Positions 1 through 64,000 of a stretch of DNA of 64,000 nucleotides are shown in pieces. The notes below the pieces were generated by a model. That model had not been told where the DNA came from. It saw only the letters and a list, made by a program, of their open reading frames with translations, and did no database searches. Each line of letters starts with the position of its first letter. The stretch's first letter is position 1. The DNA is from a bacterium HR29. GTDB lineage: Bacteria; Chloroflexota; Dehalococcoidia; Tepidiformales; Tepidiformaceae. A program made the position numbers and the translations under genes. The stretch lies in NCBI GenBank assembly GCA_002898215.1, contig BEIF01000001.1, positions 601,501 through 665,500 on the forward strand, read 5' to 3'.

Positions 1-801
1 GGAGGTCGGCCGTTCGGCCGTCAGCAGGTCGCGAATGGTGAGAAGGGGCAGCGTGCTCTCGCCGGTGAAGTTCCTGGGGGTTCCCAGGTCGACGATCAGG
101 CGCCGCACCGGGGGTACGTCCGAACGCAGGTCGAGGGGCTCGGCCGCCGAGCCGAGACAGCCGATGAGGACCTCGGGCGCGGGAAGCTCCCGGAGGCGGG
201 AGAGTGGGTGCCAGGCGAAGCCGCCGGCAGCGAACCAGTGCGACTCGGGGTGCCGCCGGCTCACGACGACCACGGGTTCGAAGCCGAGCTCCTGCGCCCG
301 CTGGGCTACCAGACGCCCCATCTGACCGACGCCGAGGACCGCCGCCGCACCGTCCGGGTTAATTCGAGCGAGGCGTAGGGCGCGGTCGAGCAGGTGCCCG
401 GAGTGCCCTACGAACCGAGCGGCGCTTCGGACGTCGCGGGCAGCCGCGACCGCCAGGTCGCCGAGGGCGCGCAGCCAGGGCGGCGCGTGGTGGAGGGCTG
501 CTCGGACCTGGCCCAGGATCTCCGGCTCTCCCAGGACGACCGAGTGGAGGCCGGCCGCGACTTCGGTCAGGTGGCGGAGAGCGGCGAGCCCCTCGAGCTG
601 GAGCGGCGCGTCGCAGCCACAGGCCGCCGACCGGTGGTACACCTCGGTTCGCTGGCAAGAGCGCACCACGGCGGCATCGGTGCCGTGTCGGGCCGCCGCG
701 GCCTCGATGGCCGCTGCCGACGCGCGGTCGCACGACGTCGTGTCCCAGCAGCAAGCCCGGAGTTCGCGCAGGCTGGATTGCAGCTCGCTGGCGTTGCCCA
801 T
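1..801 (-). CDS. hemA: Glutamyl-tRNA reductase (HemA), 3' end cut by window edge
   Basis: The enzyme reduces glutamyl-tRNA(Glu) to glutamate-1-semialdehyde, the first step of C5 tetrapyrrole synthesis. The visible 267 codons hold the catalytic-Cys motif RSCQRTEVY (Cys49), the block GLHSVVLGEPEILGQV and a Rossmann motif LGVGQMGRLVAQ. The stretch between the Cys motif and the LGEP block is much shorter than in typical GluTR, so this is a compact, divergent form. The ATG at 801 lies 2 bases after the hemQ stop codon, which implies co-transcription and probably translational coupling with hemQ. The C-terminus lies beyond base 1. Recognition as HemA is firm; activity is inferred from the conserved motifs. 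Confidence 0.85.
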   Translation of the reverse strand, partial: MGNASELQSSLRELRACCWDTTSCDRASAAAIEAAAARHGTDAAVVRSCQRTEVYHRSAACGCDAPLQLEGLAALRHLTEVAAGLHSVVLGEPEILGQVRAALHHAPPWLRALGDLAVAAARDVRSAARFVGHSGHLLDRALRLARINPDGAAAVLGVGQMGRLVAQRAQELGFEPVVVVSRRHPESHWFAAGGFAWHPLSRLRELPAPEVLIGCLGSAAEPLDLRSDVPPVRRLIVDLGTPRNFTGESTLPLLTIRDLLTAERPTS

Positions 802-803
802 CG

Positions 804-1589
804 CTATCCAATGTGCTCCATGACCTCGCGGATGGGCACCCTCCGACAGGTGAACATCGGTGTATCGCGGAGCGTGTACTGGCTCGCCTCGGTGAAGCGC
901 AGCCGCTCCACGAGGTCCACGAACTCCTGGGGGTAGTCCGAGTCGAACGCAACGACGAACTCCTGGTCGTCGATGCCGTAGCTGTAGCTCGTGTTCAGCC
1001 TTACCCCTTTGAACGGGCTGGAGGCGTAGATGTGCTCGTCCATCATCCCTTGGCGGGCGTGAGGCGAGAGGTCGTACCAGGCGCGAGTCTTCACGAAGGG
1101 GTAGACGAACAGGTACTTCCCCTGGCCCGGGAGCAGCTCGACCCCTTCGCCCGACCCTTCGATGCGGTTGACGTACTGCGAGCGACGCTGAAGGGAGATG
1201 AAGTTGTACGGCTGGGTGAGATACCCGGCGAGTTTCGTGGCGTTCAGCGCTGCCTGCATCCGCTGGAAGGTGGCCAGGTCGTGGGAGATCCGCCACAGCA
1301 TGAAATCCGCATCCGCGCGCAGGCCGACGAGGGAGTAGGTGCGGATGATGAGGTCCTCCTCGCTCTCGGCCCAACGTTCGATGGTGGATGCGAACTCCTC
1401 CTTCATGCAGGCGCGTTCCTCCGGCGGGAGCCGCCGGAACTCCCGGTCGACTTTGAAGAACGCGTAGTTGAGGTACTGCCGCCGGCTGCGGTCCGGCGGG
1501 GGCAGGGTCACTTGTCCGCTCGGGTCGAGATTCACCATGCGCCCACGTCCGGGCTGCTGAGCGGTGGCGTTCTCGGTCGAATGGCTCAT
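804..1589 (-). CDS. hemQ: HemQ, chlorite-dismutase-family coproheme decarboxylase
   Basis: A 261-residue member of the chlorite dismutase superfamily. HemQ decarboxylates coproheme III to haem b in the coproporphyrin-dependent pathway used by most Gram-positive-type bacteria. The family block YPFVKTRAWYDL (about 162-173) includes Tyr163, which matches the catalytic radical tyrosine. His186 in MMDEHI is the likely haem ligand, and the C-terminal block GIDDQEFVVAFDSDYPQEF is typical of the family. The ATG at 1589 has a strong ribosome site (GAAGGAG, 8 bases upstream). A longer reading frame runs into the upstream gene and is rejected. The gene lies between an aldo/keto reductase and hemA, both on the same strand. 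Confidence 0.93.
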   Translation of the reverse strand: MSHSTENATAQQPGRGRMVNLDPSGQVTLPPPDRSRRQYLNYAFFKVDREFRRLPPEERACMKEEFASTIERWAESEEDLIIRTYSLVGLRADADFMLWRISHDLATFQRMQAALNATKLAGYLTQPYNFISLQRRSQYVNRIEGSGEGVELLPGQGKYLFVYPFVKTRAWYDLSPHARQGMMDEHIYASSPFKGVRLNTSYSYGIDDQEFVVAFDSDYPQEFVDLVERLRFTEASQYTLRDTPMFTCRRVPIREVMEHIG

Positions 1590-1602
1590 GAGGCGAGCTC
1601 CT

Positions 1603-2604
1603 TCAGGGGGTGGCAGTCTCGAGGTCGAAGTTGCGCGCGGCGAGCGCTTGCACCTGCTGGTACTCGTCGTCCGAAAGGAGACGAGCCTGGTCGTAGCAGG
1701 CGAACTCGCGAAGCTGTGCCGAGTCGTAAATATTCGGAAGGACAGATGCGACACACGGTTCGTGGAGCACGAACTGGATCGCTGCCTGGCCCAGCGTGCG
1801 ACCTTCGGTGAGGAAGCGGAGGCGTTCGACCTTCCTCAGCCCGTCCTCGAGCCACGCTTTCCGCCGTTCATCGGTCGTCACGCGCCAGAACCGGTGGTCA
1901 CCCGGTTCGAAGGTCGTGGTCGGCTTGACGGTGCCGTCGAGGAGCCCGGAGGCGTGCGGAACGCGTACGAGCACGCCCACGCCGTGCGCCCTTGCGACGG
2001 GGAAGATCGCCCGGCCCAGCTCCTGCTCGAAGATGTTGTAGATGATCTGTGGAGGGGCGCCGCGACGCTCGATGGCGGCGACCCCTTCGTCGACCTGCCG
2101 CAAGTCGAGCGCGGGACCAAGGGCAACGCCGTAGGCGCGGATGAGTCCTTCCCGCTTCGCCCGTTCGAGCTCCTCCCAGAGGTCATCTCTGGCGATGGCG
2201 TCGAGGCGCGGGTTGTGGAGCTGGTAGTAATCGACGTAATCCGTGCCGAGCCTCCGGAGGGAGCCTTCGAGGGCCTTCCGCATGTACGACGGCGACCAGT
2301 CGTGGGGCCGCTCGCGTTGCCCGTGGCTCTCCGGGTAGTTGTAGATGTCGTAGCCGAATTTGGTGCCGATGACGATCCGGTCGCGCACCTCCCCGAGCGC
2401 GTCGTGGAGGATCGTCTCGGCCTCCCCCGCGGCGTAGGTGTCGGCGGTGTCGAAGAAGGTGATGCCGAGGTCGAAGGCCTCCCTCAGGAGACGGATGCCG
2501 ACCTGGCGATCCTTGATGCCCCACCACGTCGTGCCGACGGTCCACACCCCGAAGCCGACCGCGGAGATGGTGAGGTCCGTGCCGGCGAGCGTCCGGTACT
2601 CCAT
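1603..2604 (-). CDS. Aldo/keto reductase
   Basis: A 333-residue NAD(P)H-dependent aldo/keto reductase with a TIM-barrel fold. The catalytic tetrad is complete: Asp52 and Tyr57 (FDTADTY), Lys82 (GTKFGYD) and His130 (YYQLHN). The ATG is preceded by AGGAGG at good spacing. The stop lies 13 bases before the hemQ start, so the gene probably heads a transcript with hemQ and hemA. The substrate cannot be read from the sequence. A link to haem synthesis rests only on gene order. Confidence 0.9.
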
Positions 2605-2692
2605 CGCTCCCTCCTGCGCGCGTCGGAGAGAAGCCTACCACTTGTCCAGCAACCGGTCATCTTAAGAAGGAACTGCAACTGGTTTGGAAGGT

Positions 2693-3544
2693 TTACAAGC
2701 TTTCGCGGGAGGCCCGATGCCTTCGGACCGCGGCGTCCGCGGCCCAGAGGGCTCCGGCAAGGGCGAGTACCGTCATGACGATGGCCGGGCCGGCGGCAAG
2801 GTTCCCGTAGTACGAGACGTACAGGCCGGCGAGGGTGCTGACGAGGGAGATGGCTGCGGCGATGGCGATGGCCCGACGGACCGAGCGTGCGAAACGAACG
2901 CCGGCTGCTGCGGGGGCTACGAGCATCGCCATGACGAGGACGACGCCGACGAGCCGGAAGGCGATGACCGCGGCGATGGCGACCAGCACCAGGAGGCCGG
3001 ACTGAGCGGCTGCCACTGGCACCCCCACGGCGGCGGCTCCCTCGGGGTCGTAGGCCGCGTACAGCAGTTCGCGGTAGAAGAGCGTCACGGCGACAGCCAG
3101 GAGCAGCGTGAGGGCGGCCATGAGGGCGATCTCGTCTCCGGTGACGCCGAGGATGTTGCCGACGATGAAGGCGTTCAGCTCGAGGGTGTAGTTCCGTACG
3201 CTCGACATCACGAGGATGGCGAAGGCGAAGAGGGCGGCGAAGACGAGGGCGATGGCCGTGTCCTCCCGGATTTGTAGGCGACGGGTGAGGGCGGCCACGC
3301 CGAGGGCCGAGGCGACCGCGGCGGCGACGGCGCCCGCCGAAATGGCCGTCGCTCCGCCGCCGGCGGCGAAGGCGACCGCCGCCCCGGCCAGCGACGAGTG
3401 CGCCACCGCGTCCGTGAGGAAGGAGAGGCCCCGTACCACCACGAACGCCCCCACGAGCGAGCTGGCGAGGGCGACGAGCACGCCTGCGGCGAGCGCTCGC
3501 CGCATGAACTCGAAGGTCCACGGCTCGGTGAGCCAGTCGATCAC
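2693..3544 (-). CDS. Metal ABC transporter permease (ZnuB/MntB/TroC family)
   Basis: A 283-residue polytopic inner-membrane protein with about eight hydrophobic segments, of the ABC-3 family that moves Zn2+, Mn2+ or Fe2+. Family blocks include LVGAFVVVRGLSFLTDAVAHSSLAG near the N-terminus and LVGVVLVMAMLVAPAAAG in the middle. The GTG start overlaps the stop of the upstream ATPase gene (GTGA), so the two are translationally coupled. The metal-binding lipoprotein (ZnuA/TroA type) is not beside it and must lie elsewhere if the system works. Metal specificity is unknown. Confidence 0.92.
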   Translation of the reverse strand: MIDWLTEPWTFEFMRRALAAGVLVALASSLVGAFVVVRGLSFLTDAVAHSSLAGAAVAFAAGGGATAISAGAVAAAVASALGVAALTRRLQIREDTAIALVFAALFAFAILVMSSVRNYTLELNAFIVGNILGVTGDEIALMAALTLLLAVAVTLFYRELLYAAYDPEGAAAVGVPVAAAQSGLLVLVAIAAVIAFRLVGVVLVMAMLVAPAAAGVRFARSVRRAIAIAAAISLVSTLAGLYVSYYGNLAAGPAIVMTVLALAGALWAADAAVRRHRASRESL

Positions 3545-4374
3545 CGACCTTCGCCCCCATGGTGGCGCACGTGGTGACGGCCGCCGCCGTGGACGTGGAG
3601 CAGCTCGCGACCGAACGCCGCATCGAGCGCCTCGCCCAGCATCACGTCCTCCGGCCGCCCGGCGGCCACGACGCGGCGGTTGAGCAGGACGGCAACGTCG
3701 AAGCTCTCGCGCACACCGGCGAGGTCGTGCGTGGCCACGACGACGGTCCGCCCTTCATCGGCGAACTCACGGAGGAGGTCGAGCAGTGCCGCTTCCGAGG
3801 GCGCGTCGAGGCCTGCAGTCGGCTCGTCCAGGAGGAGAACCTTCGGGTCGCGAACGAGCGCTCTCGCGATGAGCACGCGACGCTGCTGACCTCCACTGAG
3901 CGTGTGCACCAGCCGATCCTCCAAACCTTCGAGGCCGACTCGCTCGAGGGCAGCGCGGACGCGAGGCCGGCTTCGCCGCGGCCAGAGGTGGCCGCGGCGA
4001 TAGAGGCCCATGGCGACGACATCGGCGACCGTGATGGGGAAGCGCGGCGCTCCGCCGTGAACCTGGGGGACGTACCCGATGAACGGGCGCGCCTCCTGCG
4101 GACGGCGCCCGAGGACTCGTACCTCACCCGACCACGGTTCCAGGAGCCCGACGAGCAGGCGAAGCAGGGTGCTCTTCCCGGAGCCGTTGGGGCCGAGCAG
4201 CCCGGCGAGGCAGCCCTCGGGGATCCGTAAGGTCACGTGCTCGAGGGCGGGGTGGCCGTCGTATCCGGCCGACACGTCGAATACGTCGATCGCCTCGACC
4301 GAACACGGTGAGGAAGCGCCCGCGGAGGATTCCACGGGCCCATGATACGGAGTCTCACTTACGTTCGCCATCAT
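3541..4374 (-). CDS. Metal ABC transporter ATP-binding protein with histidine-rich tail
   Basis: The 277-residue ATPase partner of the permease that follows it. It shows Walker A (GPNGSGKST), signature LSGGQQ, Walker B (LLLDEPTAGLD) and the switch histidine (VVVATHDL). About 35 residues precede the ABC core. The last 17 residues are rich in His and Gly, with about six histidines, which could bind the transported metal; this is an inference. The first codon has no close ribosome site and a second ATG follows at once, so the exact start may be one codon later. Zn, Mn or Fe are possible substrates. Confidence 0.92.
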   Translation of the reverse strand: MMANVSETPYHGPVESSAGASSPCSVEAIDVFDVSAGYDGHPALEHVTLRIPEGCLAGLLGPNGSGKSTLLRLLVGLLEPWSGEVRVLGRRPQEARPFIGYVPQVHGGAPRFPITVADVVAMGLYRRGHLWPRRSRPRVRAALERVGLEGLEDRLVHTLSGGQQRRVLIARALVRDPKVLLLDEPTAGLDAPSEAALLDLLREFADEGRTVVVATHDLAGVRESFDVAVLLNRRVVAAGRPEDVMLGEALDAAFGRELLHVHGGGRHHVRHHGGEGR

Positions 4375-4688
4375 GGGAGACGTAAGCCAAGGTTGTCACG
4401 GAGTTTCTTCTCCGCCGCTCGACCGGGGTCGCACGGAGGCGGAGAGCCGCAAGGCGGCGCAGGGTGAAGACGCCCGCGAAGGTTGCCCCTAGACCGCTCG
4501 CCGGGCGGTGCCGCTGCCGGAAGCGCGACCAGCAGAGAACGGTTCGTACGAAGGAAACGATTTCTTGACAGCGTCGGAACCGAGCGTATACTGCCGCCAT
4601 CCGGGGCGCAGGGGCATTCGTACCTTCTATAGCCCGTCAAGCCCGGGGGCATGAGCAGACAGCAACTGGAAGGGGGAGCACGACAGAG
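4375..4688. other. Divergent intergenic region
   Basis: A 314-base gap between the metal transporter (leftward) and the first oligopeptide importer (rightward). It holds the strong plus-strand promoter listed separately and a leader of about 90 bases. I see no clear promoter for the leftward metal-transporter genes and no convincing small gene. Confidence 0.6.
4565..4592 (+). promoter_or_regulatory. Sigma70-type promoter of the first oligopeptide ABC operon
   Basis: The -35 box TTGACA (4565-4570), a 16-base spacer and the -10 box TATACT (4587-4592) form a near-consensus promoter. Transcription should begin near 4599, leaving a leader of about 90 bases before the binding-protein gene. The spacer and -10 contain GAACCGAGCGTATA (4577-4590), which matches 11 of 14 positions of the operator TAACCGAGCGGTTA found in the TetR-linked module. 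It has the same offset from the -35 box, so a degenerate operator is possible. Confidence 0.8.
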
Positions 4689-6509
4689 ATGCGGTCCGAG
4701 GACAACTACTGGCTCCGAAAGCTCGGCGGCAGCCGACTCTCGCGCCGCCGCTTCGTCGGCGGTGCGACCATAGCGACGGCCGGGGCGGCGTCCCTGGCGC
4801 TCGTCGGCTGTGGCGACGATGAGGGGGCGCCGTCCCCCACGACGCCCGCTGGTGGGCAAACGCCTACTGGCTCGCCGACAGCGGCCGCGTCGCCGACCCA
4901 GGTCCAGAAGCAGAAAGGCGGCATCGCCCGCTTCTCCAGCGCGAACAACACCTGGGACACCTTCGACGCCGACCGAAGCCGGTTTACGCCGTTCGCGACA
5001 CTGCTCGGGTTCACCAACCTCGGCATCGTCCACTACCGGAGCTTCGAACGAGCGGAGATCGAGGGGGCCCTGGCCGAGAGCTGGGAGCAGCCTGACCCGA
5101 CCCAGATCACCTTCAAGCTCCGGCCGAACGTCTACTGGCATAACAAGCCGCCGGTGAACGGCCGACAGGTCACCGTGGAGGACCTGAAGTTCTTCATCGA
5201 GCGGAACAAGGCGGGGAAGCTGCAGGACGGGACGGAGGATCCGAACTTCTACCGCAAGACGGAGTTCTCGATCGTCGACAAGGTCGAGGTCGTCGACTCG
5301 CAGACCCTCCGGGTCACGTTCACGAAACCGAACCCGTTCTTCCTGGCCACGCTTGCCGGTTCCTACGCGAAAGTGCAGGCCCCGGAGGCGGTCCGGGAAT
5401 TCGAATCGCGGTACAACGTCTATAGCGCCGACCTCATCATCGGAACCGGCGCCTACATCCTCACCGAGTTCAACCCGGAAGGCAGCTTGAAGCTCGTCAA
5501 GAACGACAAGTTCTACGACGAGATCTACATCGACGGAGTTCAGTACTTCCCGCTCTTCACCGACATCGCCGCCCAGCAGGCCTCCTTCGAGCAGAAGCAG
5601 ATCGACGCCTTCTCGCCGCGGACGGTCGCGGTCCTCAACGAGCTCCTGCAGAAGTACAAGGACCAGATCTACGTCACCCGCTCGTTCTCGGCGAACCCGA
5701 TGGGCGGTACCTACTACGGTGGCGCCCTGCCGTGGAGCGACAAGCGGCTCATCGGTGCCATCTTCAAGGTCATCGACCGACGGCAGATGGTGGAGATCCT
5801 CTTCCAGGGGTCCGGAGCCATGTGCGCGAACATCCCGCCGTCGCAGTCGGCCTTCGGCATCACCGAGCGGGAGCTGGTGACCTTCGAAGGGTACCGGGAG
5901 GACCGCGCCAAGGAGATCGCCGAAGCGAAGCAGATGTGGGAAGCGGCGAACGGAGCCTCCCTCGGCGAGGTGGTCGTCGACATCCCCGACATTTGGGAGG
6001 GCGCCTATCCCGGCATCGGCGCGACCATCACCGGCTGGCTCCAGTCGGCGCTCGGCAACACGTTCCGCCCCGCGATCCAGCCCTACTCGACGATCACGAG
6101 CAAGATCGTCAAGCAGGAGTACGGGAACGGGAAGGCGAACATCTGGTTCGGATGGCTCTCCGATGTGCAGAAGCTGGAGCCTACGCCTGACCTCTTCCTC
6201 CTCTACAATTCGACGCAGCCGCAGTTCCAACAGTGGGCGGTTAAGATCGACGAAGTCGATCGACTCACGGCGCAGGCAGTGGTGGAGCTGGACGTGGAGA
6301 AGCGGAAAGAGCTCTGCAAGGAGATCGAGCGACACCTCCTGCGGAACTGGGGAGCGGGAATTCCGTACAACGTCATCCAAGTGCTCAACACGCTCCGCTG
6401 GAACTACTACAAGATCGTCGAACAGCCTTCGTTCGTGAGCTCGCACAACTTCTACCGCGACAGCTGGTTCGACCAGTCCGACCCGACCTGGGCGGGGCGC
6501 CGCGCCTAG
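4689..6509 (+). CDS. Oligopeptide-type ABC substrate-binding lipoprotein (SBP family 5), Tat-exported
   Basis: A 606-residue family-5 extracellular solute-binding protein. The N-terminus has a twin-arginine motif (SRRRF, residues 18-22), a hydrophobic stretch and a lipobox ending LALVGC, with Cys41 as the lipid anchor. A Thr/Pro/Gly-rich linker follows, then the mature binding domain, including ALAESWEQPDPTQITFKLRPN, a typical family block. The protein should sit outside the membrane and deliver ligand to the two permeases downstream. Family members bind peptides, nickel chelates, sugars or other solutes; the ligand here is unknown. The ATG has a GGGGGAG ribosome site about 10 bases upstream. 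Confidence 0.93.
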   Translation: MRSEDNYWLRKLGGSRLSRRRFVGGATIATAGAASLALVGCGDDEGAPSPTTPAGGQTPTGSPTAAASPTQVQKQKGGIARFSSANNTWDTFDADRSRFTPFATLLGFTNLGIVHYRSFERAEIEGALAESWEQPDPTQITFKLRPNVYWHNKPPVNGRQVTVEDLKFFIERNKAGKLQDGTEDPNFYRKTEFSIVDKVEVVDSQTLRVTFTKPNPFFLATLAGSYAKVQAPEAVREFESRYNVYSADLIIGTGAYILTEFNPEGSLKLVKNDKFYDEIYIDGVQYFPLFTDIAAQQASFEQKQIDAFSPRTVAVLNELLQKYKDQIYVTRSFSANPMGGTYYGGALPWSDKRLIGAIFKVIDRRQMVEILFQGSGAMCANIPPSQSAFGITERELVTFEGYREDRAKEIAEAKQMWEAANGASLGEVVVDIPDIWEGAYPGIGATITGWLQSALGNTFRPAIQPYSTITSKIVKQEYGNGKANIWFGWLSDVQKLEPTPDLFLLYNSTQPQFQQWAVKIDEVDRLTAQAVVELDVEKRKELCKEIERHLLRNWGAGIPYNVIQVLNTLRWNYYKIVEQPSFVSSHNFYRDSWFDQSDPTWAGRRA

Positions 6510-6522
6510 GACCCTGCGACGG

Positions 6523-6549
6523 GGGGCGGCGGAGCATCTCCGCCGCCCC
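6523..6549 (+). other. Perfect 12-bp hairpin between binding-protein and permease genes
   Basis: Arms GGGGCGGCGGAG (6523-6534) and CTCCGCCGCCCC (6538-6549) pair perfectly around a 3-base loop. No T-run follows. The hairpin starts 13 bases after the binding-protein stop codon. Such intercistronic stems often slow 3' decay of the binding-protein message or cause partial termination, giving more binding protein than permease. That role is inferred. Confidence 0.75.
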
Positions 6550-6593
6550 GCGTCGAAACGCCGTGATCGTCAGCCGGAGGTCTGTGGGGGCAG

Positions 6594-7565
6594 ATGCGCA
6601 ACTACATCATTCGCCGGGTGCTCATCAACATCCCGGTCATCTGGCTCGTGGCAACGATGGTCTTCTTCGCCGCCAACGTCCTGCCGGGCGACTTCGTCGC
6701 TCAGCGGATCGCCATCCAGAACCCTGTGTCCAACGATCCCACCCAGTGGGAGGCACAGCTCGACGCCGTCCGCCGCGACCTCGGACTCGATAAGCCGGTG
6801 CTACAGCGGTACTTCATCTACCTGGGAGACCTGCTCCGCGGCGACCTCGGGGAGTCGTACGAGACGCGGCGGCCCGCCATGGACGGCTTCATCGACGGTC
6901 TCCCCTACACGCTCCAGCTCTCGGTGATGACCCTCATCGTCGCCGTGGTCACCAGCATCCCCATCGGTGTCGTTTCCGCCATCCGACAGGACACGTGGGT
7001 CGACTACATCTTGCGCGTGGTGGCCATCACGGCCCTCGCCGCGCCGAACTTCTGGGTCGCGACGATGATGCTCATCTACGTGGTCCGGCTCGATCTCTGG
7101 ACGGTCCCCCTCACCTCATCGCCGCTGTTGTGGGAATCGCCGATGGAGAGCTTGAAGCTCTTCATCATCCCCGCGATCGCCGGCGGGCTGGCCACCGGGG
7201 CGAGCGTCATGCGCCTCCTGCGGTCGACCATGCTCGAGGTGCTGCGCCAGGACTACATCCGCACCGCCTGGGCGAAGGGTCTTCGGGAACGGTACGTCGT
7301 GATGCGACATGCGTTGAAGAACGCCCTCATCCCGGTGGTGACGGTGTTGGGGCTCTCCGTGGCCACGCTCATCAGCGGGAACGTGGTCTTCGAATACATC
7401 TTCAACATCCCCGGAGTCGGGAACCGCGTGCTCCGCGCCATCAATGCCCGCGACGTGCCTGTCCTCCAGTCGTTCGTCCTGCTCCTCGCCACCTCGGTGG
7501 TGTTCGTCAACCTAGCCGTTGACCTGCTCTACGGGGTGCTCGACCCCCGCATCCGCTACGCCTAG
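6594..7565 (+). CDS. Oligopeptide-type ABC permease (DppB/OppB family)
   Basis: A 323-residue membrane protein with six predicted membrane segments. It has the usual family start (MRNYIIRRVLINIPVIWLVA) and the cytoplasmic coupling loop near residues 205-240 (LRQDYIRTAWAKGL), which contacts the ATPase. It follows the binding-protein gene after an 84-base gap that holds a strong hairpin. It forms the translocation pore with the next gene product. The substrate is unknown. No ATPase gene follows in this operon. Confidence 0.93.
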   Translation: MRNYIIRRVLINIPVIWLVATMVFFAANVLPGDFVAQRIAIQNPVSNDPTQWEAQLDAVRRDLGLDKPVLQRYFIYLGDLLRGDLGESYETRRPAMDGFIDGLPYTLQLSVMTLIVAVVTSIPIGVVSAIRQDTWVDYILRVVAITALAAPNFWVATMMLIYVVRLDLWTVPLTSSPLLWESPMESLKLFIIPAIAGGLATGASVMRLLRSTMLEVLRQDYIRTAWAKGLRERYVVMRHALKNALIPVVTVLGLSVATLISGNVVFEYIFNIPGVGNRVLRAINARDVPVLQSFVLLLATSVVFVNLAVDLLYGVLDPRIRYA

Positions 7566-7577
7566 GAGCGCTCGCCC

Positions 7578-8612
7578 ATGGCCCAGCAGCCGATCGCCGT
7601 CGAACGCGTCCCCACCGATTTCGTTCGCAGCCTAAGCGACCGTCCATGGTACGTCCGTGCCGCCGTCCACGTCGGACGCTTCTTCCGGGCGAAGCCCCTC
7701 GGCGGTGTCGGAGTCGCTCTCATCGTCCTCTTGGTGGTGGTGGCCGTCTTCCGCGAGCAGCTCTCGCGGTACGACCCGCAACAGGTGTTCCAGGTGCCGA
7801 ATCCCTCCTACGATGCCGAGCTGGCGGAGCAGGCGCTCGACAACCCCTCGCTGAAACTCCTCCACCCGCCCGAGAAGTTCGAGCCGACCACGCTCGCACG
7901 GAACCTGGGGCCGTCGTCGAAGCACTGGCTAGGTACCGACAACAACGGCCGCGACTTGTTCGCCCGGTTGGTGTGGGGTTCCCGCGTTTCCCTCCTGGTG
8001 GGGATCGGTGCATCGGCGCTGGCGGTGTTCATCGGCTCGGTGTTCGGGATCGTGAGCGCCTACTTCGGTGGCTGGGTCGACATGTTCATGCAGCGCCTTA
8101 CCGACTCCCTCCAGGCGTTCCCGCCGCTCATCCTCCTCCTCCTCATGATTCAGGTCATCGACACGCCGAACCTCACCCTCATCACGGTCGCCCTGGGGAT
8201 CGTAGGCGTGGCCCCGGTCATCCGGATCGTGCGCAGCACGGTGCTCGCCGTCAGGGAGGAGGTCTACGTGACGGCGGCAATTACCATCGGCGCTTCCGAC
8301 CTGCGGATCATGTTCCGGCACATCCTGCCCAATATCGTCGCGCCCATCATCGTCGTGTTCACGACGAGCATCGGCCTGTACATCCTCGCCGAGGCGAGCC
8401 TCTCCTTCCTCGGCTACGGCGACCCACGCGAGATTTCGTGGGGGAAGATGGTCAACGAAGGCCGCATCCTCACCTCGGCGGCGCCGAACGTGGCGCTCGT
8501 CAGCGGCTTGGCGATCACCCTCATCGTGCTCGCCTTCAACCTGGCCGGGGACGCCCTGCGCGATGTCCTCGACCCGCGGCTGCGGGGGCGGAGCGGCCGG
8601 TCTGGGTTCTAA
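7578..8612 (+). CDS. Oligopeptide-type ABC permease (DppC/OppC family)
   Basis: A 344-residue second permease of the importer, with an OppC-type N-terminal membrane segment, a periplasmic stretch of about 60 residues and a five-segment permease core. The block KHWLGTDNNGRDLFARLVWGSRVSL and the EAA-type loop ITIGASDLRIMFRHILPN are diagnostic. It starts 12 bases after the previous stop. The operon ends here: the next gene is convergent, with only one base between the two stop codons. ATPase subunits (DppD/DppF type) are missing and must be supplied from elsewhere. Confidence 0.93.
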   Translation: MAQQPIAVERVPTDFVRSLSDRPWYVRAAVHVGRFFRAKPLGGVGVALIVLLVVVAVFREQLSRYDPQQVFQVPNPSYDAELAEQALDNPSLKLLHPPEKFEPTTLARNLGPSSKHWLGTDNNGRDLFARLVWGSRVSLLVGIGASALAVFIGSVFGIVSAYFGGWVDMFMQRLTDSLQAFPPLILLLLMIQVIDTPNLTLITVALGIVGVAPVIRIVRSTVLAVREEVYVTAAITIGASDLRIMFRHILPNIVAPIIVVFTTSIGLYILAEASLSFLGYGDPREISWGKMVNEGRILTSAAPNVALVSGLAITLIVLAFNLAGDALRDVLDPRLRGRSGRSGF

Positions 8613-8613
8613 C

Positions 8614-9888
8614 TCAACGGTTCGCGAGGGCGCGGTCGAGCACCTCGGCGAGGTGCAACACCTCCGTCCGTAGGCCGCGCTCGCGCACCATCCCGAGAAA
8701 TTGCAAGTGGCAGCCGGGGTTCGCGGTGACGATCGCCTCCACGGCTGCCCCGGCCACGGCACGCTCCTTTCGGGATATCAGCTCGCTGGAAAGCTCCGGC
8801 TGGAGCAACCCGTAGATGCCGGCAGCGCCGCAGCAGATGTCCGCCCCCGCGGTTTCGGCGAGTTGGAGGCCGGCGATGGCCTGGAGCAGGCGCCGCGGCT
8901 GCTCCCGGATGCGTTGTGCGTGCGCGAGGTGACAGGGGTCCTGGTACGTTGCCCGAAGCCGGAGGGTGCTCCCGGCGAGGGTTTCCGGTGGGACGACTTC
9001 CGAGAAGTCCCGCACGCGGGCCGCGACCGCCTGCGCGCGGCTGTACCAGCGCGTGCCGGGTTGGAAGAGGTGCGGGTACTCCTTCATGGCCGCGCCGCAT
9101 CCGGCCGAATCGAGGACGATGACGGCGTCGGGTTCCCGTTCGCACCGCCCGATCAGGGCGCGGGCGAGCCGCCGGGCCGCTTCGGGGTCGCCGTCGTGGA
9201 GGTGCAGCGCCCCGCAGCATCCTTCGACCGTCGCGACGCGCCAGCCCGCAGCTTCGAGGACGCGGATGGCGGCGAGGTGGACGTCGGCCAACAGCTCGTT
9301 CATCACGCAGCCGAGGGGCAGGATGGCCACCGGGCCGGCACCAGGGGGAGCCGGCCGCGGCCGGAGCGGCTCTGCCGGCCGGTCCGGAAGCTGCGCATCG
9401 AGACGGGCAAGGCGGTGGGCCCTTACGGCGCGCGCCGCCAGCCGCAGCGCTGGTCGAAGTGGAGCCCGCGCATAGGCTCGCAAGAGCCGTCCCGCCAGCC
9501 GGAGCACCCGGGGACGGCCGACGACGTGTCGCAGGGTTGCCCTGCGCAGGGCACGGCGAAGGCGCGAGCCTCGGGCCGGGCTCCCCTGGGCACGCAGACG
9601 CTCGATGATCCGCCCGTATGGGACGCCGCTCGGGCACGCCGCTTCGCAGGCCCGGCACTCGAGGCACCGTTCCCAATGGGCGGCGACGGCGGCCGTGAGG
9701 GGGAGCTCGCCGGCCGCCACGGCCCGGGCGAGGGCGATCCGGCCGCGCGGCGATTCCGCTTCCTTCGCCGTCACCAGGTACGTCGGACAGGAGGGGAGAC
9801 AGAGCCCGCAGTGGACGCACCGCGCCAGGTCTTCCTCCAGCGGTGCGAACGCCGGCGTCGGCCAAGGGCTGCTGCTGTCAGAGCCCAC
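8614..9888 (-). CDS. glcF: Glycolate oxidase iron-sulfur subunit GlcF
   Basis: A 424-residue iron-sulfur electron-transfer subunit of the GlcDEF glycolate dehydrogenase complex, which oxidises glycolate to glyoxylate and passes electrons to the membrane quinone pool. Two [4Fe-4S] motifs lie near the N-terminus: [11 protein letters not shown] followed by CP, and [11 protein letters not shown] followed by CP. Two CCG-type domains follow, with signatures [18 protein letters not shown] and NPGCHLQF. The start overlaps glcE by 11 bases, implying coupled translation. Confidence 0.93.
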
Positions 9889-11071
9889 CGACGAACCTCC
9901 CGCGGTTGAGGCGCCCCGCCGGGTCGTAGACGCGCTTCACCTCTCTCATGAGGCCGATGGATGCCGGGAGCGGGCCCCAGGCGTCCAGCATCGGACGCCA
10001 GGCTGCCGGCATGGAGGTGACGGTGCAGCTTCCTCCCACCGCCGCCAGGGAGGCTCGGGCGCCGGCGAGCCAGGCGGCGAAGCGCGCCAGCGTCGGCAGA
10101 CGCCCCTCGCTCCAGGCGGCGCGCACGATGCCTCGGACGGGCCGAACCGCAATCCGGGCCGGCTCCAGGTCCCGGAGGGACTCGGCGAATCCGGCACTCC
10201 CCCCGAAGGGCACGGACGCGCGGACGGCGAGCGGCGCGCGCTCGATCTCCCAAAGGTGGCGAACCGCCTCGGCCGACTCTTCGGTGACGGGGAGGCCGGC
10301 GGCGCGGACCTCGACGGCTGAAGCGGGCTCGAGCTGCGCCACGACGCGCCAGCCCGGTCCCGACGCCTCGACCTCGAGCACTCGCGGCGCAGCGCCCGAC
10401 CGGTACAGCCGCTCCGCCAAGGCGAACGTCTCCTCGAGCCCGCCGGCGGGGGAAGCGAGGGTCACGAGGGGCACGAGCGGGTAGGCGCGGAGCGTCACCT
10501 CCGTGAGGATACCGAGCGTGCCCAGTGAGCCGACCCATAGCCGTACGAGGTCGTATCCCGTCACGTTCTTCACCACCCGGCCGCCCGCGCGGACGAGCGC
10601 ACCGTCACTCCGCAAGAGCGCCGCTCCCAGGACGAGGTCTCGAGGCTGGCCGTAGCCGGTGGAGAGCGGCCCGCCGAATCCGACCGCGAGCGCGCCCCCC
10701 AAGGTCGCGGTCGGGGCTCCCGGTGGGTCGAACGGAACCCATTGCCCGCGCTCGCTCAGACGCGCGTTCAGCTCCGCGATGGTCATCCACGCTGGACAGG
10801 TGACGACGAGGTCCTCGGCATCGTGCCGGAACGTGCCTTCGGGCAGGCCGGCGAGCAGCAGTGCTGTCCACGGCGCATCGGGCCGGTTCCCGACTTCGAG
10901 AGCCGTGCCGCTGCCCACGGGCACGACGTTCGCCCCCTCCGGTTGCTGGCGGAGGAAGGCGGCGGCCTCGTCGAGCGACCGCGGCCGGACGGCAGGCCCT
11001 TCGCTCCCGCCAACTCGGACCTCTCCCTCGAGCCTCTCGGAGCCGCTAGATGTAGGCATCGCTGCCTGCAC
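9878..11071 (-). CDS. glcE: Glycolate oxidase FAD-binding subunit GlcE
   Basis: An FAD-binding PCMH-type protein of about 397 residues, related to GlcD but shorter, which forms the GlcDEF complex. Visible blocks include [14 protein letters not shown], the glycine-rich run [23 protein letters not shown] and [27 protein letters not shown]. The start is uncertain. A GTG at 11071 and an ATG four codons later (11059) are both inside the glcD tail, and neither has a strong ribosome site, so translation probably depends on coupling to glcD. Confidence 0.9.
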
Positions 11072-12494
11072 GCGCGACGGCGAAGGGCCGCTGGGCCATT
11101 TCGCCGCACCCGGTACCGGCCGGGAGCGCCTTGCACGGGTTGAAGGCGCCGTCGTTCCCGAAGACGGCCCGCAGCCTCGCCATGTTCTCGATGTCGGTAT
11201 CCGAAAAGGCCCAGCGGAAGAACTCGCGCTTCTCCAGGCCGACCCCGTGCTCGCCGGTGAGCGCGCCGCCCAGTTCGAGGCACGCGCGGATGATCTCGGC
11301 GCCGGCGCGGAGCACCCGTTCGTGCGTTCCCGGTTCCCGTTCGTCGAACACGAGGCAGGGGTGGAGGTTGCCGTCTCCCGCGTGGAAGACGTTCGCCACC
11401 GTCAATCCGTGGGCGGCGGCGATGGCCTCGACCCGCCGCATCGCCTCGGGAAGCCGGGAACGCGGGACGACACCGTCGAGGATGTAGTAGTTCGGCGCGA
11501 GGTTGCCGAGCGCGCCGATCGCGCCCTTCCGCCCTCGCCATAGGTTCTCCCGTTCGCGTGCATCCCGCGCGCGGCGCACCTGGAGGGCGTCGTGGGCGCG
11601 GCATTGCTCTTCGACGCGGGAGGCGAGCTCGGCGGCGACTCCCTCGGTTCCCTCGACTTCGGCGAGGAGGACGGCGCCCGCGTCGGGCGGATACCCGCAG
11701 GCGAGCGCGGCCTCGACCGCCCGGATGGCGTTCCGGTCCATCATCTCCAAGGCGGCCGGGATGATCCCGGCTCCGATGATGGCGGCCACAGCCTGGCTCG
11801 CCGTTGCGACGTCGGCAAAGGCGGCGAGGATGGTTACCGCGGCCGGCGGCTTCGGGAGCAGGCGAAGCACCGCCGTGGTCGCGATGCCGAGCGTCCCCTC
11901 GGAGCCGATGAAGGCGCCCCGAAGGTCGTATCCCGGCGATTCGTCGCAGCGTCCGCCGAGCCAGACGATCTCGCCGGCGGCGGTGACCACTTCGATGCCG
12001 AGGACGTGGTTCGTCGTGACGCCGAGCGCCAGGCAATGGGGGCCCCCTGCGTTCTCCGCGATGTTCCCGCCGATGGTGCAGGCGCGCTGGCTGCTCGGGT
12101 CGGGGGCGTAGAAGAGCCCGTACGGCGCTGCCGCCTCGGACACGGCGAGGTTCGTGACGCCCGGCTGGACGATGGCCACTCGATTGGCGGGGTCGATGGC
12201 GAGGATGCGGTTCAGGCGGGCGGTGGAAATCACGACCGTCTCACCGGCAGGCACGGCTCCGCCGCTGAGGCCGGTGCCAGCGCCGCGTGGCGTCACGGGG
12301 ACGCCGAACCTGCGGCAAAGGCGGACGACCTCGGCCGTCTGCTCCGTATCGCCGGGAAGGACGACGCAGCGAGGGAGCGCACGTTCGATGGTGCCGTCGA
12401 AGCTGTAGACGAACAGCTCTTCCGGCGAGGTCAGCACGTGCTCCGGGCCGACGATGGCAGCGAGGGCCCTGACGAGCTCAGGTGCTGCGCCCAT
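11046..12494 (-). CDS. glcD: Glycolate oxidase FAD-linked subunit GlcD
   Basis: A 482-residue catalytic flavoprotein of the GlcD/D-lactate dehydrogenase family. The PCMH FAD domain shows [16 protein letters not shown] and [22 protein letters not shown]. The C-terminal FAD-oxidase domain shows [14 protein letters not shown] and the conserved [13 protein letters not shown]. It overlaps the fur stop by 17 bases upstream and glcE by 26 bases downstream, so fur-glcD-glcE-glcF reads as one coupled unit. Glycolate is the likely substrate from the presence of both E and F subunits; D-lactate is an alternative. Confidence 0.93.
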
Positions 12495-12927
12495 TCCCGC
12501 CTCCCCCTGCTCGGCAGGCGCGGCAGCGGCCGAAGATGGCGAAGTGGTCGAGGTCGGCGTCGAAACCGTACTGCTCGTCGAGCGTGCGCTGCAGCGTTGC
12601 CAGGGCGCCGTGCTCGAGGACCTGGATGGCGCCGCACGCGGTGCAGATCAGATGATGGTGTGGCTGCTCGGGGGCCCATTCGTACCTGGCGTCACCGGCA
12701 CCGAGGTCGGTCTCCGTCACCAGCCGCAGCTCCTTCAGGAGGGCGAGCGTCCGGTAGACGGTGCTGAGGTCGACGGTAGGGAAATGCTCCTGCACCTGGC
12801 GGGCGATTTCGCCCGCGGTGATGTGGCCGTTCGCGTGGCGGAGGGCGCGGAGGATGAGCGCCCGCTGAGGCGTCACCCGATAGCCGCGCTGCCGGAGCAG
12901 ATGAATGGCATCGGCTTCGCAGGTCAC
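12478..12927 (-). CDS. Fur-family metalloregulator
   Basis: A 149-residue Fur-family repressor with an N-terminal winged helix (RVTPQRALILRAL ... STVYRTLALLKELRLV) and a C-terminal dimerisation domain. Cys95, Cys98, Cys135 and Cys138 form two CxxC pairs that normally hold structural zinc. His90-92 and His128 fit the regulatory metal site. The GTG start has no separate ribosome site, and a -10-like TACACT ends six bases before it, suggesting a leaderless message. It overlaps glcD. Whether it senses Fe, Zn, Mn or peroxide cannot be told from the sequence. Confidence 0.9.
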   Translation of the reverse strand: MTCEADAIHLLRQRGYRVTPQRALILRALRHANGHITAGEIARQVQEHFPTVDLSTVYRTLALLKELRLVTETDLGAGDARYEWAPEQPHHHLICTACGAIQVLEHGALATLQRTLDEQYGFDADLDHFAIFGRCRACRAGGGGNGRST

Positions 12928-12933
12928 CCCGCT

Positions 12934-12939
12934 AGTGTA
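12934..12939 (-). promoter_or_regulatory. Candidate -10 box for a leaderless fur-glcDEF transcript
   Basis: TACACT on the minus strand ends six bases before the fur GTG, so the first transcribed base would be close to the G of the start codon. No good -35 box is visible. Confidence 0.4.
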
Positions 12940-12963
12940 CGATGACGGATGCTCCCGGCACGC

Positions 12964-13293
12964 TCACCAGATGCCGAGCATCATCTTCACGTCGTCGGAC
13001 GCCATCGTCCGCGGGTCCCAGGGCGGATCCCAGACGATCTGCACGTCGACGTCCTTCACCCCGGGGAGCTCCTTCAGCTTCGCGTACGCTTCCCCGCGGA
13101 TGACCGGCCCCAGGGGGCAGCCCGGGCTGGTCAGGGTCATGGTGATGAGCACGTCTCCGTTGTCGTACTGGATGTCGTAGACGAGCCCGAGATCGATGAT
13201 GTTGAGCATGATCTCGGGGTCGTAGACTTCCCGAAGCTTCTCCCGGATCTGCTCGATGGTGGGGGCCTGCTCGGTCTGCTGTGTCTCGGCCAT
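12964..13293 (-). CDS. sufT: SufT-like MIP18/DUF59 iron-sulfur assembly protein
   Basis: A 109-residue single-domain MIP18 (DUF59) protein. The family block DPEIMLNIIDLGLVYDI and the motif TLTSPGCPLGPVI with its conserved Cys are present, and WDPPWDP precedes the C-terminus. Such proteins assist maturation of iron-sulfur proteins. The ATG at 13293 has a strong AAGGAGG site. It is the last gene of the SUF operon, 14 bases after sufU. Confidence 0.9.
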   Translation of the reverse strand: MAETQQTEQAPTIEQIREKLREVYDPEIMLNIIDLGLVYDIQYDNGDVLITMTLTSPGCPLGPVIRGEAYAKLKELPGVKDVDVQIVWDPPWDPRTMASDDVKMMLGIW

Positions 13294-13307
13294 GGTGGTT
13301 GCCTCCT

Positions 13308-13745
13308 TCAGGCTGCGCCTTCGAGCGCCCGCTGCAGCACCTTCCAGCTGAGGAGGGCGCACTTCACCCGAACCGGGAACTTCGAGACGCCCTGGAACGC
13401 CTCCAGATCGCCCAGCTCGGGGGCAGGCGGTTCGCCGTTCACGAGCATCCGCTCGAACGCATCCGCCAGACGCCGGACTTCGGCCACCGTCTTCCCGGCG
13501 ACGGTTTCCGTGAGCATCGAAGCACTCGCCTGGCTGATCGAGCACCCCTGCCCCTCGAAGGCGGCGCGGGCGATGCGACCATCGTTCATCTCCAGCTCGA
13601 TCGTCACTTCGTCCCCGCAGACCGGATTCGCGCCCTCGGCCCGCAGCGCGGCGCCCGGCAAACGCCCGCGATTGCGGGGATGGCGGTAGTGTTGGAGGAT
13701 GAGCTCCCGGTAGAGCTCATCGAACTGCGGCTCGGGAATCGCCAC
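13308..13745 (-). CDS. sufU: SufU, zinc-dependent sulfurtransferase
   Basis: A 145-residue SufU/IscU-fold protein. Cys43, Asp45 (NPVCGDEV), Cys68 (GQGCSISQAS) and Cys129 (VKCALLSW) are the expected zinc ligands and the sulfur-accepting Cys. SufU takes persulfide from SufS and passes it to the SufBCD scaffold. The GTG at 13745 has a GAGGT ribosome site and overlaps the sufS tail by 29 bases. Confidence 0.9.
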   Translation of the reverse strand: MAIPEPQFDELYRELILQHYRHPRNRGRLPGAALRAEGANPVCGDEVTIELEMNDGRIARAAFEGQGCSISQASASMLTETVAGKTVAEVRRLADAFERMLVNGEPPAPELGDLEAFQGVSKFPVRVKCALLSWKVLQRALEGAA

Positions 13746-14967
13746 GTCGGAAGACCTCGATCGCGTGCTCGAGGGCCTCGGCCAGGGCCTCGACCTCCTC
13801 GGGAACATTGTAGATGTAGAAGCTCGCGCGGCTCGTGGCCGACTGGCCGAGCCTCCGCGTGAGGATCTGGGCGCAATGGTGCCCCGCGCGGATGGCCACC
13901 CCGAAACTGTCGGCGATGGTGGCCACGTCGTGCGGATGGACGCCGTCGATGGCGAAGCTCAGCACACCTCCGCGAGCGTCCGGCTCTCGTGGCCCGAAGA
14001 TGGTCAGGCCCGGGAGGCGGCGCAGCCGCTCCATCGCCAGGGCGGTGAGCTCCACCTCGTGCGCCCGCACGTGCTCCATGCCCAGCGCCGCCAGGTAGTC
14101 GAGCGCCGCGCCGAAGGCGATGACGTCAGCGATGTTGGGCGTGCCGGCTTCGAACTTGTGGGGCACATCGGCCCAGGTCGATTCCTCCGGTCGCACGATG
14201 GCGATCATCTCGCCACCGCCCAGGAACGGCTCCATCGCCTCCAGGAGCCCCGGCGCGGCCCAGAGGACGCCGACCCCCGTCGGTCCCAGCATCTTGTGGG
14301 CCGAGAACGCGAGGAAGTCACACCCGAGGGCGCGCACATCGACCGGCATGTGGGGGACGCTCTGCGCTCCGTCCACGAGCACGACCGCCCCCACTCGGCG
14401 GGCCATCTCCGCGATCTCGGCGACCGGGTTGATCGTCCCCACCACGTTGGAGGCGTGAACGAGCGTCACGAGGCGCGTACGGGGGCCGATGAGCTCCCTC
14501 GCCTGCTCCAGCAGGAGATGGCCCTCCTCGTCGATGTCGATGTAGCGGAGAACCGCGCCGGTCTTCCGGGCCACTAGTTGCCAGGGGACGATGTTCGAGT
14601 GGTGCTCCATCACCGTGAGCACGATCTCGTCCCCCGGCCGAAGGTTCGCCTCGCCCCACGCCCTCGCCACGAGGTTGATGGACTCGGTGGCGTTCCGCGT
14701 GAACACCACGGCCCCGTAGCCCTCGGCGCCGATGAAGCGCGCCGTCTTCTCTCGGACGGCCTCGTAGGCCTCCGTCGCTTCGATGGCGAGGGTGTGGATG
14801 CCCCGGTGGATGTTCGCGTTCATCGTCGTGTAGTAGCGGACGAGGGCGTCGATGACGGCACGGGGCTTCTGCGTGGTCGCGGCGTTGTCGAGGTAGACGA
14901 GGGGCCGACCATTCACCCGCCGCTCGAGGATGGGGAAATCGCGGCGGATGGCCCGGGCGTCGAACAC
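13717..14967 (-). CDS. sufS: Cysteine desulfurase SufS
   Basis: A 416-residue PLP enzyme of the group II (SufS/CsdA) cysteine desulfurases, which remove sulfur from cysteine as enzyme persulfide. It shows YLDNAATTQKP at the start, the PLP-Lys motif FSAHKMLGPTGVGVLW and the catalytic Cys in RAGHHCAQ. It stands between a Rieske ferredoxin gene and sufU and overlaps sufU. The start codon lies two bases after the Rieske stop. Confidence 0.95.
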   Translation of the reverse strand: MFDARAIRRDFPILERRVNGRPLVYLDNAATTQKPRAVIDALVRYYTTMNANIHRGIHTLAIEATEAYEAVREKTARFIGAEGYGAVVFTRNATESINLVARAWGEANLRPGDEIVLTVMEHHSNIVPWQLVARKTGAVLRYIDIDEEGHLLLEQARELIGPRTRLVTLVHASNVVGTINPVAEIAEMARRVGAVVLVDGAQSVPHMPVDVRALGCDFLAFSAHKMLGPTGVGVLWAAPGLLEAMEPFLGGGEMIAIVRPEESTWADVPHKFEAGTPNIADVIAFGAALDYLAALGMEHVRAHEVELTALAMERLRRLPGLTIFGPREPDARGGVLSFAIDGVHPHDVATIADSFGVAIRAGHHCAQILTRRLGQSATSRASFYIYNVPEEVEALAEALEHAIEVFRRGDSRAAVR

Positions 14968-14969
14968 CG

Positions 14970-15275
14970 CTACACCTCCACCTCGACGATGCCGTCACGT
15001 ACGCGTGTGGGGTAGGTCCTCACCGGGCGAACGGCCGGCAGGCGGGTGGCCCGTCCGGTGCGGATGTCAAAGCGGGCCCCGTGCCGGGGGCACTCGATTT
15101 CGAAGCCGAACAGTTCGCCCTGGTCGAGCGGGCCGCCGTCGTGCGTGCACAGGTCGTCGATGGCGTACCATCCCTCCTCGGTGCGGCAGAGGGCGATGCG
15201 CCGCCCGCCCGCTTCGACGACTTTCACCCGGCCGAATTCGAGCTCGTCCGACGCAGCGACCGGTTCCCAGCTCAT
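14970..15275 (-). CDS. Rieske [2Fe-2S] ferredoxin within the SUF operon
   Basis: A 101-residue soluble Rieske-type ferredoxin, like the small subunits of non-haem dioxygenases. The cluster ligands are Cys43-x-His45 (CTHDGG) and Cys62-x2-His65 (CPRHGA). The ATG lies two bases after the sufD stop and two bases before sufS. It probably supplies electrons for cluster assembly or is an early client of the SUF machinery; the role is inferred from position only. Confidence 0.9.
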   Translation of the reverse strand: MSWEPVAASDELEFGRVKVVEAGGRRIALCRTEEGWYAIDDLCTHDGGPLDQGELFGFEIECPRHGARFDIRTGRATRLPAVRPVRTYPTRVRDGIVEVEV

Positions 15276-15277
15276 GC

Positions 15278-16573
15278 TTACCGCCCCAGCTTGGCGTGGA
15301 GGAGCTCCTCGATCTCGGTGCGGAGCCGTTCGTCGGGGAGGCGGTCGAGCACCTCGCCCAGGAAGGCCCAAATGAGGAGGTCTTCCGCTGCCTGACGCGT
15401 AAGGCCACGGCTCTGGAGGTAGAAGAGCTGCTCCTCGTCGACGGGGCCGGCCGTCGCTCCGTGGCTCGCGCGGATGACGTTGTTGGTGAGGATTTCGAGC
15501 TGCGGGTCGCTATCGGCCTTCGCCGTCTTGCTCAGCAGCAGGTTCCGGTTTTCCTGGTTGGCGTCGGCATTCCGCGCTTCGAGCCCGACGCGAGTGAGCC
15601 CGTAGTACACCGCGCGGGCGTGGTCCTTCAGGGCCGACTTGAAGAGGAGGTCGCTGCGGGTGTCCGGTCCGATGTGGTCCTGCAGCGTGTAGAAGTCGAC
15701 GTGCTCGTGGTCGTCACCGAAGGTGAGGGCGTACAGCTCGCTCGCGGAGCCTCGCCCGACGAGGGCCGACTCGATGTGGCTTTTCACGAGGCGTCCCCCG
15801 GTGGCGACGGCGAGGCTTACGAGGCTGGCATCGCGCTCGGTGACCGTCCGCTGTTCGCCAACGACCCAGGTGTCGGCGCCCCAGCGGTGAAGCACCGTGT
15901 AGCGGACTTCGGAACCTGGGCCAGGGAGGATCTCGACGGCCGGCAGCACGAGCACCCGTTCGTCGGCCGAGCGACAGTCCTCGATGACGCTGAGGCGGCT
16001 GTTCGGCCCGGTGACGATGAGCGTGTGGGGCGCAAAGAGCGCGCCGCTTCCTTCGTACCAGCGGGCGATGCGCACGGGTGCCGCCGGCTCGGCGTTCGCT
16101 GCGGCTGTGACCGCGACGCCGCCGCGGGCGAAGGCGTAGTGCAAGGCAGTGAGGCGGCTGCGCTCGACCGGGACGGCGCTCCCGTACCGGGCAGCGACTT
16201 CGGCTGGCACCTCCGGGCCGTGGATGCTCCAGATCCCGATGGCCGGGTCCTCCGTGCGGAGCGAGACCAGGCGGCCGTTCGCTTCCACGACGACGCCCGC
16301 GTATTGGCGGCCGGCCAGACCGAAGCGCGCCTCCAGCGCCTCGGCCGCCGGCGCAGCCGGGGCGGTCGCGGGGTCGGCCGCATCGAGGTCGAGGCCGCGG
16401 GGGTCGAAGTACTTCCAGGGGCGCTCCTGCTGTGGGTCGGGAAGGGGAAGTTCGGCTGCGAGCTGGGCTGCCCGGGCGCGGAGCTCGGCGAGTGCCGATG
16501 GCTCTCCTGTCTCTCGGCCGAGGGCTCCGGCTGCCTCGGGCGTGAGCTTGCTCGTGGTTGCAGGGGTCGTCAT
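15278..16573 (-). CDS. sufD: Fe-S assembly protein SufD
   Basis: A 431-residue SufB/SufD-family beta-helix protein, a partner in the SufBC2D scaffold. The C-terminal family block (RASHGATAGPVDEEQLFYLQSRGL) is clear, and the N-terminal segment ERPWKYFDPRGL is typical of SufD. The ATG at 16573 has an AGAGGA ribosome site. An upstream in-frame extension is low-complexity and crosses a strong hairpin, so it is rejected. A 94-base gap with that hairpin separates it from sufB. Confidence 0.92.
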   Translation of the reverse strand: MTTPATTSKLTPEAAGALGRETGEPSALAELRARAAQLAAELPLPDPQQERPWKYFDPRGLDLDAADPATAPAAPAAEALEARFGLAGRQYAGVVVEANGRLVSLRTEDPAIGIWSIHGPEVPAEVAARYGSAVPVERSRLTALHYAFARGGVAVTAAANAEPAAPVRIARWYEGSGALFAPHTLIVTGPNSRLSVIEDCRSADERVLVLPAVEILPGPGSEVRYTVLHRWGADTWVVGEQRTVTERDASLVSLAVATGGRLVKSHIESALVGRGSASELYALTFGDDHEHVDFYTLQDHIGPDTRSDLLFKSALKDHARAVYYGLTRVGLEARNADANQENRNLLLSKTAKADSDPQLEILTNNVIRASHGATAGPVDEEQLFYLQSRGLTRQAAEDLLIWAFLGEVLDRLPDERLRTEIEELLHAKLGR

Positions 16574-16604
16574 CGATGCGGTTCCTCTCGCATGGTCGGG
16601 TTGG

Positions 16605-16646
16605 CCGGGCGCGGGGCCACGCGGGGGCGGCTGGCCCCGCGCCCGG
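16605..16646 (-). other. Perfect 15-bp hairpin in the sufB-sufD gap
   Basis: Arms CCGGGCGCGGGGCCA (16605-16619) and TGGCCCCGCGCCCGG (16632-16646) pair perfectly around a 12-base loop. The stem can be extended by a wobble pair and one more pair. There is no T-tail. It sits between the sufB stop and the sufD start on the operon transcript and may stabilise upstream sufCB message or partly terminate transcription. Confidence 0.75.
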
Positions 16647-16667
16647 TCTGCGGCCGGCAATGTCCGT

Positions 16668-18071
<1,404 letters not shown>

Positions 18072-18085
18072 GCGGGTATCCTCCT

Positions 18086-18847
18086 TCAGTTGCCGCTCGC
18101 GGCGAGTTCAGCCTCCAGCGCTTCGTAGCCGCGGGCTTCCAGCTCCTCGGCCAGCTCGGGGCCGCCCGAACGCACGATGCGCCCATCGATGAGCACATGC
18201 ACGAAGTGCGGCCGGATGTAGTTGAGCAGGCGCTGGTAGTGCGTGATGAGCAAGAGCCCCATCTCCGGGTTCATGATCCGGTTCACCGCCTCGGCGACCG
18301 TGCGCAGGGCGTCGATGTCGAGGCCCGAATCCGTCTCGTCGAGCACGGCGACCGTGGGCTGGAGGACCGCCATCTGCAGCATCTCCGCCCGCTTCTTCTC
18401 GCCGCCGCTGAACCCGTCATTGACGTAACGGCGAGCGAAGTCCCGGTCCATCTTCAGGAGGTCCATCTTCTCGAAGAGAAGCTCGCGGAACTCCCGGACC
18501 GGGACCTCCTGGCCGCGGACGGCGTTCAGCGCCTGACGGAGGAAGTTCACCAGGGTGACGCCCGGTACCGGCACGGGGTACTGGAAGGCGAGGAAGAGCC
18601 CCAAGCGAGCGCGCTCGTCGGGCGACAGGTCGTTGATGCGCTCTCCTTTGAGGAGGATGTCGCCCCCCGTGACCTCGTAGGTCGGGTTCCCCATCAGGAC
18701 GTTGGCGAGGGTGCTCTTGCCGGAGCCGTTCGGGCCCATGATGGCGTGGATCTCGCCCGCCCGGATGGTGAGCGAGACGCCCTTCAGGATCTCGTTGCCG
18801 GCGATGCCGGCACGGAGGTCGCGGATTTCGAGAAGCGGTGTGCTCAT
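18086..18847 (-). CDS. sufC: Fe-S assembly ATPase SufC
   Basis: A 253-residue ABC-type ATPase that powers SufBC2D. It shows Walker A (GPNGSGKST), the SufC-type signature [13 protein letters not shown], Walker B ([12 protein letters not shown]) and the switch His ([13 protein letters not shown]). The ATG at 18847 has TAGGAGA upstream and follows the sufR stop by 7 bases. Confidence 0.96.
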
Positions 18848-18854
18848 GGCTCTC

Positions 18855-19490
18855 CTACACACGTGTTTCCGTCAGTGGGGGCGGCGCCTCGGTGCGAACG
18901 ACGTATTCGCACACCTGGCCGCCGTCGACGATGCGGTGGATTTGCTCCACCGTGGTGCCCAACAGGAGCTCGATGGCCCGCCGGTCCGATTCGCACGGCA
19001 GGCGGGAATGCTCCGCCACCTGGCGGTACGGGCACACGGCGTTCACGAGGTGGATGCCGTCGGCCTCCGCCCGCCAGGAGTCGAGGATGCCCTCGCGGCG
19101 CAGGCTCTCCGTGACCTCGGCCACCCGGGCGATCGGGTCCGCAGCCGCCACCTCTCCCCGGTGACGGGCGGCCACGGCTTCCGCGACGGCGGCCGCAACG
19201 GCAGTCGCGACCTCCTCCCGCTCGCCGAGGCACTGCAGCAGCCGCTGCAGGAGGTCGACGTAGGTGTGCTGCATCGCCTCGATGGCCGCATCCGTGGGCA
19301 CGAAGCAGTAGTACGGGCGCCCCGTCGCTTGCTTCACCGTGCGCACGGTCACCAGGCCGTCGGCCCGGAGGTTGTCGAGATGCCGGCGGACCGCCGCTGC
19401 CGAGATGCCGAGTTCGTCGGCCAGCTCTTCCACACGGGCTTCGCGCCGCTCGACCACCAGCCGCAGGATGCGCTCGCGAGTGTTCTCCAC
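18855..19490 (-). CDS. sufR: SufR-like Fe-S sensing repressor
   Basis: A 211-residue winged-helix regulator of the DeoR/ArsR-like SufR family, heading the SUF operon. The helix-turn-helix lies at about 15-50. The C-terminal sensory part keeps Cys153, Cys166 and Cys194, giving C-x12-C-x27-C. This matches three of the four cysteines of cyanobacterial SufR, and the position of the third is Thr180. Family knowledge says SufR binds a [4Fe-4S] cluster and represses suf genes when the cluster is present. The start is GTG, and the predicted -10 box lies only six bases away, so the message may be leaderless. Confidence 0.88.
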
Positions 19491-19496
19491 GCCGCC

Positions 19497-19525
19497 AGTC
19501 TAGCTCGGCACCTCGGCTTCAGCAA
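19497..19525 (-). promoter_or_regulatory. Predicted promoter of sufR and the SUF operon, leaderless
   Basis: On the minus strand, -35 TTGCTG (19520-19525), a 17-base spacer and -10 TAGACT (19497-19502). The -10 ends six bases before the sufR GTG at 19490, so transcription should start at or next to the start codon. Confidence 0.65.
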
Positions 19526-19529
19526 CCTT

Positions 19530-19551
19530 TTTCGACAATTTTGTTGCGAAA
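19530..19551. promoter_or_regulatory. Imperfect palindrome upstream of sufR, candidate SufR operator
   Basis: Ends TTTCG (19530-19534) and CGAAA (19547-19551) flank an inner ACAA-TT-TTGT symmetry. CAAC and GTTG half-sites, as used by cyanobacterial SufR, also occur here but 16 bases apart instead of 6. The site is just upstream of the -35 box. Operator function is inferred. Confidence 0.35.
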
Positions 19552-19584
19552 GTCCCGAAGGTCCGATGGCTGGTATCGGCCGGG

Positions 19585-20562
19585 TCAATCGCACGGCGGC
19601 TGGCGCAGCTCGCGCGCGACGCTCCCCAGCGCTCGGCCGAATTCCGCCCCGAACAGGAGGATGCTGGCGTTCAACATCATCCAGAAGAGGAACACCATCG
19701 CCGTCCCGAACCCCGCGTACAGCGAGGGGTCCTGGCCTACCGCGGTCATCCGAAGCACCACGGCGGCGAGGTTCTTCGCCGCTTCGAACAGCACCGTGGC
19801 GCACGCGGCCCCGGCGAGGGCCTCCTGCCAATCGGGCCTCGACGACGGGACGTAGCGATACAACAGGGCGAACATCGTGAACGAAACGGCAACGGCAACG
19901 GCGGCCGAAAGGAGGCGCCAGCTCCAGGGCGACGCCAGGAAGGCTGGCCCCACGTCGGCAGCCCAGTCGACGAAGTACTGGGCGATGGCCGTGAGGCCGA
20001 GCGAAATGCCGATGAGGACTGCGAGCGAGGGGACCAGGGCGAAGTCGATCAACTTCTCGTGCCAGTACGGGCGCGTCTTCGTCCGGTGGCTGGTGGCGTT
20101 CAGCCCCCGCCGCACGGCGGCGAAGACGCCGCTCGCCGACCAGACCAGCAGCACGGCACCCACCCCGAGGCCAGCCGGGCTCATGCTCCGTGCCCGTGAG
20201 ACGAGCCGCTGAACGTCAGCCTCGACCTCCGGGGTCTCCTGAAGAGGCAACTGGTCGAAGACGAATTCCACGACGCGCCCCTCGGGGACCAGCAACCCGA
20301 GGAGCGAGAGCGTGATGAAGGCGAGAGGAAGGAGCGAGAAGAGAGCGTAGTAGGCGATGGCGGCGGCGAAGATACCCGCTTGGTCGGCACCGTACCAGCG
20401 GAACGCGCGCCACAGGGTGAGCAGGGGCAGCCGGACGGAAACGGGCGCCCTCCGCCAGGCGTTGCGCACGCCGCGGATGGGAAGCCCCACGGTCGTGCGC
20501 CAGGAGATCGTGGCGGGCCGCACTCCCGCCAGAGCGCGTCCGCGGTTCTTGCTCTCGCTCAC
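19585..20562 (-). CDS. YihY/virulence factor BrkB family membrane protein
   Basis: A 325-residue polytopic protein of the YihY (UPF0761) family with about six membrane segments. The family core begins AAAIAYYALFSLLPLAFI and ends GFGTAMVFLFWMMLNASILLFGAEF. The GTG start at 20562 overlaps the stop of the upstream glycosyltransferase (GTGA), so the two are coupled. The family's function is not established; older annotations as RNase BN are wrong. Confidence 0.88.
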   Translation of the reverse strand: MSESKNRGRALAGVRPATISWRTTVGLPIRGVRNAWRRAPVSVRLPLLTLWRAFRWYGADQAGIFAAAIAYYALFSLLPLAFITLSLLGLLVPEGRVVEFVFDQLPLQETPEVEADVQRLVSRARSMSPAGLGVGAVLLVWSASGVFAAVRRGLNATSHRTKTRPYWHEKLIDFALVPSLAVLIGISLGLTAIAQYFVDWAADVGPAFLASPWSWRLLSAAVAVAVSFTMFALLYRYVPSSRPDWQEALAGAACATVLFEAAKNLAAVVLRMTAVGQDPSLYAGFGTAMVFLFWMMLNASILLFGAEFGRALGSVARELRQPPCD

Positions 20563-21677
20563 TTCTGCCCCAGGGTACCGGTCCGCGGTAGGGCGCGACG
20601 ACCGAGGGCTTCGATGGCCTCGTCCCAGTCGCCGATGACCGACTCCCAGCGGTAGCGGGCCGCCGCGTAGCGGAACGGCTCTCGCGGGGGTAGGGGCCCG
20701 CAGAGGAGGGCCGCCAGGCGTTCGTGACACTCCTCTTCCGATTCGAAGAGACAGAGCTGGTGCCACTCCTCCGGCACGAGGGCTGGGTAGTTGTATCGGC
20801 GGGGTGCGACGGGGATGCATCCCGCGTACATCGCCTCCACCGTGGCAACGCCGAAGAACTCGTGTCGCGACGTGCTGACGACGATATCGCTTTGCGCGAG
20901 CAGTCGGCCGTAGACCTCTCTCTCGGCGTATCCGAAGTGGACGACCCGTTTGCCGAGCCGCTCCGGGAGCTGGAGCAGGTCCTTGTTCGGGTTCAGGCCT
21001 GGCGCACCTGCTACCGCCACGGTGAAGGGCACGCCCTCTACCGCCAGCCGCTCGAGGACGCGGGCGAACATGGCCGGGTTCTTGTCGAACTCCCAGCGGT
21101 GATTCCAAAGCAGCTGCCGCGGCGAACCGTCGCGCCGCACGTTCGAGACGCCGTCGAGCCAGGCGAGCTCCACCCCAAGGGGAAGCACGAGGGACTTCGC
21201 CTCGATCGCCGCGATCCCTTCTTCCCGCAGCCAGTTGTTCGGCTGGCGGGCGAGCATGCGCAGGGCGGCGAGGAAGTCCTCACGGTGGTAGGCGGAATTG
21301 AACGCCACCAGGTCTGCGGCGAGTGCGGAGAGGTAGTTGATTTGCCCGAACCACGAGTTCAGCTTCGTTCCCCGCAACCGAGGGTAGGTGAACTGGTTCT
21401 CGTGGAAGTAGACGAGTACGGGGGCCTGTGCCCACGGTCGGGCCAGTGCGAGGAACGCGGGCACGTCGAGCATGTCGCTGGCGATGATCACGTCCGGCGG
21501 CGGGAGGTCCCTCGCCCGCTCGGCGAGCTCCTGGGCGCCGCGGCGCATGCGCTGTCGCCAGGGACCCTCGGGAAGCGTGAGCAGCTCGATTCGGTGCCGC
21601 GAATACCGAACGAGGCCGTCCGCCCACGCGCGGTGGCTTCCGCCGTAGTACGGCTCCACCACGATGGCCCGCACCAT
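20559..21677 (-). CDS. DUF3524 glycosyltransferase, tRNA-queuosine mannosyltransferase (QTMAN/GTDC1)-like
   Basis: A 372-residue GT4-like glycosyltransferase with the N-terminal DUF3524 signature EPYYGGSHRAWADGL, followed by LPEGPWRQRMRRGAQELAER, a motif pattern I know from GTDC1. Animal GTDC1 (QTMAN) adds mannose to queuosine at the wobble position of tRNA-Asp. The C-terminal half carries the GT-B donor site region (STSRHEFFGVATVEAMYAGCIPVAP). The acceptor in bacteria is not established. It lies between a small HAD gene and a yihY-like gene, with no Q-synthesis genes in this window. Confidence 0.82.
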   Translation of the reverse strand: MVRAIVVEPYYGGSHRAWADGLVRYSRHRIELLTLPEGPWRQRMRRGAQELAERARDLPPPDVIIASDMLDVPAFLALARPWAQAPVLVYFHENQFTYPRLRGTKLNSWFGQINYLSALAADLVAFNSAYHREDFLAALRMLARQPNNWLREEGIAAIEAKSLVLPLGVELAWLDGVSNVRRDGSPRQLLWNHRWEFDKNPAMFARVLERLAVEGVPFTVAVAGAPGLNPNKDLLQLPERLGKRVVHFGYAEREVYGRLLAQSDIVVSTSRHEFFGVATVEAMYAGCIPVAPRRYNYPALVPEEWHQLCLFESEEECHERLAALLCGPLPPREPFRYAAARYRWESVIGDWDEAIEALGRRALPRTGTLGQK

Positions 21678-21686
21678 GGCCCGATC

Positions 21687-22106
21687 CTAGAGGTGCCCGA
21701 GGGATTCCAGCTCCTCGAGGACGCGGAGGAGCTCGTCGTCCTTGGGGTCGAGTGAACGGAAAGGGCGCACGGCGAAGCCGCCGTACTTCTCCACCAGATA
21801 CCAATCGTCGTCGATGATGAGGTCGGGCGGCGGTTCGACGGCGGGGTCCTTGTCGAAGCAGCCGTCGACCCATTCGCCGAGGCCGTGAAGCTCCACCACG
21901 CGATGGCAGTGGCTCGCGCCGCTCGCCGACCAGATGTACACCCGGTGTCCCGCGGCCTTCAGGCGCGCGACCGCCTCACGCGTTCCCGGCCGCAGGTGGA
22001 GTTCGTTCGCCGTGGAGAGCAGGATGGTGTGGTCGACGTCGATGTAGACGTTCAGCGGTTTCTTCCCCGCCGGGGGCCGTGTCCGCCGCTTCTCCGAATC
22101 TGGCAC
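21687..22106 (-). CDS. Small HAD-superfamily hydrolase
   Basis: A 139-residue capless HAD-fold protein. It shows motif I YIDVDHTIL (DxDxT), motif II WSAS and motif IV LIIDDDW. The GTG at 22106 has GGAGG five bases upstream, which decides the start. It is the first gene of the HAD-glycosyltransferase-YihY unit, ten bases before the glycosyltransferase gene. The substrate is unknown; a role with the glycosyltransferase is only suggested by position. Confidence 0.75.
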   Translation of the reverse strand: MPDSEKRRTRPPAGKKPLNVYIDVDHTILLSTANELHLRPGTREAVARLKAAGHRVYIWSASGASHCHRVVELHGLGEWVDGCFDKDPAVEPPPDLIIDDDWYLVEKYGGFAVRPFRSLDPKDDELLRVLEELESLGHL

Positions 22107-22481
22107 GTTACCTCCGCAGAGAGGGATTTCGGCGCCTGACCCCGATTCTAGCCCCACCCGGCCCTCATCCCACCCCCACGCGCCCGGGGGCCCGGGCGGG
22201 TGAGTGCTCGTTCGAGGAGCGGTGCACCGGGATGTACTGTCCGGCTGCGGTCGATCCGCCGCCCCGAGGAAGTGCAATCGCTGGTGGGTTGCCCTGCGCG
22301 GATGTCATTCGTCGGGCATCCGGTCTCCGCGATGCGTCACGACGGCGCTACTGCTGCTCGACGGGGGAAAGCAGCCAGACGTCCCCGGAAGGTTACCCGA
22401 TGGAACGGGGTCCGGAGCCGACTCCTCGCTTGCATGTCTCGTCTCTGGACCCGCCTCCCTGCACGCGGCTATCATTCTACG
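22107..22481. other. Divergent intergenic region
   Basis: A 375-base gap between the leftward HAD gene and the rightward tetR gene. On the minus strand, TAGAAT (22145-22150) is a plausible -10 box for the HAD unit. The right end holds the tetR promoter listed separately. A G/C-run segment near 22185-22200 could fold. I see no small gene and no copy of the TAACCG-NN-CGGTTA operator. Confidence 0.5.
22446..22475 (+). promoter_or_regulatory. Predicted promoter of tetR, leaderless
   Basis: TGGACC (22446-22451), an 18-base spacer and TATCAT (22470-22475). The -10 ends six bases before the tetR ATG, so the transcript would begin at the start codon. Confidence 0.55.
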
Positions 22482-23246
22482 ATGGCTAGGCGTATGACTA
22501 CTGTTAGGCAGCGGCTACCATCGGTGGTGGGGCTTCCTGTGCAAACCCGACGCAATCCCGTCGAAAGTCGCGCGCGAATTCTCCGGGCGGCGGAAGAGTG
22601 CTTTGCAGAATCAGGCTATGAGGGCGCTCGGATGCAAGCCATTGCAAATCGAGCGCGAATCAACAAGAGGATGCTTTATCATTACTTTGGGAGCAAGCAG
22701 GGGCTCTATGCCGCAGTCCTCGATCGCAATTTCGAGCAAATACTCCGTCCGGCTTGCGATGCCGGCCGTGAAGCGCTTGCCGCCGGTGGCCCCAGAGCCG
22801 CGATCCGCGCGATTGTGAGGACGTACTATGATGCCCTCCGCGACCATCCCCGGTACGTCCGGCTCTTGTTGTGGGAGGCCGCTCGCCAATGGTCTCACGC
22901 GAACGCGGCGCCGCACCATCAGCTGGCGGAACTTCGCGACATCATCCAAAGCGTATTGCATCTCGGGATCGCGAGGAGGGAATTCGATCCTGACATACCC
23001 GCTTCTATCTCCTGGTCGTTGGTTATCGGCGTGCCTGCGATGTTCTTCTTCTACCGCCCGCGGCTCGAGCACCTTCTCGACGACGAGACCGTCCGAAGTG
23101 AGCTTCTGGACATTGCGCGGCGAGAACTGGTTCGATTCGTCGAAGGCGGTTTGCTCCCTAGGGGCGAGGCGCAATCGCCGCCCCCTGGCGTGGAGGCGGC
23201 GATCGAAGGGAGCGGGCGAGACGGAACTGGCTCTCCGACTTCCTGA
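22482..23246 (+). CDS. TetR-family transcriptional regulator, likely master of the adjacent module
   Basis: A 254-residue TetR/AcrR repressor. The N-terminal helix-turn-helix domain spans about 28-75 (SRARILRAAEECFAESGYEG ... INKRMLYHYFGSKQGLYAAVL). A ligand-binding domain follows, with a hydrophobic segment near 185-195. The chosen ATG is six bases from a -10 box; a second ATG lies four codons later. The gene is convergent with the binding-protein gene (three bases between stops). Three matching palindromes at the promoters of the neighbouring genes make it the natural candidate for their repressor; this is inferred. Confidence 0.88.
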   Translation: MARRMTTVRQRLPSVVGLPVQTRRNPVESRARILRAAEECFAESGYEGARMQAIANRARINKRMLYHYFGSKQGLYAAVLDRNFEQILRPACDAGREALAAGGPRAAIRAIVRTYYDALRDHPRYVRLLLWEAARQWSHANAAPHHQLAELRDIIQSVLHLGIARREFDPDIPASISWSLVIGVPAMFFFYRPRLEHLLDDETVRSELLDIARRELVRFVEGGLLPRGEAQSPPPGVEAAIEGSGRDGTGSPTS

Positions 23247-23249
23247 CCC

Positions 23250-24971
23250 CTAACTCGTCTTGTAGGCGTCGATGAGGTACTCCTGCGCGTAGGTGAAGAT
23301 CCACCAAAGGTGCACGTTTGCCTGGTGAACGTGGTAGAACTGGCCGACCGTCGTCGGTACGTTATACATACGGTCAGCCATGATGTTGACGACGTCGCGG
23401 ATCGCCGCCTTGCGCTGCTCTGGGTCGAGAATACGACGCTGTTTTTCGATGGCGTTCCGCAGTTCCGTGTCTGCCTCCAGCAGTGGCTTGAGGCCCGGCG
23501 CGATCAGCCGCGGGCTATCCGGCTCCCAGAAGCTGGTGAAGTACTCGTTCGGGTCCGCACCGACAAGGTTGGCCGAAGCGGCCATGCCCCCTTCCCACTT
23601 GCCTGCGACCACCGTCTTCGCGTAGTACTCGGCGAAGGGGAGCTGCTGGAGCCGAGTTTCGATGCCGATGGCCTTGAGCTGCTGCTGAATCAGTTCGGTC
23701 TGTTGCAACTGGGTCGGCGACCAGACAGCGGAGCCAATGAGCGTGTATTCCGGGAGCGACGTGCTTCCTAGTGCGGCACTCAGCAGCGCTTTCGCCTCCT
23801 GGAGATTGTGCTGGTAGTACTTCGCGTTGGGGAAGGCGTTTTGTTTGGGGTCGAAGTACCATTGGCTGAGCACGCCGTAAGGAAGCGCCCACGCGCCCTC
23901 GACGGACACGCGGACGAGGTCGTCGCGGTTCAATGCGAGGGAGATAGCTTGGCGGACGCGCTTGTCCCGGAACACGGGATCGTTGAGGTCGAAACCGAGC
24001 CAGGAGTTCCCCTGGGCCAGGTACGGGAGGAACGTGGCTCCGGGAAGGTCCCTCTTGAGGGACTCGACGTCGTTCGGTCCGACGACTGCGGTCCAGGCAA
24101 GGGAGTCAAGCTGCTTGCTGCGTAAGGCGGATACGGTCGTGGATGGGTCGGCGATGATTTTATAGACGACGGCGTCGAGGAACGGCCGGTCTTTGATGAA
24201 GTAGTCGGGGTTGCGCTTGTAGCGCACCTCCGCGCCGACCTGATAGCCATCGAAGATGAACGGCCCGGCACTCCACATATCCTTCTCGAGCCGGCCAGTT
24301 CCGAAGAGCTCCTTCGGCATGATGTAGAAGTAGCCTTGGTGCGCGATGTGGTTCAGGAACGGACCGAGAGGCTTGGAAAGCTCGAACCTCACCGTATCGG
24401 CGGAGATGGCCTCGACGCGGAGCACGTCTGCGAAGAGAAGACGACTGGGATGCTCCGCTTTGAGCCTCTGCCAGGCCGCGACGACGTCTTCGGCGGTGAG
24501 CGCACGGCCGTTCAACGGCTCCTTGTTCTCCCACTTCGCCGGGCGCAGTTTGAACACATACGTAAGCTCGTCCGGCTGCTCCGGAAGGCTCGTGGCGAGG
24601 TCGGTCGTGATTCCATAATCCAGAGGGCCGACATCGGGGCCAGTCGCGAACTTCAGCAGGCGGGGATACACCATGCTGTTGTGCATCATGGAGCGGTAGC
24701 TCCATGTCTTGATGTAGTCGAAGCTCGCTGGGTCCCCATTGTCGTGGAGCGTCAACGTTCCGCCGCGCACCGGCGCGGCTGTGGGCGAAGGAGTGGTCCC
24801 CGCGGCGGGCTGTGTACCTGCCGGTGGCGTCGGAGATGGCGCCTCCTCGTCGTCCCCGCAGCCAACGACCGAGGCTGCGGCTAGCCCGACACCTCCCAAG
24901 AACGAGCCCTGCAAGAGGCGGCGCCTTCCAATTCGTGAGCCGAATACGCTGACGGGGTTCCGGTCTCGCAC
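23250..24971 (-). CDS. Oligopeptide-type ABC substrate-binding lipoprotein (SBP family 5), Tat-exported
   Basis: A 573-residue family-5 binding protein with a twin-arginine motif (GRRRLLQG, about 15-22) and a lipobox ending SVVGC (Cys38). An Ala/Pro/Thr linker precedes the mature domain. Family blocks include DLATSLPEQPDELTYVFKLRP and DKRVRQAISLALNRDDLV. The GTG start has GGGAGG six bases upstream. The gene diverges from the SDR-permease operon; both promoters carry the same operator, so this is the binding protein of that importer. The ligand is unknown. Confidence 0.92.
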   Translation of the reverse strand: MRDRNPVSVFGSRIGRRRLLQGSFLGGVGLAAASVVGCGDDEEAPSPTPPAGTQPAAGTTPSPTAAPVRGGTLTLHDNGDPASFDYIKTWSYRSMMHNSMVYPRLLKFATGPDVGPLDYGITTDLATSLPEQPDELTYVFKLRPAKWENKEPLNGRALTAEDVVAAWQRLKAEHPSRLLFADVLRVEAISADTVRFELSKPLGPFLNHIAHQGYFYIMPKELFGTGRLEKDMWSAGPFIFDGYQVGAEVRYKRNPDYFIKDRPFLDAVVYKIIADPSTTVSALRSKQLDSLAWTAVVGPNDVESLKRDLPGATFLPYLAQGNSWLGFDLNDPVFRDKRVRQAISLALNRDDLVRVSVEGAWALPYGVLSQWYFDPKQNAFPNAKYYQHNLQEAKALLSAALGSTSLPEYTLIGSAVWSPTQLQQTELIQQQLKAIGIETRLQQLPFAEYYAKTVVAGKWEGGMAASANLVGADPNEYFTSFWEPDSPRLIAPGLKPLLEADTELRNAIEKQRRILDPEQRKAAIRDVVNIMADRMYNVPTTVGQFYHVHQANVHLWWIFTYAQEYLIDAYKTS

Positions 24972-25022
24972 TGCTGCCCTCCCAGGTTCGTCTTCCCTAG
25001 CGCTCTGCCCGCGCCGGCGGCG

Positions 25023-25051
25023 AGTGTAACCGCTCGGTTACTGCGCGTCAA
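25023..25051 (-). promoter_or_regulatory. Operator-bearing promoter of the binding-protein gene
   Basis: On the minus strand, -35 TTGACG (25046-25051), a 17-base spacer and -10 TACACT (25023-25028). The palindrome TAACCG-CT-CGGTTA (25027-25040) fills the spacer and overlaps the -10 box, the classic layout for repression by a TetR protein. Confidence 0.85.
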
Positions 25052-25109
25052 TCCTATGGAGTCGATAGGCGCCCGACTTATCGCTCGGTAGGCGGCAAGC
25101 GGCCACGCC

Positions 25110-25139
25110 TTGACAGGCTGGTAACCGCCCGGTTATATA
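25110..25139 (+). promoter_or_regulatory. Operator-bearing promoter of the SDR-permease-cyclase operon
   Basis: The -35 box TTGACA (25110-25115), an 18-base spacer and -10 TATATA (25134-25139). The palindrome TAACCG-CC-CGGTTA (25122-25135) lies in the spacer and touches the -10 box. It is the second of three matching operators and faces away from the first across 81 bases. Confidence 0.85.
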
Positions 25140-25173
25140 GCCCCCGCAGTTCGAGGGCGACAGGAGCAGCGCC

Positions 25174-25938
25174 GTGAGGCTTTCCGGCAAAGTCGCGGTC
25201 GTCACTGGAGGCGGAACCGGCATCGGCGCTGCCATCGCCAAGCGCTTCGCGCGAGAGGGCGCAGTCGTCGTCATCTCGGGGCGCCGGCCGCAGCCACTCG
25301 CCGATGTGGCCGAATCGATCGCTCGCGAGGGAGGAGAGGTAGAGGCGGTCGCATGCGATTCGGCCACGGAAGAAGGCGTCGAGCGGTTGTTCCGAAAAGC
25401 GCTGGAGTTCGGCCGCCTCGATGTCCTCGTGAACAACGCCGCCATTGCAGGCCCGGTCGCTCCCATCTGGGATCAGGAGCTGGCCGGATGGGAAGAAACG
25501 CTCCGCATCAATCTCACCGGGCCGTTCCTCTGCTCTCGTGCCGCCGCCCGCGCGATGATCCCCCGCCGAAGCGGCCGCATCATCAACATCGGGTCGATAA
25601 GCGGGAAGCGCCCGCTCGCGACGCGGAGCCCATACACCACGACGAAGATGGGCCTCGTGGGCTTGACCCGAACGCTCGCCTTGGAGCTCGGAGAGTACGG
25701 GATCACGGTCAACGTCATCAGCCCCGGAGCGGTCGACACTCCCCGCCTCAACGAACTCGCCGAGCGGTGGCACACCACGGTCGAGGCATTGCGCTCTTCG
25801 ATGGCCGCTCAGGCCGCCCTCCGCCGTATCAACGAGCCCGACGATATTGCCGCACTTGCTGCCTTCCTCGCGAGCGACGAGGCGCGAAACATAACGGGCA
25901 TCGATATAACCGTCGACGCCGGCGTCTGGTTCTCCTAG
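25174..25938 (+). CDS. Short-chain dehydrogenase/reductase (SDR)
   Basis: A 254-residue classical SDR. It shows the cofactor motif TGGGTGIG (residues 11-18), NNAA at 87-90, and the catalytic set Ser141, Tyr154 and Lys158 (YTTTK). Asp at the second strand end is absent and Arg37-Arg38 follow GR, which hints at NADP(H). The GTG start has AGGAG seven bases upstream. It is the first gene of the operator-controlled operon and probably oxidises or reduces the imported compound. Confidence 0.92.
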   Translation: MRLSGKVAVVTGGGTGIGAAIAKRFAREGAVVVISGRRPQPLADVAESIAREGGEVEAVACDSATEEGVERLFRKALEFGRLDVLVNNAAIAGPVAPIWDQELAGWEETLRINLTGPFLCSRAAARAMIPRRSGRIINIGSISGKRPLATRSPYTTTKMGLVGLTRTLALELGEYGITVNVISPGAVDTPRLNELAERWHTTVEALRSSMAAQAALRRINEPDDIAALAAFLASDEARNITGIDITVDAGVWFS

Positions 25939-25953
25939 GAGGAGCCGAGGGTA

Positions 25954-26910
25954 ATGACGGCCTACGTGGTGAACCGCCTCATTCTCCTGATTGTGAGTCT
26001 CCTGGGAGTCACGGTGCTCGTCGCCCTTATCGTTCGTCTCCTCCCCGCGAGCGCGATCGAAGTGTTGGCAGCGCAACAAGGCTTCTCCGAGGCGGCCGAC
26101 CTTGATCGTCTCGAGCACGAACTCGGACTCGACCGCCCGTTTCTGGTCCAGTACGGAACCTGGCTGGCCGGGGTCCTGCGGGGCGATTTCGGCGACTCCC
26201 TTCGGACGCGGCGCCCGATCTCTGACGAGCTGAAAGCGCGGCTCCCGGTAAGCTTGCAGCTTGCCGGGATGGCCTTCGTGGTGGCCGTGGCCGTCGCGAT
26301 CCCCGTCGGCGTTCTGTCAGCTGTCCGTCAGAATACGCTCCTCGACTACACCGCGCGGAGCCTGGCGATAACCGGTGTTGCACTCCCGGGGTTCTGGGTT
26401 GCGACCCTGGTCGTTGTCTGGCCGTCGGTATGGTGGGGGTGGAGTCCTCCGTTGACGTACACCTCTTTCATGGACGACCCCCTTACGAACGTCTCCCAAA
26501 TGTGGATCCCGGCCGTGCTGCTTGGCCTCTACTTCGTGGGATTCCTGATGCGCATGACCCGGGCGATGATGCTCGAGGTCCTTCGCTCTGATTACGTTCG
26601 TACGGCTTGGGCGAAGGGCCTGGCGCCTAGGGTCGTCATCCTGCGACATGCGCTTCGGAATGCGCTCATCCCGATCGTAACCGTAATTGGGTTGCAGCTA
26701 CCGGTGCTGGTCGGTGGGGCGGTAGTGTACGAGATGGTCTTCACGGTTCCAGGGATCGGTCGGCTCCTGTTGGAGGCAGTCCAGAACCGAGACTATCCCG
26801 TGACCCAGGCGGTGAACTTCGTGCTAGCGGGCATCGTGCTCACGGCGAATCTTGCCGTGGACCTGAGCTACACGGCCCTCGACCCACGCGTGCGGCTCGG
26901 AGGGGAGTAG
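25954..26910 (+). CDS. Oligopeptide-type ABC permease (DppB/OppB family)
   Basis: A 318-residue permease with six predicted membrane segments and the coupling loop LRSDYVRTAWAKGLAPRVVILRHALRNALIPI. It follows the SDR gene by 15 bases and ends two bases before the next permease. It belongs with the divergent binding-protein gene. No ATPase gene is present in the module. Confidence 0.92.
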   Translation: MTAYVVNRLILLIVSLLGVTVLVALIVRLLPASAIEVLAAQQGFSEAADLDRLEHELGLDRPFLVQYGTWLAGVLRGDFGDSLRTRRPISDELKARLPVSLQLAGMAFVVAVAVAIPVGVLSAVRQNTLLDYTARSLAITGVALPGFWVATLVVVWPSVWWGWSPPLTYTSFMDDPLTNVSQMWIPAVLLGLYFVGFLMRMTRAMMLEVLRSDYVRTAWAKGLAPRVVILRHALRNALIPIVTVIGLQLPVLVGGAVVYEMVFTVPGIGRLLLEAVQNRDYPVTQAVNFVLAGIVLTANLAVDLSYTALDPRVRLGGE

Positions 26911-26912
26911 CG

Positions 26913-27821
26913 ATGAGCGATTTCGCGGTTTCGTCCGGGATGACCTGGAGCGAGGCGTCACGTCGGGCGAAGCCGCTGGTGACGCGGGCTCTGGAGCTGG
27001 TTGCGCGCTACCCCCTCGGTGCCTTCGGACTCTTCGTTCTTGGTGCGTTCGCGCTGGCGGGGGTTTTGGCTCCCTGGGTAGCGCCCTACCCGTACGACCA
27101 GACGAACATCCTTCGTCAGCTCGAGTCTCCGGGATGGCCTCATCTGTTGGGCACCGACAACCTGGGGAGGGACGTGCTCAGTCGGCTGATCTGGGGGGCG
27201 CGCGTCGAACTCCTGGTCGGCCTCGGGGCCATCGCGATCGCGGCTACGGTCGCAGTCGTGGTTGGGGTGCCGAGCGGCTTCTACGGCGGCAAGGTGGATC
27301 TGTTTGTGCAGCGCGCTGTGGATGTGCTTCAGGCGTTCCCGGGCCTTGTCTTGCTCATCACGATAATCTCGATGTTCCAGCCGGGCCTGTATCAGGTCAT
27401 GGTGGCAATCGGAATCGTCCTCTCGCCCGCCGCGATACGCGTCGTTCGGGCCGCTTCGCTCGAGATCTCCCAACGGCCGTATGTGGAATCGGCGCGGGCC
27501 GTGGGGGCGAGCGACTTCCGCATCCTCGTTTCCTATGTCCTTTTGAACACGTTCGCCCCGCTGATGGTCACGGTGACGACCCTTCTCGGCGTGGCGATCC
27601 TCCTCGAGGCGAGCCTGAGCTTCCTCGGCTACGGCGTTCCGCCGCCGCAACCTTCGTGGGGCGCGATGCTCGGGCCCGATGCTCGACGGGATATGCTCCG
27701 GGCGCCGTTGCTGTCGGTATGGCCTGGCCTGGCAATCTTCCTCACGGTGTTCAGCTTCAACATGCTCGGCGACGCACTTCGGGATGCCCTCGACCCTCGG
27801 CTGAGGAATGTTCGTGCGTAG
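26913..27821 (+). CDS. Oligopeptide-type ABC permease (DppC/OppC family)
   Basis: A 302-residue second pore subunit. It shows HLLGTDNLGRDVLSRLIWGARVEL near residue 80 and the coupling loop SARAVGASDFRILVSYVLLN, followed by LEASLSFLGYGVPPPQPSWGAML, which marks this family. It begins two bases after the previous stop with a GGAGGGGAG site. Nucleotide-binding subunits must come from another locus. Confidence 0.92.
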   Translation: MSDFAVSSGMTWSEASRRAKPLVTRALELVARYPLGAFGLFVLGAFALAGVLAPWVAPYPYDQTNILRQLESPGWPHLLGTDNLGRDVLSRLIWGARVELLVGLGAIAIAATVAVVVGVPSGFYGGKVDLFVQRAVDVLQAFPGLVLLITIISMFQPGLYQVMVAIGIVLSPAAIRVVRAASLEISQRPYVESARAVGASDFRILVSYVLLNTFAPLMVTVTTLLGVAILLEASLSFLGYGVPPPQPSWGAMLGPDARRDMLRAPLLSVWPGLAIFLTVFSFNMLGDALRDALDPRLRNVRA

Positions 27822-27866
27822 CCGGCGCCAGCCGGAGAAGGACTCTCGGTATAGGAGAACGCGGCC

Positions 27867-28814
27867 ATGGATATCCTCGACGAGTACTGCCAGCGATACC
27901 GCAATTGGGGGAAGTGGGGTCCGGACGACGAGCTGGGGACGGTAAATTACATCACGCCCGACAAGATCGTTCGGGCAGCCTCACTCGTGAGGCAGGGGAA
28001 GGTCATCTCGCTCGCCCTTCCCTTCGACGCGAACGGCCCGCAGACAGGGAGGCTTGCCCGCGTCAATCCGATCCACCAGATGCTCGCTACCGGAACCGAC
28101 CACGTTGCCGGCCGGCAACTGTACGGTGGCAGACCGTTCCCGCGCGGTTTCGGATATGCGGACGACACGATCACGATGCCGTTGCAGTGCGGAACACAGT
28201 GGGATGGCCTGTCTCACATCTTCCACAACGGGAAGATGTGGAACGGCTACGACGCGGCGCTTGTCACCAGCCAGGGAGCCGCGAAGAACGGCATCGAGAA
28301 GCTGCGGGATAAGGTTGTCACCCGTGGGGTGCTCCTGGATGTCGCCCGGGCGAAGGGGGTCGCCTCTTTGGAACCGGGTTACCCCATCACGGTCCAGGAT
28401 TTGGAGGAGGCCGCACGTTTCGCCGGCGTGACGATCGAGGAAGGGGACGCCGTGCTCGTCCGCACGGGCTTCATGGAGTACTGCCTGGAGAACGGTTGGG
28501 GGGACTACGCGGGCGGAAACGCCCCTGGCCTCTCCTTCGAGACGGCAGGATGGCTCTACGAGGCGAAGATCGCTGCCATTGCGTCCGATACGTGGGGAGT
28601 CGAGGTGAGGCCCAACGAGCTGCCCGACTCCTTCCAGCCCCTCCACCTCGTCATGGTGGTCAACATGGGGTTGCTCGTCGGCGAGATCTTCGCTCTTGGC
28701 GAGCTCGGGAGGGACTGCGCCGAGGACGGGGTCTACGAGTTTCTGTTCGTAGCCCCGCCGCTGCCGATCACAGGAGCTGTGGGGTCACCGCTGAACCCGC
28801 TGGCGATAAAGTAG
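27867..28814 (+). CDS. Cyclase-family (KynB/isatin hydrolase-like) metal-dependent hydrolase
   Basis: A 315-residue member of the 'cyclase' family that includes kynurenine formamidase and isatin hydrolase, which open amide or lactam-type bonds. The usual metal motif HxGTHxDxPxH is altered to Q107-C-G-T-Q111-W-D113-G-L-S-H117, so two metal-binding His are Gln. This variant exists in a subfamily of such proteins and need not mean loss of activity. The ATG has AGGAG nine bases upstream. It ends the operator-controlled operon, 45 bases after the permease, and probably hydrolyses the imported or SDR-modified substrate. Confidence 0.85.
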   Translation: MDILDEYCQRYRNWGKWGPDDELGTVNYITPDKIVRAASLVRQGKVISLALPFDANGPQTGRLARVNPIHQMLATGTDHVAGRQLYGGRPFPRGFGYADDTITMPLQCGTQWDGLSHIFHNGKMWNGYDAALVTSQGAAKNGIEKLRDKVVTRGVLLDVARAKGVASLEPGYPITVQDLEEAARFAGVTIEEGDAVLVRTGFMEYCLENGWGDYAGGNAPGLSFETAGWLYEAKIAAIASDTWGVEVRPNELPDSFQPLHLVMVVNMGLLVGEIFALGELGRDCAEDGVYEFLFVAPPLPITGAVGSPLNPLAIK

Positions 28815-28891
28815 CAGCCGACCATCGTCGAGAACGTGGGCGGTGGATGCGCATCCCTGGCGGGAGAAGCGTCGTTTTCTTGGAGCCTGGG

Positions 28892-28912
28892 CTGGGGTGG
28901 TCCGGTCCCCAG
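28892..28912. terminator. Candidate bidirectional stem-loop between convergent genes
   Basis: CTGGGG (28892-28897) pairs with CCCCAG (28907-28912) around a nine-base loop, in the 107-base gap between the cyclase and metallo-beta-lactamase stop codons. There is no T-run, so termination is only a guess. Confidence 0.35.
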
Positions 28913-28921
28913 GGGCGGTGG

Positions 28922-29746
28922 CTACCGTCCGAGAGGCTGTATCCGGGAGTGCTGCTCCTCGATCCCCGGCATGACCCAGCGCTTGCCCCCGCCCTTGGCC
29001 CACCCTTCGGGCCCGCCGGTGATGTAGCTCGGACCCACACCGATGAACTCGAGGCCCGGCGTGTCAGCCGTCACGCCCGATATCCCGAAATGGAACTCGT
29101 CGCAGTACTGGACTCGCCCGTCATCGATCCGAAACGGCCGGTCGTGGCCCGGATAGATGATCGCGTCCATCTCGAGGCACCGCCGAATCGAGGCGTCGGC
29201 CTGCTCCACGTCCCAGAAGACGAGCGGCGATGCCCCCATGAGCGCCACGTTCGCGTTGTGGATCGCATCGCCGGTGAGCACACAGCGACCCTGGTCCGTC
29301 ATCACCTCGAGGCCGATGCTCCCCGGTGAATGGCCCGGGAGCTCGATGACGCGACACCCGGGCATGATTTCGTATCCCTCGCCGACCTCTTCGAGCTTGT
29401 ACAGCTCCAGGACCGCTCCCGTCCATTGGGGCGTGGCCCAGTCGTTCGGGTGCGGGTTTCGGGCGTACGCCCGCTCCAGCGGGTGGAGAAGCAACGGCGC
29501 GTGTCCGAAGACGTCCACGTTCTGGACGTGGTCCCAGTGTGCGTGGCTGAGCACCTGGACGTCGATGTCCTTCGGAGTCAGACCACGACGGCGCAGCTGT
29601 TCGAGCAGCAGCGTACGGCGGCCGACGTGCGCGGAGTCGAAGAGGACACGACGCGTGCCCTCGATGAGGATCACCGCGCAGAATCCGATGATCCCCTGGT
29701 CGGAGTTCACACTCGAACCAGGCATGAGGATGTCGATCTTGGGCAC
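28922..29746 (-). CDS. Metallo-beta-lactamase-fold hydrolase, N-acyl homoserine lactonase-like
   Basis: A 274-residue MBL-fold enzyme close to the AHL lactonase (AiiA-type) group. The metal ligands are complete: His68, His70, Asp72 and His73 (HAHWDH), His139 (GHSPGS), Asp160 (TGDAIHN) and His201 (YPGHD). The GTG start has AAGGAGGTG upstream. It has its own operator-bearing promoter of the same type as the two other promoters of the module. A lactone or similar ester is a likely substrate, but signal degradation against catabolism cannot be decided here. Confidence 0.87.
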   Translation of the reverse strand: MPKIDILMPGSSVNSDQGIIGFCAVILIEGTRRVLFDSAHVGRRTLLLEQLRRRGLTPKDIDVQVLSHAHWDHVQNVDVFGHAPLLLHPLERAYARNPHPNDWATPQWTGAVLELYKLEEVGEGYEIMPGCRVIELPGHSPGSIGLEVMTDQGRCVLTGDAIHNANVALMGASPLVFWDVEQADASIRRCLEMDAIIYPGHDRPFRIDDGRVQYCDEFHFGISGVTADTPGLEFIGVGPSYITGGPEGWAKGGGKRWVMPGIEEQHSRIQPLGR

Positions 29747-29831
29747 GCCCCACCTCCTTCGCGGTCTTCACGGACGGACCTGAGCACCGCACGCGGGCAG
29801 TGGAAGGGACCCGGCCGACGCGTTCTTCAGC

Positions 29832-29860
29832 GTGATAACCGAGCGGTTACTTCTTGTCAA
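29832..29860 (-). promoter_or_regulatory. Operator-bearing promoter of the metallo-beta-lactamase gene
   Basis: On the minus strand, -35 TTGACA (29855-29860), a 17-base spacer and -10 TATCAC (29832-29837). The palindrome TAACCG-AG-CGGTTA (29836-29849) covers the spacer and the edge of the -10 box. It is the third operator of the set; the leader to the GTG at 29746 is about 80 bases. Confidence 0.83.
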
Positions 29861-29913
29861 TCCCCCGGGCTCGTTTCGACCTCCGTGACGGAGCCGCGGT
29901 CGTGCGTCCCCGG

Positions 29914-29934
29914 CCCGCGGATTGCGCCCGCGGG
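29914..29934. terminator. GC-rich stem-loop downstream of the gene remnant
   Basis: CCCGCGG (29914-29920) pairs with CCGCGGG (29928-29934) around a seven-base loop. It lies just past the 3' end of the leftward pseudogene. There is no T-run; it may end leftward transcription from the carboxylase operon. Confidence 0.35.
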
Positions 29935-29946
29935 GGCCTCGTCGAC

Positions 29947-30387
29947 CTACTCCTGCTCGAATCCGGAGTGGGGGTGGAACCGCAGAGTCCTGCTGTTTTC
30001 GGTCACTACCCGGACAATGTGCTCCGGAACTCCGTCGGGGACGTACGCATCGATATCGAGGGTCACCGTCACCTGCGCGTTCGGGAGGGATACCAGATGG
30101 GCGATGAGTTCCTTCGCTACATTCCCTGCATCGGCCTTGCAGCGGGCCCTCCAACCTCTCCGGCGCCCTGGCGGAGCTCCTCCGGGGGGAGCGCCGTAGT
30201 CGGGGCGTTCAGCTGTGGGCGCCGGCCCGTCGACGCCTACGTCGATACCGGCTGGCCCCGGCGGCGGGGTGGAGCCGGAGGACGGAGCTCCGGCGGCGCG
30301 AATCTGCGGCTCACCATAAATCGCCGACGAACGACGGCCGCCGACGGGGCGCGCAGCTCGAACCGTTCGGTGGTTGCGCCGGGGACT
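29947..30387 (-). pseudogene. C-terminal remnant of a DUF499-type ATPase gene
   Basis: An open stretch of 146 codons on the minus strand, ending with TAG at 29947-29949. No ATG, GTG or TTG occurs until close to its end. A Pro/Gly/Ala-rich linker comes first, then about 55 residues that read as a real C-terminus, including AKELIAHLVSLPNAQVTV and VTENSRTLRF, and ending GFEQE. From memory this tail matches DUF499-domain ATPases, some of which are named anti-phage-associated. The rest of the gene is missing, and a TGA (30388-30390) closes the frame upstream. The family match needs a database search; gene decay is fairly clear. Confidence 0.5.
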
Positions 30388-30408
30388 TCAGTGCGGGGGG
30401 CGACCGGA

Positions 30409-30909
30409 TCAGACCTCGACCACTTCCAGCCCCCACACCGGGCGGAAGCGCCAGGTGCGGATGCCCTTCGGGCGGATGCCGAACTTCTTGCAGAGCCGTT
30501 TCGTCTCGTCGACGCAGCCGACGGGAACGTAGAGGTACAGGTCTCCGAGGCGCGAGAAGGGGAGCCACTCCCGCTCGGCGCTCTGCTCGTCGACGGTGTC
30601 GCGCGTCTCGACTTCGGCCATCATCTGCAGCCAGAGGCCCGGCCGGCGGACGACGACGATGTCGGGGAAGAGGTCCTTTCCGTCGGGCCCCTTACCGACG
30701 GAGAGCTTCGGCTCGGGCTCGTTGACGATCGTTTCGTACTCGGGGAACTCGTCGTTGGGGAAGGGGAACTTCAGGCGGGCGATCTCCAGCACCGTGGCGT
30801 CGTGGCGCTGGTCGCGCAGGTAGCGGAGGGTCACGCCTGGCACCTCTCTCGTCGGCTGCTGCGCCTCGATTCTAGAAATCGCGCTCCTTCCGGTCGAACG
30901 AGCTCCCAT
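30409..30909 (-). CDS. Hypothetical protein, possible PD-(D/E)xK-like fold
   Basis: A 166-residue protein that I do not recognise. The pattern FPDIVVV (Pro82-Asp83), then AEVET (Glu99, Glu101), then VDEQSAEREWLPF and LYLYVPVG resembles the core of nuclease-like PD-(D/E)xK folds, with Glu in place of the usual Lys. The ATG at 30909 overlaps the BCCP stop (TGATG), suggesting coupled translation. The first 25 residues look like non-conserved sequence, however, so a GTG at 30834 with a GAGAGG site upstream is a good alternative. It is the last gene of the carboxylase operon. Confidence 0.6.
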   Translation of the reverse strand: MGARSTGRSAISRIEAQQPTREVPGVTLRYLRDQRHDATVLEIARLKFPFPNDEFPEYETIVNEPEPKLSVGKGPDGKDLFPDIVVVRRPGLWLQMMAEVETRDTVDEQSAEREWLPFSRLGDLYLYVPVGCVDETKRLCKKFGIRPKGIRTWRFRPVWGLEVVEV

Positions 30910-31433
30910 CACTCGATGACGACGAGGGCCTCGCCTTCGGAGACGCGCGCCCCTTCGGACACGAGCACTTCCTTGACGGTTCCGTCCTTGGGAGCCTTGA
31001 TCTCGTTCTCCATCTTCATCGCCTCGAGGATGAGCAGGACGTCACCGGCCTTCACGGCATCGCCCGGCTTGACGTTGACCCGGACGATACGCCCGGCGAT
31101 TTGGGCGGTGACCGCCCCCGAGGGCGCGGCGCGCTTCGCGCTCCCCGCTGCGGGTGTGCTTCCTGTCGGCTTCCGGGCCACCGTCGGGGCGCCGGGGGCG
31201 AGGCTTCCCTCCCATTCGACGGTGAACGGGCGGTAGTCGACGGAGATCTGCATCCCGCTGACCCGCTCCTCTTCGGGCGGGAGCTCGACCCGGTAGGGCA
31301 CGCCCCCTGCGCGGACGATGAGGGCGCCTTCATCCTCTCGCACCTTTACGGGGATTTCCCGGCCGTCGACGACGACCGTGTCCCCGCGCACTTCGACGTC
31401 GTAGGTACGCCCGCCAATCTTCATCTTCGCCAT
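30909..31433 (-). CDS. Biotin carboxyl carrier protein (transcarboxylase 1.3S-like)
   Basis: A 174-residue biotinyl carrier. The C-terminal lipoyl/biotinyl domain (about 105-174) has the biotinylation motif EAMKMENE with Lys140 as the attachment site. The N-terminal 80 residues form a beta-rich domain, as in oxaloacetate decarboxylase and glutaconyl-CoA decarboxylase carriers, joined by a Pro/Ala/Thr linker. The ATG has GAGGAG upstream. It lies 18 bases after the 5S-like gene and carries CO2 between the 5S-like and 12S-like enzymes or a biotin carboxylase elsewhere. Confidence 0.92.
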   Translation of the reverse strand: MAKMKIGGRTYDVEVRGDTVVVDGREIPVKVREDEGALIVRAGGVPYRVELPPEEERVSGMQISVDYRPFTVEWEGSLAPGAPTVARKPTGSTPAAGSAKRAAPSGAVTAQIAGRIVRVNVKPGDAVKAGDVLLILEAMKMENEIKAPKDGTVKEVLVSEGARVSEGEALVVIE

Positions 31434-31451
31434 GGCTCGCGGCTGCTCCTC

Positions 31452-32954
31452 TCAGCGCATCTGGCGGAGGCGGCCGAACTGCCTCCAGAGGCTGCCCGGT
31501 GCGACACCTGCTGCGGCAGCGCCGTTTTCGGGGTAGGCCCGAGTCCGCCCCGGTGTCGGCGGGCGCCAGGCCATCGCGGCGGCAACGGCAGCCACCAACT
31601 CCCGCTCGGGGCCGCCGCCTTGGCGCCGCCACTCGAAGAACTCGCGGGCGGGCCCGGGAAACATGACGTAACTCAGGACGTCCTCGGGCGATTGGGCGAG
31701 GTCGCCGATTTCGGCCTTCGCCTTTTCGAGCTCCGGTTCGAGGTCGTCGGCGGGCCGGTGGTCGATCGGCTGCTCGTCCCCGAGGATGAGCTGCTGGATT
31801 TCGGGCGCGATGGGCGCTGCCGGCCGGCCGTAGAGCCCCTTCACCAGGTTCCGCGTCTCGCGCGTCACCGTGCCGTACCGCTTCCCCGTGAGGACGTTCA
31901 GGACGGCCTGGGTGCCGACGATCTGTGAGCTGGGGGTGACGAGCGGCGGATAGCCGAGGTCGGCACGGACGCGAGCGTTCTCTTCGAGCACCTCGTGGAG
32001 GCGGTGCTCCTGGCCCTGCTCGCGGAGTTGGGAGACGAGGTTGGACATCATCCCGCCAGGAACCTGATGCCGGATGACGCCCGCATCGACTCCCTTCAGG
32101 TTGCTCTCGAACTTCCAGTACCGCTTCCGAATCTCGCGGAAGTAGTCGGCGAGCTGGCCGAGCTTCTCGAGGTCGAGCCCGGTGTCGTACTCCGGGAACT
32201 CGGCGAGGGCAGCGACGAGCGTTTCGGTGGCGGGCTGGGAGGTGCCGCCGGCGAGCGGCGAGAGGGCGCAATCGATGACGTTGGCCCCGGCCTGCACGCC
32301 CATGAGATACGCCATCTCGGAGAATCCGGAGGTGTCGTGACAGTGCATCTGGATGAGGATGTTCGGGTGGTCCTTCCGCAGCCGCTCGACCAACGCCTTC
32401 GCCATGGCAGGGCTGAGGATCCCGGCCATGTCCTTGATGCAAAGGGAGTCGGCCCCCATCTCGACCATCTCCTTCGCGATCTTCGCGAAATGGTCGACGG
32501 TGTGGACGGGGCTGGTCGTGTAGCAGATGGCTCCTTGAACGTGGCCGCCGGCCTTCTTCACCGCCTTGAAGGCCGTCTCCAAGTTTCGGGTGTCGTTGAG
32601 GGCGTCGAAGATTCGGAAGATGTCCATGCCGTTCTCGACGGCGCGTGCGCAGAACTCATACAGAACGTCGTCGGCGTAATGACGGTAGCCGACGACGTTC
32701 TGCCCGCGAAGCAGCATCTGGGTGCGGGTCTTCTTCAAGCGCTTCCGGATCTCCCGGAGCCGCTCCCAGGGGTCTTCGTTGAGGAAGCGGAGACAAGTGT
32801 CGAATGTCGCTCCGCCCCAGCATTCGATGCTGTGGTAGCCGATCTCGTCCATCAGCTCGAGGACCGGGATCATGTCCTCGGTGCGCATGCGCGTGGCGAG
32901 CAGCGATTGATGGCCGTCGCGGATGGACGTTTCGGTGATGCCGATCTTGCCCAT
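31452..32954 (-). CDS. Pyruvate/oxaloacetate carboxyltransferase (transcarboxylase 5S / PycB / OadA-like)
   Basis: A 500-residue DRE-TIM metallolyase-fold carboxyltransferase that moves CO2 between biotin and pyruvate/oxaloacetate. It shows ETSIRDGHQSLLATR with metal ligand Asp13, the carbamylated-Lys motif SLCIKDMAG (Lys174) and His204-x-His206 (QMHCHDTSG). The length matches the Propionibacterium 5S subunit, and no biotin domain is fused to it. The ATG at 32954 is preferred over a GTG six codons upstream. With the neighbouring BCCP and 12S-like subunits it could form a transcarboxylase. Confidence 0.9.
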   Translation of the reverse strand: MGKIGITETSIRDGHQSLLATRMRTEDMIPVLELMDEIGYHSIECWGGATFDTCLRFLNEDPWERLREIRKRLKKTRTQMLLRGQNVVGYRHYADDVLYEFCARAVENGMDIFRIFDALNDTRNLETAFKAVKKAGGHVQGAICYTTSPVHTVDHFAKIAKEMVEMGADSLCIKDMAGILSPAMAKALVERLRKDHPNILIQMHCHDTSGFSEMAYLMGVQAGANVIDCALSPLAGGTSQPATETLVAALAEFPEYDTGLDLEKLGQLADYFREIRKRYWKFESNLKGVDAGVIRHQVPGGMMSNLVSQLREQGQEHRLHEVLEENARVRADLGYPPLVTPSSQIVGTQAVLNVLTGKRYGTVTRETRNLVKGLYGRPAAPIAPEIQQLILGDEQPIDHRPADDLEPELEKAKAEIGDLAQSPEDVLSYVMFPGPAREFFEWRRQGGGPERELVAAVAAAMAWRPPTPGRTRAYPENGAAAAGVAPGSLWRQFGRLRQMR

Positions 32955-32982
32955 GGGACCCTGCCGGAGCACGGAAATTGAA

Positions 32983-33004
32983 GAGCCCCGCGGCCGGGGG
33001 GCTC
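32983..33004 (-). terminator. Terminator-like hairpin just upstream of the 5S-like gene
   Basis: GAGCCCC and GGGGCTC form a seven-base-pair stem around an eight-base loop; on the minus strand TTCAATTT follows. It could end transcription from the HDOD gene. A -10-like TACATT (33012-33017) would put a transcription start right at the stem, so it may also be a 5' attenuator or stabiliser for the 5S-like gene. Confidence 0.5.
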
Positions 33005-33045
33005 GCTTCGCAATGTAGCACGCGGAAGAGTTGCAGGGATCGGAC

Positions 33046-33963
33046 CTACCGGCGAATGCCCACGCCCCCGGAGGTGACGAGCTCGATGAGCTGGTCGACC
33101 TGCCAGGCGAGGCGCTCCGCTTCCGCTGCGCGTGCCAACTTCGTCCCGGGTGGGCCGGGCTTTCGGTAGCCGGGCAGGAAGCCGTGCGTCACGCACCACT
33201 CGTCGGCTTCGGCCACCAGTGCCGTCAGGCCGCTTCCTGGGGTCCGGTGGTGGTCGGCGATGGCGGCGACGGTCGCGGGCGGGAGCCCCCATCGGGCGGC
33301 GAGGCGGCCGCCGACGTCGTCGTGGGTCACCCCGAGCGCGTCACCCTCGAGCGCGTCGAGGGGGATGTCCTCCGCAAGGGCGTGAGCCACCGCTTGGTCG
33401 ACGGCCGCCGGGTCGGCGTAGAAGAGCGCGAGCCTGCCGATGTCGTGCAGCAAGCCAGCGGTGAAGGCGCTCGGGACGTCGCCGCCCTGGCGCCGGCCGG
33501 CGAGCTCGCTCGCTTTGAGGGCAACGGCGAGGGAGTGGCGCCAGAAGTCTTCGATGCGGAAGAGGGCGTTGCGAGCATCGGGTGCGTAGGCAGCGGTGAT
33601 GGCGCTGCTCACGGCGATGTTCCGCGCCTGAACGAATCCGAGGCGTACGAGCGCCTCCTGGACGGAGGTGATCTCACGGTTGGCGCGGAAGTGGGGCGAG
33701 TTCGCGGCACGGAGGATGCGCGCCGCCAGGGCGGGGTCGCTCGACACGGCCACGGCAAGGTCGGCCGCCGAGGAGCGAGGATCCTGGGCCACCTGAATCA
33801 CCCGGAGGGCTACCTGAGGCAAGGGCGGCAGCGCGTCCCACAGCTCGGCCCGCACGTTGCGTTGTGGCAATGCCACTGCGGCGGCTCCTCGGCGGTCTCC
33901 CTCGATTCTCGGATGCGCCGCACAGGGCCGAGGATCGGGAGCTTCCCCGATTCGAGGGCGCAC
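33046..33963 (-). CDS. HDOD-domain protein
   Basis: A 305-residue protein with one HDOD domain, a degenerate HD-type phosphohydrolase fold often used in signalling. The domain runs from LPPLPQVALRVIQVAQDP (about 45) to the end, with FTAGLLHDIGRLALFYADP and the block VTHDDVGGRLAARWGLPPATVAAIADHH. The start is uncertain: GTG at 33963 opens a Pro/Arg-rich N-terminus, and two internal GTG codons are possible. It stands between the 12S-like and 5S-like genes, with no evident metabolic link. Confidence 0.85.
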   Translation of the reverse strand: MRPRIGEAPDPRPCAAHPRIEGDRRGAAAVALPQRNVRAELWDALPPLPQVALRVIQVAQDPRSSAADLAVAVSSDPALAARILRAANSPHFRANREITSVQEALVRLGFVQARNIAVSSAITAAYAPDARNALFRIEDFWRHSLAVALKASELAGRRQGGDVPSAFTAGLLHDIGRLALFYADPAAVDQAVAHALAEDIPLDALEGDALGVTHDDVGGRLAARWGLPPATVAAIADHHRTPGSGLTALVAEADEWCVTHGFLPGYRKPGPPGTKLARAAEAERLAWQVDQLIELVTSGGVGIRR

Positions 33964-34019
33964 GGCCCCGGAGCGAAGCCGAGGAATCCCTTGCCGACCG
34001 AGCCCGGCCGGAGGCCGAC

Positions 34020-35582
34020 TCAGAGGGGAATGTTGCCGTGCTTCTTGGGCGGATTACGGTCGGCCTTGTTCTGGAGCATCTCCAGGGCGCGGATGATCTT
34101 CGGGCGCGTTTGCCGGGGGTCGATGACGTCGTCCACGAAACCGCGGCCAGCGGGGATGTAGGGGTTGGCGAAGCGCGCGCGGTACTCCTCGATGAGCTGC
34201 TTGCGCCGCGCTTCGGGGTCCTCGGCCTTCGCGATCTCGTCGCGGTAGACGATGTTCACGGCGCCGTCCGGGCCCATGACGGCGACCTCGGCCGTGGGCC
34301 AGGCGAAGTTGATGTCGCCGCGGAGGTGCTTGCTCGACATCACCAAGTAAGCGCCGCCGTACGCCTTCCGAAGGATGACCGCCACCTTCGGCACGGTCGC
34401 CTCGCTGTAGGCGTACAGGAGCTTCGCGCCGTGGGTGATGATGCCCCCGTACTCCTGGCTCACGCCGGGGAGGTATCCGGGGACGTCCACGAGCGTCACC
34501 AGGGGGATGTTGAAGCAGTCGCAGAAGCGGACGAAGCGCGCTGCCTTCCGGCTCGCGTTGATGTCGAGGGAGCCGGCGAGGTGGAGCGGCTGGTTCGCGA
34601 CGATGCCGACCGTCCTCCCACCCATGCGGGCGAAGCCGACGACGATGTTCGGCGCCCAGCGCTCGTGGACCTCCATGAAGTCTCCGTCGTCCACGATGCG
34701 GAGGATGACATCGCGGACGTCGTACGGCCGGTTCGGCTCGGCGGGCACGACGGTGAGGAGGTCGTCGGCCGTGCGGTCCGGGTCGTCGTCGGTGGGAACG
34801 AACGGGGGGTCCTCGGCGTTGTTCGAGGGCAGGAACGAGAGGAGACGCCGCACTTCGGCGAGCGTTTCCGCTTCTCCGGCGATGGCGAAGTGCGCGACGC
34901 CGGAGCGCGTGGCGTGCGCCTCGGCTCCGCCGAGCTCCTCGTGGGTCACCTCCTCGCCCGTGACGGCGCGGATGACGTCGGGCCCGGTGATGTACATCTG
35001 GCCCGTGCCTTCGGTCATGAAGACGAAGTCCGTGATGGCCGGGCTGTAGACGGCGCCGCCAGCGCAGGGGCCCATGATGACGCTGATCTGGGGGATGACG
35101 CCGCTGGCGAGCGTGTTCATGGCGAAGATTTCGCCGAAGCCGCGGAGGCTCTCCGGTCCGTCCTGGATGCGGGCGCCGCCCGAGTCCTGAATGCCGATGA
35201 CGGGTGCACCCGTCATCATCGCGAGGTCCATCACCTTCAGGATCTTCTCCGCCACTGCTTCGCTCAGCGACCCGCCGAGGACGGTGAAGTCGTAGGCGAA
35301 GACGTAGACGGGGCGCCCGTCGATCTTCCCCCAACCGCTCACGACGGCCTCGGTGGGAAGGTCACCACCGGCTGCCCCCCTTGGCCGCACGAGCATGTCG
35401 AGCTCTTCGAAGGTGCCGGGGTCGAGCAGGAGGTCGATCCGCTCCCGGGCGGTCAGCTTGCCGCGGGCATGCTGAGCCTCGATGCGCTTTTCGCCTCCGC
35501 CGAGCCGCGCGGCGGCTTTGCGCGCTTCCAGGTCCTGCAGCTTGGCCTCCGCGGTCGACGGCGCGGTCGCTTGCTCGGTCAT
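34020..35582 (-). CDS. Acyl-CoA carboxyltransferase (PccB / transcarboxylase 12S-like)
   Basis: A 520-residue crotonase-fold carboxyltransferase of the PccB/12S type, which moves CO2 between biotin and propionyl-CoA or a related acyl-CoA. Blocks include [34 protein letters not shown] and the C-terminal half [31 protein letters not shown]. The ATG overlaps the PAP2 stop (ATGA). The length fits the Propionibacterium 12S subunit. No biotin carboxylase gene is in the window. Confidence 0.93.
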
Positions 35583-36325
35583 GCTTCGTTGTCCTCCGCC
35601 GGTGGGGAAGGTTGAATGCGAACAACCGCCGCGCGGTCGATGGATTCATCGATGGCGCGTGGGGTGTCGGCAGACATCCTAGCATCGGGGGCCACTAGGC
35701 GGGAACGGAGCAGGCGGGCGGCAAGCATCGCCACGGTGGCGAGGGCGAGTGCGCCCCAGAGGTAGCCACCGACGACGTCGCTGGGCCAGTGCGCGCCAAC
35801 GTAGACCCGAGCCCAGCCCGCGGGGAGGATGACGGCAGCGGCGGCAAGACGGATTGCGACCGCGGGCGCTCGCGGCAGCACGCAGGGGGCGAGCAGCGCG
35901 AGCGCGCCGTAGGTGAGAACGTCCCCATACACATGCCCGCTGGGAAACCCCGGGTCGCCGCGGAGCCGGTCGATGACGAGACCGTAGCCGGCCGTTGGCC
36001 GCGGGGAGTCGATAGCCTCCTTCAGGAGCTGGCTTCCGCTTTGGAGCAGGAGGAGGGCGAATCCCAGCACGGCGGGCCGCCAGGGGTGGCCCCTTCGCTC
36101 ACGCCACACCCAGAAGGCGAAGAACGCCCCACCCGGCAGCCAGCGGAGGTCGCCCGCCCGGTTCACAGCTTCGGCTAAGGTGTCCAGCCCTCCGATGGAC
36201 TGGGTCCGGCGCGCCAACCACACGTCGCCCGGCAGGGGGGCGTGGACGAGACCGACCCACACCGAGAGGCCGACCGCCGCCACGACGAGGGAGAGCAGGG
36301 CCAGGGGGACGCGGGGGACGTTCAT
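35579..36325 (-). CDS. PAP2-superfamily membrane phosphatase
   Basis: A 248-residue membrane protein with about six segments. It carries the three phosphatase motifs: [13 protein letters not shown] and [12 protein letters not shown], with the catalytic His pair. Family members dephosphorylate lipid phosphates such as undecaprenyl pyrophosphate or phosphatidate. The ATG at 36325 lies only 12 bases after the tRNA-Ala 3' end and has no ribosome site, so tRNA processing may create a nearly leaderless message. The stop overlaps the 12S-like gene. Confidence 0.9.
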
Positions 36326-36337
36326 ATGCGATTGAGA

Positions 36338-36413
36338 TGGTGGAGACGAGGGGATTCGAACCCCTGACCTCAGCAATGCGAGTGCTGCGCTCTCCCGACT
36401 GAGCTACGTCCCC
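36338..36413 (-). tRNA. tRNA-Ala (anticodon CGC)
   Basis: A complete 76-base tRNA with CCA encoded. The acceptor arm GGGGACG pairs with CGTCTCC and includes the G3-U70 wobble that identifies alanine tRNA. The anticodon loop CTCGCAT gives anticodon CGC, reading GCG codons. The D arm, TTCGAAT T-loop and discriminator A are normal. It sits 12 bases upstream of the PAP2 gene on the same strand. Confidence 0.96.
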
Positions 36414-36440
36414 ACGAACCCTTGGGGCGGACAAACGAAG

Positions 36441-36469
36441 CGGCCGCTACCCATCGTAGGAAGCGGCCG
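36441..36469 (-). terminator. Stem-loop between the zinc-ribbon gene and tRNA-Ala
   Basis: CGGCCGCT (36441-36448) pairs with AGCGGCCG (36462-36469) around a 13-base loop. On the minus strand, TTCGTTTGT follows, which is mildly T-rich. It would terminate the zinc-ribbon gene before the tRNA. Confidence 0.55.
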
Positions 36470-36495
36470 TTCGGGCAGTCAATTCGTGCGGCGGG

Positions 36496-36666
36496 TTACT
36501 TCTTCTGGCTCGAGCCCCTCCCGATGCGGTAGCTTGTCTCTCCGGTGAATTGCCGCTCCATCCCGCACTTCTTGCAGCGACCGAAGGTCAACTCACCTCG
36601 GGGTGGCTCCAGGATCCAGTGATGGACGCAATCGCTGACAGCCTGGAGCGCTTCTGCTTTCGCCAT
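36496..36666 (-). CDS. Small zinc-ribbon-like protein, 56 residues
   Basis: A short gene with a good GAGAGGGG ribosome site. The protein starts MAKAEALQAVSDC; Cys13, His15/His16, Cys31 and Cys34 (CVHHW ... GRCKKCG) form a likely zinc site, followed by ERQF and a basic tail. I recall similar short CxHHW/CxxCG proteins in Chloroflexota, but no function. It stands alone between the rimM unit and tRNA-Ala, ending about 25 bases before a stem-loop. Confidence 0.75.
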   Translation of the reverse strand: MAKAEALQAVSDCVHHWILEPPRGELTFGRCKKCGMERQFTGETSYRIGRGSSQKK

Positions 36667-36781
36667 CTGGAAGGACCCCTCTCCGCGTGGTTGTGGTGTG
36701 GGCGCTTCCGGAGATCGACCCGCCGGAACCCCGGCGTAGTCTACGCCGGCGCTATAGAGGCTTTCAATGGCATTCCAGGGG
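36667..36781. other. Intergenic region with 19-base palindrome
   Basis: A perfect inverted repeat, CCGGCGTAG and CTACGCCGG with one centre base, lies at 36731-36749. As RNA it forms a seven-base-pair stem with a five-base loop. It follows rimM and precedes the zinc-ribbon gene on the minus strand, so it may be a terminator without T-run or an operator for the small gene. Confidence 0.55.
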
Positions 36782-37294
36782 TCATGGCGAATCGTCGAAT
36801 AGCCCGGGCAACGGTGTGATACGCACCTCCCCTGCGGTGAGGTCGACCGACTGCACCACCTCGCCGATGGCGGGCACGAGAATCTCCCGCTCGCCGCTCC
36901 GGACCACGTAGACGTCGTTGGCGCCGGTGGCGAGGACCTCTTCGATGACGCCGAGAACGTGTCCGGAGTCCGTCACGACACGGAGCCCGAGGAGTTCGAA
37001 CACGAAGTATGCGTCCTCGCTCGAGCGGCGCAGCTCCGCGTCGGGCACCTCGAGCAGGGCACCGCGGAGGGCTTCCGCCTCGTCGCGCGAGCTCACGCCC
37101 TCCAGGGCGAGGAGCCAAGCGCCTCCGCCGGCCGGTCGCGACCCTCGGATGGGGTAGCGCCGTTCGCCCGCCCAGACGGCTCCCCCGGGTTGGAGGTTCG
37201 GTGCCTCGGGGTCGAACGGGGCGACGCGCAGCTCGCCGCGCACGCCGTGGGGCCTCAGGACGCGGCCGACGGCGGTGTAGCCGGGTCGCGGCTC
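36782..37294 (-). CDS. rimM: Ribosome maturation factor RimM, start codon unclear
   Basis: RimM helps assemble the 30S head. The conserved N-terminal PRC-preceding domain begins VGRVLRPHGVRGELRV, and the PRC-barrel domain ends near SVDLTAGEVRITPLPGLF. No ATG, GTG or TTG lies between the KH-gene stop and this conserved start. The nearest canonical ATG is at 37420, deep inside the KH gene, and would add about 50 unrelated residues. The coordinate given is the first reasonable codon upstream of the conserved region, not a demonstrated start. The true start may be non-canonical, or the sequence may hold an error. Confidence 0.75.
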   Translation of the reverse strand, partial: EPRPGYTAVGRVLRPHGVRGELRVAPFDPEAPNLQPGGAVWAGERRYPIRGSRPAGGGAWLLALEGVSSRDEAEALRGALLEVPDAELRRSSEDAYFVFELLGLRVVTDSGHVLGVIEEVLATGANDVYVVRSGEREILVPAIGEVVQSVDLTAGEVRITPLPGLFDDSP

Positions 37295-37538
37295 AGTCGC
37301 CGATCTCCAGCCTGACGCGGCGGTCTTCCTTGATGGCGGCGATTTTGAGGACGGCGCGGAGGGCTTCGGCGACCCGCCCGCCTCGGCCGATGACCTTCCC
37401 CCAGTCGTCTTCGGCCACATCGAGGCGGATGACGACGCGGTCTCCGTTCTCCTCGCGCTCCTCCACGCGGACGGCTTCCGGCTCATCGACGAGGGCCTTC
37501 GCGAGATATTCGACCAGGTTCGCCATCCGCGAAGGCAT
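37293..37538 (-). CDS. KH-domain RNA-binding protein (KhpA/YlqC family)
   Basis: An 81-residue single KH domain. It shows the GxxG loop VIGRGGRVAEALRAVL and the usual start MANLVEYLAKALVDEPEAV. Family members form KhpA/KhpB dimers that bind RNA. The ATG at 37538 has GGAG upstream; a second ATG four codons later (37526) matches the family start better but has no ribosome site. It lies between rpsP and rimM, its normal place. Confidence 0.9.
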   Translation of the reverse strand: MPSRMANLVEYLAKALVDEPEAVRVEEREENGDRVVIRLDVAEDDWGKVIGRGGRVAEALRAVLKIAAIKEDRRVRLEIGD

Positions 37539-37544
37539 CGGGGC

Positions 37545-37841
37545 CTACTCCGATGGGGAGGATTGCGCCGTTCCTGCCGGCGCCTTCAGAAACTTCGCCG
37601 CCTCTTCGAGGCCGGCTCGGCGGAGAACCTTCGCTGCCGCCTCGGATGGCTGGGCACCCTTCCGAATCCACTCCCGCGCCCGTTCCAAATCGATGCGCGC
37701 CGTCGGCGGGTCGGTGTGCGGGTCGTACGAACCGAGGAGGTCGACGAAGGCGCCGTCCCGCTTCGCGCGGGCGTCGGCTACGACGACGCGGAAGTAGTGC
37801 TGTTTCTTCTTGCCGGTGGGCCGGAGTCGGATCTTCAGCAT
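37545..37841 (-). CDS. rpsP: Ribosomal protein S16
   Basis: A 98-residue small-subunit protein with the family start MLKIRLRPTGKKKQHYFRVVVADAR and the block DLLGSYDPHT. The ATG has AGGGA five bases upstream. It precedes the KH gene by six bases and follows ffh, as in many bacteria. Confidence 0.97.
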   Translation of the reverse strand: MLKIRLRPTGKKKQHYFRVVVADARAKRDGAFVDLLGSYDPHTDPPTARIDLERAREWIRKGAQPSEAAAKVLRRAGLEEAAKFLKAPAGTAQSSPSE

Positions 37842-37920
37842 GGGCGTCCCTGTCTTCGAATCGTCGAACCTCGGTCGCGCTCTCCAGTGTGCACGCTTGC
37901 GCTGGTACAGGGTAGGCCGT

Positions 37921-39249
37921 TCATCGGCGGGCTCCCGGCAACACGGGGAAGCGGCCGGTCGTGATCTGCTTGGCGATTTTCCTCGCTTCGAAGAACTGTT
38001 TGAGGAGCTGGTTCACCTCCTGCGGGGTCGTGCCGCTGCCGCGAGCGATCCGTCGCCGCCGGCGGCCGTCGATCTTCTCCGGGTGGCGCCGCTCCCACGG
38101 GGTCATCGACAGCACGATCGCTTCGGCGTGCTTGAAGAAGTCGTCGTCGATCTCGGCCACGCCGAGCTGGGCTTTGATCCGACTGAAGCCGGGGAGCATC
38201 TGGACCAGCTGTCCGAGGGGGCCCATGCGCCGCACACGCCGCAACTGCTCGATGAAGTCCTGCAGGTCGAAGGTCCCCTTCCGCAGCTTCTCGGCGAACC
38301 TGTCCGTCTCCTCCTCGCCCATCGCCTCCTTGGCCTTCTCAATGAGCGTGAGGAGGTCGCCCATGCCCAGAATCCGGCTGGCCATCCGGTCGGGGTAGAA
38401 GGGCTCGAGCGCGTCCGGGCGTTCCCCGACGCCCACGAACTTGATGGGCACCCCCAGCACGGCGCGGATGGAGAGGGCCGCCCCGCCACGGGCGTCGCCA
38501 TCCATCTTGGTGAGGACGACGCCCGTGATGCCGACCTTCTGGTGGAACTCCTTGGCCGCGTTCACGGCATCCTGGCCGGCCATCGCGTCGGCCACGAAGA
38601 GCACCTCGGCTGGCTTCAGCTCGGCCCGCAGTTCGGCCACCTCGCGCATCATCTCTTCGTCGACGTGGAGCCGCCCTGCAGTGTCGACGATCAGGTGCGT
38701 GGCCCCGGCCCGTTTCGCCTTCTCGAGCGCAGTACGGGCGATCTCCAACGGCGGGACACTCGTCCCTTCGTGGTGGATGGGGACGTCGAGCTGGCGGGCG
38801 AGCGTCACCAGCTGATCGACCGCGGCGGGCCGGTAGATGTCGCACGCGGCCAGGTACGGGCGCTTCCGCTGCTTGCGGAGGAGGAGCGCGAGCTTCGCCG
38901 CCGTGGTCGTCTTCCCCGAGCCCTGGAGGCCGACCAGCATGATGACCGTCGGCGGTTGCGGCGACGAGGCGAGCTGCGGCGCTTCATCGCCGAGAACGTG
39001 CACCAGCTCCTGGTACACGATGTCGATGACCTGCTGCGCAGGTGTGAGCGACCGGAGGACCTCGGCGCCGAGCGCCTTCTCACGCACCCGCGACGTGAAC
39101 TCCCGGACGACGCGGAAGTTCACGTCGGCTTCGAGCATGGCGAGACGGACCTCGCGCAGGGCCTGGTCCAAATCCTCTTCGGTGACGACCCCGCGCGAGC
39201 CGAACTTCCGGAAGGCGTCCTGGAGCTTCGCCGTCAGGCTCTCGAACAT
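37921..39249 (-). CDS. ffh: Signal recognition particle protein Ffh
   Basis: The 442-residue SRP54 GTPase, which delivers membrane and secreted proteins with 4.5S RNA. N domain (1-90), G domain with P-loop GLQGSGKTTTAAKLA and DTAGRLHVDEEMM, and M domain with SMTPWERRHPEKIDGRRRRRIARGSG. No ribosome site precedes the ATG; a -10-like TAGAAT nine bases upstream suggests an almost leaderless message. The 4.5S RNA gene was not found in the window. Confidence 0.96.
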   Translation of the reverse strand: MFESLTAKLQDAFRKFGSRGVVTEEDLDQALREVRLAMLEADVNFRVVREFTSRVREKALGAEVLRSLTPAQQVIDIVYQELVHVLGDEAPQLASSPQPPTVIMLVGLQGSGKTTTAAKLALLLRKQRKRPYLAACDIYRPAAVDQLVTLARQLDVPIHHEGTSVPPLEIARTALEKAKRAGATHLIVDTAGRLHVDEEMMREVAELRAELKPAEVLFVADAMAGQDAVNAAKEFHQKVGITGVVLTKMDGDARGGAALSIRAVLGVPIKFVGVGERPDALEPFYPDRMASRILGMGDLLTLIEKAKEAMGEEETDRFAEKLRKGTFDLQDFIEQLRRVRRMGPLGQLVQMLPGFSRIKAQLGVAEIDDDFFKHAEAIVLSMTPWERRHPEKIDGRRRRRIARGSGTTPQEVNQLLKQFFEARKIAKQITTGRFPVLPGARR

Positions 39250-39258
39250 CGAAACTCG

Positions 39259-39264
39259 ATTCTA
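39259..39264 (-). promoter_or_regulatory. Candidate -10 box of ffh, near-leaderless
   Basis: TAGAAT on the minus strand ends nine bases before the ffh ATG, giving a leader of about two bases. No good -35 box is visible. Confidence 0.45.
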
Positions 39265-39293
39265 CCGTATCGGCCGAACGGCGCGCCGGAGGC

Positions 39294-42200
39294 TCATTCG
39301 GCCTGAGCCTGCACCCGAGCGGTCGCCCAGCGCGCCAGAGCGTCCTGGTCGACCTCGTAGATGCGCCCTTCGCCTGCCGCGAACACGAGGTGCAATTCAG
39401 GCATGTCCTCCAGCATAGTGAGGACGGCCGGGTCGGCCAGGGCGCGCTCCGTCGTCCCCACGACCACGTATCGGACGCCGTACTTCCGGAGAAATGCCCG
39501 CGCGTAGTCGGGGTCCGGGTCGGCCCAGAAGCGGCGCGTCTGGGCGAAGCGCTCGGCCACCCAGGCGCTCGAATCCCATCGCTGTTGCGTCTGGTGCCAG
39601 TCCCATCCGATGACCGTGGGAAGGCCGGTGAGCATGCTCATCCGGCCGACCCAGTGATACAGGCTGCCGACCGCCTCGACGATGACCGGGGTGCCTTCGG
39701 GATGGGTCCGCAGCCAGCGTACGAGCGGCTCGTCGTCGGCGAGGCGGAGTGTGACATCGTCCCCGGGGTCGGGTGTTCCCTTGTCCTCCCTGAACACCCC
39801 GGCCCGGAGGAAGGCGAGGCCGTCCAGCGTCGGGCCGATGGAGGAATCGAACCGTTCCTGCTGTCGCGCGGGGACGCCCATCCAGAGGTATCCCGAGGCG
39901 GCGAACAGCACGCAGGCGGCGAAGGCCAGGGAGGCGGACGAGACCAGCCGCTTCCCCCGGCGGACGCGCACGCGAACGCGGGCGCCTCGGCGCTCGAACA
40001 GCTCACCAGCCACGATGCACAGCCCTGCCCCGCTCGCGATCGCGAAGAGCTGCCAAGCCTGGAGGGAGAACTTGAAGACGGTGTTCATCCGCTGGATGTC
40101 GTTGTCGACCGTCACCAGGTCGATGCCCGCGGCGACGGCCAAGGCGAACCCGAACAGCCCGGCCGCGAGCAGCCGAGGAAGCGCGACGACGGGTTGGCGG
40201 AGTTCGTGCCAGAAGAGGAGGCCGAAGAGGGTGATGAGGAGGAACGCCAGGGCAACGGTGGCGTAGCCGGTGCGGTGGGCAAGGGCGACGATGCCGGCAG
40301 CCAGGAGGAGCATGGCGGCCGCGTCGAAGGGGCGGACCGCGAGGGGGAGCGGCACCGCGTCCGTGCGGGCGCTGGCGATGCGGACCGCGAGGTAGGCCGT
40401 CGCGACGGTGAGGAAGATGCCGAAGTACGCGACGAACTGTTGCGGGGGCGTGGTTTCGGAAGCGCGGTGAACCCCCGTCCCGAAGGTCTCGAAGCGCGCC
40501 TCGAACGGCCACCACGGCACCGTGGCCGCCGCCGCTCCGATGGCCAGCATCGCACCCGGGAGTCCGAGACGGCGCGTGCAGAGCGCCGCCGTCACGAGGG
40601 CGGCGAGGCCTGTCACCGTGGCTGTGGGGAAATCCCAGGTGTGCACGGCCCGCAGCATCCCCAGGCCGAAGCCGTACACGGCGGCAAGGACGAGCGGCCG
40701 CATCCGGTCGCCGCGGATGGCGCTCGCCGTGCCCGCGACGGCAAGGGCTACGAGGCCGCTGAAGAACCCGATCGCCATCAGGTGCGGGTGGAGGTCGGCG
40801 AAGGTGAACGTCCAGAGCGGGAACTCGGTGATGTCGAAGCTGCCGAAGTGGACACGGCTGGAACGCCACCAGTCGAATGGCGGCAGGGAGGCGCTTTGGA
40901 AGGCCCAAGCCCACAGACCGCCCGCCAGCGAGGCTGCCCCGCCGATGACCGGAACGCCTGCGGCAGCGTGCCACCGGTCGACAGCCTGGAACCGTTCGAT
41001 GAGTTGGTGCATGGGGTCGAGGTTCGAGGCGAAGACGACGAAGCCCGCCGAGAGCAGTCCCGATGCCGTCGGCCAGCGGGTGTCGCGCGGACGGACGACC
41101 GCCGAGGTCACCGCCGCTCCCGCCGCCCCTGCGCCCGCCGCGGCGAGGGCGGCATAGGTGGGCACGGCCAGGTTGAAGGCCACCTCCGGCACAAGGCCGA
41201 GCGCCCTCGTGGGTACCGCAGCGAGGAACCAGCCGAGGTAGTAGTAGTTCATGGCGCCGCCGGCGAACCACGGGTCGTACGGGGGCAGAACGGTGGAGCG
41301 GCTCACGGCGGTGAAGTACGCCAGCTCCATCGGCTTCTCGCCGCCGAAAGGGTGATGCCAGAGGTCAGGGTTCGTCCAGCGGAGGAGCAGGAAGAATCCG
41401 AAAGTCCCGAGGAAGAGCGCCTCGAAGGCGGCCCAGCTTCGCCAATGGGTGCGCTCGACGGCCCGCATCTCCCCGCGGAAGCGCGCCCACCCCGCCAGCC
41501 CCGCGGCGCTCACCGCGACCCAGGCCGCCCACGCCGTGTTATCGGAGAAGGTGGGGCCGCCCCAGGCGACGAGCATCCAGGTGAGGCAGCCGACCGCGGC
41601 GAAGCCGGCGACCTTCGAAAAGCCCCAAGCGGCGGCGGGCATGGAGGGCAGGAGACGCACCATCCATGGGACGAGGGCGATCGCTGGCAACTCGAGCCAG
41701 AGTAGCCAGAAGAGCGCCGGCCAGCGGGCAACCGGGCCTTCGTCCCGGAAAACGCTCGAGAACCTCCCGCCTTCCTGCTGCAGCGCCGCCTCCCGGTCCG
41801 TCAGCAGGAGCCCGTTCGAGCGGCCTTGCGCCGGCACCAAGTTGACCGCTCGCTCGGGGCGCGCCTCCATGAGGAGCGCGAACGCCGCCTCGGCGTTCCA
41901 GGCGGGCGTCTTCCGGTAAATCCGCACCCGGGGATGGTCGTACACCGTGAAGGACTCCTCGGCGCGGGAATCGTCGATGGAGAGCCCGAACAACGAGGGT
42001 CGCGATGTGAACTCCGCCACCAACTCGAACCCCAGACGCCCGCTTTCGAGCAGTTCGTAGTACCGGATGGTCGCCGGGTACTCCGCTTCGAGGTTCGGGA
42101 CCGACCCACGGACGCGGTCCGACGCCAGCACCACGTAGTCGGCATCGATGAGCCCTCCGGAGGTTCCCGGGCCGCCGTACACGAGCCGCCGCACCTTCTC

Positions 42201-43769
42201 GGGCGAATCCGGGGCGTACAGGTCGAGCGGGATGATGCGGTACTGGCTCGGAGAGGCTCCGGGGAGCGGGAGCGGGAGGGCGTCGTCCCAGTACTCCATC
42301 GTGATCGCGCTCCCGGGGGGCACGTTGGCGTAAATCCATCGGCTCGCCTCGACCCGAGGGTTTTCCCTCGTGTAGATGCTCTGGAAGGCGAGTGCCCACG
42401 CGGCTGTCAGGACGACGGCCGAGAGGGCCGCTGCCCGGCCGCTTCCCGTCGGAAGCCGGAGGCTGCCGAACACCGTTACCCGCTCGGGTGCGGCGCGCCA
42501 GGCGGCTGCGAGCGCCCACGCGGCTGCCGTACACAGCCCCGGGTAGGCAGGGACGAAGTAACGCATGAAGCTCACGAAACGGGTGCCGTAGAACCCGAAT
42601 GTGACGGCCACCAGCGCCAAAGGAAGTGCCCAGGCAGCGTCCCCGCGTCGGAAGAGACGCCATCCGCCTGCCACGCAACCTGCCGCTGCCGCGAGCCCGA
42701 GCGGGAGGCCCAGCCCCCACAGCGCAACGTGGAGTGTCGGCCCGACGATTGGCGTGCGCCGGGCGAACTGAACGAATGGGGGGTAGTCGACCTTCCCCGT
42801 CTGGAAGTCCATCTCCCGGGCCACATCGCTGACCCAGCGGGAGTCGAAGCGGAGATCCCAGGGGTCTGGTCCGGCGAAGGCGAAGGGTTGTGCGACCCGG
42901 AAGACGGCGAAGGCGACGAGGAGGCAGAGGAGGAGCCCCGCGGCGTCGGACCAAACGTTCCCTTCGGGATGCAACCGGCCGCTGCCCCAGCGGAGGCCAT
43001 CGGGGCGGCCTCGGCTCAGCCGGCGGAGGAAGGCTGCGCCCGCCGGAAGGACGAGGAGCAGCGCTGCGGAGACCTTCGAGGCGACGGCCAATGCGAGCGA
43101 CGGCCCCGCGAAGGCAGCCATGAGCGCGAGGTACCTGCGGGGGGGAGCACGCGCAGCGGCCAGGGAGGCCCAGAGCAGGGATGTGCCGAACAGAGTGACG
43201 TACGGGTCGCTCGTCCAGAAGTGGGCGAGCTGAGTCGGGAGGACGGCGAGGGCGTAGAGGAGGGATGCCAACAGCCCGATGCCCCTTCCCCAGAGGGACG
43301 TGGCGGCGCCCAGGACAAGGAGGACGGTGAGCGCATCGGCGAACGCGGTGACGCGACGACCCCAGACCACGTCCGAGCCGTAGGAGTTATCGCGACCGGG
43401 CGGGTCGTCGCCGGCCAAGGTGCTCGCCGCCTTCCCCAGGTAGAGGGGCACAGCGCCGTAGACGAAGGAGGGCGTGTCGGGCGCGTTGAAGGGGTTCGCG
43501 GGGTTCCGGGCCGAATCGAAGTATTCCGAAAGGGAGCCCGGCCAGTCGATGCGGCTGGAGACGATGGCGATGTGGCGTTCGTCGGGGTGGAGGTGCAGGG
43601 GCGCTGATGCCCCGCTTGGTCGGTCCCAGCCGAGCCCGTGGAAGCGAAGGGCGATGGCCACGAGCAGCACGCCCGCAACAGCTGCCGTCCACACCGTCTC
43701 GGCCGAGGCCAGGCGGCTCGGCGGCCGGACGATGCGCCGCCATGCGGACCAACGCCGGATGCCCGCCAC
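39294..43769 (-). CDS. GT39-like glycosyltransferase fused to DUF2298 (Chlor_Arch_YYY) membrane protein
   Basis: A 1491-residue polytopic membrane protein with two halves. The N-terminal half (about 1-600) resembles GT-C dolichyl/polyprenyl-phosphate mannosyltransferases (GT39), with an acidic loop motif LHPDERHIAIVSS after the first membrane segment. The C-terminal half (about 740-1491) has the DUF2298 hallmark MNYYYLGW, plus HFGSFDITEFPLWTFTFADLHPHLMAIGF. Known carriers of this domain are Chloroflexi and archaea. The GTG start has GGAGG upstream. It probably glycosylates an extracellular or envelope product; donor and acceptor are unknown. Confidence 0.85.
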   Translation of the reverse strand: MAGIRRWSAWRRIVRPPSRLASAETVWTAAVAGVLLVAIALRFHGLGWDRPSGASAPLHLHPDERHIAIVSSRIDWPGSLSEYFDSARNPANPFNAPDTPSFVYGAVPLYLGKAASTLAGDDPPGRDNSYGSDVVWGRRVTAFADALTVLLVLGAATSLWGRGIGLLASLLYALAVLPTQLAHFWTSDPYVTLFGTSLLWASLAAARAPPRRYLALMAAFAGPSLALAVASKVSAALLLVLPAGAAFLRRLSRGRPDGLRWGSGRLHPEGNVWSDAAGLLLCLLVAFAVFRVAQPFAFAGPDPWDLRFDSRWVSDVAREMDFQTGKVDYPPFVQFARRTPIVGPTLHVALWGLGLPLGLAAAAGCVAGGWRLFRRGDAAWALPLALVAVTFGFYGTRFVSFMRYFVPAYPGLCTAAAWALAAAWRAAPERVTVFGSLRLPTGSGRAAALSAVVLTAAWALAFQSIYTRENPRVEASRWIYANVPPGSAITMEYWDDALPLPLPGASPSQYRIIPLDLYAPDSPEKVRRLVYGGPGTSGGLIDADYVVLASDRVRGSVPNLEAEYPATIRYYELLESGRLGFELVAEFTSRPSLFGLSIDDSRAEESFTVYDHPRVRIYRKTPAWNAEAAFALLMEARPERAVNLVPAQGRSNGLLLTDREAALQQEGGRFSSVFRDEGPVARWPALFWLLWLELPAIALVPWMVRLLPSMPAAAWGFSKVAGFAAVGCLTWMLVAWGGPTFSDNTAWAAWVAVSAAGLAGWARFRGEMRAVERTHWRSWAAFEALFLGTFGFFLLLRWTNPDLWHHPFGGEKPMELAYFTAVSRSTVLPPYDPWFAGGAMNYYYLGWFLAAVPTRALGLVPEVAFNLAVPTYAALAAAGAGAAGAAVTSAVVRPRDTRWPTASGLLSAGFVVFASNLDPMHQLIERFQAVDRWHAAAGVPVIGGAASLAGGLWAWAFQSASLPPFDWWRSSRVHFGSFDITEFPLWTFTFADLHPHLMAIGFFSGLVALAVAGTASAIRGDRMRPLVLAAVYGFGLGMLRAVHTWDFPTATVTGLAALVTAALCTRRLGLPGAMLAIGAAAATVPWWPFEARFETFGTGVHRASETTPPQQFVAYFGIFLTVATAYLAVRIASARTDAVPLPLAVRPFDAAAMLLLAAGIVALAHRTGYATVALAFLLITLFGLLFWHELRQPVVALPRLLAAGLFGFALAVAAGIDLVTVDNDIQRMNTVFKFSLQAWQLFAIASGAGLCIVAGELFERRGARVRVRVRRGKRLVSSASLAFAACVLFAASGYLWMGVPARQQERFDSSIGPTLDGLAFLRAGVFREDKGTPDPGDDVTLRLADDEPLVRWLRTHPEGTPVIVEAVGSLYHWVGRMSMLTGLPTVIGWDWHQTQQRWDSSAWVAERFAQTRRFWADPDPDYARAFLRKYGVRYVVVGTTERALADPAVLTMLEDMPELHLVFAAGEGRIYEVDQDALARWATARVQAQAE

Positions 43770-43865
43770 GGGACCTCCATGGAGACGGATTGCCAGCGCA
43801 AGGCCTCCGCGGGCCCCTGCGCCGCGCTCCCCGCGGAAGATACGCCAGGACGCCGATTCAGTCGT

Positions 43866-44885
43866 TCACAGGCCCTTGCTGGCGACGAAAGCGCAAAGGT
43901 CGGCCAGCCGGCAGGCGTACCCCCACTCGTTGTCGTACCATGCCGCCACCTTCACGAGGTTGCCGCCCACGACGTTCGTGCACAGCCCGTCGACGATGGA
44001 GGAGCGGTCGTCCCCCTTCAGGTCCATCGAGACGACCGGGTCCTCGGTGTAACCCAAGATGCCCTTCATCTTCTCGAGGGCAGCCTCGCGCAGGATGCCG
44101 TTGAGCTCGTCCTTCGTGGTCGGTCGCTGGGTGAGGGCGACGACCTCGACGATGGAGACGGTGGGGGTGGGAACTCGGTAGGCGAGCCCGTCCAGCTTCC
44201 CTTCGACTTCCGGGATGACGAGCTTCAAGGCGCGAGCGGCGCCGGTCGAGGTGGGGACGATGTTGAGGGCGCCCGCGCGCATCTCGCGCAGATCGCCGCC
44301 GGGCGATGCCCGATCGAGGATCTGCTGCGAGTTCGTGTACGAGTGGATGGTGGTCATCTGGCCCTTCTCGATGCCCAGCGTGTCGACGAGGACCTTGACC
44401 ACCGGCGCGAGGCCGTTCGTGGTACAGCTCGCGTTCGAGATGATGTGGTGTCGGGACGGGTCGTACTTCTCCTGGTTGACGCCGAGGACGATCGTCACGT
44501 CCTCGTTCTTCGCCGGGGCGCTGATGATCACCTTCTTGACGGTGTCGCGCCGATGGGCGGCGGCCTTCGTGGCGTCGGTGAAGAGCCCGGTGGACTCGAT
44601 GACGATTTCGACGCCCAGAGTGCCCCAGGGGATGGCGCCGGGGTCGCGCTCGGCGAACACCTTCACCTCGCGGCCGTCGACGATGATCGCGTCCTGGCCC
44701 GGGCGGACGTCGCGTTCCCAGGTGCCGTAGTTCGAGTCGTACTTCAGCAGGTTGGCGTTGATCTCGGGAGGGAAGAGGTCATTGATGGCCACCACCTCGA
44801 GGGATTCGGGGTACCGTTCGGCGATGGCCTTGAAGACCTGACGGCCAATGCGTCCGAAGCCGTTGATGCCGACTTTCGTTGCCAC
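43866..44885 (-). CDS. gap: Glyceraldehyde-3-phosphate dehydrogenase, type I
   Basis: A 339-residue glycolytic/gluconeogenic enzyme. The Rossmann start VGINGFGRIGRQVFKA, catalytic Cys motif SNASCTTNGLAP and C-terminal WYDNEWGYACRL are all present. The GTG start has GGAG eight bases upstream. It is monocistronic by layout: a 96-base gap separates it from the next leftward gene. Confidence 0.96.
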   Translation of the reverse strand: MATKVGINGFGRIGRQVFKAIAERYPESLEVVAINDLFPPEINANLLKYDSNYGTWERDVRPGQDAIIVDGREVKVFAERDPGAIPWGTLGVEIVIESTGLFTDATKAAAHRRDTVKKVIISAPAKNEDVTIVLGVNQEKYDPSRHHIISNASCTTNGLAPVVKVLVDTLGIEKGQMTTIHSYTNSQQILDRASPGGDLREMRAGALNIVPTSTGAARALKLVIPEVEGKLDGLAYRVPTPTVSIVEVVALTQRPTTKDELNGILREAALEKMKGILGYTEDPVVSMDLKGDDRSSIVDGLCTNVVGGNLVKVAAWYDNEWGYACRLADLCAFVASKGL

Positions 44886-44976
44886 GCCACGCTCCTCTGT
44901 CAGCGATTCCTCGGGGCTCAGGGTAACCGCCGACGGCCACCCGAGCTACGCAGCCGCGGTATGGCCTCAACATCGG

Positions 44977-45076
44977 CTATCGAACCATAGCGCATATCCA
45001 TAGCTGTCACCGAATCGATACGAACTTCGGTCTACCTCCCTGGGCCGAGCTATACGAGACTCATATCGAACCATAG
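44977..45076. repeat. Cluster of CATATC(GAAC)CATAG elements between gap and a CxxC gene
   Basis: The 13-mer TATCGAACCATAG occurs at 44978-44990 and again at 45064-45076. A shortened relative, CATATCCATAG, lies at 44993-45003. The first copy extends to CTAT...ATAG symmetry. The cluster occupies the divergent promoter region between gap and the small CxxC gene, and the second copy is 18 bases before the small gene's ATG. This looks like a multi-site operator; no regulator is known. Confidence 0.5.
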
Positions 45077-45094
45077 GCATACAAGGAGAGGTCC

Positions 45095-45214
45095 ATGCGC
45101 CGGCCGGTCATCTGCCCAGAGTGCGCCCTCCGCTTCACCTCGGCGCGGTCCCGCACGTACTGTCCGAGCTGCCACAAGCTCGTCGAGCCTCTGCCCGCGG
45201 GTGACGACAGCTAG
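45095..45214 (+). CDS. CxxC zinc-ribbon microprotein, 39 residues
   Basis: A short rightward gene with a clear AGGAG ribosome site. The protein begins MRRPVICPEC and holds two CxxC pairs, CPEC and CPSC, about 18 residues apart, as in a minimal zinc ribbon; the tail is acidic. It is divergent from gap behind a repeat-rich promoter region. Its TAG shares bases with the stop codon of the opposing gene. I do not know a named family. The ribosome site and paired cysteines are the evidence that it is real. Confidence 0.62.
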   Translation: MRRPVICPECALRFTSARSRTYCPSCHKLVEPLPAGDDS

Positions 45215-45873
45215 GCCCCGGCCGGGCCGGCCGAAAGGATTGCGGTCACCCGCCCTGCGAGGCCAGGAGGAAGCTTCGCTGCGCGGGCACCGGGTTCCAG
45301 TTCGAGAGCGAGGGTAGGGAACCCGGCTGCCTGGGCCCGTCGGGCGGCGTCGCTGTCGGCGGTCACGAAGAGGGAATCGGCGGTAGCGACGCCGAGGTAG
45401 TCGAGGCACTGGCGGACTCTGGCCGCGGCATCCCAGCCGGCGCCCTCGTTGGTGGGCGACAGCACCGCGAAGAAGCGGTCGAGCCCCGTCGTTTCGAGCT
45501 GGCGCAGCGCGAGGCGATGAGGCTGGCGGCTGACCGCCCCGAGCTCGACCCTCGCTTCGCGAAGGGCATCGAGCGCCATTCCCAGTCCCTCCGGGACGGC
45601 GATCCGCTTGAGGGCGCTCGTGGAGAAGAGCCGCGCGCAGAGGGCCTCGGCCCGCCGGGCGAAGTCGTGCTCGGGCACGAGCACGGCCAGCGCGTGCGCC
45701 CACGGCCTCCACGAGTACTCCTCGGCGAGGGCACTGGCGTCGAACCGGCGCCCGGTGACGGCTGCAACGGCCTGTTCGACGGCGAAGGCCCAGGCAGGGC
45801 GGAGGTCGATGAGCAGCCCCTCCAGGTCGAAGACCGCGGCGACGCGACGGGCGTACGGTGGTCTAGCGAGCAA
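45211..45873 (-). CDS. HAD-like protein with altered catalytic motifs
   Basis: A HAD-fold protein of about 220 residues with a helical cap, related to phosphoglycolate phosphatase-type enzymes. Motif I reads FDLEGLLID where FDLDGTLxD is normal, so the second Asp is Glu and the Thr is Leu. Motif IV reads TADSDAARRAQAAG instead of GDSxxD. It may have lost phosphatase activity. The start is uncertain: a TTG at 45873 overlaps the upstream gene by 11 bases, and the next canonical start would overlap by about 140 bases. Confidence 0.72.
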   Translation of the reverse strand: MLARPPYARRVAAVFDLEGLLIDLRPAWAFAVEQAVAAVTGRRFDASALAEEYSWRPWAHALAVLVPEHDFARRAEALCARLFSTSALKRIAVPEGLGMALDALREARVELGAVSRQPHRLALRQLETTGLDRFFAVLSPTNEGAGWDAAARVRQCLDYLGVATADSLFVTADSDAARRAQAAGFPTLALELEPGARAAKLPPGLAGRVTAILSAGPAGA

Positions 45874-46453
45874 GGGCGAAGAGTCGCAGGGCCTCCTCGT
45901 ACTCTTCGGGAGTGTTGATGTCGAGGAGGCAGAGGTCGCTGGTGGGATGCTCGCGCACTTCGGAGGCGTGGCGGAGGAGGATGCCGCGGAGCCCCTCCGT
46001 TTCATCCTCTGCGCTGAGCAGCTCGGGACGGAGCCATCCAGAGACGACGACGGGGTGTCCGCGGTGGCCGCCGGAGACGGGCACCGTGGCCGCAGCGGTC
46101 GTCTCGTGGACGTCCAGCAGCTCCCGGATGAGGCTCGCTGGCCGCGGCTGATCCACGTTCAGAACGACGATCGCCTCCGCGTCGCGGTTCGACGCTTTCG
46201 CCCCGAGGCGCAGGGAGCCCGCTCGCCCGAACTGGTAACGCGGGTTGAACATCACCCGAACGGGCATGTCGCGGATGGCCCGGTGGATCTCGTCGGCCCG
46301 GTAGCCGAGGACCACGATGACCTCGTCCGCCCCGGCTCCCTTGAGCTGCTCGATCTGGTAACGGATGAGTGGGACTCCCCCCCAGTCGAGCAGGGCCTTC
46401 GGACGGCCCATGCGGGTGGAGAGCCCAGCGGCGAGGAGGATGCTCGAGATCAT
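45863..46453 (-). CDS. MobA/MocA-like nucleotidyltransferase
   Basis: A 196-residue NTP transferase fold protein. It shows LLAAGLSTRMGRPKALL at the N-terminus, the GDP/CTP-binding signature, and VLNVDQPRPA as the metal-binding Asp motif. It is closest to the molybdenum cofactor cytidylyltransferase group. No other Mo-cofactor genes are in the window. A -10-like TAGACT 12 bases before the ATG suggests a very short leader. Confidence 0.85.
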   Translation of the reverse strand: MISSILLAAGLSTRMGRPKALLDWGGVPLIRYQIEQLKGAGADEVIVVLGYRADEIHRAIRDMPVRVMFNPRYQFGRAGSLRLGAKASNRDAEAIVVLNVDQPRPASLIRELLDVHETTAAATVPVSGGHRGHPVVVSGWLRPELLSAEDETEGLRGILLRHASEVREHPTSDLCLLDINTPEEYEEALRLFALAR

Positions 46454-46497
46454 CGGCTCACGTTCAGTCTAGGCGGGTTCCGGCCCTCGGGCGAGCG

Positions 46498-47409
46498 TCA
46501 ACGGGACGCCACGCGCCGCTGGGCGCCGAAGTGCGAGAGGACGAGGTCGAGAAACTCGCGCACCGGGGGCGAGAAGCGGCGATTCCGCAGGAAGTGGACG
46601 CCGACTTCGCGCTGGGGCGGCTGCTCCATATCGGTGATGGGCACGCTTACCAGGCGCCCCTCCTCGAGCTCGTGCTGGACGGCCACGGCAGGCAAGAGGG
46701 TGATCCCGAGGCCCGCCTCGACCATCCGCTTCATCGCCTCGAAGGAGTCGAGCTCAATGGTGGACTCCGGCGAGACGCCGGCGCGGAGGAAGACCGAGAG
46801 CACGAGTGTGTAGTAGCTGGAGCTCTTCTCGAAGAACAGGAACGGCTCTTGGCCGGCCTCGGCCAGTGTGACCCCGGAACGCTTGGCGAAGGGGTGCTCC
46901 GGCGAGACCACGAGCACGAGGTCGTCGTTGTACAGGTGCACCGACTCGAGGTCGGGGTGGGCCGAGAGCCGGCAGATGGCGAGATGGATGACCCCCGTGA
47001 GGAGCTGCTCGATGACGTGCTCGGACTGGCCCGTCACGAGGTGAACGTGGACTCGCGGCCGCCGCTCGCGAAACCGCTTCAGCAGCAACGGCAGGACGTA
47101 CGTGCCGATGCTAGACGACGCCCCGAGCCGGATGTTGCCGACATCGCCGTGCCGCACCGCATCGATGGCATCGGCTCCCTCCTGGACGGCCGTCAGCGCC
47201 CGTTGGGCGTGCGGGAGGAACGCGAGGCCAGCGTCCGTGAGCGTGACGGTGCGGCCGGTTCGTTCGAACAGTCGCTCACCCAGTTCGCGCTCCAGCGACT
47301 GGATGCGCGCTGTAACCGAGGGCTGGGTGAGGAAGAGCGCCTCGGCCGCGCGGCTGAACGACTTGTGGTGCGCAACCTGCAGGAATGCTTCCAACTGCGC
47401 CAGTTCCAC
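46498..47409 (-). CDS. LysR-family transcriptional regulator
   Basis: A 303-residue LysR regulator. The N-terminal winged helix is clear (QLEAFLQVAHHKSFSRAAEALFLTQPSVTARIQSLERELG), followed by a two-lobed effector domain. The GTG at 47409 has CGGAGG upstream; longer reading upstream is low-complexity and rejected. It may regulate the adjacent ferredoxin/DUF512 genes or the MobA-like gene downstream. The effector is unknown. Confidence 0.9.
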   Translation of the reverse strand: MELAQLEAFLQVAHHKSFSRAAEALFLTQPSVTARIQSLERELGERLFERTGRTVTLTDAGLAFLPHAQRALTAVQEGADAIDAVRHGDVGNIRLGASSSIGTYVLPLLLKRFRERRPRVHVHLVTGQSEHVIEQLLTGVIHLAICRLSAHPDLESVHLYNDDLVLVVSPEHPFAKRSGVTLAEAGQEPFLFFEKSSSYYTLVLSVFLRAGVSPESTIELDSFEAMKRMVEAGLGITLLPAVAVQHELEEGRLVSVPITDMEQPPQREVGVHFLRNRRFSPPVREFLDLVLSHFGAQRRVASR

Positions 47410-47494
47410 GGATGTTCCTCCGTTCGATGGCTCCACGGGATGCAGGGGCAACCGTTTGGACGAGCCGAAACGCCCGCTGCCGATCATGCAGCGT

Positions 47495-47534
47495 ACGGCG
47501 GCGGTTCGATAAGGAAAATCGATGACGCCGCCGT
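47495..47534 (-). terminator. Stem-loop downstream of the ferredoxin gene
   Basis: ACGGCGGCG (47495-47503) and CGCCGCCGT (47526-47534) form a perfect nine-base-pair stem. An inner CGAT/ATCG pairing lies in the 22-base loop. It is 15 bases past the ferredoxin stop and also upstream of lysR; either a terminator or a regulatory site. Confidence 0.45.
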
Positions 47535-47549
47535 GTGCGCTGCCCCCGC

Positions 47550-47867
47550 TCAGATCGTATCCGGACGGACGCCCAGCTTCCGCACGATCACGTCGCCGTA
47601 GACGGCCGCTTGGCAGGCGAGCCGGAGGCGCGGGTCGTCCAGCGCGCGGGGACCCCGTTGGCGGAGCAGGTTGTATCGTTCGGTGCGGCCCATGCGGCTG
47701 AGGCGCCCGAGCCCCGAGATGACCTCCATGGCGCAGTTCGAACACTGTCCCAGGAAGTCGCAGCCAACCGGCCAGTAGTACCCCTGGGCGAACGCCGCCT
47801 CGGCGACGGTCTGCCCCACCCGGGCTTCGAATTCGATACCGGATGGCTCGACGCGGACCCGCGGCAT
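47550..47867 (-). CDS. [2Fe-2S] ferredoxin
   Basis: A 105-residue plant-type ferredoxin fold. Cys36, Cys42, Cys45 and Cys85 (GCDFLGQCSNC ... LACQ) are the cluster ligands. It starts nine bases after the DUF512 stop, so it is probably co-transcribed with that gene and ispH and could supply electrons to one of them. IspH needs a reductant, which makes this link plausible but unproven. Confidence 0.87.
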   Translation of the reverse strand: MPRVRVEPSGIEFEARVGQTVAEAAFAQGYYWPVGCDFLGQCSNCAMEVISGLGRLSRMGRTERYNLLRQRGPRALDDPRLRLACQAAVYGDVIVRKLGVRPDTI

Positions 47868-47876
47868 GCTTCGAGT

Positions 47877-49292
47877 CTAGCGAACCGCCGCAGGGTCGAG
47901 CGGGACCGCCTCGTCGGGGAGGGCCCAATGGATCCCGTTCGGAGCGTGATTCCGGAGCGGAGGTTCCGGTCCCTGGGTGAGGGCGTGGAGCACGTCGGTC
48001 CAGGAATGGACGAAGGCCACCGGTCGCTCCAGCCGGGCGGCGAATTCGTCGGTGGCCAGGGAGTCGAGGAAGTACCGGCCGTAGTAGTCGAGGCTCGTCC
48101 GGGGAACGATGACCAACGGCTCGTCCCGACCGGCGAGGGCCGAGAGGTAGTCCCGCCCGTGGATGAGTCCCGCGGCGTTGACCCGCTCGCCAAAGGCGCG
48201 GTTCGGCACAGCCACCACGTGGAGTTCCGTCCCGGTGAGGCCAGCGAATTCGGCGGCGATGGTCGAAATCGTGGGGGCAACCAGGGTGCCCGTGGCGATG
48301 ACCGCGCGGGCGAATCGGGGGCGGACGTGGCGCCGTCGGAGGTGGGCGCGCAGGCGATGCCAGTCGTCGAGAAGGACGCGGACCATCCCGATGCCGTTCT
48401 CGTACTGCGGGAAGCCGTCGTAAGCTGCTGCGCCGGGAACCTCTTCGCCGGCAGCGAGGTAGTACTCGTCGGCGAGCTGCACCACCGTGCGGCCGAACCG
48501 GCGGCGCGCCTCGCGCTGGAAGGGCCGCACCAGCTCCACGATAGACCGTGCGTACTCCCCCGTCGGCGGCTCGAGCGGCAAGCCGTCCCGCTTCGCCGCG
48601 CGCTCTTCCAGCAAGGGGCTGGCCCCGACCGGCACGACGGCGACGGTGAGCACGGTCGGGTGGAGTTCGAGGAGCTCTCGGATCGAGCGGCGAAGGTGGT
48701 CGCCGTCATTGACGCCAGGACACACCACGATTTGGGTGTGGCACTGGATGCCGAGCGCCCCCAGCCGCCGGAGCTGTTCAAGGATGTCGGGTGCGTCCGA
48801 ATTCTTCAGCATTCGGCGCCGCAGGGCCGGGTCGGTGGTGTGCACGGAGACGTGCAAGGGGCTCAGCCGCTGCTCGGCGAGCCGTTCCCAGTCCGCTTCG
48901 GTGAGGTTGGTAAGGGTGACGAAGTTCCCGTGAAGGAAGGAGAGGCGGTAGTCGTCATCCTTCAGGTAGAGGGTGCGCCGCAGCCCTTTCGGCAAACCCT
49001 TGAGGAAGCAGAAGAAGCAGTTGTTGGTGCACAGCCGAATCCCGTCCCAGGTGGCGATGTCCCACTCCAGGCCGAGGTCCTCGTCGGGGTGCTTCTCGAA
49101 GAGGAGTTCCTCGACGTGGCCGTCGGGCTTCTCGATAAGCACGGGCACGAGGGAGTCGGCCTGCCAGAACAGGACGTCGATGACGTCTCGGGGCTCTCGG
49201 CCAGCGATGCGCAGGAGCCGATCGCCGGGCCGAATGCCGGCGAGCTCGGCCAGCGAACCTGGCCGCACGCGGGCGATCGGCGGAGAGCTCAT
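47877..49292 (-). CDS. DUF512 protein with PDZ domain and CxxxCxFC cluster motif
   Basis: A 471-residue member of the DUF512 family (TIGR03279), sometimes called putative radical SAM. An N-terminal PDZ-like part (PGSLAELAGIRPGDRLLRIAG) is followed by CTNNCFFCFLKGLPKGLRRTLYLKDDDYRLSFLHGNFVTLTN, the family hallmark. The C-terminal half holds the DUF512 region. Function is unknown. The ATG overlaps the ispH stop (ATGA). Confidence 0.9.
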   Translation of the reverse strand: MSSPPIARVRPGSLAELAGIRPGDRLLRIAGREPRDVIDVLFWQADSLVPVLIEKPDGHVEELLFEKHPDEDLGLEWDIATWDGIRLCTNNCFFCFLKGLPKGLRRTLYLKDDDYRLSFLHGNFVTLTNLTEADWERLAEQRLSPLHVSVHTTDPALRRRMLKNSDAPDILEQLRRLGALGIQCHTQIVVCPGVNDGDHLRRSIRELLELHPTVLTVAVVPVGASPLLEERAAKRDGLPLEPPTGEYARSIVELVRPFQREARRRFGRTVVQLADEYYLAAGEEVPGAAAYDGFPQYENGIGMVRVLLDDWHRLRAHLRRRHVRPRFARAVIATGTLVAPTISTIAAEFAGLTGTELHVVAVPNRAFGERVNAAGLIHGRDYLSALAGRDEPLVIVPRTSLDYYGRYFLDSLATDEFAARLERPVAFVHSWTDVLHALTQGPEPPLRNHAPNGIHWALPDEAVPLDPAAVR

Positions 49293-50218
49293 GCGTGCAG
49301 CAGTTCGCGGATGCGCGCTTCGACGGCGTCCACCGACTCGTCCGGCGTCGAAGCGCCTGCGGTGATGCCGATGCGCTCGACGTGCTCAAACCAGGACGGC
49401 TGGAGGTCGTCGGGCCCCTCGACGTGGTAGGCGGGCGTGCCCTGCTCCTCGCACACCTCGCGGAGATGCCGGGTGTTCGCGCTCTTCCGGCCCCCCACCA
49501 CGATCATGACGTCGACCTGGCGGGCGAGGCGAGCAGCGGCTTCCTGCTGGCCCGTGGTGGCGTGGCAGAGCGTGTTCACCACGTGAAGCTCGAAGTTCCG
49601 CTCGCGCTGGAGGAGCATAAGGTTGGCGACGAAGCGGGCGAAATCCTCCATCTTGTGCGTCGTCTGGGCCATCACGCCCACCTTGGAGGGGAAGCCGCCC
49701 GGGAATTCGGCGATGAGCGTCCTCAGTCGGTCGAGGGCCGGCGATTCCACGACCGTCGCTCGGCTCACCCCCGCGGCGTCGACCGCCCAACCGACGATGC
49801 CACGCACCTCCTTGTGGCCGGGGTCGCCGAAGATGAGGACGTGGTATCCCTCGCGCACGAACTTCTGTGCGTACCGCTGTGCGCGGGTCACGATCGGACA
49901 GGTGGTGTCGACGATGGGGAGGCCCCGGGCGCGGAGGTCTTCGAGGACTCGGAGACCGACGCCGTGGGCGGTGATCGCCACCGGGTGCCCGGCGGCGATA
50001 CGCGACGCTTCGCTGCCGACGTTCCCGTCCAGCACGTCGGGGCCAGGAAGCGGTCGAACGCCTCCCTCTTCGAGCCGGCGAACCACGTGGGGGTTGTGCA
50101 CGACTTCGCCGAGGGAGTAGACGGGTGCGTCGGGCCGGGCTGTCTGCTGCATGATCTCCACCGCGCGCCGAACACCCATGCAGAAGCCCATGTCAGTCGC
50201 GCGGAGGATCTGAACCAT
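49289..50218 (-). CDS. ispH: 4-hydroxy-3-methylbut-2-enyl diphosphate reductase IspH
   Basis: A 309-residue last enzyme of the MEP isoprenoid pathway, reducing HMBPP to IPP and DMAPP with a [4Fe-4S] cluster. The three cluster cysteines appear in GFCMGV, DTTCPIV and NTLCHATTGQQ. The region ITAGASTPDE near the C-terminus is typical. It overlaps plsC upstream by 26 bases and DUF512 downstream by four. Confidence 0.96.
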   Translation of the reverse strand: MVQILRATDMGFCMGVRRAVEIMQQTARPDAPVYSLGEVVHNPHVVRRLEEGGVRPLPGPDVLDGNVGSEASRIAAGHPVAITAHGVGLRVLEDLRARGLPIVDTTCPIVTRAQRYAQKFVREGYHVLIFGDPGHKEVRGIVGWAVDAAGVSRATVVESPALDRLRTLIAEFPGGFPSKVGVMAQTTHKMEDFARFVANLMLLQRERNFELHVVNTLCHATTGQQEAAARLARQVDVMIVVGGRKSANTRHLREVCEEQGTPAYHVEGPDDLQPSWFEHVERIGITAGASTPDESVDAVEARIRELLHA

Positions 50219-50900
50219 CGTGGGGTGCCTCGGAACCAGTATAGGGACCGAGGTACTTGGCCGGTAACAGCGCTGTAATGGCTCCGAAAATCCTCTGTGT
50301 CGCCTCGCTTACATCGCCTTCGGTGGGGCGCTTCACCTGCTCCAGCCGGAAGGGCTGGCCGATGGTCACGGCGATGCGCGGGCGCCGGAACACCGCCAGG
50401 GGGTTTCGGAGCTGTTCGGTCCCTTCGATGGCGCAAGGCAGGACGGGTGCGCCCGTTCGCAAAGCGATGAGGGCCGTGCCCGGACGGGGTTTGCCGACAT
50501 AGCCCGTGCGGCTGCGGTGTCCTTCCGGAAACATCCCGAGTGCTCCGCCGTGGCGAAGGATCCGTTCCGCTGCCAGGAGGGCGCGGGCGTCGGCTTCGAA
50601 GCGGCGGACAGGAAACGCCCCGTAGAGGCGCATCACGACCCCGATGGGGAAGCGGAAGAGCTCGGCCTTGGCCATGTAGCGGATGCGCCGGTACAACACC
50701 GCCGCGGCGAGGATGGGCGGGTCGGCGTTCGACAGGTGGTTCGACACCACGATGAGCGGGCCCTCCCTCGGCACGTGCTCCCGGCCGCGGACTTCCCATC
50801 GCGCCAGGAGCAGGAGCAGGAAACGGAGAAGGTGCGTCGCGCTCCAGTAGAAGGGAGGGACGAACGGCTCCCAGCCGAAGCGCCTCAGCCAGCGGCGCAT
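50193..50900 (-). CDS. plsC: 1-acyl-sn-glycerol-3-phosphate acyltransferase (PlsC family)
   Basis: A 235-residue membrane-associated acyltransferase of phospholipid synthesis. The catalytic motif NHLSNAD (NHx4D) and the substrate motif FPEGHRSRTG are clear. A hydrophobic segment lies near residues 18-35. The ATG overlaps the cmk tail by 16 bases. Acyl donor and exact acceptor are not determined. Confidence 0.9.
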   Translation of the reverse strand: MRRWLRRFGWEPFVPPFYWSATHLLRFLLLLLARWEVRGREHVPREGPLIVVSNHLSNADPPILAAAVLYRRIRYMAKAELFRFPIGVVMRLYGAFPVRRFEADARALLAAERILRHGGALGMFPEGHRSRTGYVGKPRPGTALIALRTGAPVLPCAIEGTEQLRNPLAVFRRPRIAVTIGQPFRLEQVKRPTEGDVSEATQRIFGAITALLPAKYLGPYTGSEAPHDGSDPPRD

Positions 50901-51559
50901 CCGAGCGCCTCCAGCGCCAAGGCGAGCACAGCGTCGAACGGCCGCTCGGTGGTGTCGATGACGATCGCATCCGGGGCCGGCTGGAGGGGTGCCACTTCTC
51001 GCGACGAATCGATGGAGTCGCGGCGAAGGATGTCGCGGGCCGCCCCCGCGCTGTCCTGGACCACGCCCCACGAGTTCGCCTGCAGGCTCCGCCGGGCAGC
51101 GCGGGCCTCGGTACTGGCATGGAGGAAGATCTTCGCCGGGGCGTCGGGCAGCACGACGGTGCCGATGTCCCTCCCGGCAAGGATTGCGCGCCCCGCTGCC
51201 GCGAACTCCCGCTGCAGCGGAAGCAGCGCCGCCCGCACCGACGGGAGCGCGCTGTAGAGGCTGACCTGTTCCTCCACCTGAGGTTCACGCAGCCGGTCGC
51301 TCACATCGACGCCGTTCACCAGCACGCGCGAGGGGTTACCCCGCCGGATCTCGATGCGGATGTGCCGAACGAATTCCGCGCAGGCGGCGTCATCCGGAGG
51401 GACACCCTGCTCGATCGCCGCAAGCGTCACTGCGCGGTAGAGCATCCCCGTGTCGAGGAAGTCGTACCCGAATCGGGAGGCCAGCTCGCTCCCGAGCGTG
51501 CTCTTCCCCGACGCGGCCGGCCCGTCGATAGCGATGACCCGGGGACAGGGCGTGCTCAT
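50885..51559 (-). CDS. cmk: Cytidylate kinase
   Basis: A 224-residue CMP/dCMP kinase. It shows P-loop IDGPAASGKSTL, DTGMLYRAVTLAA and the block GRDIGTVVLPDAPAKIFLHAS, all typical of Cmk. The ATG overlaps the stop of the pseudouridine synthase gene (ATGA), and the gene runs into plsC, a common gene order. Confidence 0.96.
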   Translation of the reverse strand: MSTPCPRVIAIDGPAASGKSTLGSELASRFGYDFLDTGMLYRAVTLAAIEQGVPPDDAACAEFVRHIRIEIRRGNPSRVLVNGVDVSDRLREPQVEEQVSLYSALPSVRAALLPLQREFAAAGRAILAGRDIGTVVLPDAPAKIFLHASTEARAARRSLQANSWGVVQDSAGAARDILRRDSIDSSREVAPLQPAPDAIVIDTTERPFDAVLALALEALGCAAG

Positions 51560-52353
51560 CTCCCCCGCGATGGTAGGGGCTGAGGCCCGGTGGGCAAGGG
51601 GCCTCCCAAGGGGGAGGGGTACACCGCCGAGGCGTACAGCTTCGCCACCTCGACGTCGGTCAGCTCCCGCCAAGCGCCAGGTGGAAGGGAGCCGAGGTGC
51701 ACGGGGCCGATGCGGATGCGCTGGAGTCGGAGGACGTTCCGCCCGAGCGAACGGAGCATACGCCGAATCTCGCGCTTCTTCCCCTCGCGGAGGGTGACGA
51801 GCAGCCACGCTGACCCCGGCCAGTTCTGGCGGTCGGGGGGCCGTACGGGCGCCACCGCGGCGGCGCGAAGCAGTTCACCCCCTTCCTCAATACCCCGCAC
51901 CATCCGCTGCATCGCCGCTTTCGAAAGCGGCGCATCCACGGCCACGAGGTACTCCTTTTCGACCGCGTGCCGCGGGTGGGTGAGCAGGTTCGTGAGGTGG
52001 CCGTCGTTGGTAAGGATGAGGAGCCCTTCGCTCTCCAGGTCGAGTCGCCCCACCGGGTGGAGGCCGCGTAGTTCCGGCGGCAGGAGGTCGAGGACGGTCG
52101 TTCGCCCACGGTCGTCGGCGACGGTCGTGACGACTCCTGCGGGCTTGTTGAGGATGATGTACCGGTAGCGGCGCCGGTCGATGGGGACGCCGTCTACGGT
52201 GATCTCGTCCTTCTCCGGGTCGGCCCGGGAGCCCAGCTTGGTTTGGACGACGCCGTTGACCGCCACCCGACCTTCGAGGATGAGCTGCTCGGCCACCCTC
52301 CGGGAAGCGACACCCGCGTGCGAAAGGATCTTCTGCAGCCGTTCAACCGGCAC
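51556..52353 (-). CDS. rluB: Pseudouridine synthase, RsuA/RluB family
   Basis: A 265-residue rRNA pseudouridine synthase. The N-terminal S4 domain (ERLQKILSHAGVASRRVAEQLI) precedes the catalytic domain with GRLDLESEGLLILTNDG (catalytic Asp) and the C-terminal block EGKKREIRRMLRSLGRNVLRLQRIRIG. The GTG start has GAAGG about nine bases upstream and overlaps the preceding gene by 11 bases. RluB-type rather than RsuA-type is a likely but not certain call. Confidence 0.9.
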   Translation of the reverse strand: MPVERLQKILSHAGVASRRVAEQLILEGRVAVNGVVQTKLGSRADPEKDEITVDGVPIDRRRYRYIILNKPAGVVTTVADDRGRTTVLDLLPPELRGLHPVGRLDLESEGLLILTNDGHLTNLLTHPRHAVEKEYLVAVDAPLSKAAMQRMVRGIEEGGELLRAAAVAPVRPPDRQNWPGSAWLLVTLREGKKREIRRMLRSLGRNVLRLQRIRIGPVHLGSLPPGAWRELTDVEVAKLYASAVYPSPLGGPLPTGPQPLPSRGR

Positions 52354-54382
52354 GTCGCCGTACCTTCGACACGATCTCCTTCCACCGGCCGGAACGGCCG
52401 GCGAGCGAGATGAGGCTCGTCAGACTCGCGCCTGCGGCCGCCCCGACCACGATCCAGGGTAGCGCGGAGCCTCCCGACGCGCGCCCCTCCTCGCCGGTCG
52501 TGATGCGGCCGTCGGATCGGCCGTCCCCGACGGACGTCGAAGAATCCTTCGACGTGGGTGTGGGGCTTCCCGCTGGCGGGATGGCGGCGAAGACGTTCGG
52601 GCCCCCGGGCGTGGGGCGCAGGGCGATGGCCCACGCCTCGGGTCCGGAGAGCTCGAAGGCACGGCGGGCGAGCGCCTCACCCTTCGCGGGCGCCTCGGGC
52701 GGATTCGGCCACAGGGAGGTGTCGTCGCCGTAGGCGACGGCATCCGCGAGGGTTCCATCGGGGGCAACGAGGCGTACGACGTCCCCGGCGTTGTTCAAAC
52801 CGTTCCCGATCCGCGTCCCGAGGCGGATGACCGCGATGCCTTCGGGCAGGGTCGCTTTCGGCGCGGCTACGACCACGTAGGCGCCCGGCTCCAAGCGGAA
52901 GGACGGCAGCTTCACCAGCGACCGGGCGTCGCCCAGTTGCCAGCCGCCCAGGTCGACGGCCTCTGCCCCGGCGTTGTAGAGCTCCACCCATTCGTAGTCG
53001 TTCGCGGAGCTCTCGGCTTCAGGCGCGGGGAGGAGTTCCGAGAGACGGACGGCAGCACCGGAGGACACCGCTCCGGCTACCTGGCTCTCCGGCTCCGGGG
53101 CCGATGTGTCCCTGCTGCCCGGCGTGCCAGGCTCGGGCTTCGGGGTGGGAGTCCGGGTGCCCGTGCCTGGTTGGTTCGGTGTGGGAGTTGGGGTTGGGGG
53201 TTCGTCGGTGGAGTCGAACCAGGCGTCGTCGAAGGAGGCGGAGACGGGGTCGGCGGAGGCTGGGCGGAGCATGAGGCGGATGCGAGCGGAGCGGGCGTCG
53301 GGTGGTGCTTGGATGGGGCCGGTGGCGAGGAGGGTCCAGGAGGGGGAGGAGGTAGGAGGGCTGTCGGAGTGGGCGATGGCGGAGCCGGAGGCGTCGTCGG
53401 AGGGGTACCAGGAGATGCGGATGAAGGCTTCGCCTGGGCCTTCGAGGCGAGCGTAGGTGGAGGCGGCGTACCAGGAGTTGGGTTGGATGTTGGGGAGGGA
53501 CTGGAAGAGCCATTTGGTGGAGGAGGTGGAGGAGGAGAGGAGGGCGGCGAAGGAGCCGGAGTGGGCGTTGGTGGTGAGGGAGAGGGTGCCGCCGTACTTG
53601 GACCAGGCGTCTGGGGTGCCGTTGGAGACGGCCTCGAAGCCGCCGTTGCGGAGGAGGCCGTTCGTGTTGGCGGGGAGGGAGGAGGGAGTGGGCGTCGGCG
53701 TCGGCGTGGAAGTGGGCGTCGGCGTGGGCGTGGGAGTGTGCGTGGGAGCAGGAGTGGGTGAGGGTGTGGGAGTTGGGGTTGGGGGTTCGTCGGTGGAGTC
53801 GAACCAGGCGTCGTCGAAGGAGGCGGAGACGGGGTCGGCGGAGGCTGGGCGGAGCATGAGGCGGATGCGAGCGGAGCGGGCGTCGGGTGGTGCTTGGATG
53901 GGGCCGGTGGCGAGGAGGGTCCAGGAGGGGGAGGAGGTAGGAGGGCTGTCGGAGTGGGCGATGGCGGAGCCGGAGGCGTCGTCGGAGGGGTACCAGGAGA
54001 TGCGGATGAAGGCTTCGCCTGGGCCTTCGAGGCGAGCGTAGGTGGAGGCGGCGTACCAGGAGTTGGGTTGGATGTTGGGGAGGGACTGGAAGAGCCATTT
54101 GGTGGAGGAGGTGGAGGAGGAGAGGAGGGCGGCGAAGGAGCCGGAGTGGGCGTTGGTGGTGAGGGAGAGGGTGCCGCCGTACTTGGACCAGGCGTCTGGG
54201 GTGCCGTTGGAGACGGCTTCGAAGCCGCCGTTACGGAGGAGGCCGCCCTCTTCCGAGGGCGGCGGGTCCTCGGAGTCGGGAGCGGACGAGGACGTGGCGA
54301 GCGGCACCGATTGGATGGCGAGGAGCGCCGCCAAGCACGCGAGGTTTGCGATGAGCATAGCGGCCCGCTCCAGTGCCGCCAC
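52343..54382 (-). CDS. Secreted/anchored protein with two duplicated modules and a lamin-tail domain
   Basis: A 679-residue surface protein. The N-terminus is a signal peptide (LACLAALLAIQSVPLATSS). Two almost identical modules of about 160 residues begin LLRNGGFEAVSNGTPDAW and end FDDAWFDSTDEPP; they look like carbohydrate-binding-type beta-sandwiches. They are joined by a Thr-Pro linker. A lamin-tail domain (LTD) follows (RLSELLPAPEAESSANDYEWVELYNAG). The C-terminus has one membrane segment and a basic tail. The DNA of the modules is strongly purine-rich on the plus strand. Function is unknown; adhesion or cell-wall binding is a guess. Confidence 0.82.
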   Translation of the reverse strand: MAALERAAMLIANLACLAALLAIQSVPLATSSSAPDSEDPPPSEEGGLLRNGGFEAVSNGTPDAWSKYGGTLSLTTNAHSGSFAALLSSSTSSTKWLFQSLPNIQPNSWYAASTYARLEGPGEAFIRISWYPSDDASGSAIAHSDSPPTSSPSWTLLATGPIQAPPDARSARIRLMLRPASADPVSASFDDAWFDSTDEPPTPTPTPSPTPAPTHTPTPTPTPTSTPTPTPTPSSLPANTNGLLRNGGFEAVSNGTPDAWSKYGGTLSLTTNAHSGSFAALLSSSTSSTKWLFQSLPNIQPNSWYAASTYARLEGPGEAFIRISWYPSDDASGSAIAHSDSPPTSSPSWTLLATGPIQAPPDARSARIRLMLRPASADPVSASFDDAWFDSTDEPPTPTPTPNQPGTGTRTPTPKPEPGTPGSRDTSAPEPESQVAGAVSSGAAVRLSELLPAPEAESSANDYEWVELYNAGAEAVDLGGWQLGDARSLVKLPSFRLEPGAYVVVAAPKATLPEGIAVIRLGTRIGNGLNNAGDVVRLVAPDGTLADAVAYGDDTSLWPNPPEAPAKGEALARRAFELSGPEAWAIALRPTPGGPNVFAAIPPAGSPTPTSKDSSTSVGDGRSDGRITTGEEGRASGGSALPWIVVGAAAGASLTSLISLAGRSGRWKEIVSKVRRRAG
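53178..53660. repeat. Direct repeat copy A (483 bp) within the surface protein gene
   Basis: This copy matches 53763-54245 over 483 bases with two mismatches by eye (at 53633 and 53648), both in third codon positions. The offset is 585 bases, or 195 codons, so the frame is kept. It encodes the C-terminal one of the two modules. Confidence 0.93.
53763..54245. repeat. Direct repeat copy B (483 bp) within the surface protein gene
   Basis: Partner of 53178-53660. It encodes the first module of the protein. The sequence between the copies encodes the Thr-Pro linker and is not repeated. Confidence 0.93.
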
Positions 54383-54405
54383 GTCGCAGCCCCCCTTTCT
54401 CGCTC

Positions 54406-55191
54406 CTACCTCGCAAGGAGTGGTGCGCCCGACAGGTGGGCCCCGCCGTCCACGAGCAGGATTTCGCCCGTGATGTGCCGTGCTCCTTCGATGAGCCAGA
54501 CGATGGCCTCGGCGATGTCCTCGGGGGTGGCGACGCGGCGGAGCGCGGCGCTCCGCTCCTGGGCCGCCTTAGCCGCCTCGTACCCAGCATCTCCCAGGCC
54601 CTGGCGGAGCCACCGGCCCTCGATGAACCCTGGGCACACGGTGTTCACGCGCACTTCGGGCCCGAGCACCCGGGCGAGAGCGAGCGTCATGGTGTTGAGG
54701 GCGCCCTTCGAGGCCACGTAGGCGATGGAGCTGCCGATGCCCATCACGCCCGCGATGGACGACACGTTCACGATGGCGCCCCGCCCCGCGGCTTTCATGT
54801 GGGGCGCGACCGCGCGGGTCATCTGGAACACGCCGACGACGTTCACGGCGTAGATACGGAGAAAGTCCTCAGCGGAGAGGCCTTCGAGGTTCGCGTGGTC
54901 GACGAATTTCGTGGTGCCGGCGTTATTGACCAGGGCATCGATGCGCCCCCACTTCGCCATCGTTTCCGCAACCATTCGTCGGCAATCCGCGTCGTTCGCG
55001 ACGTCGGCCTGGCAGAGGAGGGTGTCGGCGCCGAGCGCGCGACAGGAAGCTTCGGTTTCCCGGGCCTCCGCTTCCGACTTCGTGTAGTTGATGACGACGT
55101 TCCAGCCTCGTTCGGCGAGCATGCGCGCCGTGGCGGCGCCGACGCCGGTCGCCGAGCCGGTCACGATTGCCACGCGTCCACGTTCGTTCAT
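54406..55191 (-). CDS. Short-chain dehydrogenase/reductase (SDR)
   Basis: A 261-residue classical SDR with cofactor motif TGSATGVG, NNAG, catalytic Ser in VNVSSIAG and Tyr-Lys in YVASK. The end, ITGEILLVDGGAHL, is typical of FabG-like members. The ATG at 55191 has AGGAG at a long spacing of about 12 bases. It is divergent from glyS. Substrate unknown; FabG-like 3-oxoacyl reductase is one option. Confidence 0.88.
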   Translation of the reverse strand: MNERGRVAIVTGSATGVGAATARMLAERGWNVVINYTKSEAEARETEASCRALGADTLLCQADVANDADCRRMVAETMAKWGRIDALVNNAGTTKFVDHANLEGLSAEDFLRIYAVNVVGVFQMTRAVAPHMKAAGRGAIVNVSSIAGVMGIGSSIAYVASKGALNTMTLALARVLGPEVRVNTVCPGFIEGRWLRQGLGDAGYEAAKAAQERSAALRRVATPEDIAEAIVWLIEGARHITGEILLVDGGAHLSGAPLLAR

Positions 55192-55352
55192 CGGGTCGTT
55201 GGTCTCCTTCCGTCGCAGCCGAGACGATTTCGGGTGGACTCTAGCCAGCCTCGACGCCCTCTGCAATACGCTTACGTCGCCGAGGAGGCCCGTTCGCCGT
55301 TCCTGCGGTATCGTGGGGTCATCTCGAGAGCACACATCGGTGGGGGTTCGCC

Positions 55353-56729
55353 GTGCCCGCTCCCGACCTGGAAACCGTCGTCTCGCTCGCCAAGCGCCGG
55401 GGCTTCGTCTTCCCGTCGGCCGAAATCTACGGCGGATTTGCGAACACGTATGACTACGGCCCGCTCGGCGTCGAGCTGAAGCGGAACATCCGGGAGGCGT
55501 GGTGGCGGAGCATGGTCCTCGAGCGCGACGACGTGGTCGGGATGGATGGCGCGCTCATCACGAACCCGAAGGTCTGGGAAGCGAGCGGCCACGTGGCGAA
55601 CTTCAACGACCCGCTCGTCGACTGCAAACGGTGCAAACAGCGCTTCCGGGTGGACCACCTGGAGGAGGGTGCTTACGGCCCGGTGAAACGGGATGCGGCT
55701 GGCCGAATCGTGTGTCCCATCGACGGGGGTGAGCTCACCGAGCCGCGCCTCTTCAACATGATGTTCAAGACGCACGTCGGTCCCGTCGAGGACGAGGCGA
55801 GCATCGCCTACCTGCCGCCGGAGACGGCCCAGGCGATGTTCATCAACTTCGTGAACGTCCAGCAGTCGATGCGCCTGAAGCTCCCCTTCGGCATCGCCCA
55901 GACGAGGGTGAGCTTCCGGAACGAGATCACCCCGGGGCGGTTCATCTTCCGGACGCTCGAGTTCGAGCAGATGGAGATGGAGTACTTCTGCAAGCCGGAG
56001 ACAGCCGAGCGGTGGTACCGGTACTGGATCGAGGAGCGGTTGCGCTGGTACGTCGAGGTGCTCGGCATTTCGCCCCAGCGCCTACGCCTCCGTGAGCACT
56101 CGAAAGAGGAGCTCGCCCACTACAGTGCGGGCACGACGGACATCGAATACGAGTTCCCTTGGGGTTGGGGCGAACTCGAAGGGATCGCCAACCGGACGGA
56201 CTACGACCTGAAGGCGCACTCCCAGTACAGCGGCGTCTCGCTCACTTACTACGACGAGGAGAGCGGCCAGCACATCGTCCCGTATGTCATCGAACCGGCC
56301 GCCGGGCTGACGCGCACGCTCGCGGTTCTCCTCCTGGAGTGCTACACCGTGGAACCGGACGAGAAGGGCGACCCGCGGGTGGTGATGAAGTTCCGTCCGA
56401 GCATCGCACCGATCAAGGTGGCGGTGCTTCCCCTCTCGAAGAACGAGCAGCTTCGTCCCTTGGCCCGCAAGGTGTTCGACCTCGTGCGGCCGCACTGGAT
56501 GGCGCAGTACGACGACACCCAATCCATCGGGCGGCGCTACCGGCGCCAGGACGAGATCGGGACTCCCTACTGTGTGACGATCGACTTCGAGTCGCTCCAG
56601 GACGAGGCGGTCACTATTCGCGACCGGGACACCCAGGCGCAGGTTCGCGTGCCCATCGCCAACCTCCTCGATGCCCTACGCGAGCGGCTGGGCGTCTGCG
56701 AACCCGCCCCGGGCTCCAGGCGCGACTGA
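55353..56729 (+). CDS. glyS: Glycyl-tRNA synthetase (alpha2 type)
   Basis: A 458-residue class II synthetase of the homodimeric bacterial/archaeal type. Motif 2 and 3 regions appear in SFRNEITPGRFIFRTLEFEQMEMEYF and EPAAGLTRTLAVLLLE, and the C-terminal anticodon domain runs from KVAVLPLSKNEQL. Two CxxC-like pairs (CKRCKQRF and CPIDGG) fit the inserted zinc-binding part. The start is GTG at 55353 with a weak GGGGGT site; no T-box leader was recognised. Confidence 0.95.
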   Translation: MPAPDLETVVSLAKRRGFVFPSAEIYGGFANTYDYGPLGVELKRNIREAWWRSMVLERDDVVGMDGALITNPKVWEASGHVANFNDPLVDCKRCKQRFRVDHLEEGAYGPVKRDAAGRIVCPIDGGELTEPRLFNMMFKTHVGPVEDEASIAYLPPETAQAMFINFVNVQQSMRLKLPFGIAQTRVSFRNEITPGRFIFRTLEFEQMEMEYFCKPETAERWYRYWIEERLRWYVEVLGISPQRLRLREHSKEELAHYSAGTTDIEYEFPWGWGELEGIANRTDYDLKAHSQYSGVSLTYYDEESGQHIVPYVIEPAAGLTRTLAVLLLECYTVEPDEKGDPRVVMKFRPSIAPIKVAVLPLSKNEQLRPLARKVFDLVRPHWMAQYDDTQSIGRRYRRQDEIGTPYCVTIDFESLQDEAVTIRDRDTQAQVRVPIANLLDALRERLGVCEPAPGSRRD

Positions 56730-56756
56730 GGGCGGAGTTCTCGGGCGGGGACGTCC

Positions 56757-59303
56757 CTACCGTGCAGCGGCCCGGCAGCGGAGCGCCCGTTCGGCCTCGT
56801 CGATGGCCTCCAAGAGCAACCGCCGGAGGGGCGGCATCGATTCGGGAACCTCGGCGAGGAGCGCCTTGGCCCGTTCGGCGACGCCATCTTCCACTCGGTA
56901 GGCCGGGAAGAGCTGCTGGAAATACGCCCGGGCGTATTCCAGGGTCTTGGTCTCGAAGATGCCGCGGACGGCCTCGAAGAAGCGCTCCACGTACGGCTCG
57001 AGAAGGTCGCGCTGATGCCACCAGTTGAAGCCGCTCATGGCGGCGACGGTGAGGTAGAGGGAGCCGTAGCCGTCGCCCTGGAACTTCTCCCACGCCTCGG
57101 CCTTCACCGCGGCGTCGGGGCGTGAGACCAGCGTCCGAAGCCGGGCGCGCTGGCCTCGGTCGGAAGGGTCGCGCCGAAGCTCGGCTTCCAGGCGCTCTTC
57201 GGCCCCGGGGAGTCCGTGGGCCATCCATTTGGTGACGAGCGTCCACCGCATCTCCTGGTCGAGGGTGAACCCCTCGATGGCGTGCTTGCCGTCCGCCAGT
57301 TCCCCCAGACGGTGGAGGTCGTCCGGAGTGGAAGCGGCGGCCACCAGAGCCCGGCCCCAAAGGATCTTCGGGTCACCCGGAGGGACTTCGTGCAGCGCCT
57401 CCCATGCCCGCTCGAAGAAGCGGTGCGCCTCCGCCAGCCGCAGGCGGTCGGGGACGTACCGGCCGAGGGCGGCGAGCCCCTGATTCAGGATCGCGTCGGC
57501 GAGTTCGGGAAGGGGCTCCTTCGCAGCCTCGTCGAGGACGAGACGGATGAAGCGGAGTGGGGAGAGCTGCGCATCGCGGGTCATGTTCCAGAGTGCCGAC
57601 CAGAGGAGCTGCCGACTCAGCGTGTCGTCGACGTCCCCCACGTGGCGTAGCACGTGCTCGAGCGAGGCCTGGTCGAGGGCAACCTTGGCGTAGGCCAGGT
57701 CGTTGTAGTTCGGGAGGACGAAGTGGGGCTTCGGAAGCCCTATCGCCTCGGGTATCTCGACCCTCTCTCCCTCGATCTCCGCGGGGAGGACGGTCACCTC
57801 GTACCCTTCCTTCGTGCGGCGGAAGAGGCCGATGTCGAGGCGGTGGGGTCGGAGGGTGGGGAATTCGGGCGGAGCCGATTGGCGTACTTCGAGGCGACGG
57901 AGCTGCCCGTCATCCGCCTCCCAATCGACCGACACGGTGTTAAGGGAGGGCGTTTCCAGCCAGAGGTGGGCCCAGGCCTTCAGGTCCCGACCGCTCCCCG
58001 TTTCGAGCGCTGCCAGGAATTGACGTAACGTTGCGTTCCCCCACTCGTACTGGCGGAAGTACTGGCGCAAGCCATCTCGGAAGGCATCCAGGCCGATGTA
58101 GGCGGCGAGCTGCTTGAGGACGGAGGCACCCTTGCCGTAGGTGATGCCGTCGAAGTTGAGGAAGGTCTCTTCGGTGTCGCGGACTTCGCCGGCGATCGGG
58201 TGTGTGGTCGGGAGCTGGTCTTGGCGGTAAGCCCAGTTTTTGATGGTGGCGTTGAAGTCCTGCCAGGCGGTCTTGAAGCGGGTCGCACGCTCGAGGGCGA
58301 GATACGCCATGAAGGTGGCGAAGCTTTCGTTGAGCCAGAGGTCGTTCCACCAGCGCATGGTGACCAGATTCCCGAACCACATGTGCGCCAGCTCGTGGAG
58401 GATGGTCTCGGCGCGGCCCCGGCGCTGGCTTTCGGTGGGCGGGTCACGGAAGACCATGTACTCGTTGTGGGTAACGGCGCCGACGTTCTCCATCGCACCG
58501 GCATTGAACTCCGGCACGAAGATCTGGTCGTACTTGTCGAAGGGGAACGGGTAGCCGAAGAAGTCGGTGTAGAATTCGAACCCCTGTTTCGTGACTTCGA
58601 AAACCTCGTCGTGGTCGAGGTATCGGAGCAGCGACTCGCGGACGTAGAGCCCCAGCTCCAGGTCGCCGTGGCGGTCTCGCACCACCCGGTACGGCCCGGC
58701 GACGAGCGCGAAGAGGTAGGTGCTGAAGGGTGGGGTCTCGGCGAACTCCCACTCGGTGCGGCCGTCCGACCGTGGTTCCCTCCGCATTGCTCGGGAGTTG
58801 GAAATTACCTCCCATTCGCTGGGAGCGCGCACGGTGAGGCGGTAGCGGGCCTTAATGTCCGGCTGGTCGAAGCAGGGAAAGAGCCGGTGCGCTTCGAAGG
58901 GTTCGAAGTTGGTGTAGAGGTACTCCCTCCCATCTTCGGGGTCGATGAACTGGTGGAAGCCGTCACCCGTGTGGTCGTACTCGTTCTCGTACTCGATCTC
59001 GATGGTGTTCTCCGCGCCGAGGGCCTCCTCCGGGAGGTAGATGCGATACCCGCGGCGGTCCGGCTCCATCTCGACGCCGTTCACGGTCAGCCGGAGGATG
59101 TCCCGGCCCCGGAAATCGAGGAACACCGGGCCCTCGACGGCCGAGTGGAAGTCGATGGTGGCTTTGCCCCGGTACCGTGACGCTTTCGGCTGGATGTCGA
59201 TGTCGAGCGTGTAGCGGACATCCCGGACGCGGGCGGCTCGGTCTTCCGCTTCGATTTGGGTCAGCACATCGCGAAACGTCGGTTCCGACGCCGTGTCGGT
59301 CAT
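56757..59303 (-). CDS. M1-family aminopeptidase
   Basis: An 848-residue zinc aminopeptidase of the M1 family (PepN/ERAP-like). The substrate motif GAMEN and the zinc motif HELAHMWFGN, with the third ligand Glu in WLNESFA, are complete. An N-terminal beta domain precedes, and a C-terminal helical ERAP1-like domain follows. The ATG at 59303 has GGGAGGA four to five bases upstream, preferred over an ATG five codons earlier. It removes N-terminal residues from peptides in the cytoplasm. Confidence 0.93.
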   Translation of the reverse strand: MTDTASEPTFRDVLTQIEAEDRAARVRDVRYTLDIDIQPKASRYRGKATIDFHSAVEGPVFLDFRGRDILRLTVNGVEMEPDRRGYRIYLPEEALGAENTIEIEYENEYDHTGDGFHQFIDPEDGREYLYTNFEPFEAHRLFPCFDQPDIKARYRLTVRAPSEWEVISNSRAMRREPRSDGRTEWEFAETPPFSTYLFALVAGPYRVVRDRHGDLELGLYVRESLLRYLDHDEVFEVTKQGFEFYTDFFGYPFPFDKYDQIFVPEFNAGAMENVGAVTHNEYMVFRDPPTESQRRGRAETILHELAHMWFGNLVTMRWWNDLWLNESFATFMAYLALERATRFKTAWQDFNATIKNWAYRQDQLPTTHPIAGEVRDTEETFLNFDGITYGKGASVLKQLAAYIGLDAFRDGLRQYFRQYEWGNATLRQFLAALETGSGRDLKAWAHLWLETPSLNTVSVDWEADDGQLRRLEVRQSAPPEFPTLRPHRLDIGLFRRTKEGYEVTVLPAEIEGERVEIPEAIGLPKPHFVLPNYNDLAYAKVALDQASLEHVLRHVGDVDDTLSRQLLWSALWNMTRDAQLSPLRFIRLVLDEAAKEPLPELADAILNQGLAALGRYVPDRLRLAEAHRFFERAWEALHEVPPGDPKILWGRALVAAASTPDDLHRLGELADGKHAIEGFTLDQEMRWTLVTKWMAHGLPGAEERLEAELRRDPSDRGQRARLRTLVSRPDAAVKAEAWEKFQGDGYGSLYLTVAAMSGFNWWHQRDLLEPYVERFFEAVRGIFETKTLEYARAYFQQLFPAYRVEDGVAERAKALLAEVPESMPPLRRLLLEAIDEAERALRCRAAAR

Positions 59304-59448
59304 TGGGTCCTCCCCCATGGCCGCGCGGGCGCTTCGGGCCATGTATTGGCAAGGCAAGGTTGCACTCCAGGGTAGCCTGCGGGGTGCTGCCGCTTCCACC
59401 TCGGCAAACCCGGTAGAATGCCGCATATCGTTCGGGGAGGGTGAAGGA

Positions 59449-60273
59449 TTGGACTCGTTCGAAGGCGCGGTGGCGGTGGTCACCGGCGGTGCAAGCGGTA
59501 TCGGCCTTGCCACGGCCAGGGCCCTTGCGCGCGAGGGTGCAGCGGTGGTGCTGGCCGACATCGAGGCGGGCGCGTTGCAGCGCGCCGTCGAGTCGCTCCG
59601 GACGGAGGGCCTCGAGGCGTTCGGCGAGCAGTGCGACGTCGGCGACCTGCGGGCGGTGCAGGCGCTCGCCGAGCGGACGTATTCACGATTCGGAAAAGTA
59701 AACGTGCTCTTCAACAACGCCGGCGTGGCGATCGCGGGGCCCATCTGGGAGATGCGCCACGAGGACTGGGAGTGGCTCATGCGCGTAAACCTGTGGGGCG
59801 TCATCCACGGTGTGGAGGCGTTCCTGCCCCGCATGCTCGCGGCGGGAGAGCCGGGCCACATCGTGAACACCGCCTCGTTCGCCGGGCTCGTCCCAAATGA
59901 CGGGTTGAGCGTGTACTGCGTGACGAAGTACGGCGTCGTGGCACTTACGGAGTGCCTCGCCCGGGACCTACGGGGAACGAACGTGGGCGCGTCGGTCCTC
60001 TGTCCGATGCGGGTGGAGACGAACATCGACGCCTCGGAGCGGAACCGCCCACCGGAACTGGGAGGGACGGAGCGGCCCTCTCCGCCTCGGGAGGGGGATC
60101 GGGAGCTGGTGGGTCGCGTCATCTCCGCCGAGGAGGTCGCTCAGCGCGTCCTCGACGGCATTCGGCGGCGTGAGTTGTACATCCACACGCATCCGGAAGC
60201 GCGGCCGTTCGTCCGCCGCCGCTTCGAGCGGATCGATCGTGCCTTCGAGGCCCTCCATGCTGGCGGGGCCTGA
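59449..60273 (+). CDS. Short-chain dehydrogenase/reductase (SDR)
   Basis: A 274-residue SDR with TGGASGIG, NNAG and YCVTK motifs, and the catalytic Ser in NTASFAG. Asp of VVLADIEAG at the second strand suggests NAD(H) preference. The start is TTG at 59449 with GGAGG nine bases upstream. TAGAAT (59414-59419) is a plausible -10 box. It is divergent from the M1 aminopeptidase gene. Substrate unknown. Confidence 0.85.
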   Translation: MDSFEGAVAVVTGGASGIGLATARALAREGAAVVLADIEAGALQRAVESLRTEGLEAFGEQCDVGDLRAVQALAERTYSRFGKVNVLFNNAGVAIAGPIWEMRHEDWEWLMRVNLWGVIHGVEAFLPRMLAAGEPGHIVNTASFAGLVPNDGLSVYCVTKYGVVALTECLARDLRGTNVGASVLCPMRVETNIDASERNRPPELGGTERPSPPREGDRELVGRVISAEEVAQRVLDGIRRRELYIHTHPEARPFVRRRFERIDRAFEALHAGGA

Positions 60274-60310
60274 CACCGGCAGGCCGGCGGGATTGAGGCG
60301 CCGAACGTCA

Positions 60311-60732
60311 TCAGTCCCAGGGGTCGCGCAGCTGGAGAGCTGGTGCGAGGGCGTACGCGAGGCCGGTACCGGGGAGGCCCACGCCGAAGAGGGTCGTGGC
60401 GATGAGGGCGAGGTCGGGCCACGGCAATTGGGGCGCCAATGACCCGGACTGCGTACTAGCCACCCGAACGTGCCAACGGCCATGCCGAATCCGGCGTGGG
60501 CGGAGAAAGGGACGGCGTACTGGGAGCTTTGGAGGCGCTTGAGCTGCTCGCGTCGCGCGCCCATGGCGAGGAAGGGGCGCACGGCCTGGCACCGTTCGAT
60601 GACCGGCGCCACGGCCAGAACGAGGGTCGAGGTGCCCGCCACGGTGCCTGTCTCGAGCCGACGGTCGAGGGGGCCCAGAGGCCTCGGTCCCGGGGCGCCG
60701 GAGACGTTGGCGGCAGGAAGGCGTGGGAGCAT
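60311..60732 (-). pseudogene. Frameshifted remnant of an FtsX-like ABC permease
   Basis: On the minus strand, one frame (about 60460-60732) reads like the last membrane part of an FtsX/MacB-type permease: AVRPFLAMGARREQLKRLQ, then QYAVPFSAHAGFGMAVGTFG. The continuation (GSLAPQLPWPDLALIATTLFGVG ... ALQLRDPWD) lies in another frame and ends at 60311-60313. The join is near 60440-60470. The N-terminal part of the gene is missing. This reads as a decayed C-terminal fragment. Confidence 0.55.
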
Positions 60733-61170
60733 GGTGAGGTGGCCGCGCTGTTCGAGCGGGGTCTGAGTCTCCCGGGCGGGGACGAGCTCTGCGCTGGCGT
60801 CTGCCGAGTCCTGCCGCGGCGCTCGGCGTCGCTGAACCCGAGCGGGGGAAAAGGTTTGACCTCCGCCCCCTGCCGGTGCGTCGACTCTATCGAGCGGCTC
60901 GAGGGCAAGCGCGGCCAACGCGCTTCGAAGCGCCCGTCGCCTGGCACGACGTGAACCGGGACGCTGCGACCACCTCATGTCGCCCCTTGCATCGCGCACC
61001 CGGCCGCGGGGCGTCTCGCTGCGGCGTCCTCCGCCACCGAACGCCCGGACGCCGTCCACCGAGGTTGGCGGCGTGACGTGCTTCGGGTCGGGCGGGCCGG
61101 GCGTTCGTCGCCTACCCCGAGTTCGTGAACCCGGATACAATCTCGCTAACCCCTGAGCCAGGACGCAGTG
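60733..61170. other. Non-coding stretch upstream of the NTF2-like gene
   Basis: No convincing gene. The left part may be further decayed sequence of the permease remnant. TACAAT (61136-61141) is a plausible -10 box for the NTF2-like gene, without a clear -35 box. Confidence 0.5.
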
Positions 61171-61977
61171 ATGTCCCACATCCCCGTGGTCGAGGAGCTG
61201 GTCGAAGCGATCAACTACGACCGCTTCGCCGCCATCGAGGCGCTCCACAATCCCGACGTGACGTTCTTCTCCTTTCGCGGGCCCATCCTCCACGACAGCG
61301 TGGCGGTGATGGATTGGCACCGCGAGTTCGCTCAGCGGTACGCCGACCTCACCTACACGGAGGTGGAGCTGCTGGAGGAAGGGGACGTCGTCGCCCTTCG
61401 GGCCACCCTGGAAGCGAAAGGGTACGACTGGCGGCGCTTCACGCAGCGGGTGGCCGAGAGCTTCCGTTTCGCCGAAGGCGGCATCCAGGAGCGCCGCATG
61501 TACGCCATGCTGCGCGACCTGGAGCTCGACAAGGCCGCGACGCAGGCCATGAACGCGGCCCTCGAATTCCGCGGCGGGTCGCAGGCGGCGACGAAGTCGA
61601 CGGTCACCGCCTTCTATGCGGCGTTCCTGGCGGGGAACCGCGAGGAGGCGCGCGCCCGGCTGGCGGAGAAGTGCGCCCTCATCGACTCCGTGTACGGGCT
61701 CGCTGCCGGACCCGACGCGGTGCTCGAGCTCCTTGCCGAGACGCCGAAGCCGGCCTTCGGGGTGTGGCGCGTCACCGGCCTCGTCGCGGGGCCGAAGAGC
61801 GCTCTGGTGGAGCTCGCCATCGACCCGAATCGGCCTCGCGCAGCCCACTGGGTTCGCCTCGTGGACGACAAGATCATGGTCATCGAGGCGTACTGGATGT
61901 TGCGGGAGATCGGCGTTAACCCCTACGTGGAGTACTCGCGCGACCGGCACCTGCGGAAGGTAATCTTCCCCGCGTAG
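61171..61977 (+). CDS. NTF2/SnoaL-like two-domain protein
   Basis: A 268-residue protein with two NTF2-like folds in tandem, the first from VVEELVEAINYDRFAAIEALHNPDVTFFSFRG and the second from TVTAFYAAFLAGNREEARARL. Such folds bind small ligands or act as hydrolases or isomerases; catalytic residues are not evident. The ATG at 61171 (AGGA seven bases upstream) is preferred over the adjoining GTG. It lies 45 bases before ilvC on the same strand. Confidence 0.75.
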   Translation: MSHIPVVEELVEAINYDRFAAIEALHNPDVTFFSFRGPILHDSVAVMDWHREFAQRYADLTYTEVELLEEGDVVALRATLEAKGYDWRRFTQRVAESFRFAEGGIQERRMYAMLRDLELDKAATQAMNAALEFRGGSQAATKSTVTAFYAAFLAGNREEARARLAEKCALIDSVYGLAAGPDAVLELLAETPKPAFGVWRVTGLVAGPKSALVELAIDPNRPRAAHWVRLVDDKIMVIEAYWMLREIGVNPYVEYSRDRHLRKVIFPA

Positions 61978-62022
61978 CGCCGAGCGCGCGTCGAGCACAT
62001 CCCTGCCAAAAAGGGGGCTCCC

Positions 62023-63021
62023 TTGGCCACGCTCTATTACGACAGCGATGCTGACCTCTCGCTTCTTTCAGGTCGAACGATCGCAATCATCGGCTACGGC
62101 TCTCAGGGGCATGCTCACGCCCTGAACCTCCGCGATTCCGGCTGCAACGTCATCATCGGCCTCTATCCGGGCTCGAAGTCGTGGAAAGAGGCCGAAGCTG
62201 CCGGCTTCCGCGTCCTCACGGTCGACCAGGCGGCGAAGGAAGCCGACATCATCATGATGCTCGTCCCCGACCAGGTGATGCGGGACGTCTACCGCGAGGC
62301 GATCGAGCCGGGGCTGGCCGAGGGCAAGATGCTGATGTTCGCCCACGGCTTCAACATCCACTTCGGGCAGATCCAGCCCCCGCCGTTCGTCGACGTGACC
62401 ATGGTCGCGCCGAAGGGCCCTGGCCATCTCGTGCGGCGCGTGTTCGTCGAAGGGGGCGGCGTTCCTTGCCTCCTGGCCGTGCATCAGGACGCGACGGAAG
62501 TGGCCAAGCAGGTGGCCCTCGCCTACGCCAAGGGCATCGGCGGCACCCGAGCCGGGGTTCTCGAGACGACCTTCCGGGAGGAGTGCGAGACCGACCTCTT
62601 CGGAGAGCAGGTGATCCTCTGCGGTGGGCTGTCGGCGCTCATCAAAGCCGCCTTCGAAACGCTCGTCGAGGCTGGCTACCAGCCCGAGAGCGCCTTCTTC
62701 GAGACGATGCACGAGCTCAAGCTGATCGTCGACCTCATCTACGAAGGCGGGCTCTCGCGCATGCGGTACTCCATCAGCGACACCGCCGAGTACGGCGACT
62801 ACACGCGCGGGCCTCGCATCATCACCGAACAGACGAAGGCGGAGATGCGGCGCATCCTCCACGAAATCCAAACCGGCCAGTTCGCCCGGGAGTGGATCCT
62901 CGAGAACCAGGCCGGGCGGCCGAGCTTCCTCGCCATGCGCGCGCGCGAGCGGGAGCACCCCATCGAGAAGGTGGGCGCCGAGATGCGCGCCATGATGGGC
63001 TGGTTGAAGAAGGGAAGCTGA
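62023..63021 (+). CDS. ilvC: Ketol-acid reductoisomerase
   Basis: A 332-residue class I KARI of valine, leucine and isoleucine synthesis. It shows the nucleotide motif [19 protein letters not shown] and the metal-binding helices with [11 protein letters not shown] and [12 protein letters not shown]. The cofactor loop reads [12 protein letters not shown], with Tyr where Arg is common. The TTG start has AGGGGG five bases upstream. No other branched-chain genes are adjacent. Confidence 0.95.
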
Positions 63022-63066
63022 TCGCCGGGAGCTCCCCCGTTTCGCGCCGCGCGCTACCCTCTCCGC

Positions 63067-63699
63067 GTGGAGATCGGTGCCCGGGAGGTCGTGCTCGTCT
63101 GTGACCGGGTGGGCATCGTCGCCTTCGCGTTCTCCGGGGTCGAACTCGGGGCGCGGAAGCACCTCGACGTGTTCGGCCTGCTCGTCATGGGGCTGGTGAC
63201 GGCGACCGGCGGAGGGCTGATGCGCGACCTCATCCTGGACCGGGTGCCGTTCGTCATCTCGCACGAGGACTACCTCGCTTGGGCGGTCGGCGCGTCGCTC
63301 CTTTCCATCGTCCTCCTCGCCTGGCGGCGTCCCGTGCCACGCTGGGCGATCGCGGGGGCCGACGCCCTCGGCCTCGGGGCATTCGCGGTCGCCGGCTCCT
63401 TCGCCGCCATCGAGGCGGGGTTCGGAGTCGGCGTAGCGGTGCTCCTCGCGGCCGTGACCGGCACCGGCGGAGGCCTCCTTCGGGACGTGCTCGCCGCGCG
63501 GGTGCCGCTCGTCCTCCGGGCCGAAATCAACGCGACCGCTGCCATGTTGGGAGGGCTTATCGTCTGGGTGCTCCACGACTGGTCGACCGAAGGGGCAGCA
63601 CTCGCCGGACTCGTGGCAGCGGCGGTCCTGCGGGCGGTGAGCGTCGCTCGGGGGGTGAACCTGCCGCGGCCGTTCTCTCCTCCGCCCGACAGCGAGTAA
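63067..63699 (+). CDS. TRIC-family (UPF0126/YicG) membrane protein
   Basis: A 210-residue protein with two repeated three-segment halves. Each half has the glycine-rich signature (ATGGGLMRDLIL and GTGGGLLRDVLA) of the bacterial TRIC cation channel family. The GTG start has no ribosome site; TACCCT ends six bases before it, so a leaderless message is possible. It follows ilvC by 45 bases. Ion selectivity is unknown. Confidence 0.87.
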   Translation: MEIGAREVVLVCDRVGIVAFAFSGVELGARKHLDVFGLLVMGLVTATGGGLMRDLILDRVPFVISHEDYLAWAVGASLLSIVLLAWRRPVPRWAIAGADALGLGAFAVAGSFAAIEAGFGVGVAVLLAAVTGTGGGLLRDVLAARVPLVLRAEINATAAMLGGLIVWVLHDWSTEGAALAGLVAAAVLRAVSVARGVNLPRPFSPPPDSE

Positions 63700-63773
63700 G
63701 TTTCCTCTGGCAACCAGCTCGCGTTTGCGTCAGAATGCGGGCGCACGTTCGATGTACGCGAAGGGAGGCGCCT

Positions 63774-64000
63774 GTGGAGCTGCGATTCGGTGAGAAGGAA
63801 GAGAAGCTACGCCAGGAGGTCCGCGCTTTCCTCAAGGAGCAGCTCGGAGAGCCGCGACACCGGGGCTTCGCCTCGGTCTCGTCCGACGAGGAGTTCGAGC
63901 TCGCCAGGAAGTTCAACCAGGAGTTGGCCAAGCGCGGATGGATCGCGCCCGCCTGGCCGAAAGAGTACGGCGGGCTGGGTGCCTCGATCTTCGAGCAGAT
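63774..64000 (+). CDS. Acyl-CoA dehydrogenase, N-terminal part, cut by window edge
   Basis: The visible 75 codons match the N-terminal helical domain of acyl-CoA dehydrogenases: LRFGEKEEKLRQEVRAFLKEQL near the start, and ELAKRGWIAPAWPKEYGGLGAS. The GTG at 63774 has GGGAGG six bases upstream. Substrate class cannot be judged from this part; similar starts occur in FadE-type enzymes of steroid or long-chain acyl-CoA breakdown. Confidence 0.85.
   Translation, partial: MELRFGEKEEKLRQEVRAFLKEQLGEPRHRGFASVSSDEEFELARKFNQELAKRGWIAPAWPKEYGGLGASIFEQ

What the first reader, a model, noticed from the sequence alone, without database searches (positions are those of the whole stretch)
22482..29860. Candidate undescribed import-oxidise-hydrolyse module for a cyclic or lactone-type compound
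Under the shared operators lie a Tat lipoprotein binding protein, two permeases, an SDR, a cyclase-family hydrolase and an AHL-lactonase-like enzyme. I know of no named pathway with this set. Two ring- or ester-opening hydrolases plus a dehydrogenase suggest stepwise breakdown of an imported lactone, lactam or similar ring, induced when the compound releases the repressor. An anti-signalling role is an alternative.
Basis: inference. Interest (0 to 1): 0.72.

Follow-up and report, generated by a model that had tools for sequence, protein, structure and literature searches.

The report
Inducible uptake-and-lactone-hydrolysis gene module
A Chloroflexota bacterium carries seven neighbouring genes, most under one shared on/off switch, that probably import a small ring- or ester-containing compound and break it open with two hydrolases; the parts belong to known kinds, but the combination and its substrate are undescribed.

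Summary
Three promoters (binding protein; SDR–permease–permease–cyclase; MBL hydrolase) each carry the perfect palindrome TAACCGnnCGGTTA between −35 and −10. It occurs exactly three times in the 2.34-Mb genome, all here. The 'cyclase' carries the Q-x3-Q-x-D-x3-H site of the crystallised esterase MGS0169 (5IBZ), reported to be shared with trans-dienelactone hydrolase, not the His site of isatin hydrolase or kynurenine formamidase; ester or lactone cleavage is favoured over lactam cleavage. The MBL enzyme has an intact two-metal site but lacks AiiA's Tyr194. The missing ATPases are probably a stand-alone DppD–DppF pair 44 kb away, apparently shared by seven permease pairs. The complete set was seen nowhere else. 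However, SDR–MBL–cyclase are contiguous in a Burkholderiaceae MAG with a different TetR and a TTT importer, MBL–cyclase are adjacent in Bacterium HR24, and a TetR/cyclase/SDR set in Rhizobium (pRL80036–37) is induced in the pea rhizosphere. Best reading: a TetR-repressed catabolic regulon for an imported ester or lactone, or a precursor that the SDR converts into one. Quorum quenching is unlikely. Substrate unknown; moderately interesting, not a new kind of system.

The parts
22482..23246 (+). TetR-family regulator (TetR_N + TetR_C_29), presumed repressor of the three promoters
   Evidence: Pfam PF00440 E=1.1e-16, PF17938 E=1.4e-10; the adjacent TetR; convergent with the SBP gene. No operator copy upstream of it. 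That it binds the operators is inferred.
23250..24971 (-). Family-5 (Opp/Dpp/Nik) solute-binding lipoprotein with Tat signal
   Evidence: PF00496 E=5.3e-60; RR motif and lipobox VVGC; nearest solved relative by sequence is AgaA 6hlx, E=4.9e-24
25023..25051 (-). SBP promoter: TTGACG-17-TACACT with operator 25027-25040 between the hexamers
   Evidence: promoter scan; geometry
25027..25040 (.). Operator 1 TAACCGCTCGGTTA
   Evidence: one of only three genome-wide copies
25110..25139 (+). SDR-operon promoter: TTGACA-18-TATATA with operator 2 between
25122..25135 (.). Operator 2 TAACCGCCCGGTTA
25174..25938 (+). SDR oxidoreductase of a 'GKRPL' subgroup
   Evidence: PF13561 E=2.6e-61; GKRPL motif and YxxxK shared with L097, L155, L156, L157
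25954..26910 (+). DppB/NikB-type permease
   Evidence: PF00528 E=2.4e-36
26913..27821 (+). DppC/NikC-type permease
   Evidence: PF00528 E=4.1e-24
27867..28814 (+). PF04199 hydrolase of the Gln-motif (MGS0169 / trans-dienelactone hydrolase) subgroup: Q107, Q111, D113, H117, R65, H260, E273
   Evidence: PF04199 E=1.7e-25; 5IBZ E=8.1e-70; alignment A1; mutagenesis of the equivalent residues in PMC5341072
28922..29746 (-). MBL-fold hydrolase, two-metal site H68/H70/D72/H73/H139/D160/H201 intact; His163 at the AiiA Tyr194 position
   Evidence: PF00753 E=5.4e-16; alignment A2; AlphaFold2 pLDDT 89.7; Foldseek best matches are lactonases
29832..29860 (-). MBL promoter: TTGACA-17-TATCAC with operator 3 between
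   Evidence: below the generic promoter-scan threshold
29836..29849 (.). Operator 3 TAACCGAGCGGTTA

Best explanation
A TetR-repressed catabolic regulon. The neighbouring TetR protein (inferred) sits on three near-identical operators between -35 and -10 and blocks the binding-protein gene, the SDR-permease-permease-hydrolase operon and the MBL gene. When the imported compound or a metabolite releases it, the lipoprotein captures the compound outside; the DppB/C-type permeases, powered by the genome's stand-alone shared DppD/DppF ATPases (inferred), bring it in. The SDR changes a carbonyl or alcohol, direction unknown, and the two metal hydrolases cut ester or lactone bonds, feeding acids to central metabolism. 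Most likely substrate class: a small lactone or ester, or an alicyclic/aromatic-derived compound turned into one; lactams or cyclic diketones remain possible. Shown by sequence: genes, operator uniqueness, promoter geometry, active-site residues, recurrence of enzyme subsets. Inferred: TetR binding, ATPase sharing, reaction order, substrate.
For: Operator found only 3 times in 2.34 Mb, all here, in the same position of three promoters. SDR-MBL-cyclase contiguous behind a TetR gene and followed by TctC/B/A importer genes in a Burkholderiaceae MAG, L097; MBL-cyclase 6 nt apart in Bacterium HR24, L067; 3 of 48 MBL loci carry a cyclase at 51% identity or more, against about 0.01 expected (estimate). 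TetR/cyclase/SDR in Rhizobium and Ancylobacter; the Rhizobium pair is induced in pea rhizosphere next to an induced importer and CoxMSL (PMC3333776). The hydrolase keeps all seven active-site residues of MGS0169, a metal-stimulated esterase; that paper reports the same motif in trans-dienelactone hydrolase. The MBL model's best matches are lactonases. One stand-alone DppD/DppF pair for seven Dpp-type permease pairs.
Against: The full gene set was not seen elsewhere; regulators differ between lineages (TetR_C_29 here, TetR_C_30 in L097). Cyclase homologues sit in many contexts, mostly without SDR or MBL. tetR carries no operator of its own. Binding-protein ligand and SDR direction are unknown.
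Confidence: 0.6

Rival explanations
1. The module degrades an N-heterocycle or lactam: SDR makes a dioxo-lactam and the cyclase opens it like isatin hydrolase, as in heterocycle pathways that use molybdenum hydroxylases.
For: Close cyclase relatives (70-74%) sit beside CoxL-type molybdenum hydroxylase genes (L033, L034), as do the cyclase/SDR pairs of Ancylobacter and Rhizobium and the SDR's nearest relatives (L155, L156, L157; L156 also has a PF04199 gene directly after the SDR). MGS0169 has weak isatin activity (PMC5341072).
Against: The isatin hydrolase / KynB His-x3-His pair is Gln-Gln here; [quoted passage not shown] no molybdenum hydroxylase in the module (two elsewhere in the genome).
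Confidence: 0.15
2. C-C bond cleavage: SDR reduces or oxidises a ring to a cyclic 1,3-diketone and the cyclase hydrolyses it, like phloroglucinol reductase plus dihydrophloroglucinol cyclohydrolase.
For: An SDR next to a PF04199 enzyme is the core of that pathway (PMC10470551); a cyclase homologue overlaps iolM, a scyllo-inosose dehydrogenase, on a Streptomyces plasmid.
Against: The cyclohydrolase keeps the isatin-hydrolase metal site whereas this enzyme has the Gln variant; no other phloroglucinol-pathway gene is in the module; an MBL hydrolase is not part of that pathway.
Confidence: 0.1
3. Signal or antibiotic detoxification: the MBL enzyme is a quorum-quenching AHL lactonase and the locus is anti-signalling.
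For: Fold and metal site of AiiA-type lactonases.
Against: AiiA Tyr194 is His here and variable in relatives; 45.6 bits against a 375-bit cut-off; the enzyme is co-regulated with an importer and catabolic-type enzymes.
Confidence: 0.05
4. A loose collection of generic hydrolases and an orphan transporter that share one repressor but act on different compounds.
For: Enzyme homologues are scattered through many catabolic neighbourhoods; the full set is unique to this genome in the samples searched.
Against: SDR, MBL and cyclase recur contiguously in a distant phylum with a different importer.
Confidence: 0.1

Closest known systems
MGS0169 (PDB 5IBZ), PF04199 Gln-motif metal-dependent esterase; and trans-dienelactone hydrolase of Pseudomonas reinekei MT1
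   Same: Same fold family and all seven mutated or ligand-contacting residues of MGS0169 conserved in the window enzyme; the MGS0169 paper states that trans-DLH shares the Gln motif.
   Different: Substrate unknown; trans-DLH belongs to a chloroaromatic pathway (own knowledge), none of whose other enzymes is in the module; the trans-DLH sequence itself was not available for comparison.
Rhizobium leguminosarum pRL80035-80037 (TetR / cyclase / SDR) with CoxMSL and HAAT importer, induced in pea rhizosphere
   Same: Cyclase 55% identical, SDR next to it, divergent TetR with a palindromic site before the cyclase, importer nearby
   Different: SDR only 32% identical and another subgroup, no MBL enzyme, different importer, molybdenum hydroxylase present
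Phloroglucinol pathway (PGR + dihydrophloroglucinol cyclohydrolase)
   Same: SDR plus PF04199 enzyme as the ring-opening pair
   Different: Metal-site motif differs; other pathway genes absent from the module
AiiA-type AHL lactonases / 4-pyridoxolactonase
   Same: MBL fold, HxHxDH-H-D-H site
   Different: about 20% identity, no Tyr194, far below family cut-offs
Dpp/Opp ABC importers
   Same: Family-5 binding protein and two permeases
   Different: No ATPase gene in the locus; probably served by one shared DppD/DppF pair

Membership tests
Gln-motif PF04199 esterases (MGS0169 / trans-DLH) | Q-x3-Q-x-D-x3-H motif plus Arg87, His286, Glu299 | tested here: met
   Q107, Q111, D113, H117, R65, H260, E273
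Gln-motif PF04199 esterases (MGS0169 / trans-DLH) | metal-stimulated ester or lactone hydrolysis | not testable with these tools
   needs enzyme assay
Isatin hydrolase / kynurenine formamidase | H-x3-H-x-D-x3-H metal site | tested here: not met
   first two His are Gln; isatin hydrolase aligns only weakly, E=1.7e-8 with the profile, and over that motif only insignificantly
AiiA-type AHL lactonase | HxHxDH-H-D-H two-metal site | tested here: met
   all ligands invariant in 17 relatives
AiiA-type AHL lactonase | Tyr at D+3 (Tyr194) | tested here: not met
   D160-A-I-H163; variable in relatives
AiiA-type AHL lactonase | score above curated family cut-off | tested here: not met
   45.6 bits against 375
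AiiA-type AHL lactonase | genome makes AHLs (LuxI family) | tested here: inconclusive
   no PF00765 hit, but controls did not ring either
Dpp/Opp ABC importer | family-5 SBP and two BPD_transp_1 permeases | tested here: met
Dpp/Opp ABC importer | cognate ATPases encoded with it | tested here: not met
   none in the locus; lone DppD/DppF pair at G000:C1:673718-675731
TetR-repressed regulon | palindromic operator overlapping each promoter | tested here: met
TetR-repressed regulon | TetR binds the operator and is released by the substrate | not testable with these tools
   needs EMSA / reporter
Phloroglucinol degradation cluster | cyclohydrolase with the isatin-hydrolase metal site, plus 3-hydroxy-5-oxohexanoate dehydrogenase and triacetate lyase | tested here: not met
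   Gln-Gln in the metal motif; neither further enzyme is in the module; not searched genome-wide

The most novel reading that the evidence does not exclude
A so far unnamed lactone/ester degradation pathway in which an SDR, an MBL hydrolase and a Gln-motif PF04199 hydrolase act in sequence, found in at least two phyla with different importers (Dpp-type or TTT) and different TetR regulators, so that the enzyme trio travels as a functional unit.
Probability: 0.4. Interest if true: 0.55.

Novelty: new member of a known kind. Interest (0 to 1): 0.42.

Why it matters
If right, it points to an inducible pathway for an unidentified class of compounds in poorly studied Chloroflexota, gives two uncharacterised hydrolase subgroups a joint test system with a built-in sensor (TetR plus three operators), and shows that annotating Gln-motif PF04199 enzymes as kynurenine formamidases (as for pRL80036) is doubtful. 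It also points to one ATPase pair serving many peptide-type importers.

Tried and rejected
Rfam scan of 20-32 kb: nothing. Isatin/formamide reading tested on residues and downgraded. AHL lactonase membership tested and not met. LuxI search uninformative. Conservation of the whole module in about 300 Chloroflexota genomes: MBL and cyclase homologues never in the same place except in the window genome. Burkholderiales cyclase homologues: often near TctC proteins (common in that order) but not near SDR/MBL. Streptomyces MBL relatives lie by polyketide synthase genes and say little about this locus. Literature for the gene set: no paper describing it, in an open-access library only. Literature for diketo-inositol hydrolase: nothing relevant. 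The plasmid collection covers few relatives of the MBL enzyme.
Full report
What was checked. The window is part of a 2.34-Mb, four-contig genome (window = contig 1, 601501-665500) whose relatives in the searches are Dehalococcoidia-class Chloroflexota. The binding protein has a twin-arginine motif and a lipobox.

Operators. The palindrome TAACCGnnCGGTTA occurs at 25027, 25122 and 29836. In the whole genome the exact pattern occurs only at these three places, and the reversed control pattern never. In the window no further site appears with up to two mismatches. Each copy sits in the same place in a promoter: TTGACG-CGCAG-operator for the binding protein, TTGACA-GGCTGG-operator for the SDR operon, TTGACA-AGAAG-operator for MBL, with the last TA of the operator opening the -10 (TACACT, TATATA, TATCAC). 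This is the layout of repression by blocking RNA polymerase. The generic promoter scan picks up only the first of the three. The tetR gene has no such site; the link between this TetR and the operators rests on adjacency and on the type of site, and is inference.

Missing ATPases. The locus has SBP and permeases but no ATPase. The genome has ten family-5 binding proteins, seven Dpp-type permease pairs (my count from the BPD_transp_1 table), but only three oligo_HPY ATPases: a DppD/DppF pair at C1:673718-675731 with no permease or binding protein beside it, and one further ATPase on contig 2. None of the binding-protein loci inspected contains a DppD/F-like ATPase. The simplest reading is that this pair, about 44 kb from the module, energises this transporter and the others; not shown.

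The cyclase-family enzyme. Its only solved relative by single-sequence search is 5IBZ (E=8e-70). 5IBZ is MGS0169, found in a metagenomic esterase screen; it is a metal-stimulated (Mn best) esterase whose motif is Gln-x3-Gln-x-Asp-x3-His instead of His-x3-His-x-Asp-x3-His. Alanine mutants of Gln127, Gln131, Asp133, Arg87, His286 and Glu299 are impaired; [quoted passage not shown] the authors state that trans-dienelactone hydrolase shares the motif (PMC5341072). The window enzyme has Q107, Q111, D113, H117, R65, H260 and E273 at these positions. So it belongs to the ester/lactone-cleaving Gln subgroup, not to isatin hydrolase or kynurenine formamidase. Relatives of about 58% identity in genome G089 carry His-His at the same positions (HAATHWD), so the pair switches within the subfamily.

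The MBL enzyme. All metal ligands are invariant in 17 relatives. The predicted model (pLDDT 89.7) matches lactonases best: AiiA, 4-pyridoxolactonase, GcL, at about 20% identity and TM about 0.6. The Tyr194 position of AiiA is His163 and variable in relatives, and the AiiA family score is 45.6 against a cut-off of 375. It is lactonase-like, not an AHL lactonase by these tests.

The SDR. It belongs to a subgroup with the motif GKRPL before the catalytic Tyr, shared with L097, L155, L156 and L157. The end of its second strand is SGRR without an acidic residue, which suggests NADP(H) (inference), so reduction is as possible as oxidation.

Do the genes co-occur? In 301 Chloroflexota genomes, cyclase and MBL homologues were not neighbours outside the window genome. 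In the collection of 84,980 species, MBL relatives gave 48 loci (L061-L108); three carry a cyclase at 51-69% identity (L067, L097, L065), against about 0.01 expected from cyclase density and 0.83 Mb of sequence (estimate with assumed mean genome sizes). L067 (Bacterium HR24) has MBL and cyclase 6 nt apart. L097 (a Burkholderiaceae MAG) has TetR-SDR-MBL-cyclase followed by TctC, TctB and TctA importer genes: the same three enzymes, a TetR of a different C-terminal family, a different importer. In Rhizobium pRL8 and Ancylobacter, TetR is divergent from cyclase-SDR with a palindrome TTATC-(N4)-GATAA before the cyclase. In Rhizobium leguminosarum 3841 these are pRL80036/37 by gene order; they are induced 6-10 fold and 2.5-3.5 fold in pea rhizosphere, near the induced importer pRL80026-30 and CoxMSL, and mutants in pRL80021, pRL80023 and pRL80026 compete less well (PMC3333776). 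That paper calls pRL80036 N-formylkynurenine formamidase; its Gln motif (QASTQWDALCH) makes this doubtful.

A wider theme. The closest cyclase relatives (G193, 74%; G233, 70%) sit beside CoxL-type molybdenum hydroxylase genes, and the nearest SDR relatives in Chloroflexota sit in CoxSL/CoxMSL operons, in L156 with a PF04199 gene directly downstream. So both gene families belong to a pool of (hetero)aromatic or alicyclic degradation genes. The window module may be a short version that takes up a compound already in a lower oxidation-pathway state. Cyclase homologues also occur in contexts with none of these partners, so the association is real but not obligate.

Verdict. The system is of a known kind, an inducible catabolic regulon, with an unknown substrate and an enzyme combination for which I found no description in an open-access library. 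The step from sequence to substrate needs assays.

Noticed in passing
G000:C1:673718-675731 (L135:8218-10231): Stand-alone DppD-DppF ATPase pair without permeases or binding protein, in a genome with seven Dpp-type permease pairs and ten family-5 binding proteins lacking ATPases: a likely shared energiser.
   Followed up: partly
window 4689-8612: A second family-5 binding protein and permease pair in the window, also without ATPases.
   Followed up: no
L035, L037, L038, L039, L040 (genome G089): Six cyclase copies of about 55-59% identity in one genome, with HxxTHWD instead of QxxTQWD: the metal-site pair switches between His-His and Gln-Gln.
   Followed up: partly
L121:25963-26913 (pRL80036): Annotated in the literature as N-formylkynurenine formamidase, but has the Gln-motif of the esterase / trans-dienelactone hydrolase subgroup.
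   Followed up: partly
L113:6793-8945: Streptomyces plasmid: iolM (scyllo-inosose 3-dehydrogenase) overlaps a cyclase homologue (55%), hinting at an alicyclic polyol substrate in that case.
   Followed up: no
L079-L094: Relatives of the MBL enzyme lie next to polyketide synthase genes in many Streptomyces.
   Followed up: no
G000:C4:49488-50363 (L137): Paralogous cyclase (34-37%) near another SDR and an amidohydrolase, about 12 kb from another binding protein and permease pair.
   Followed up: no
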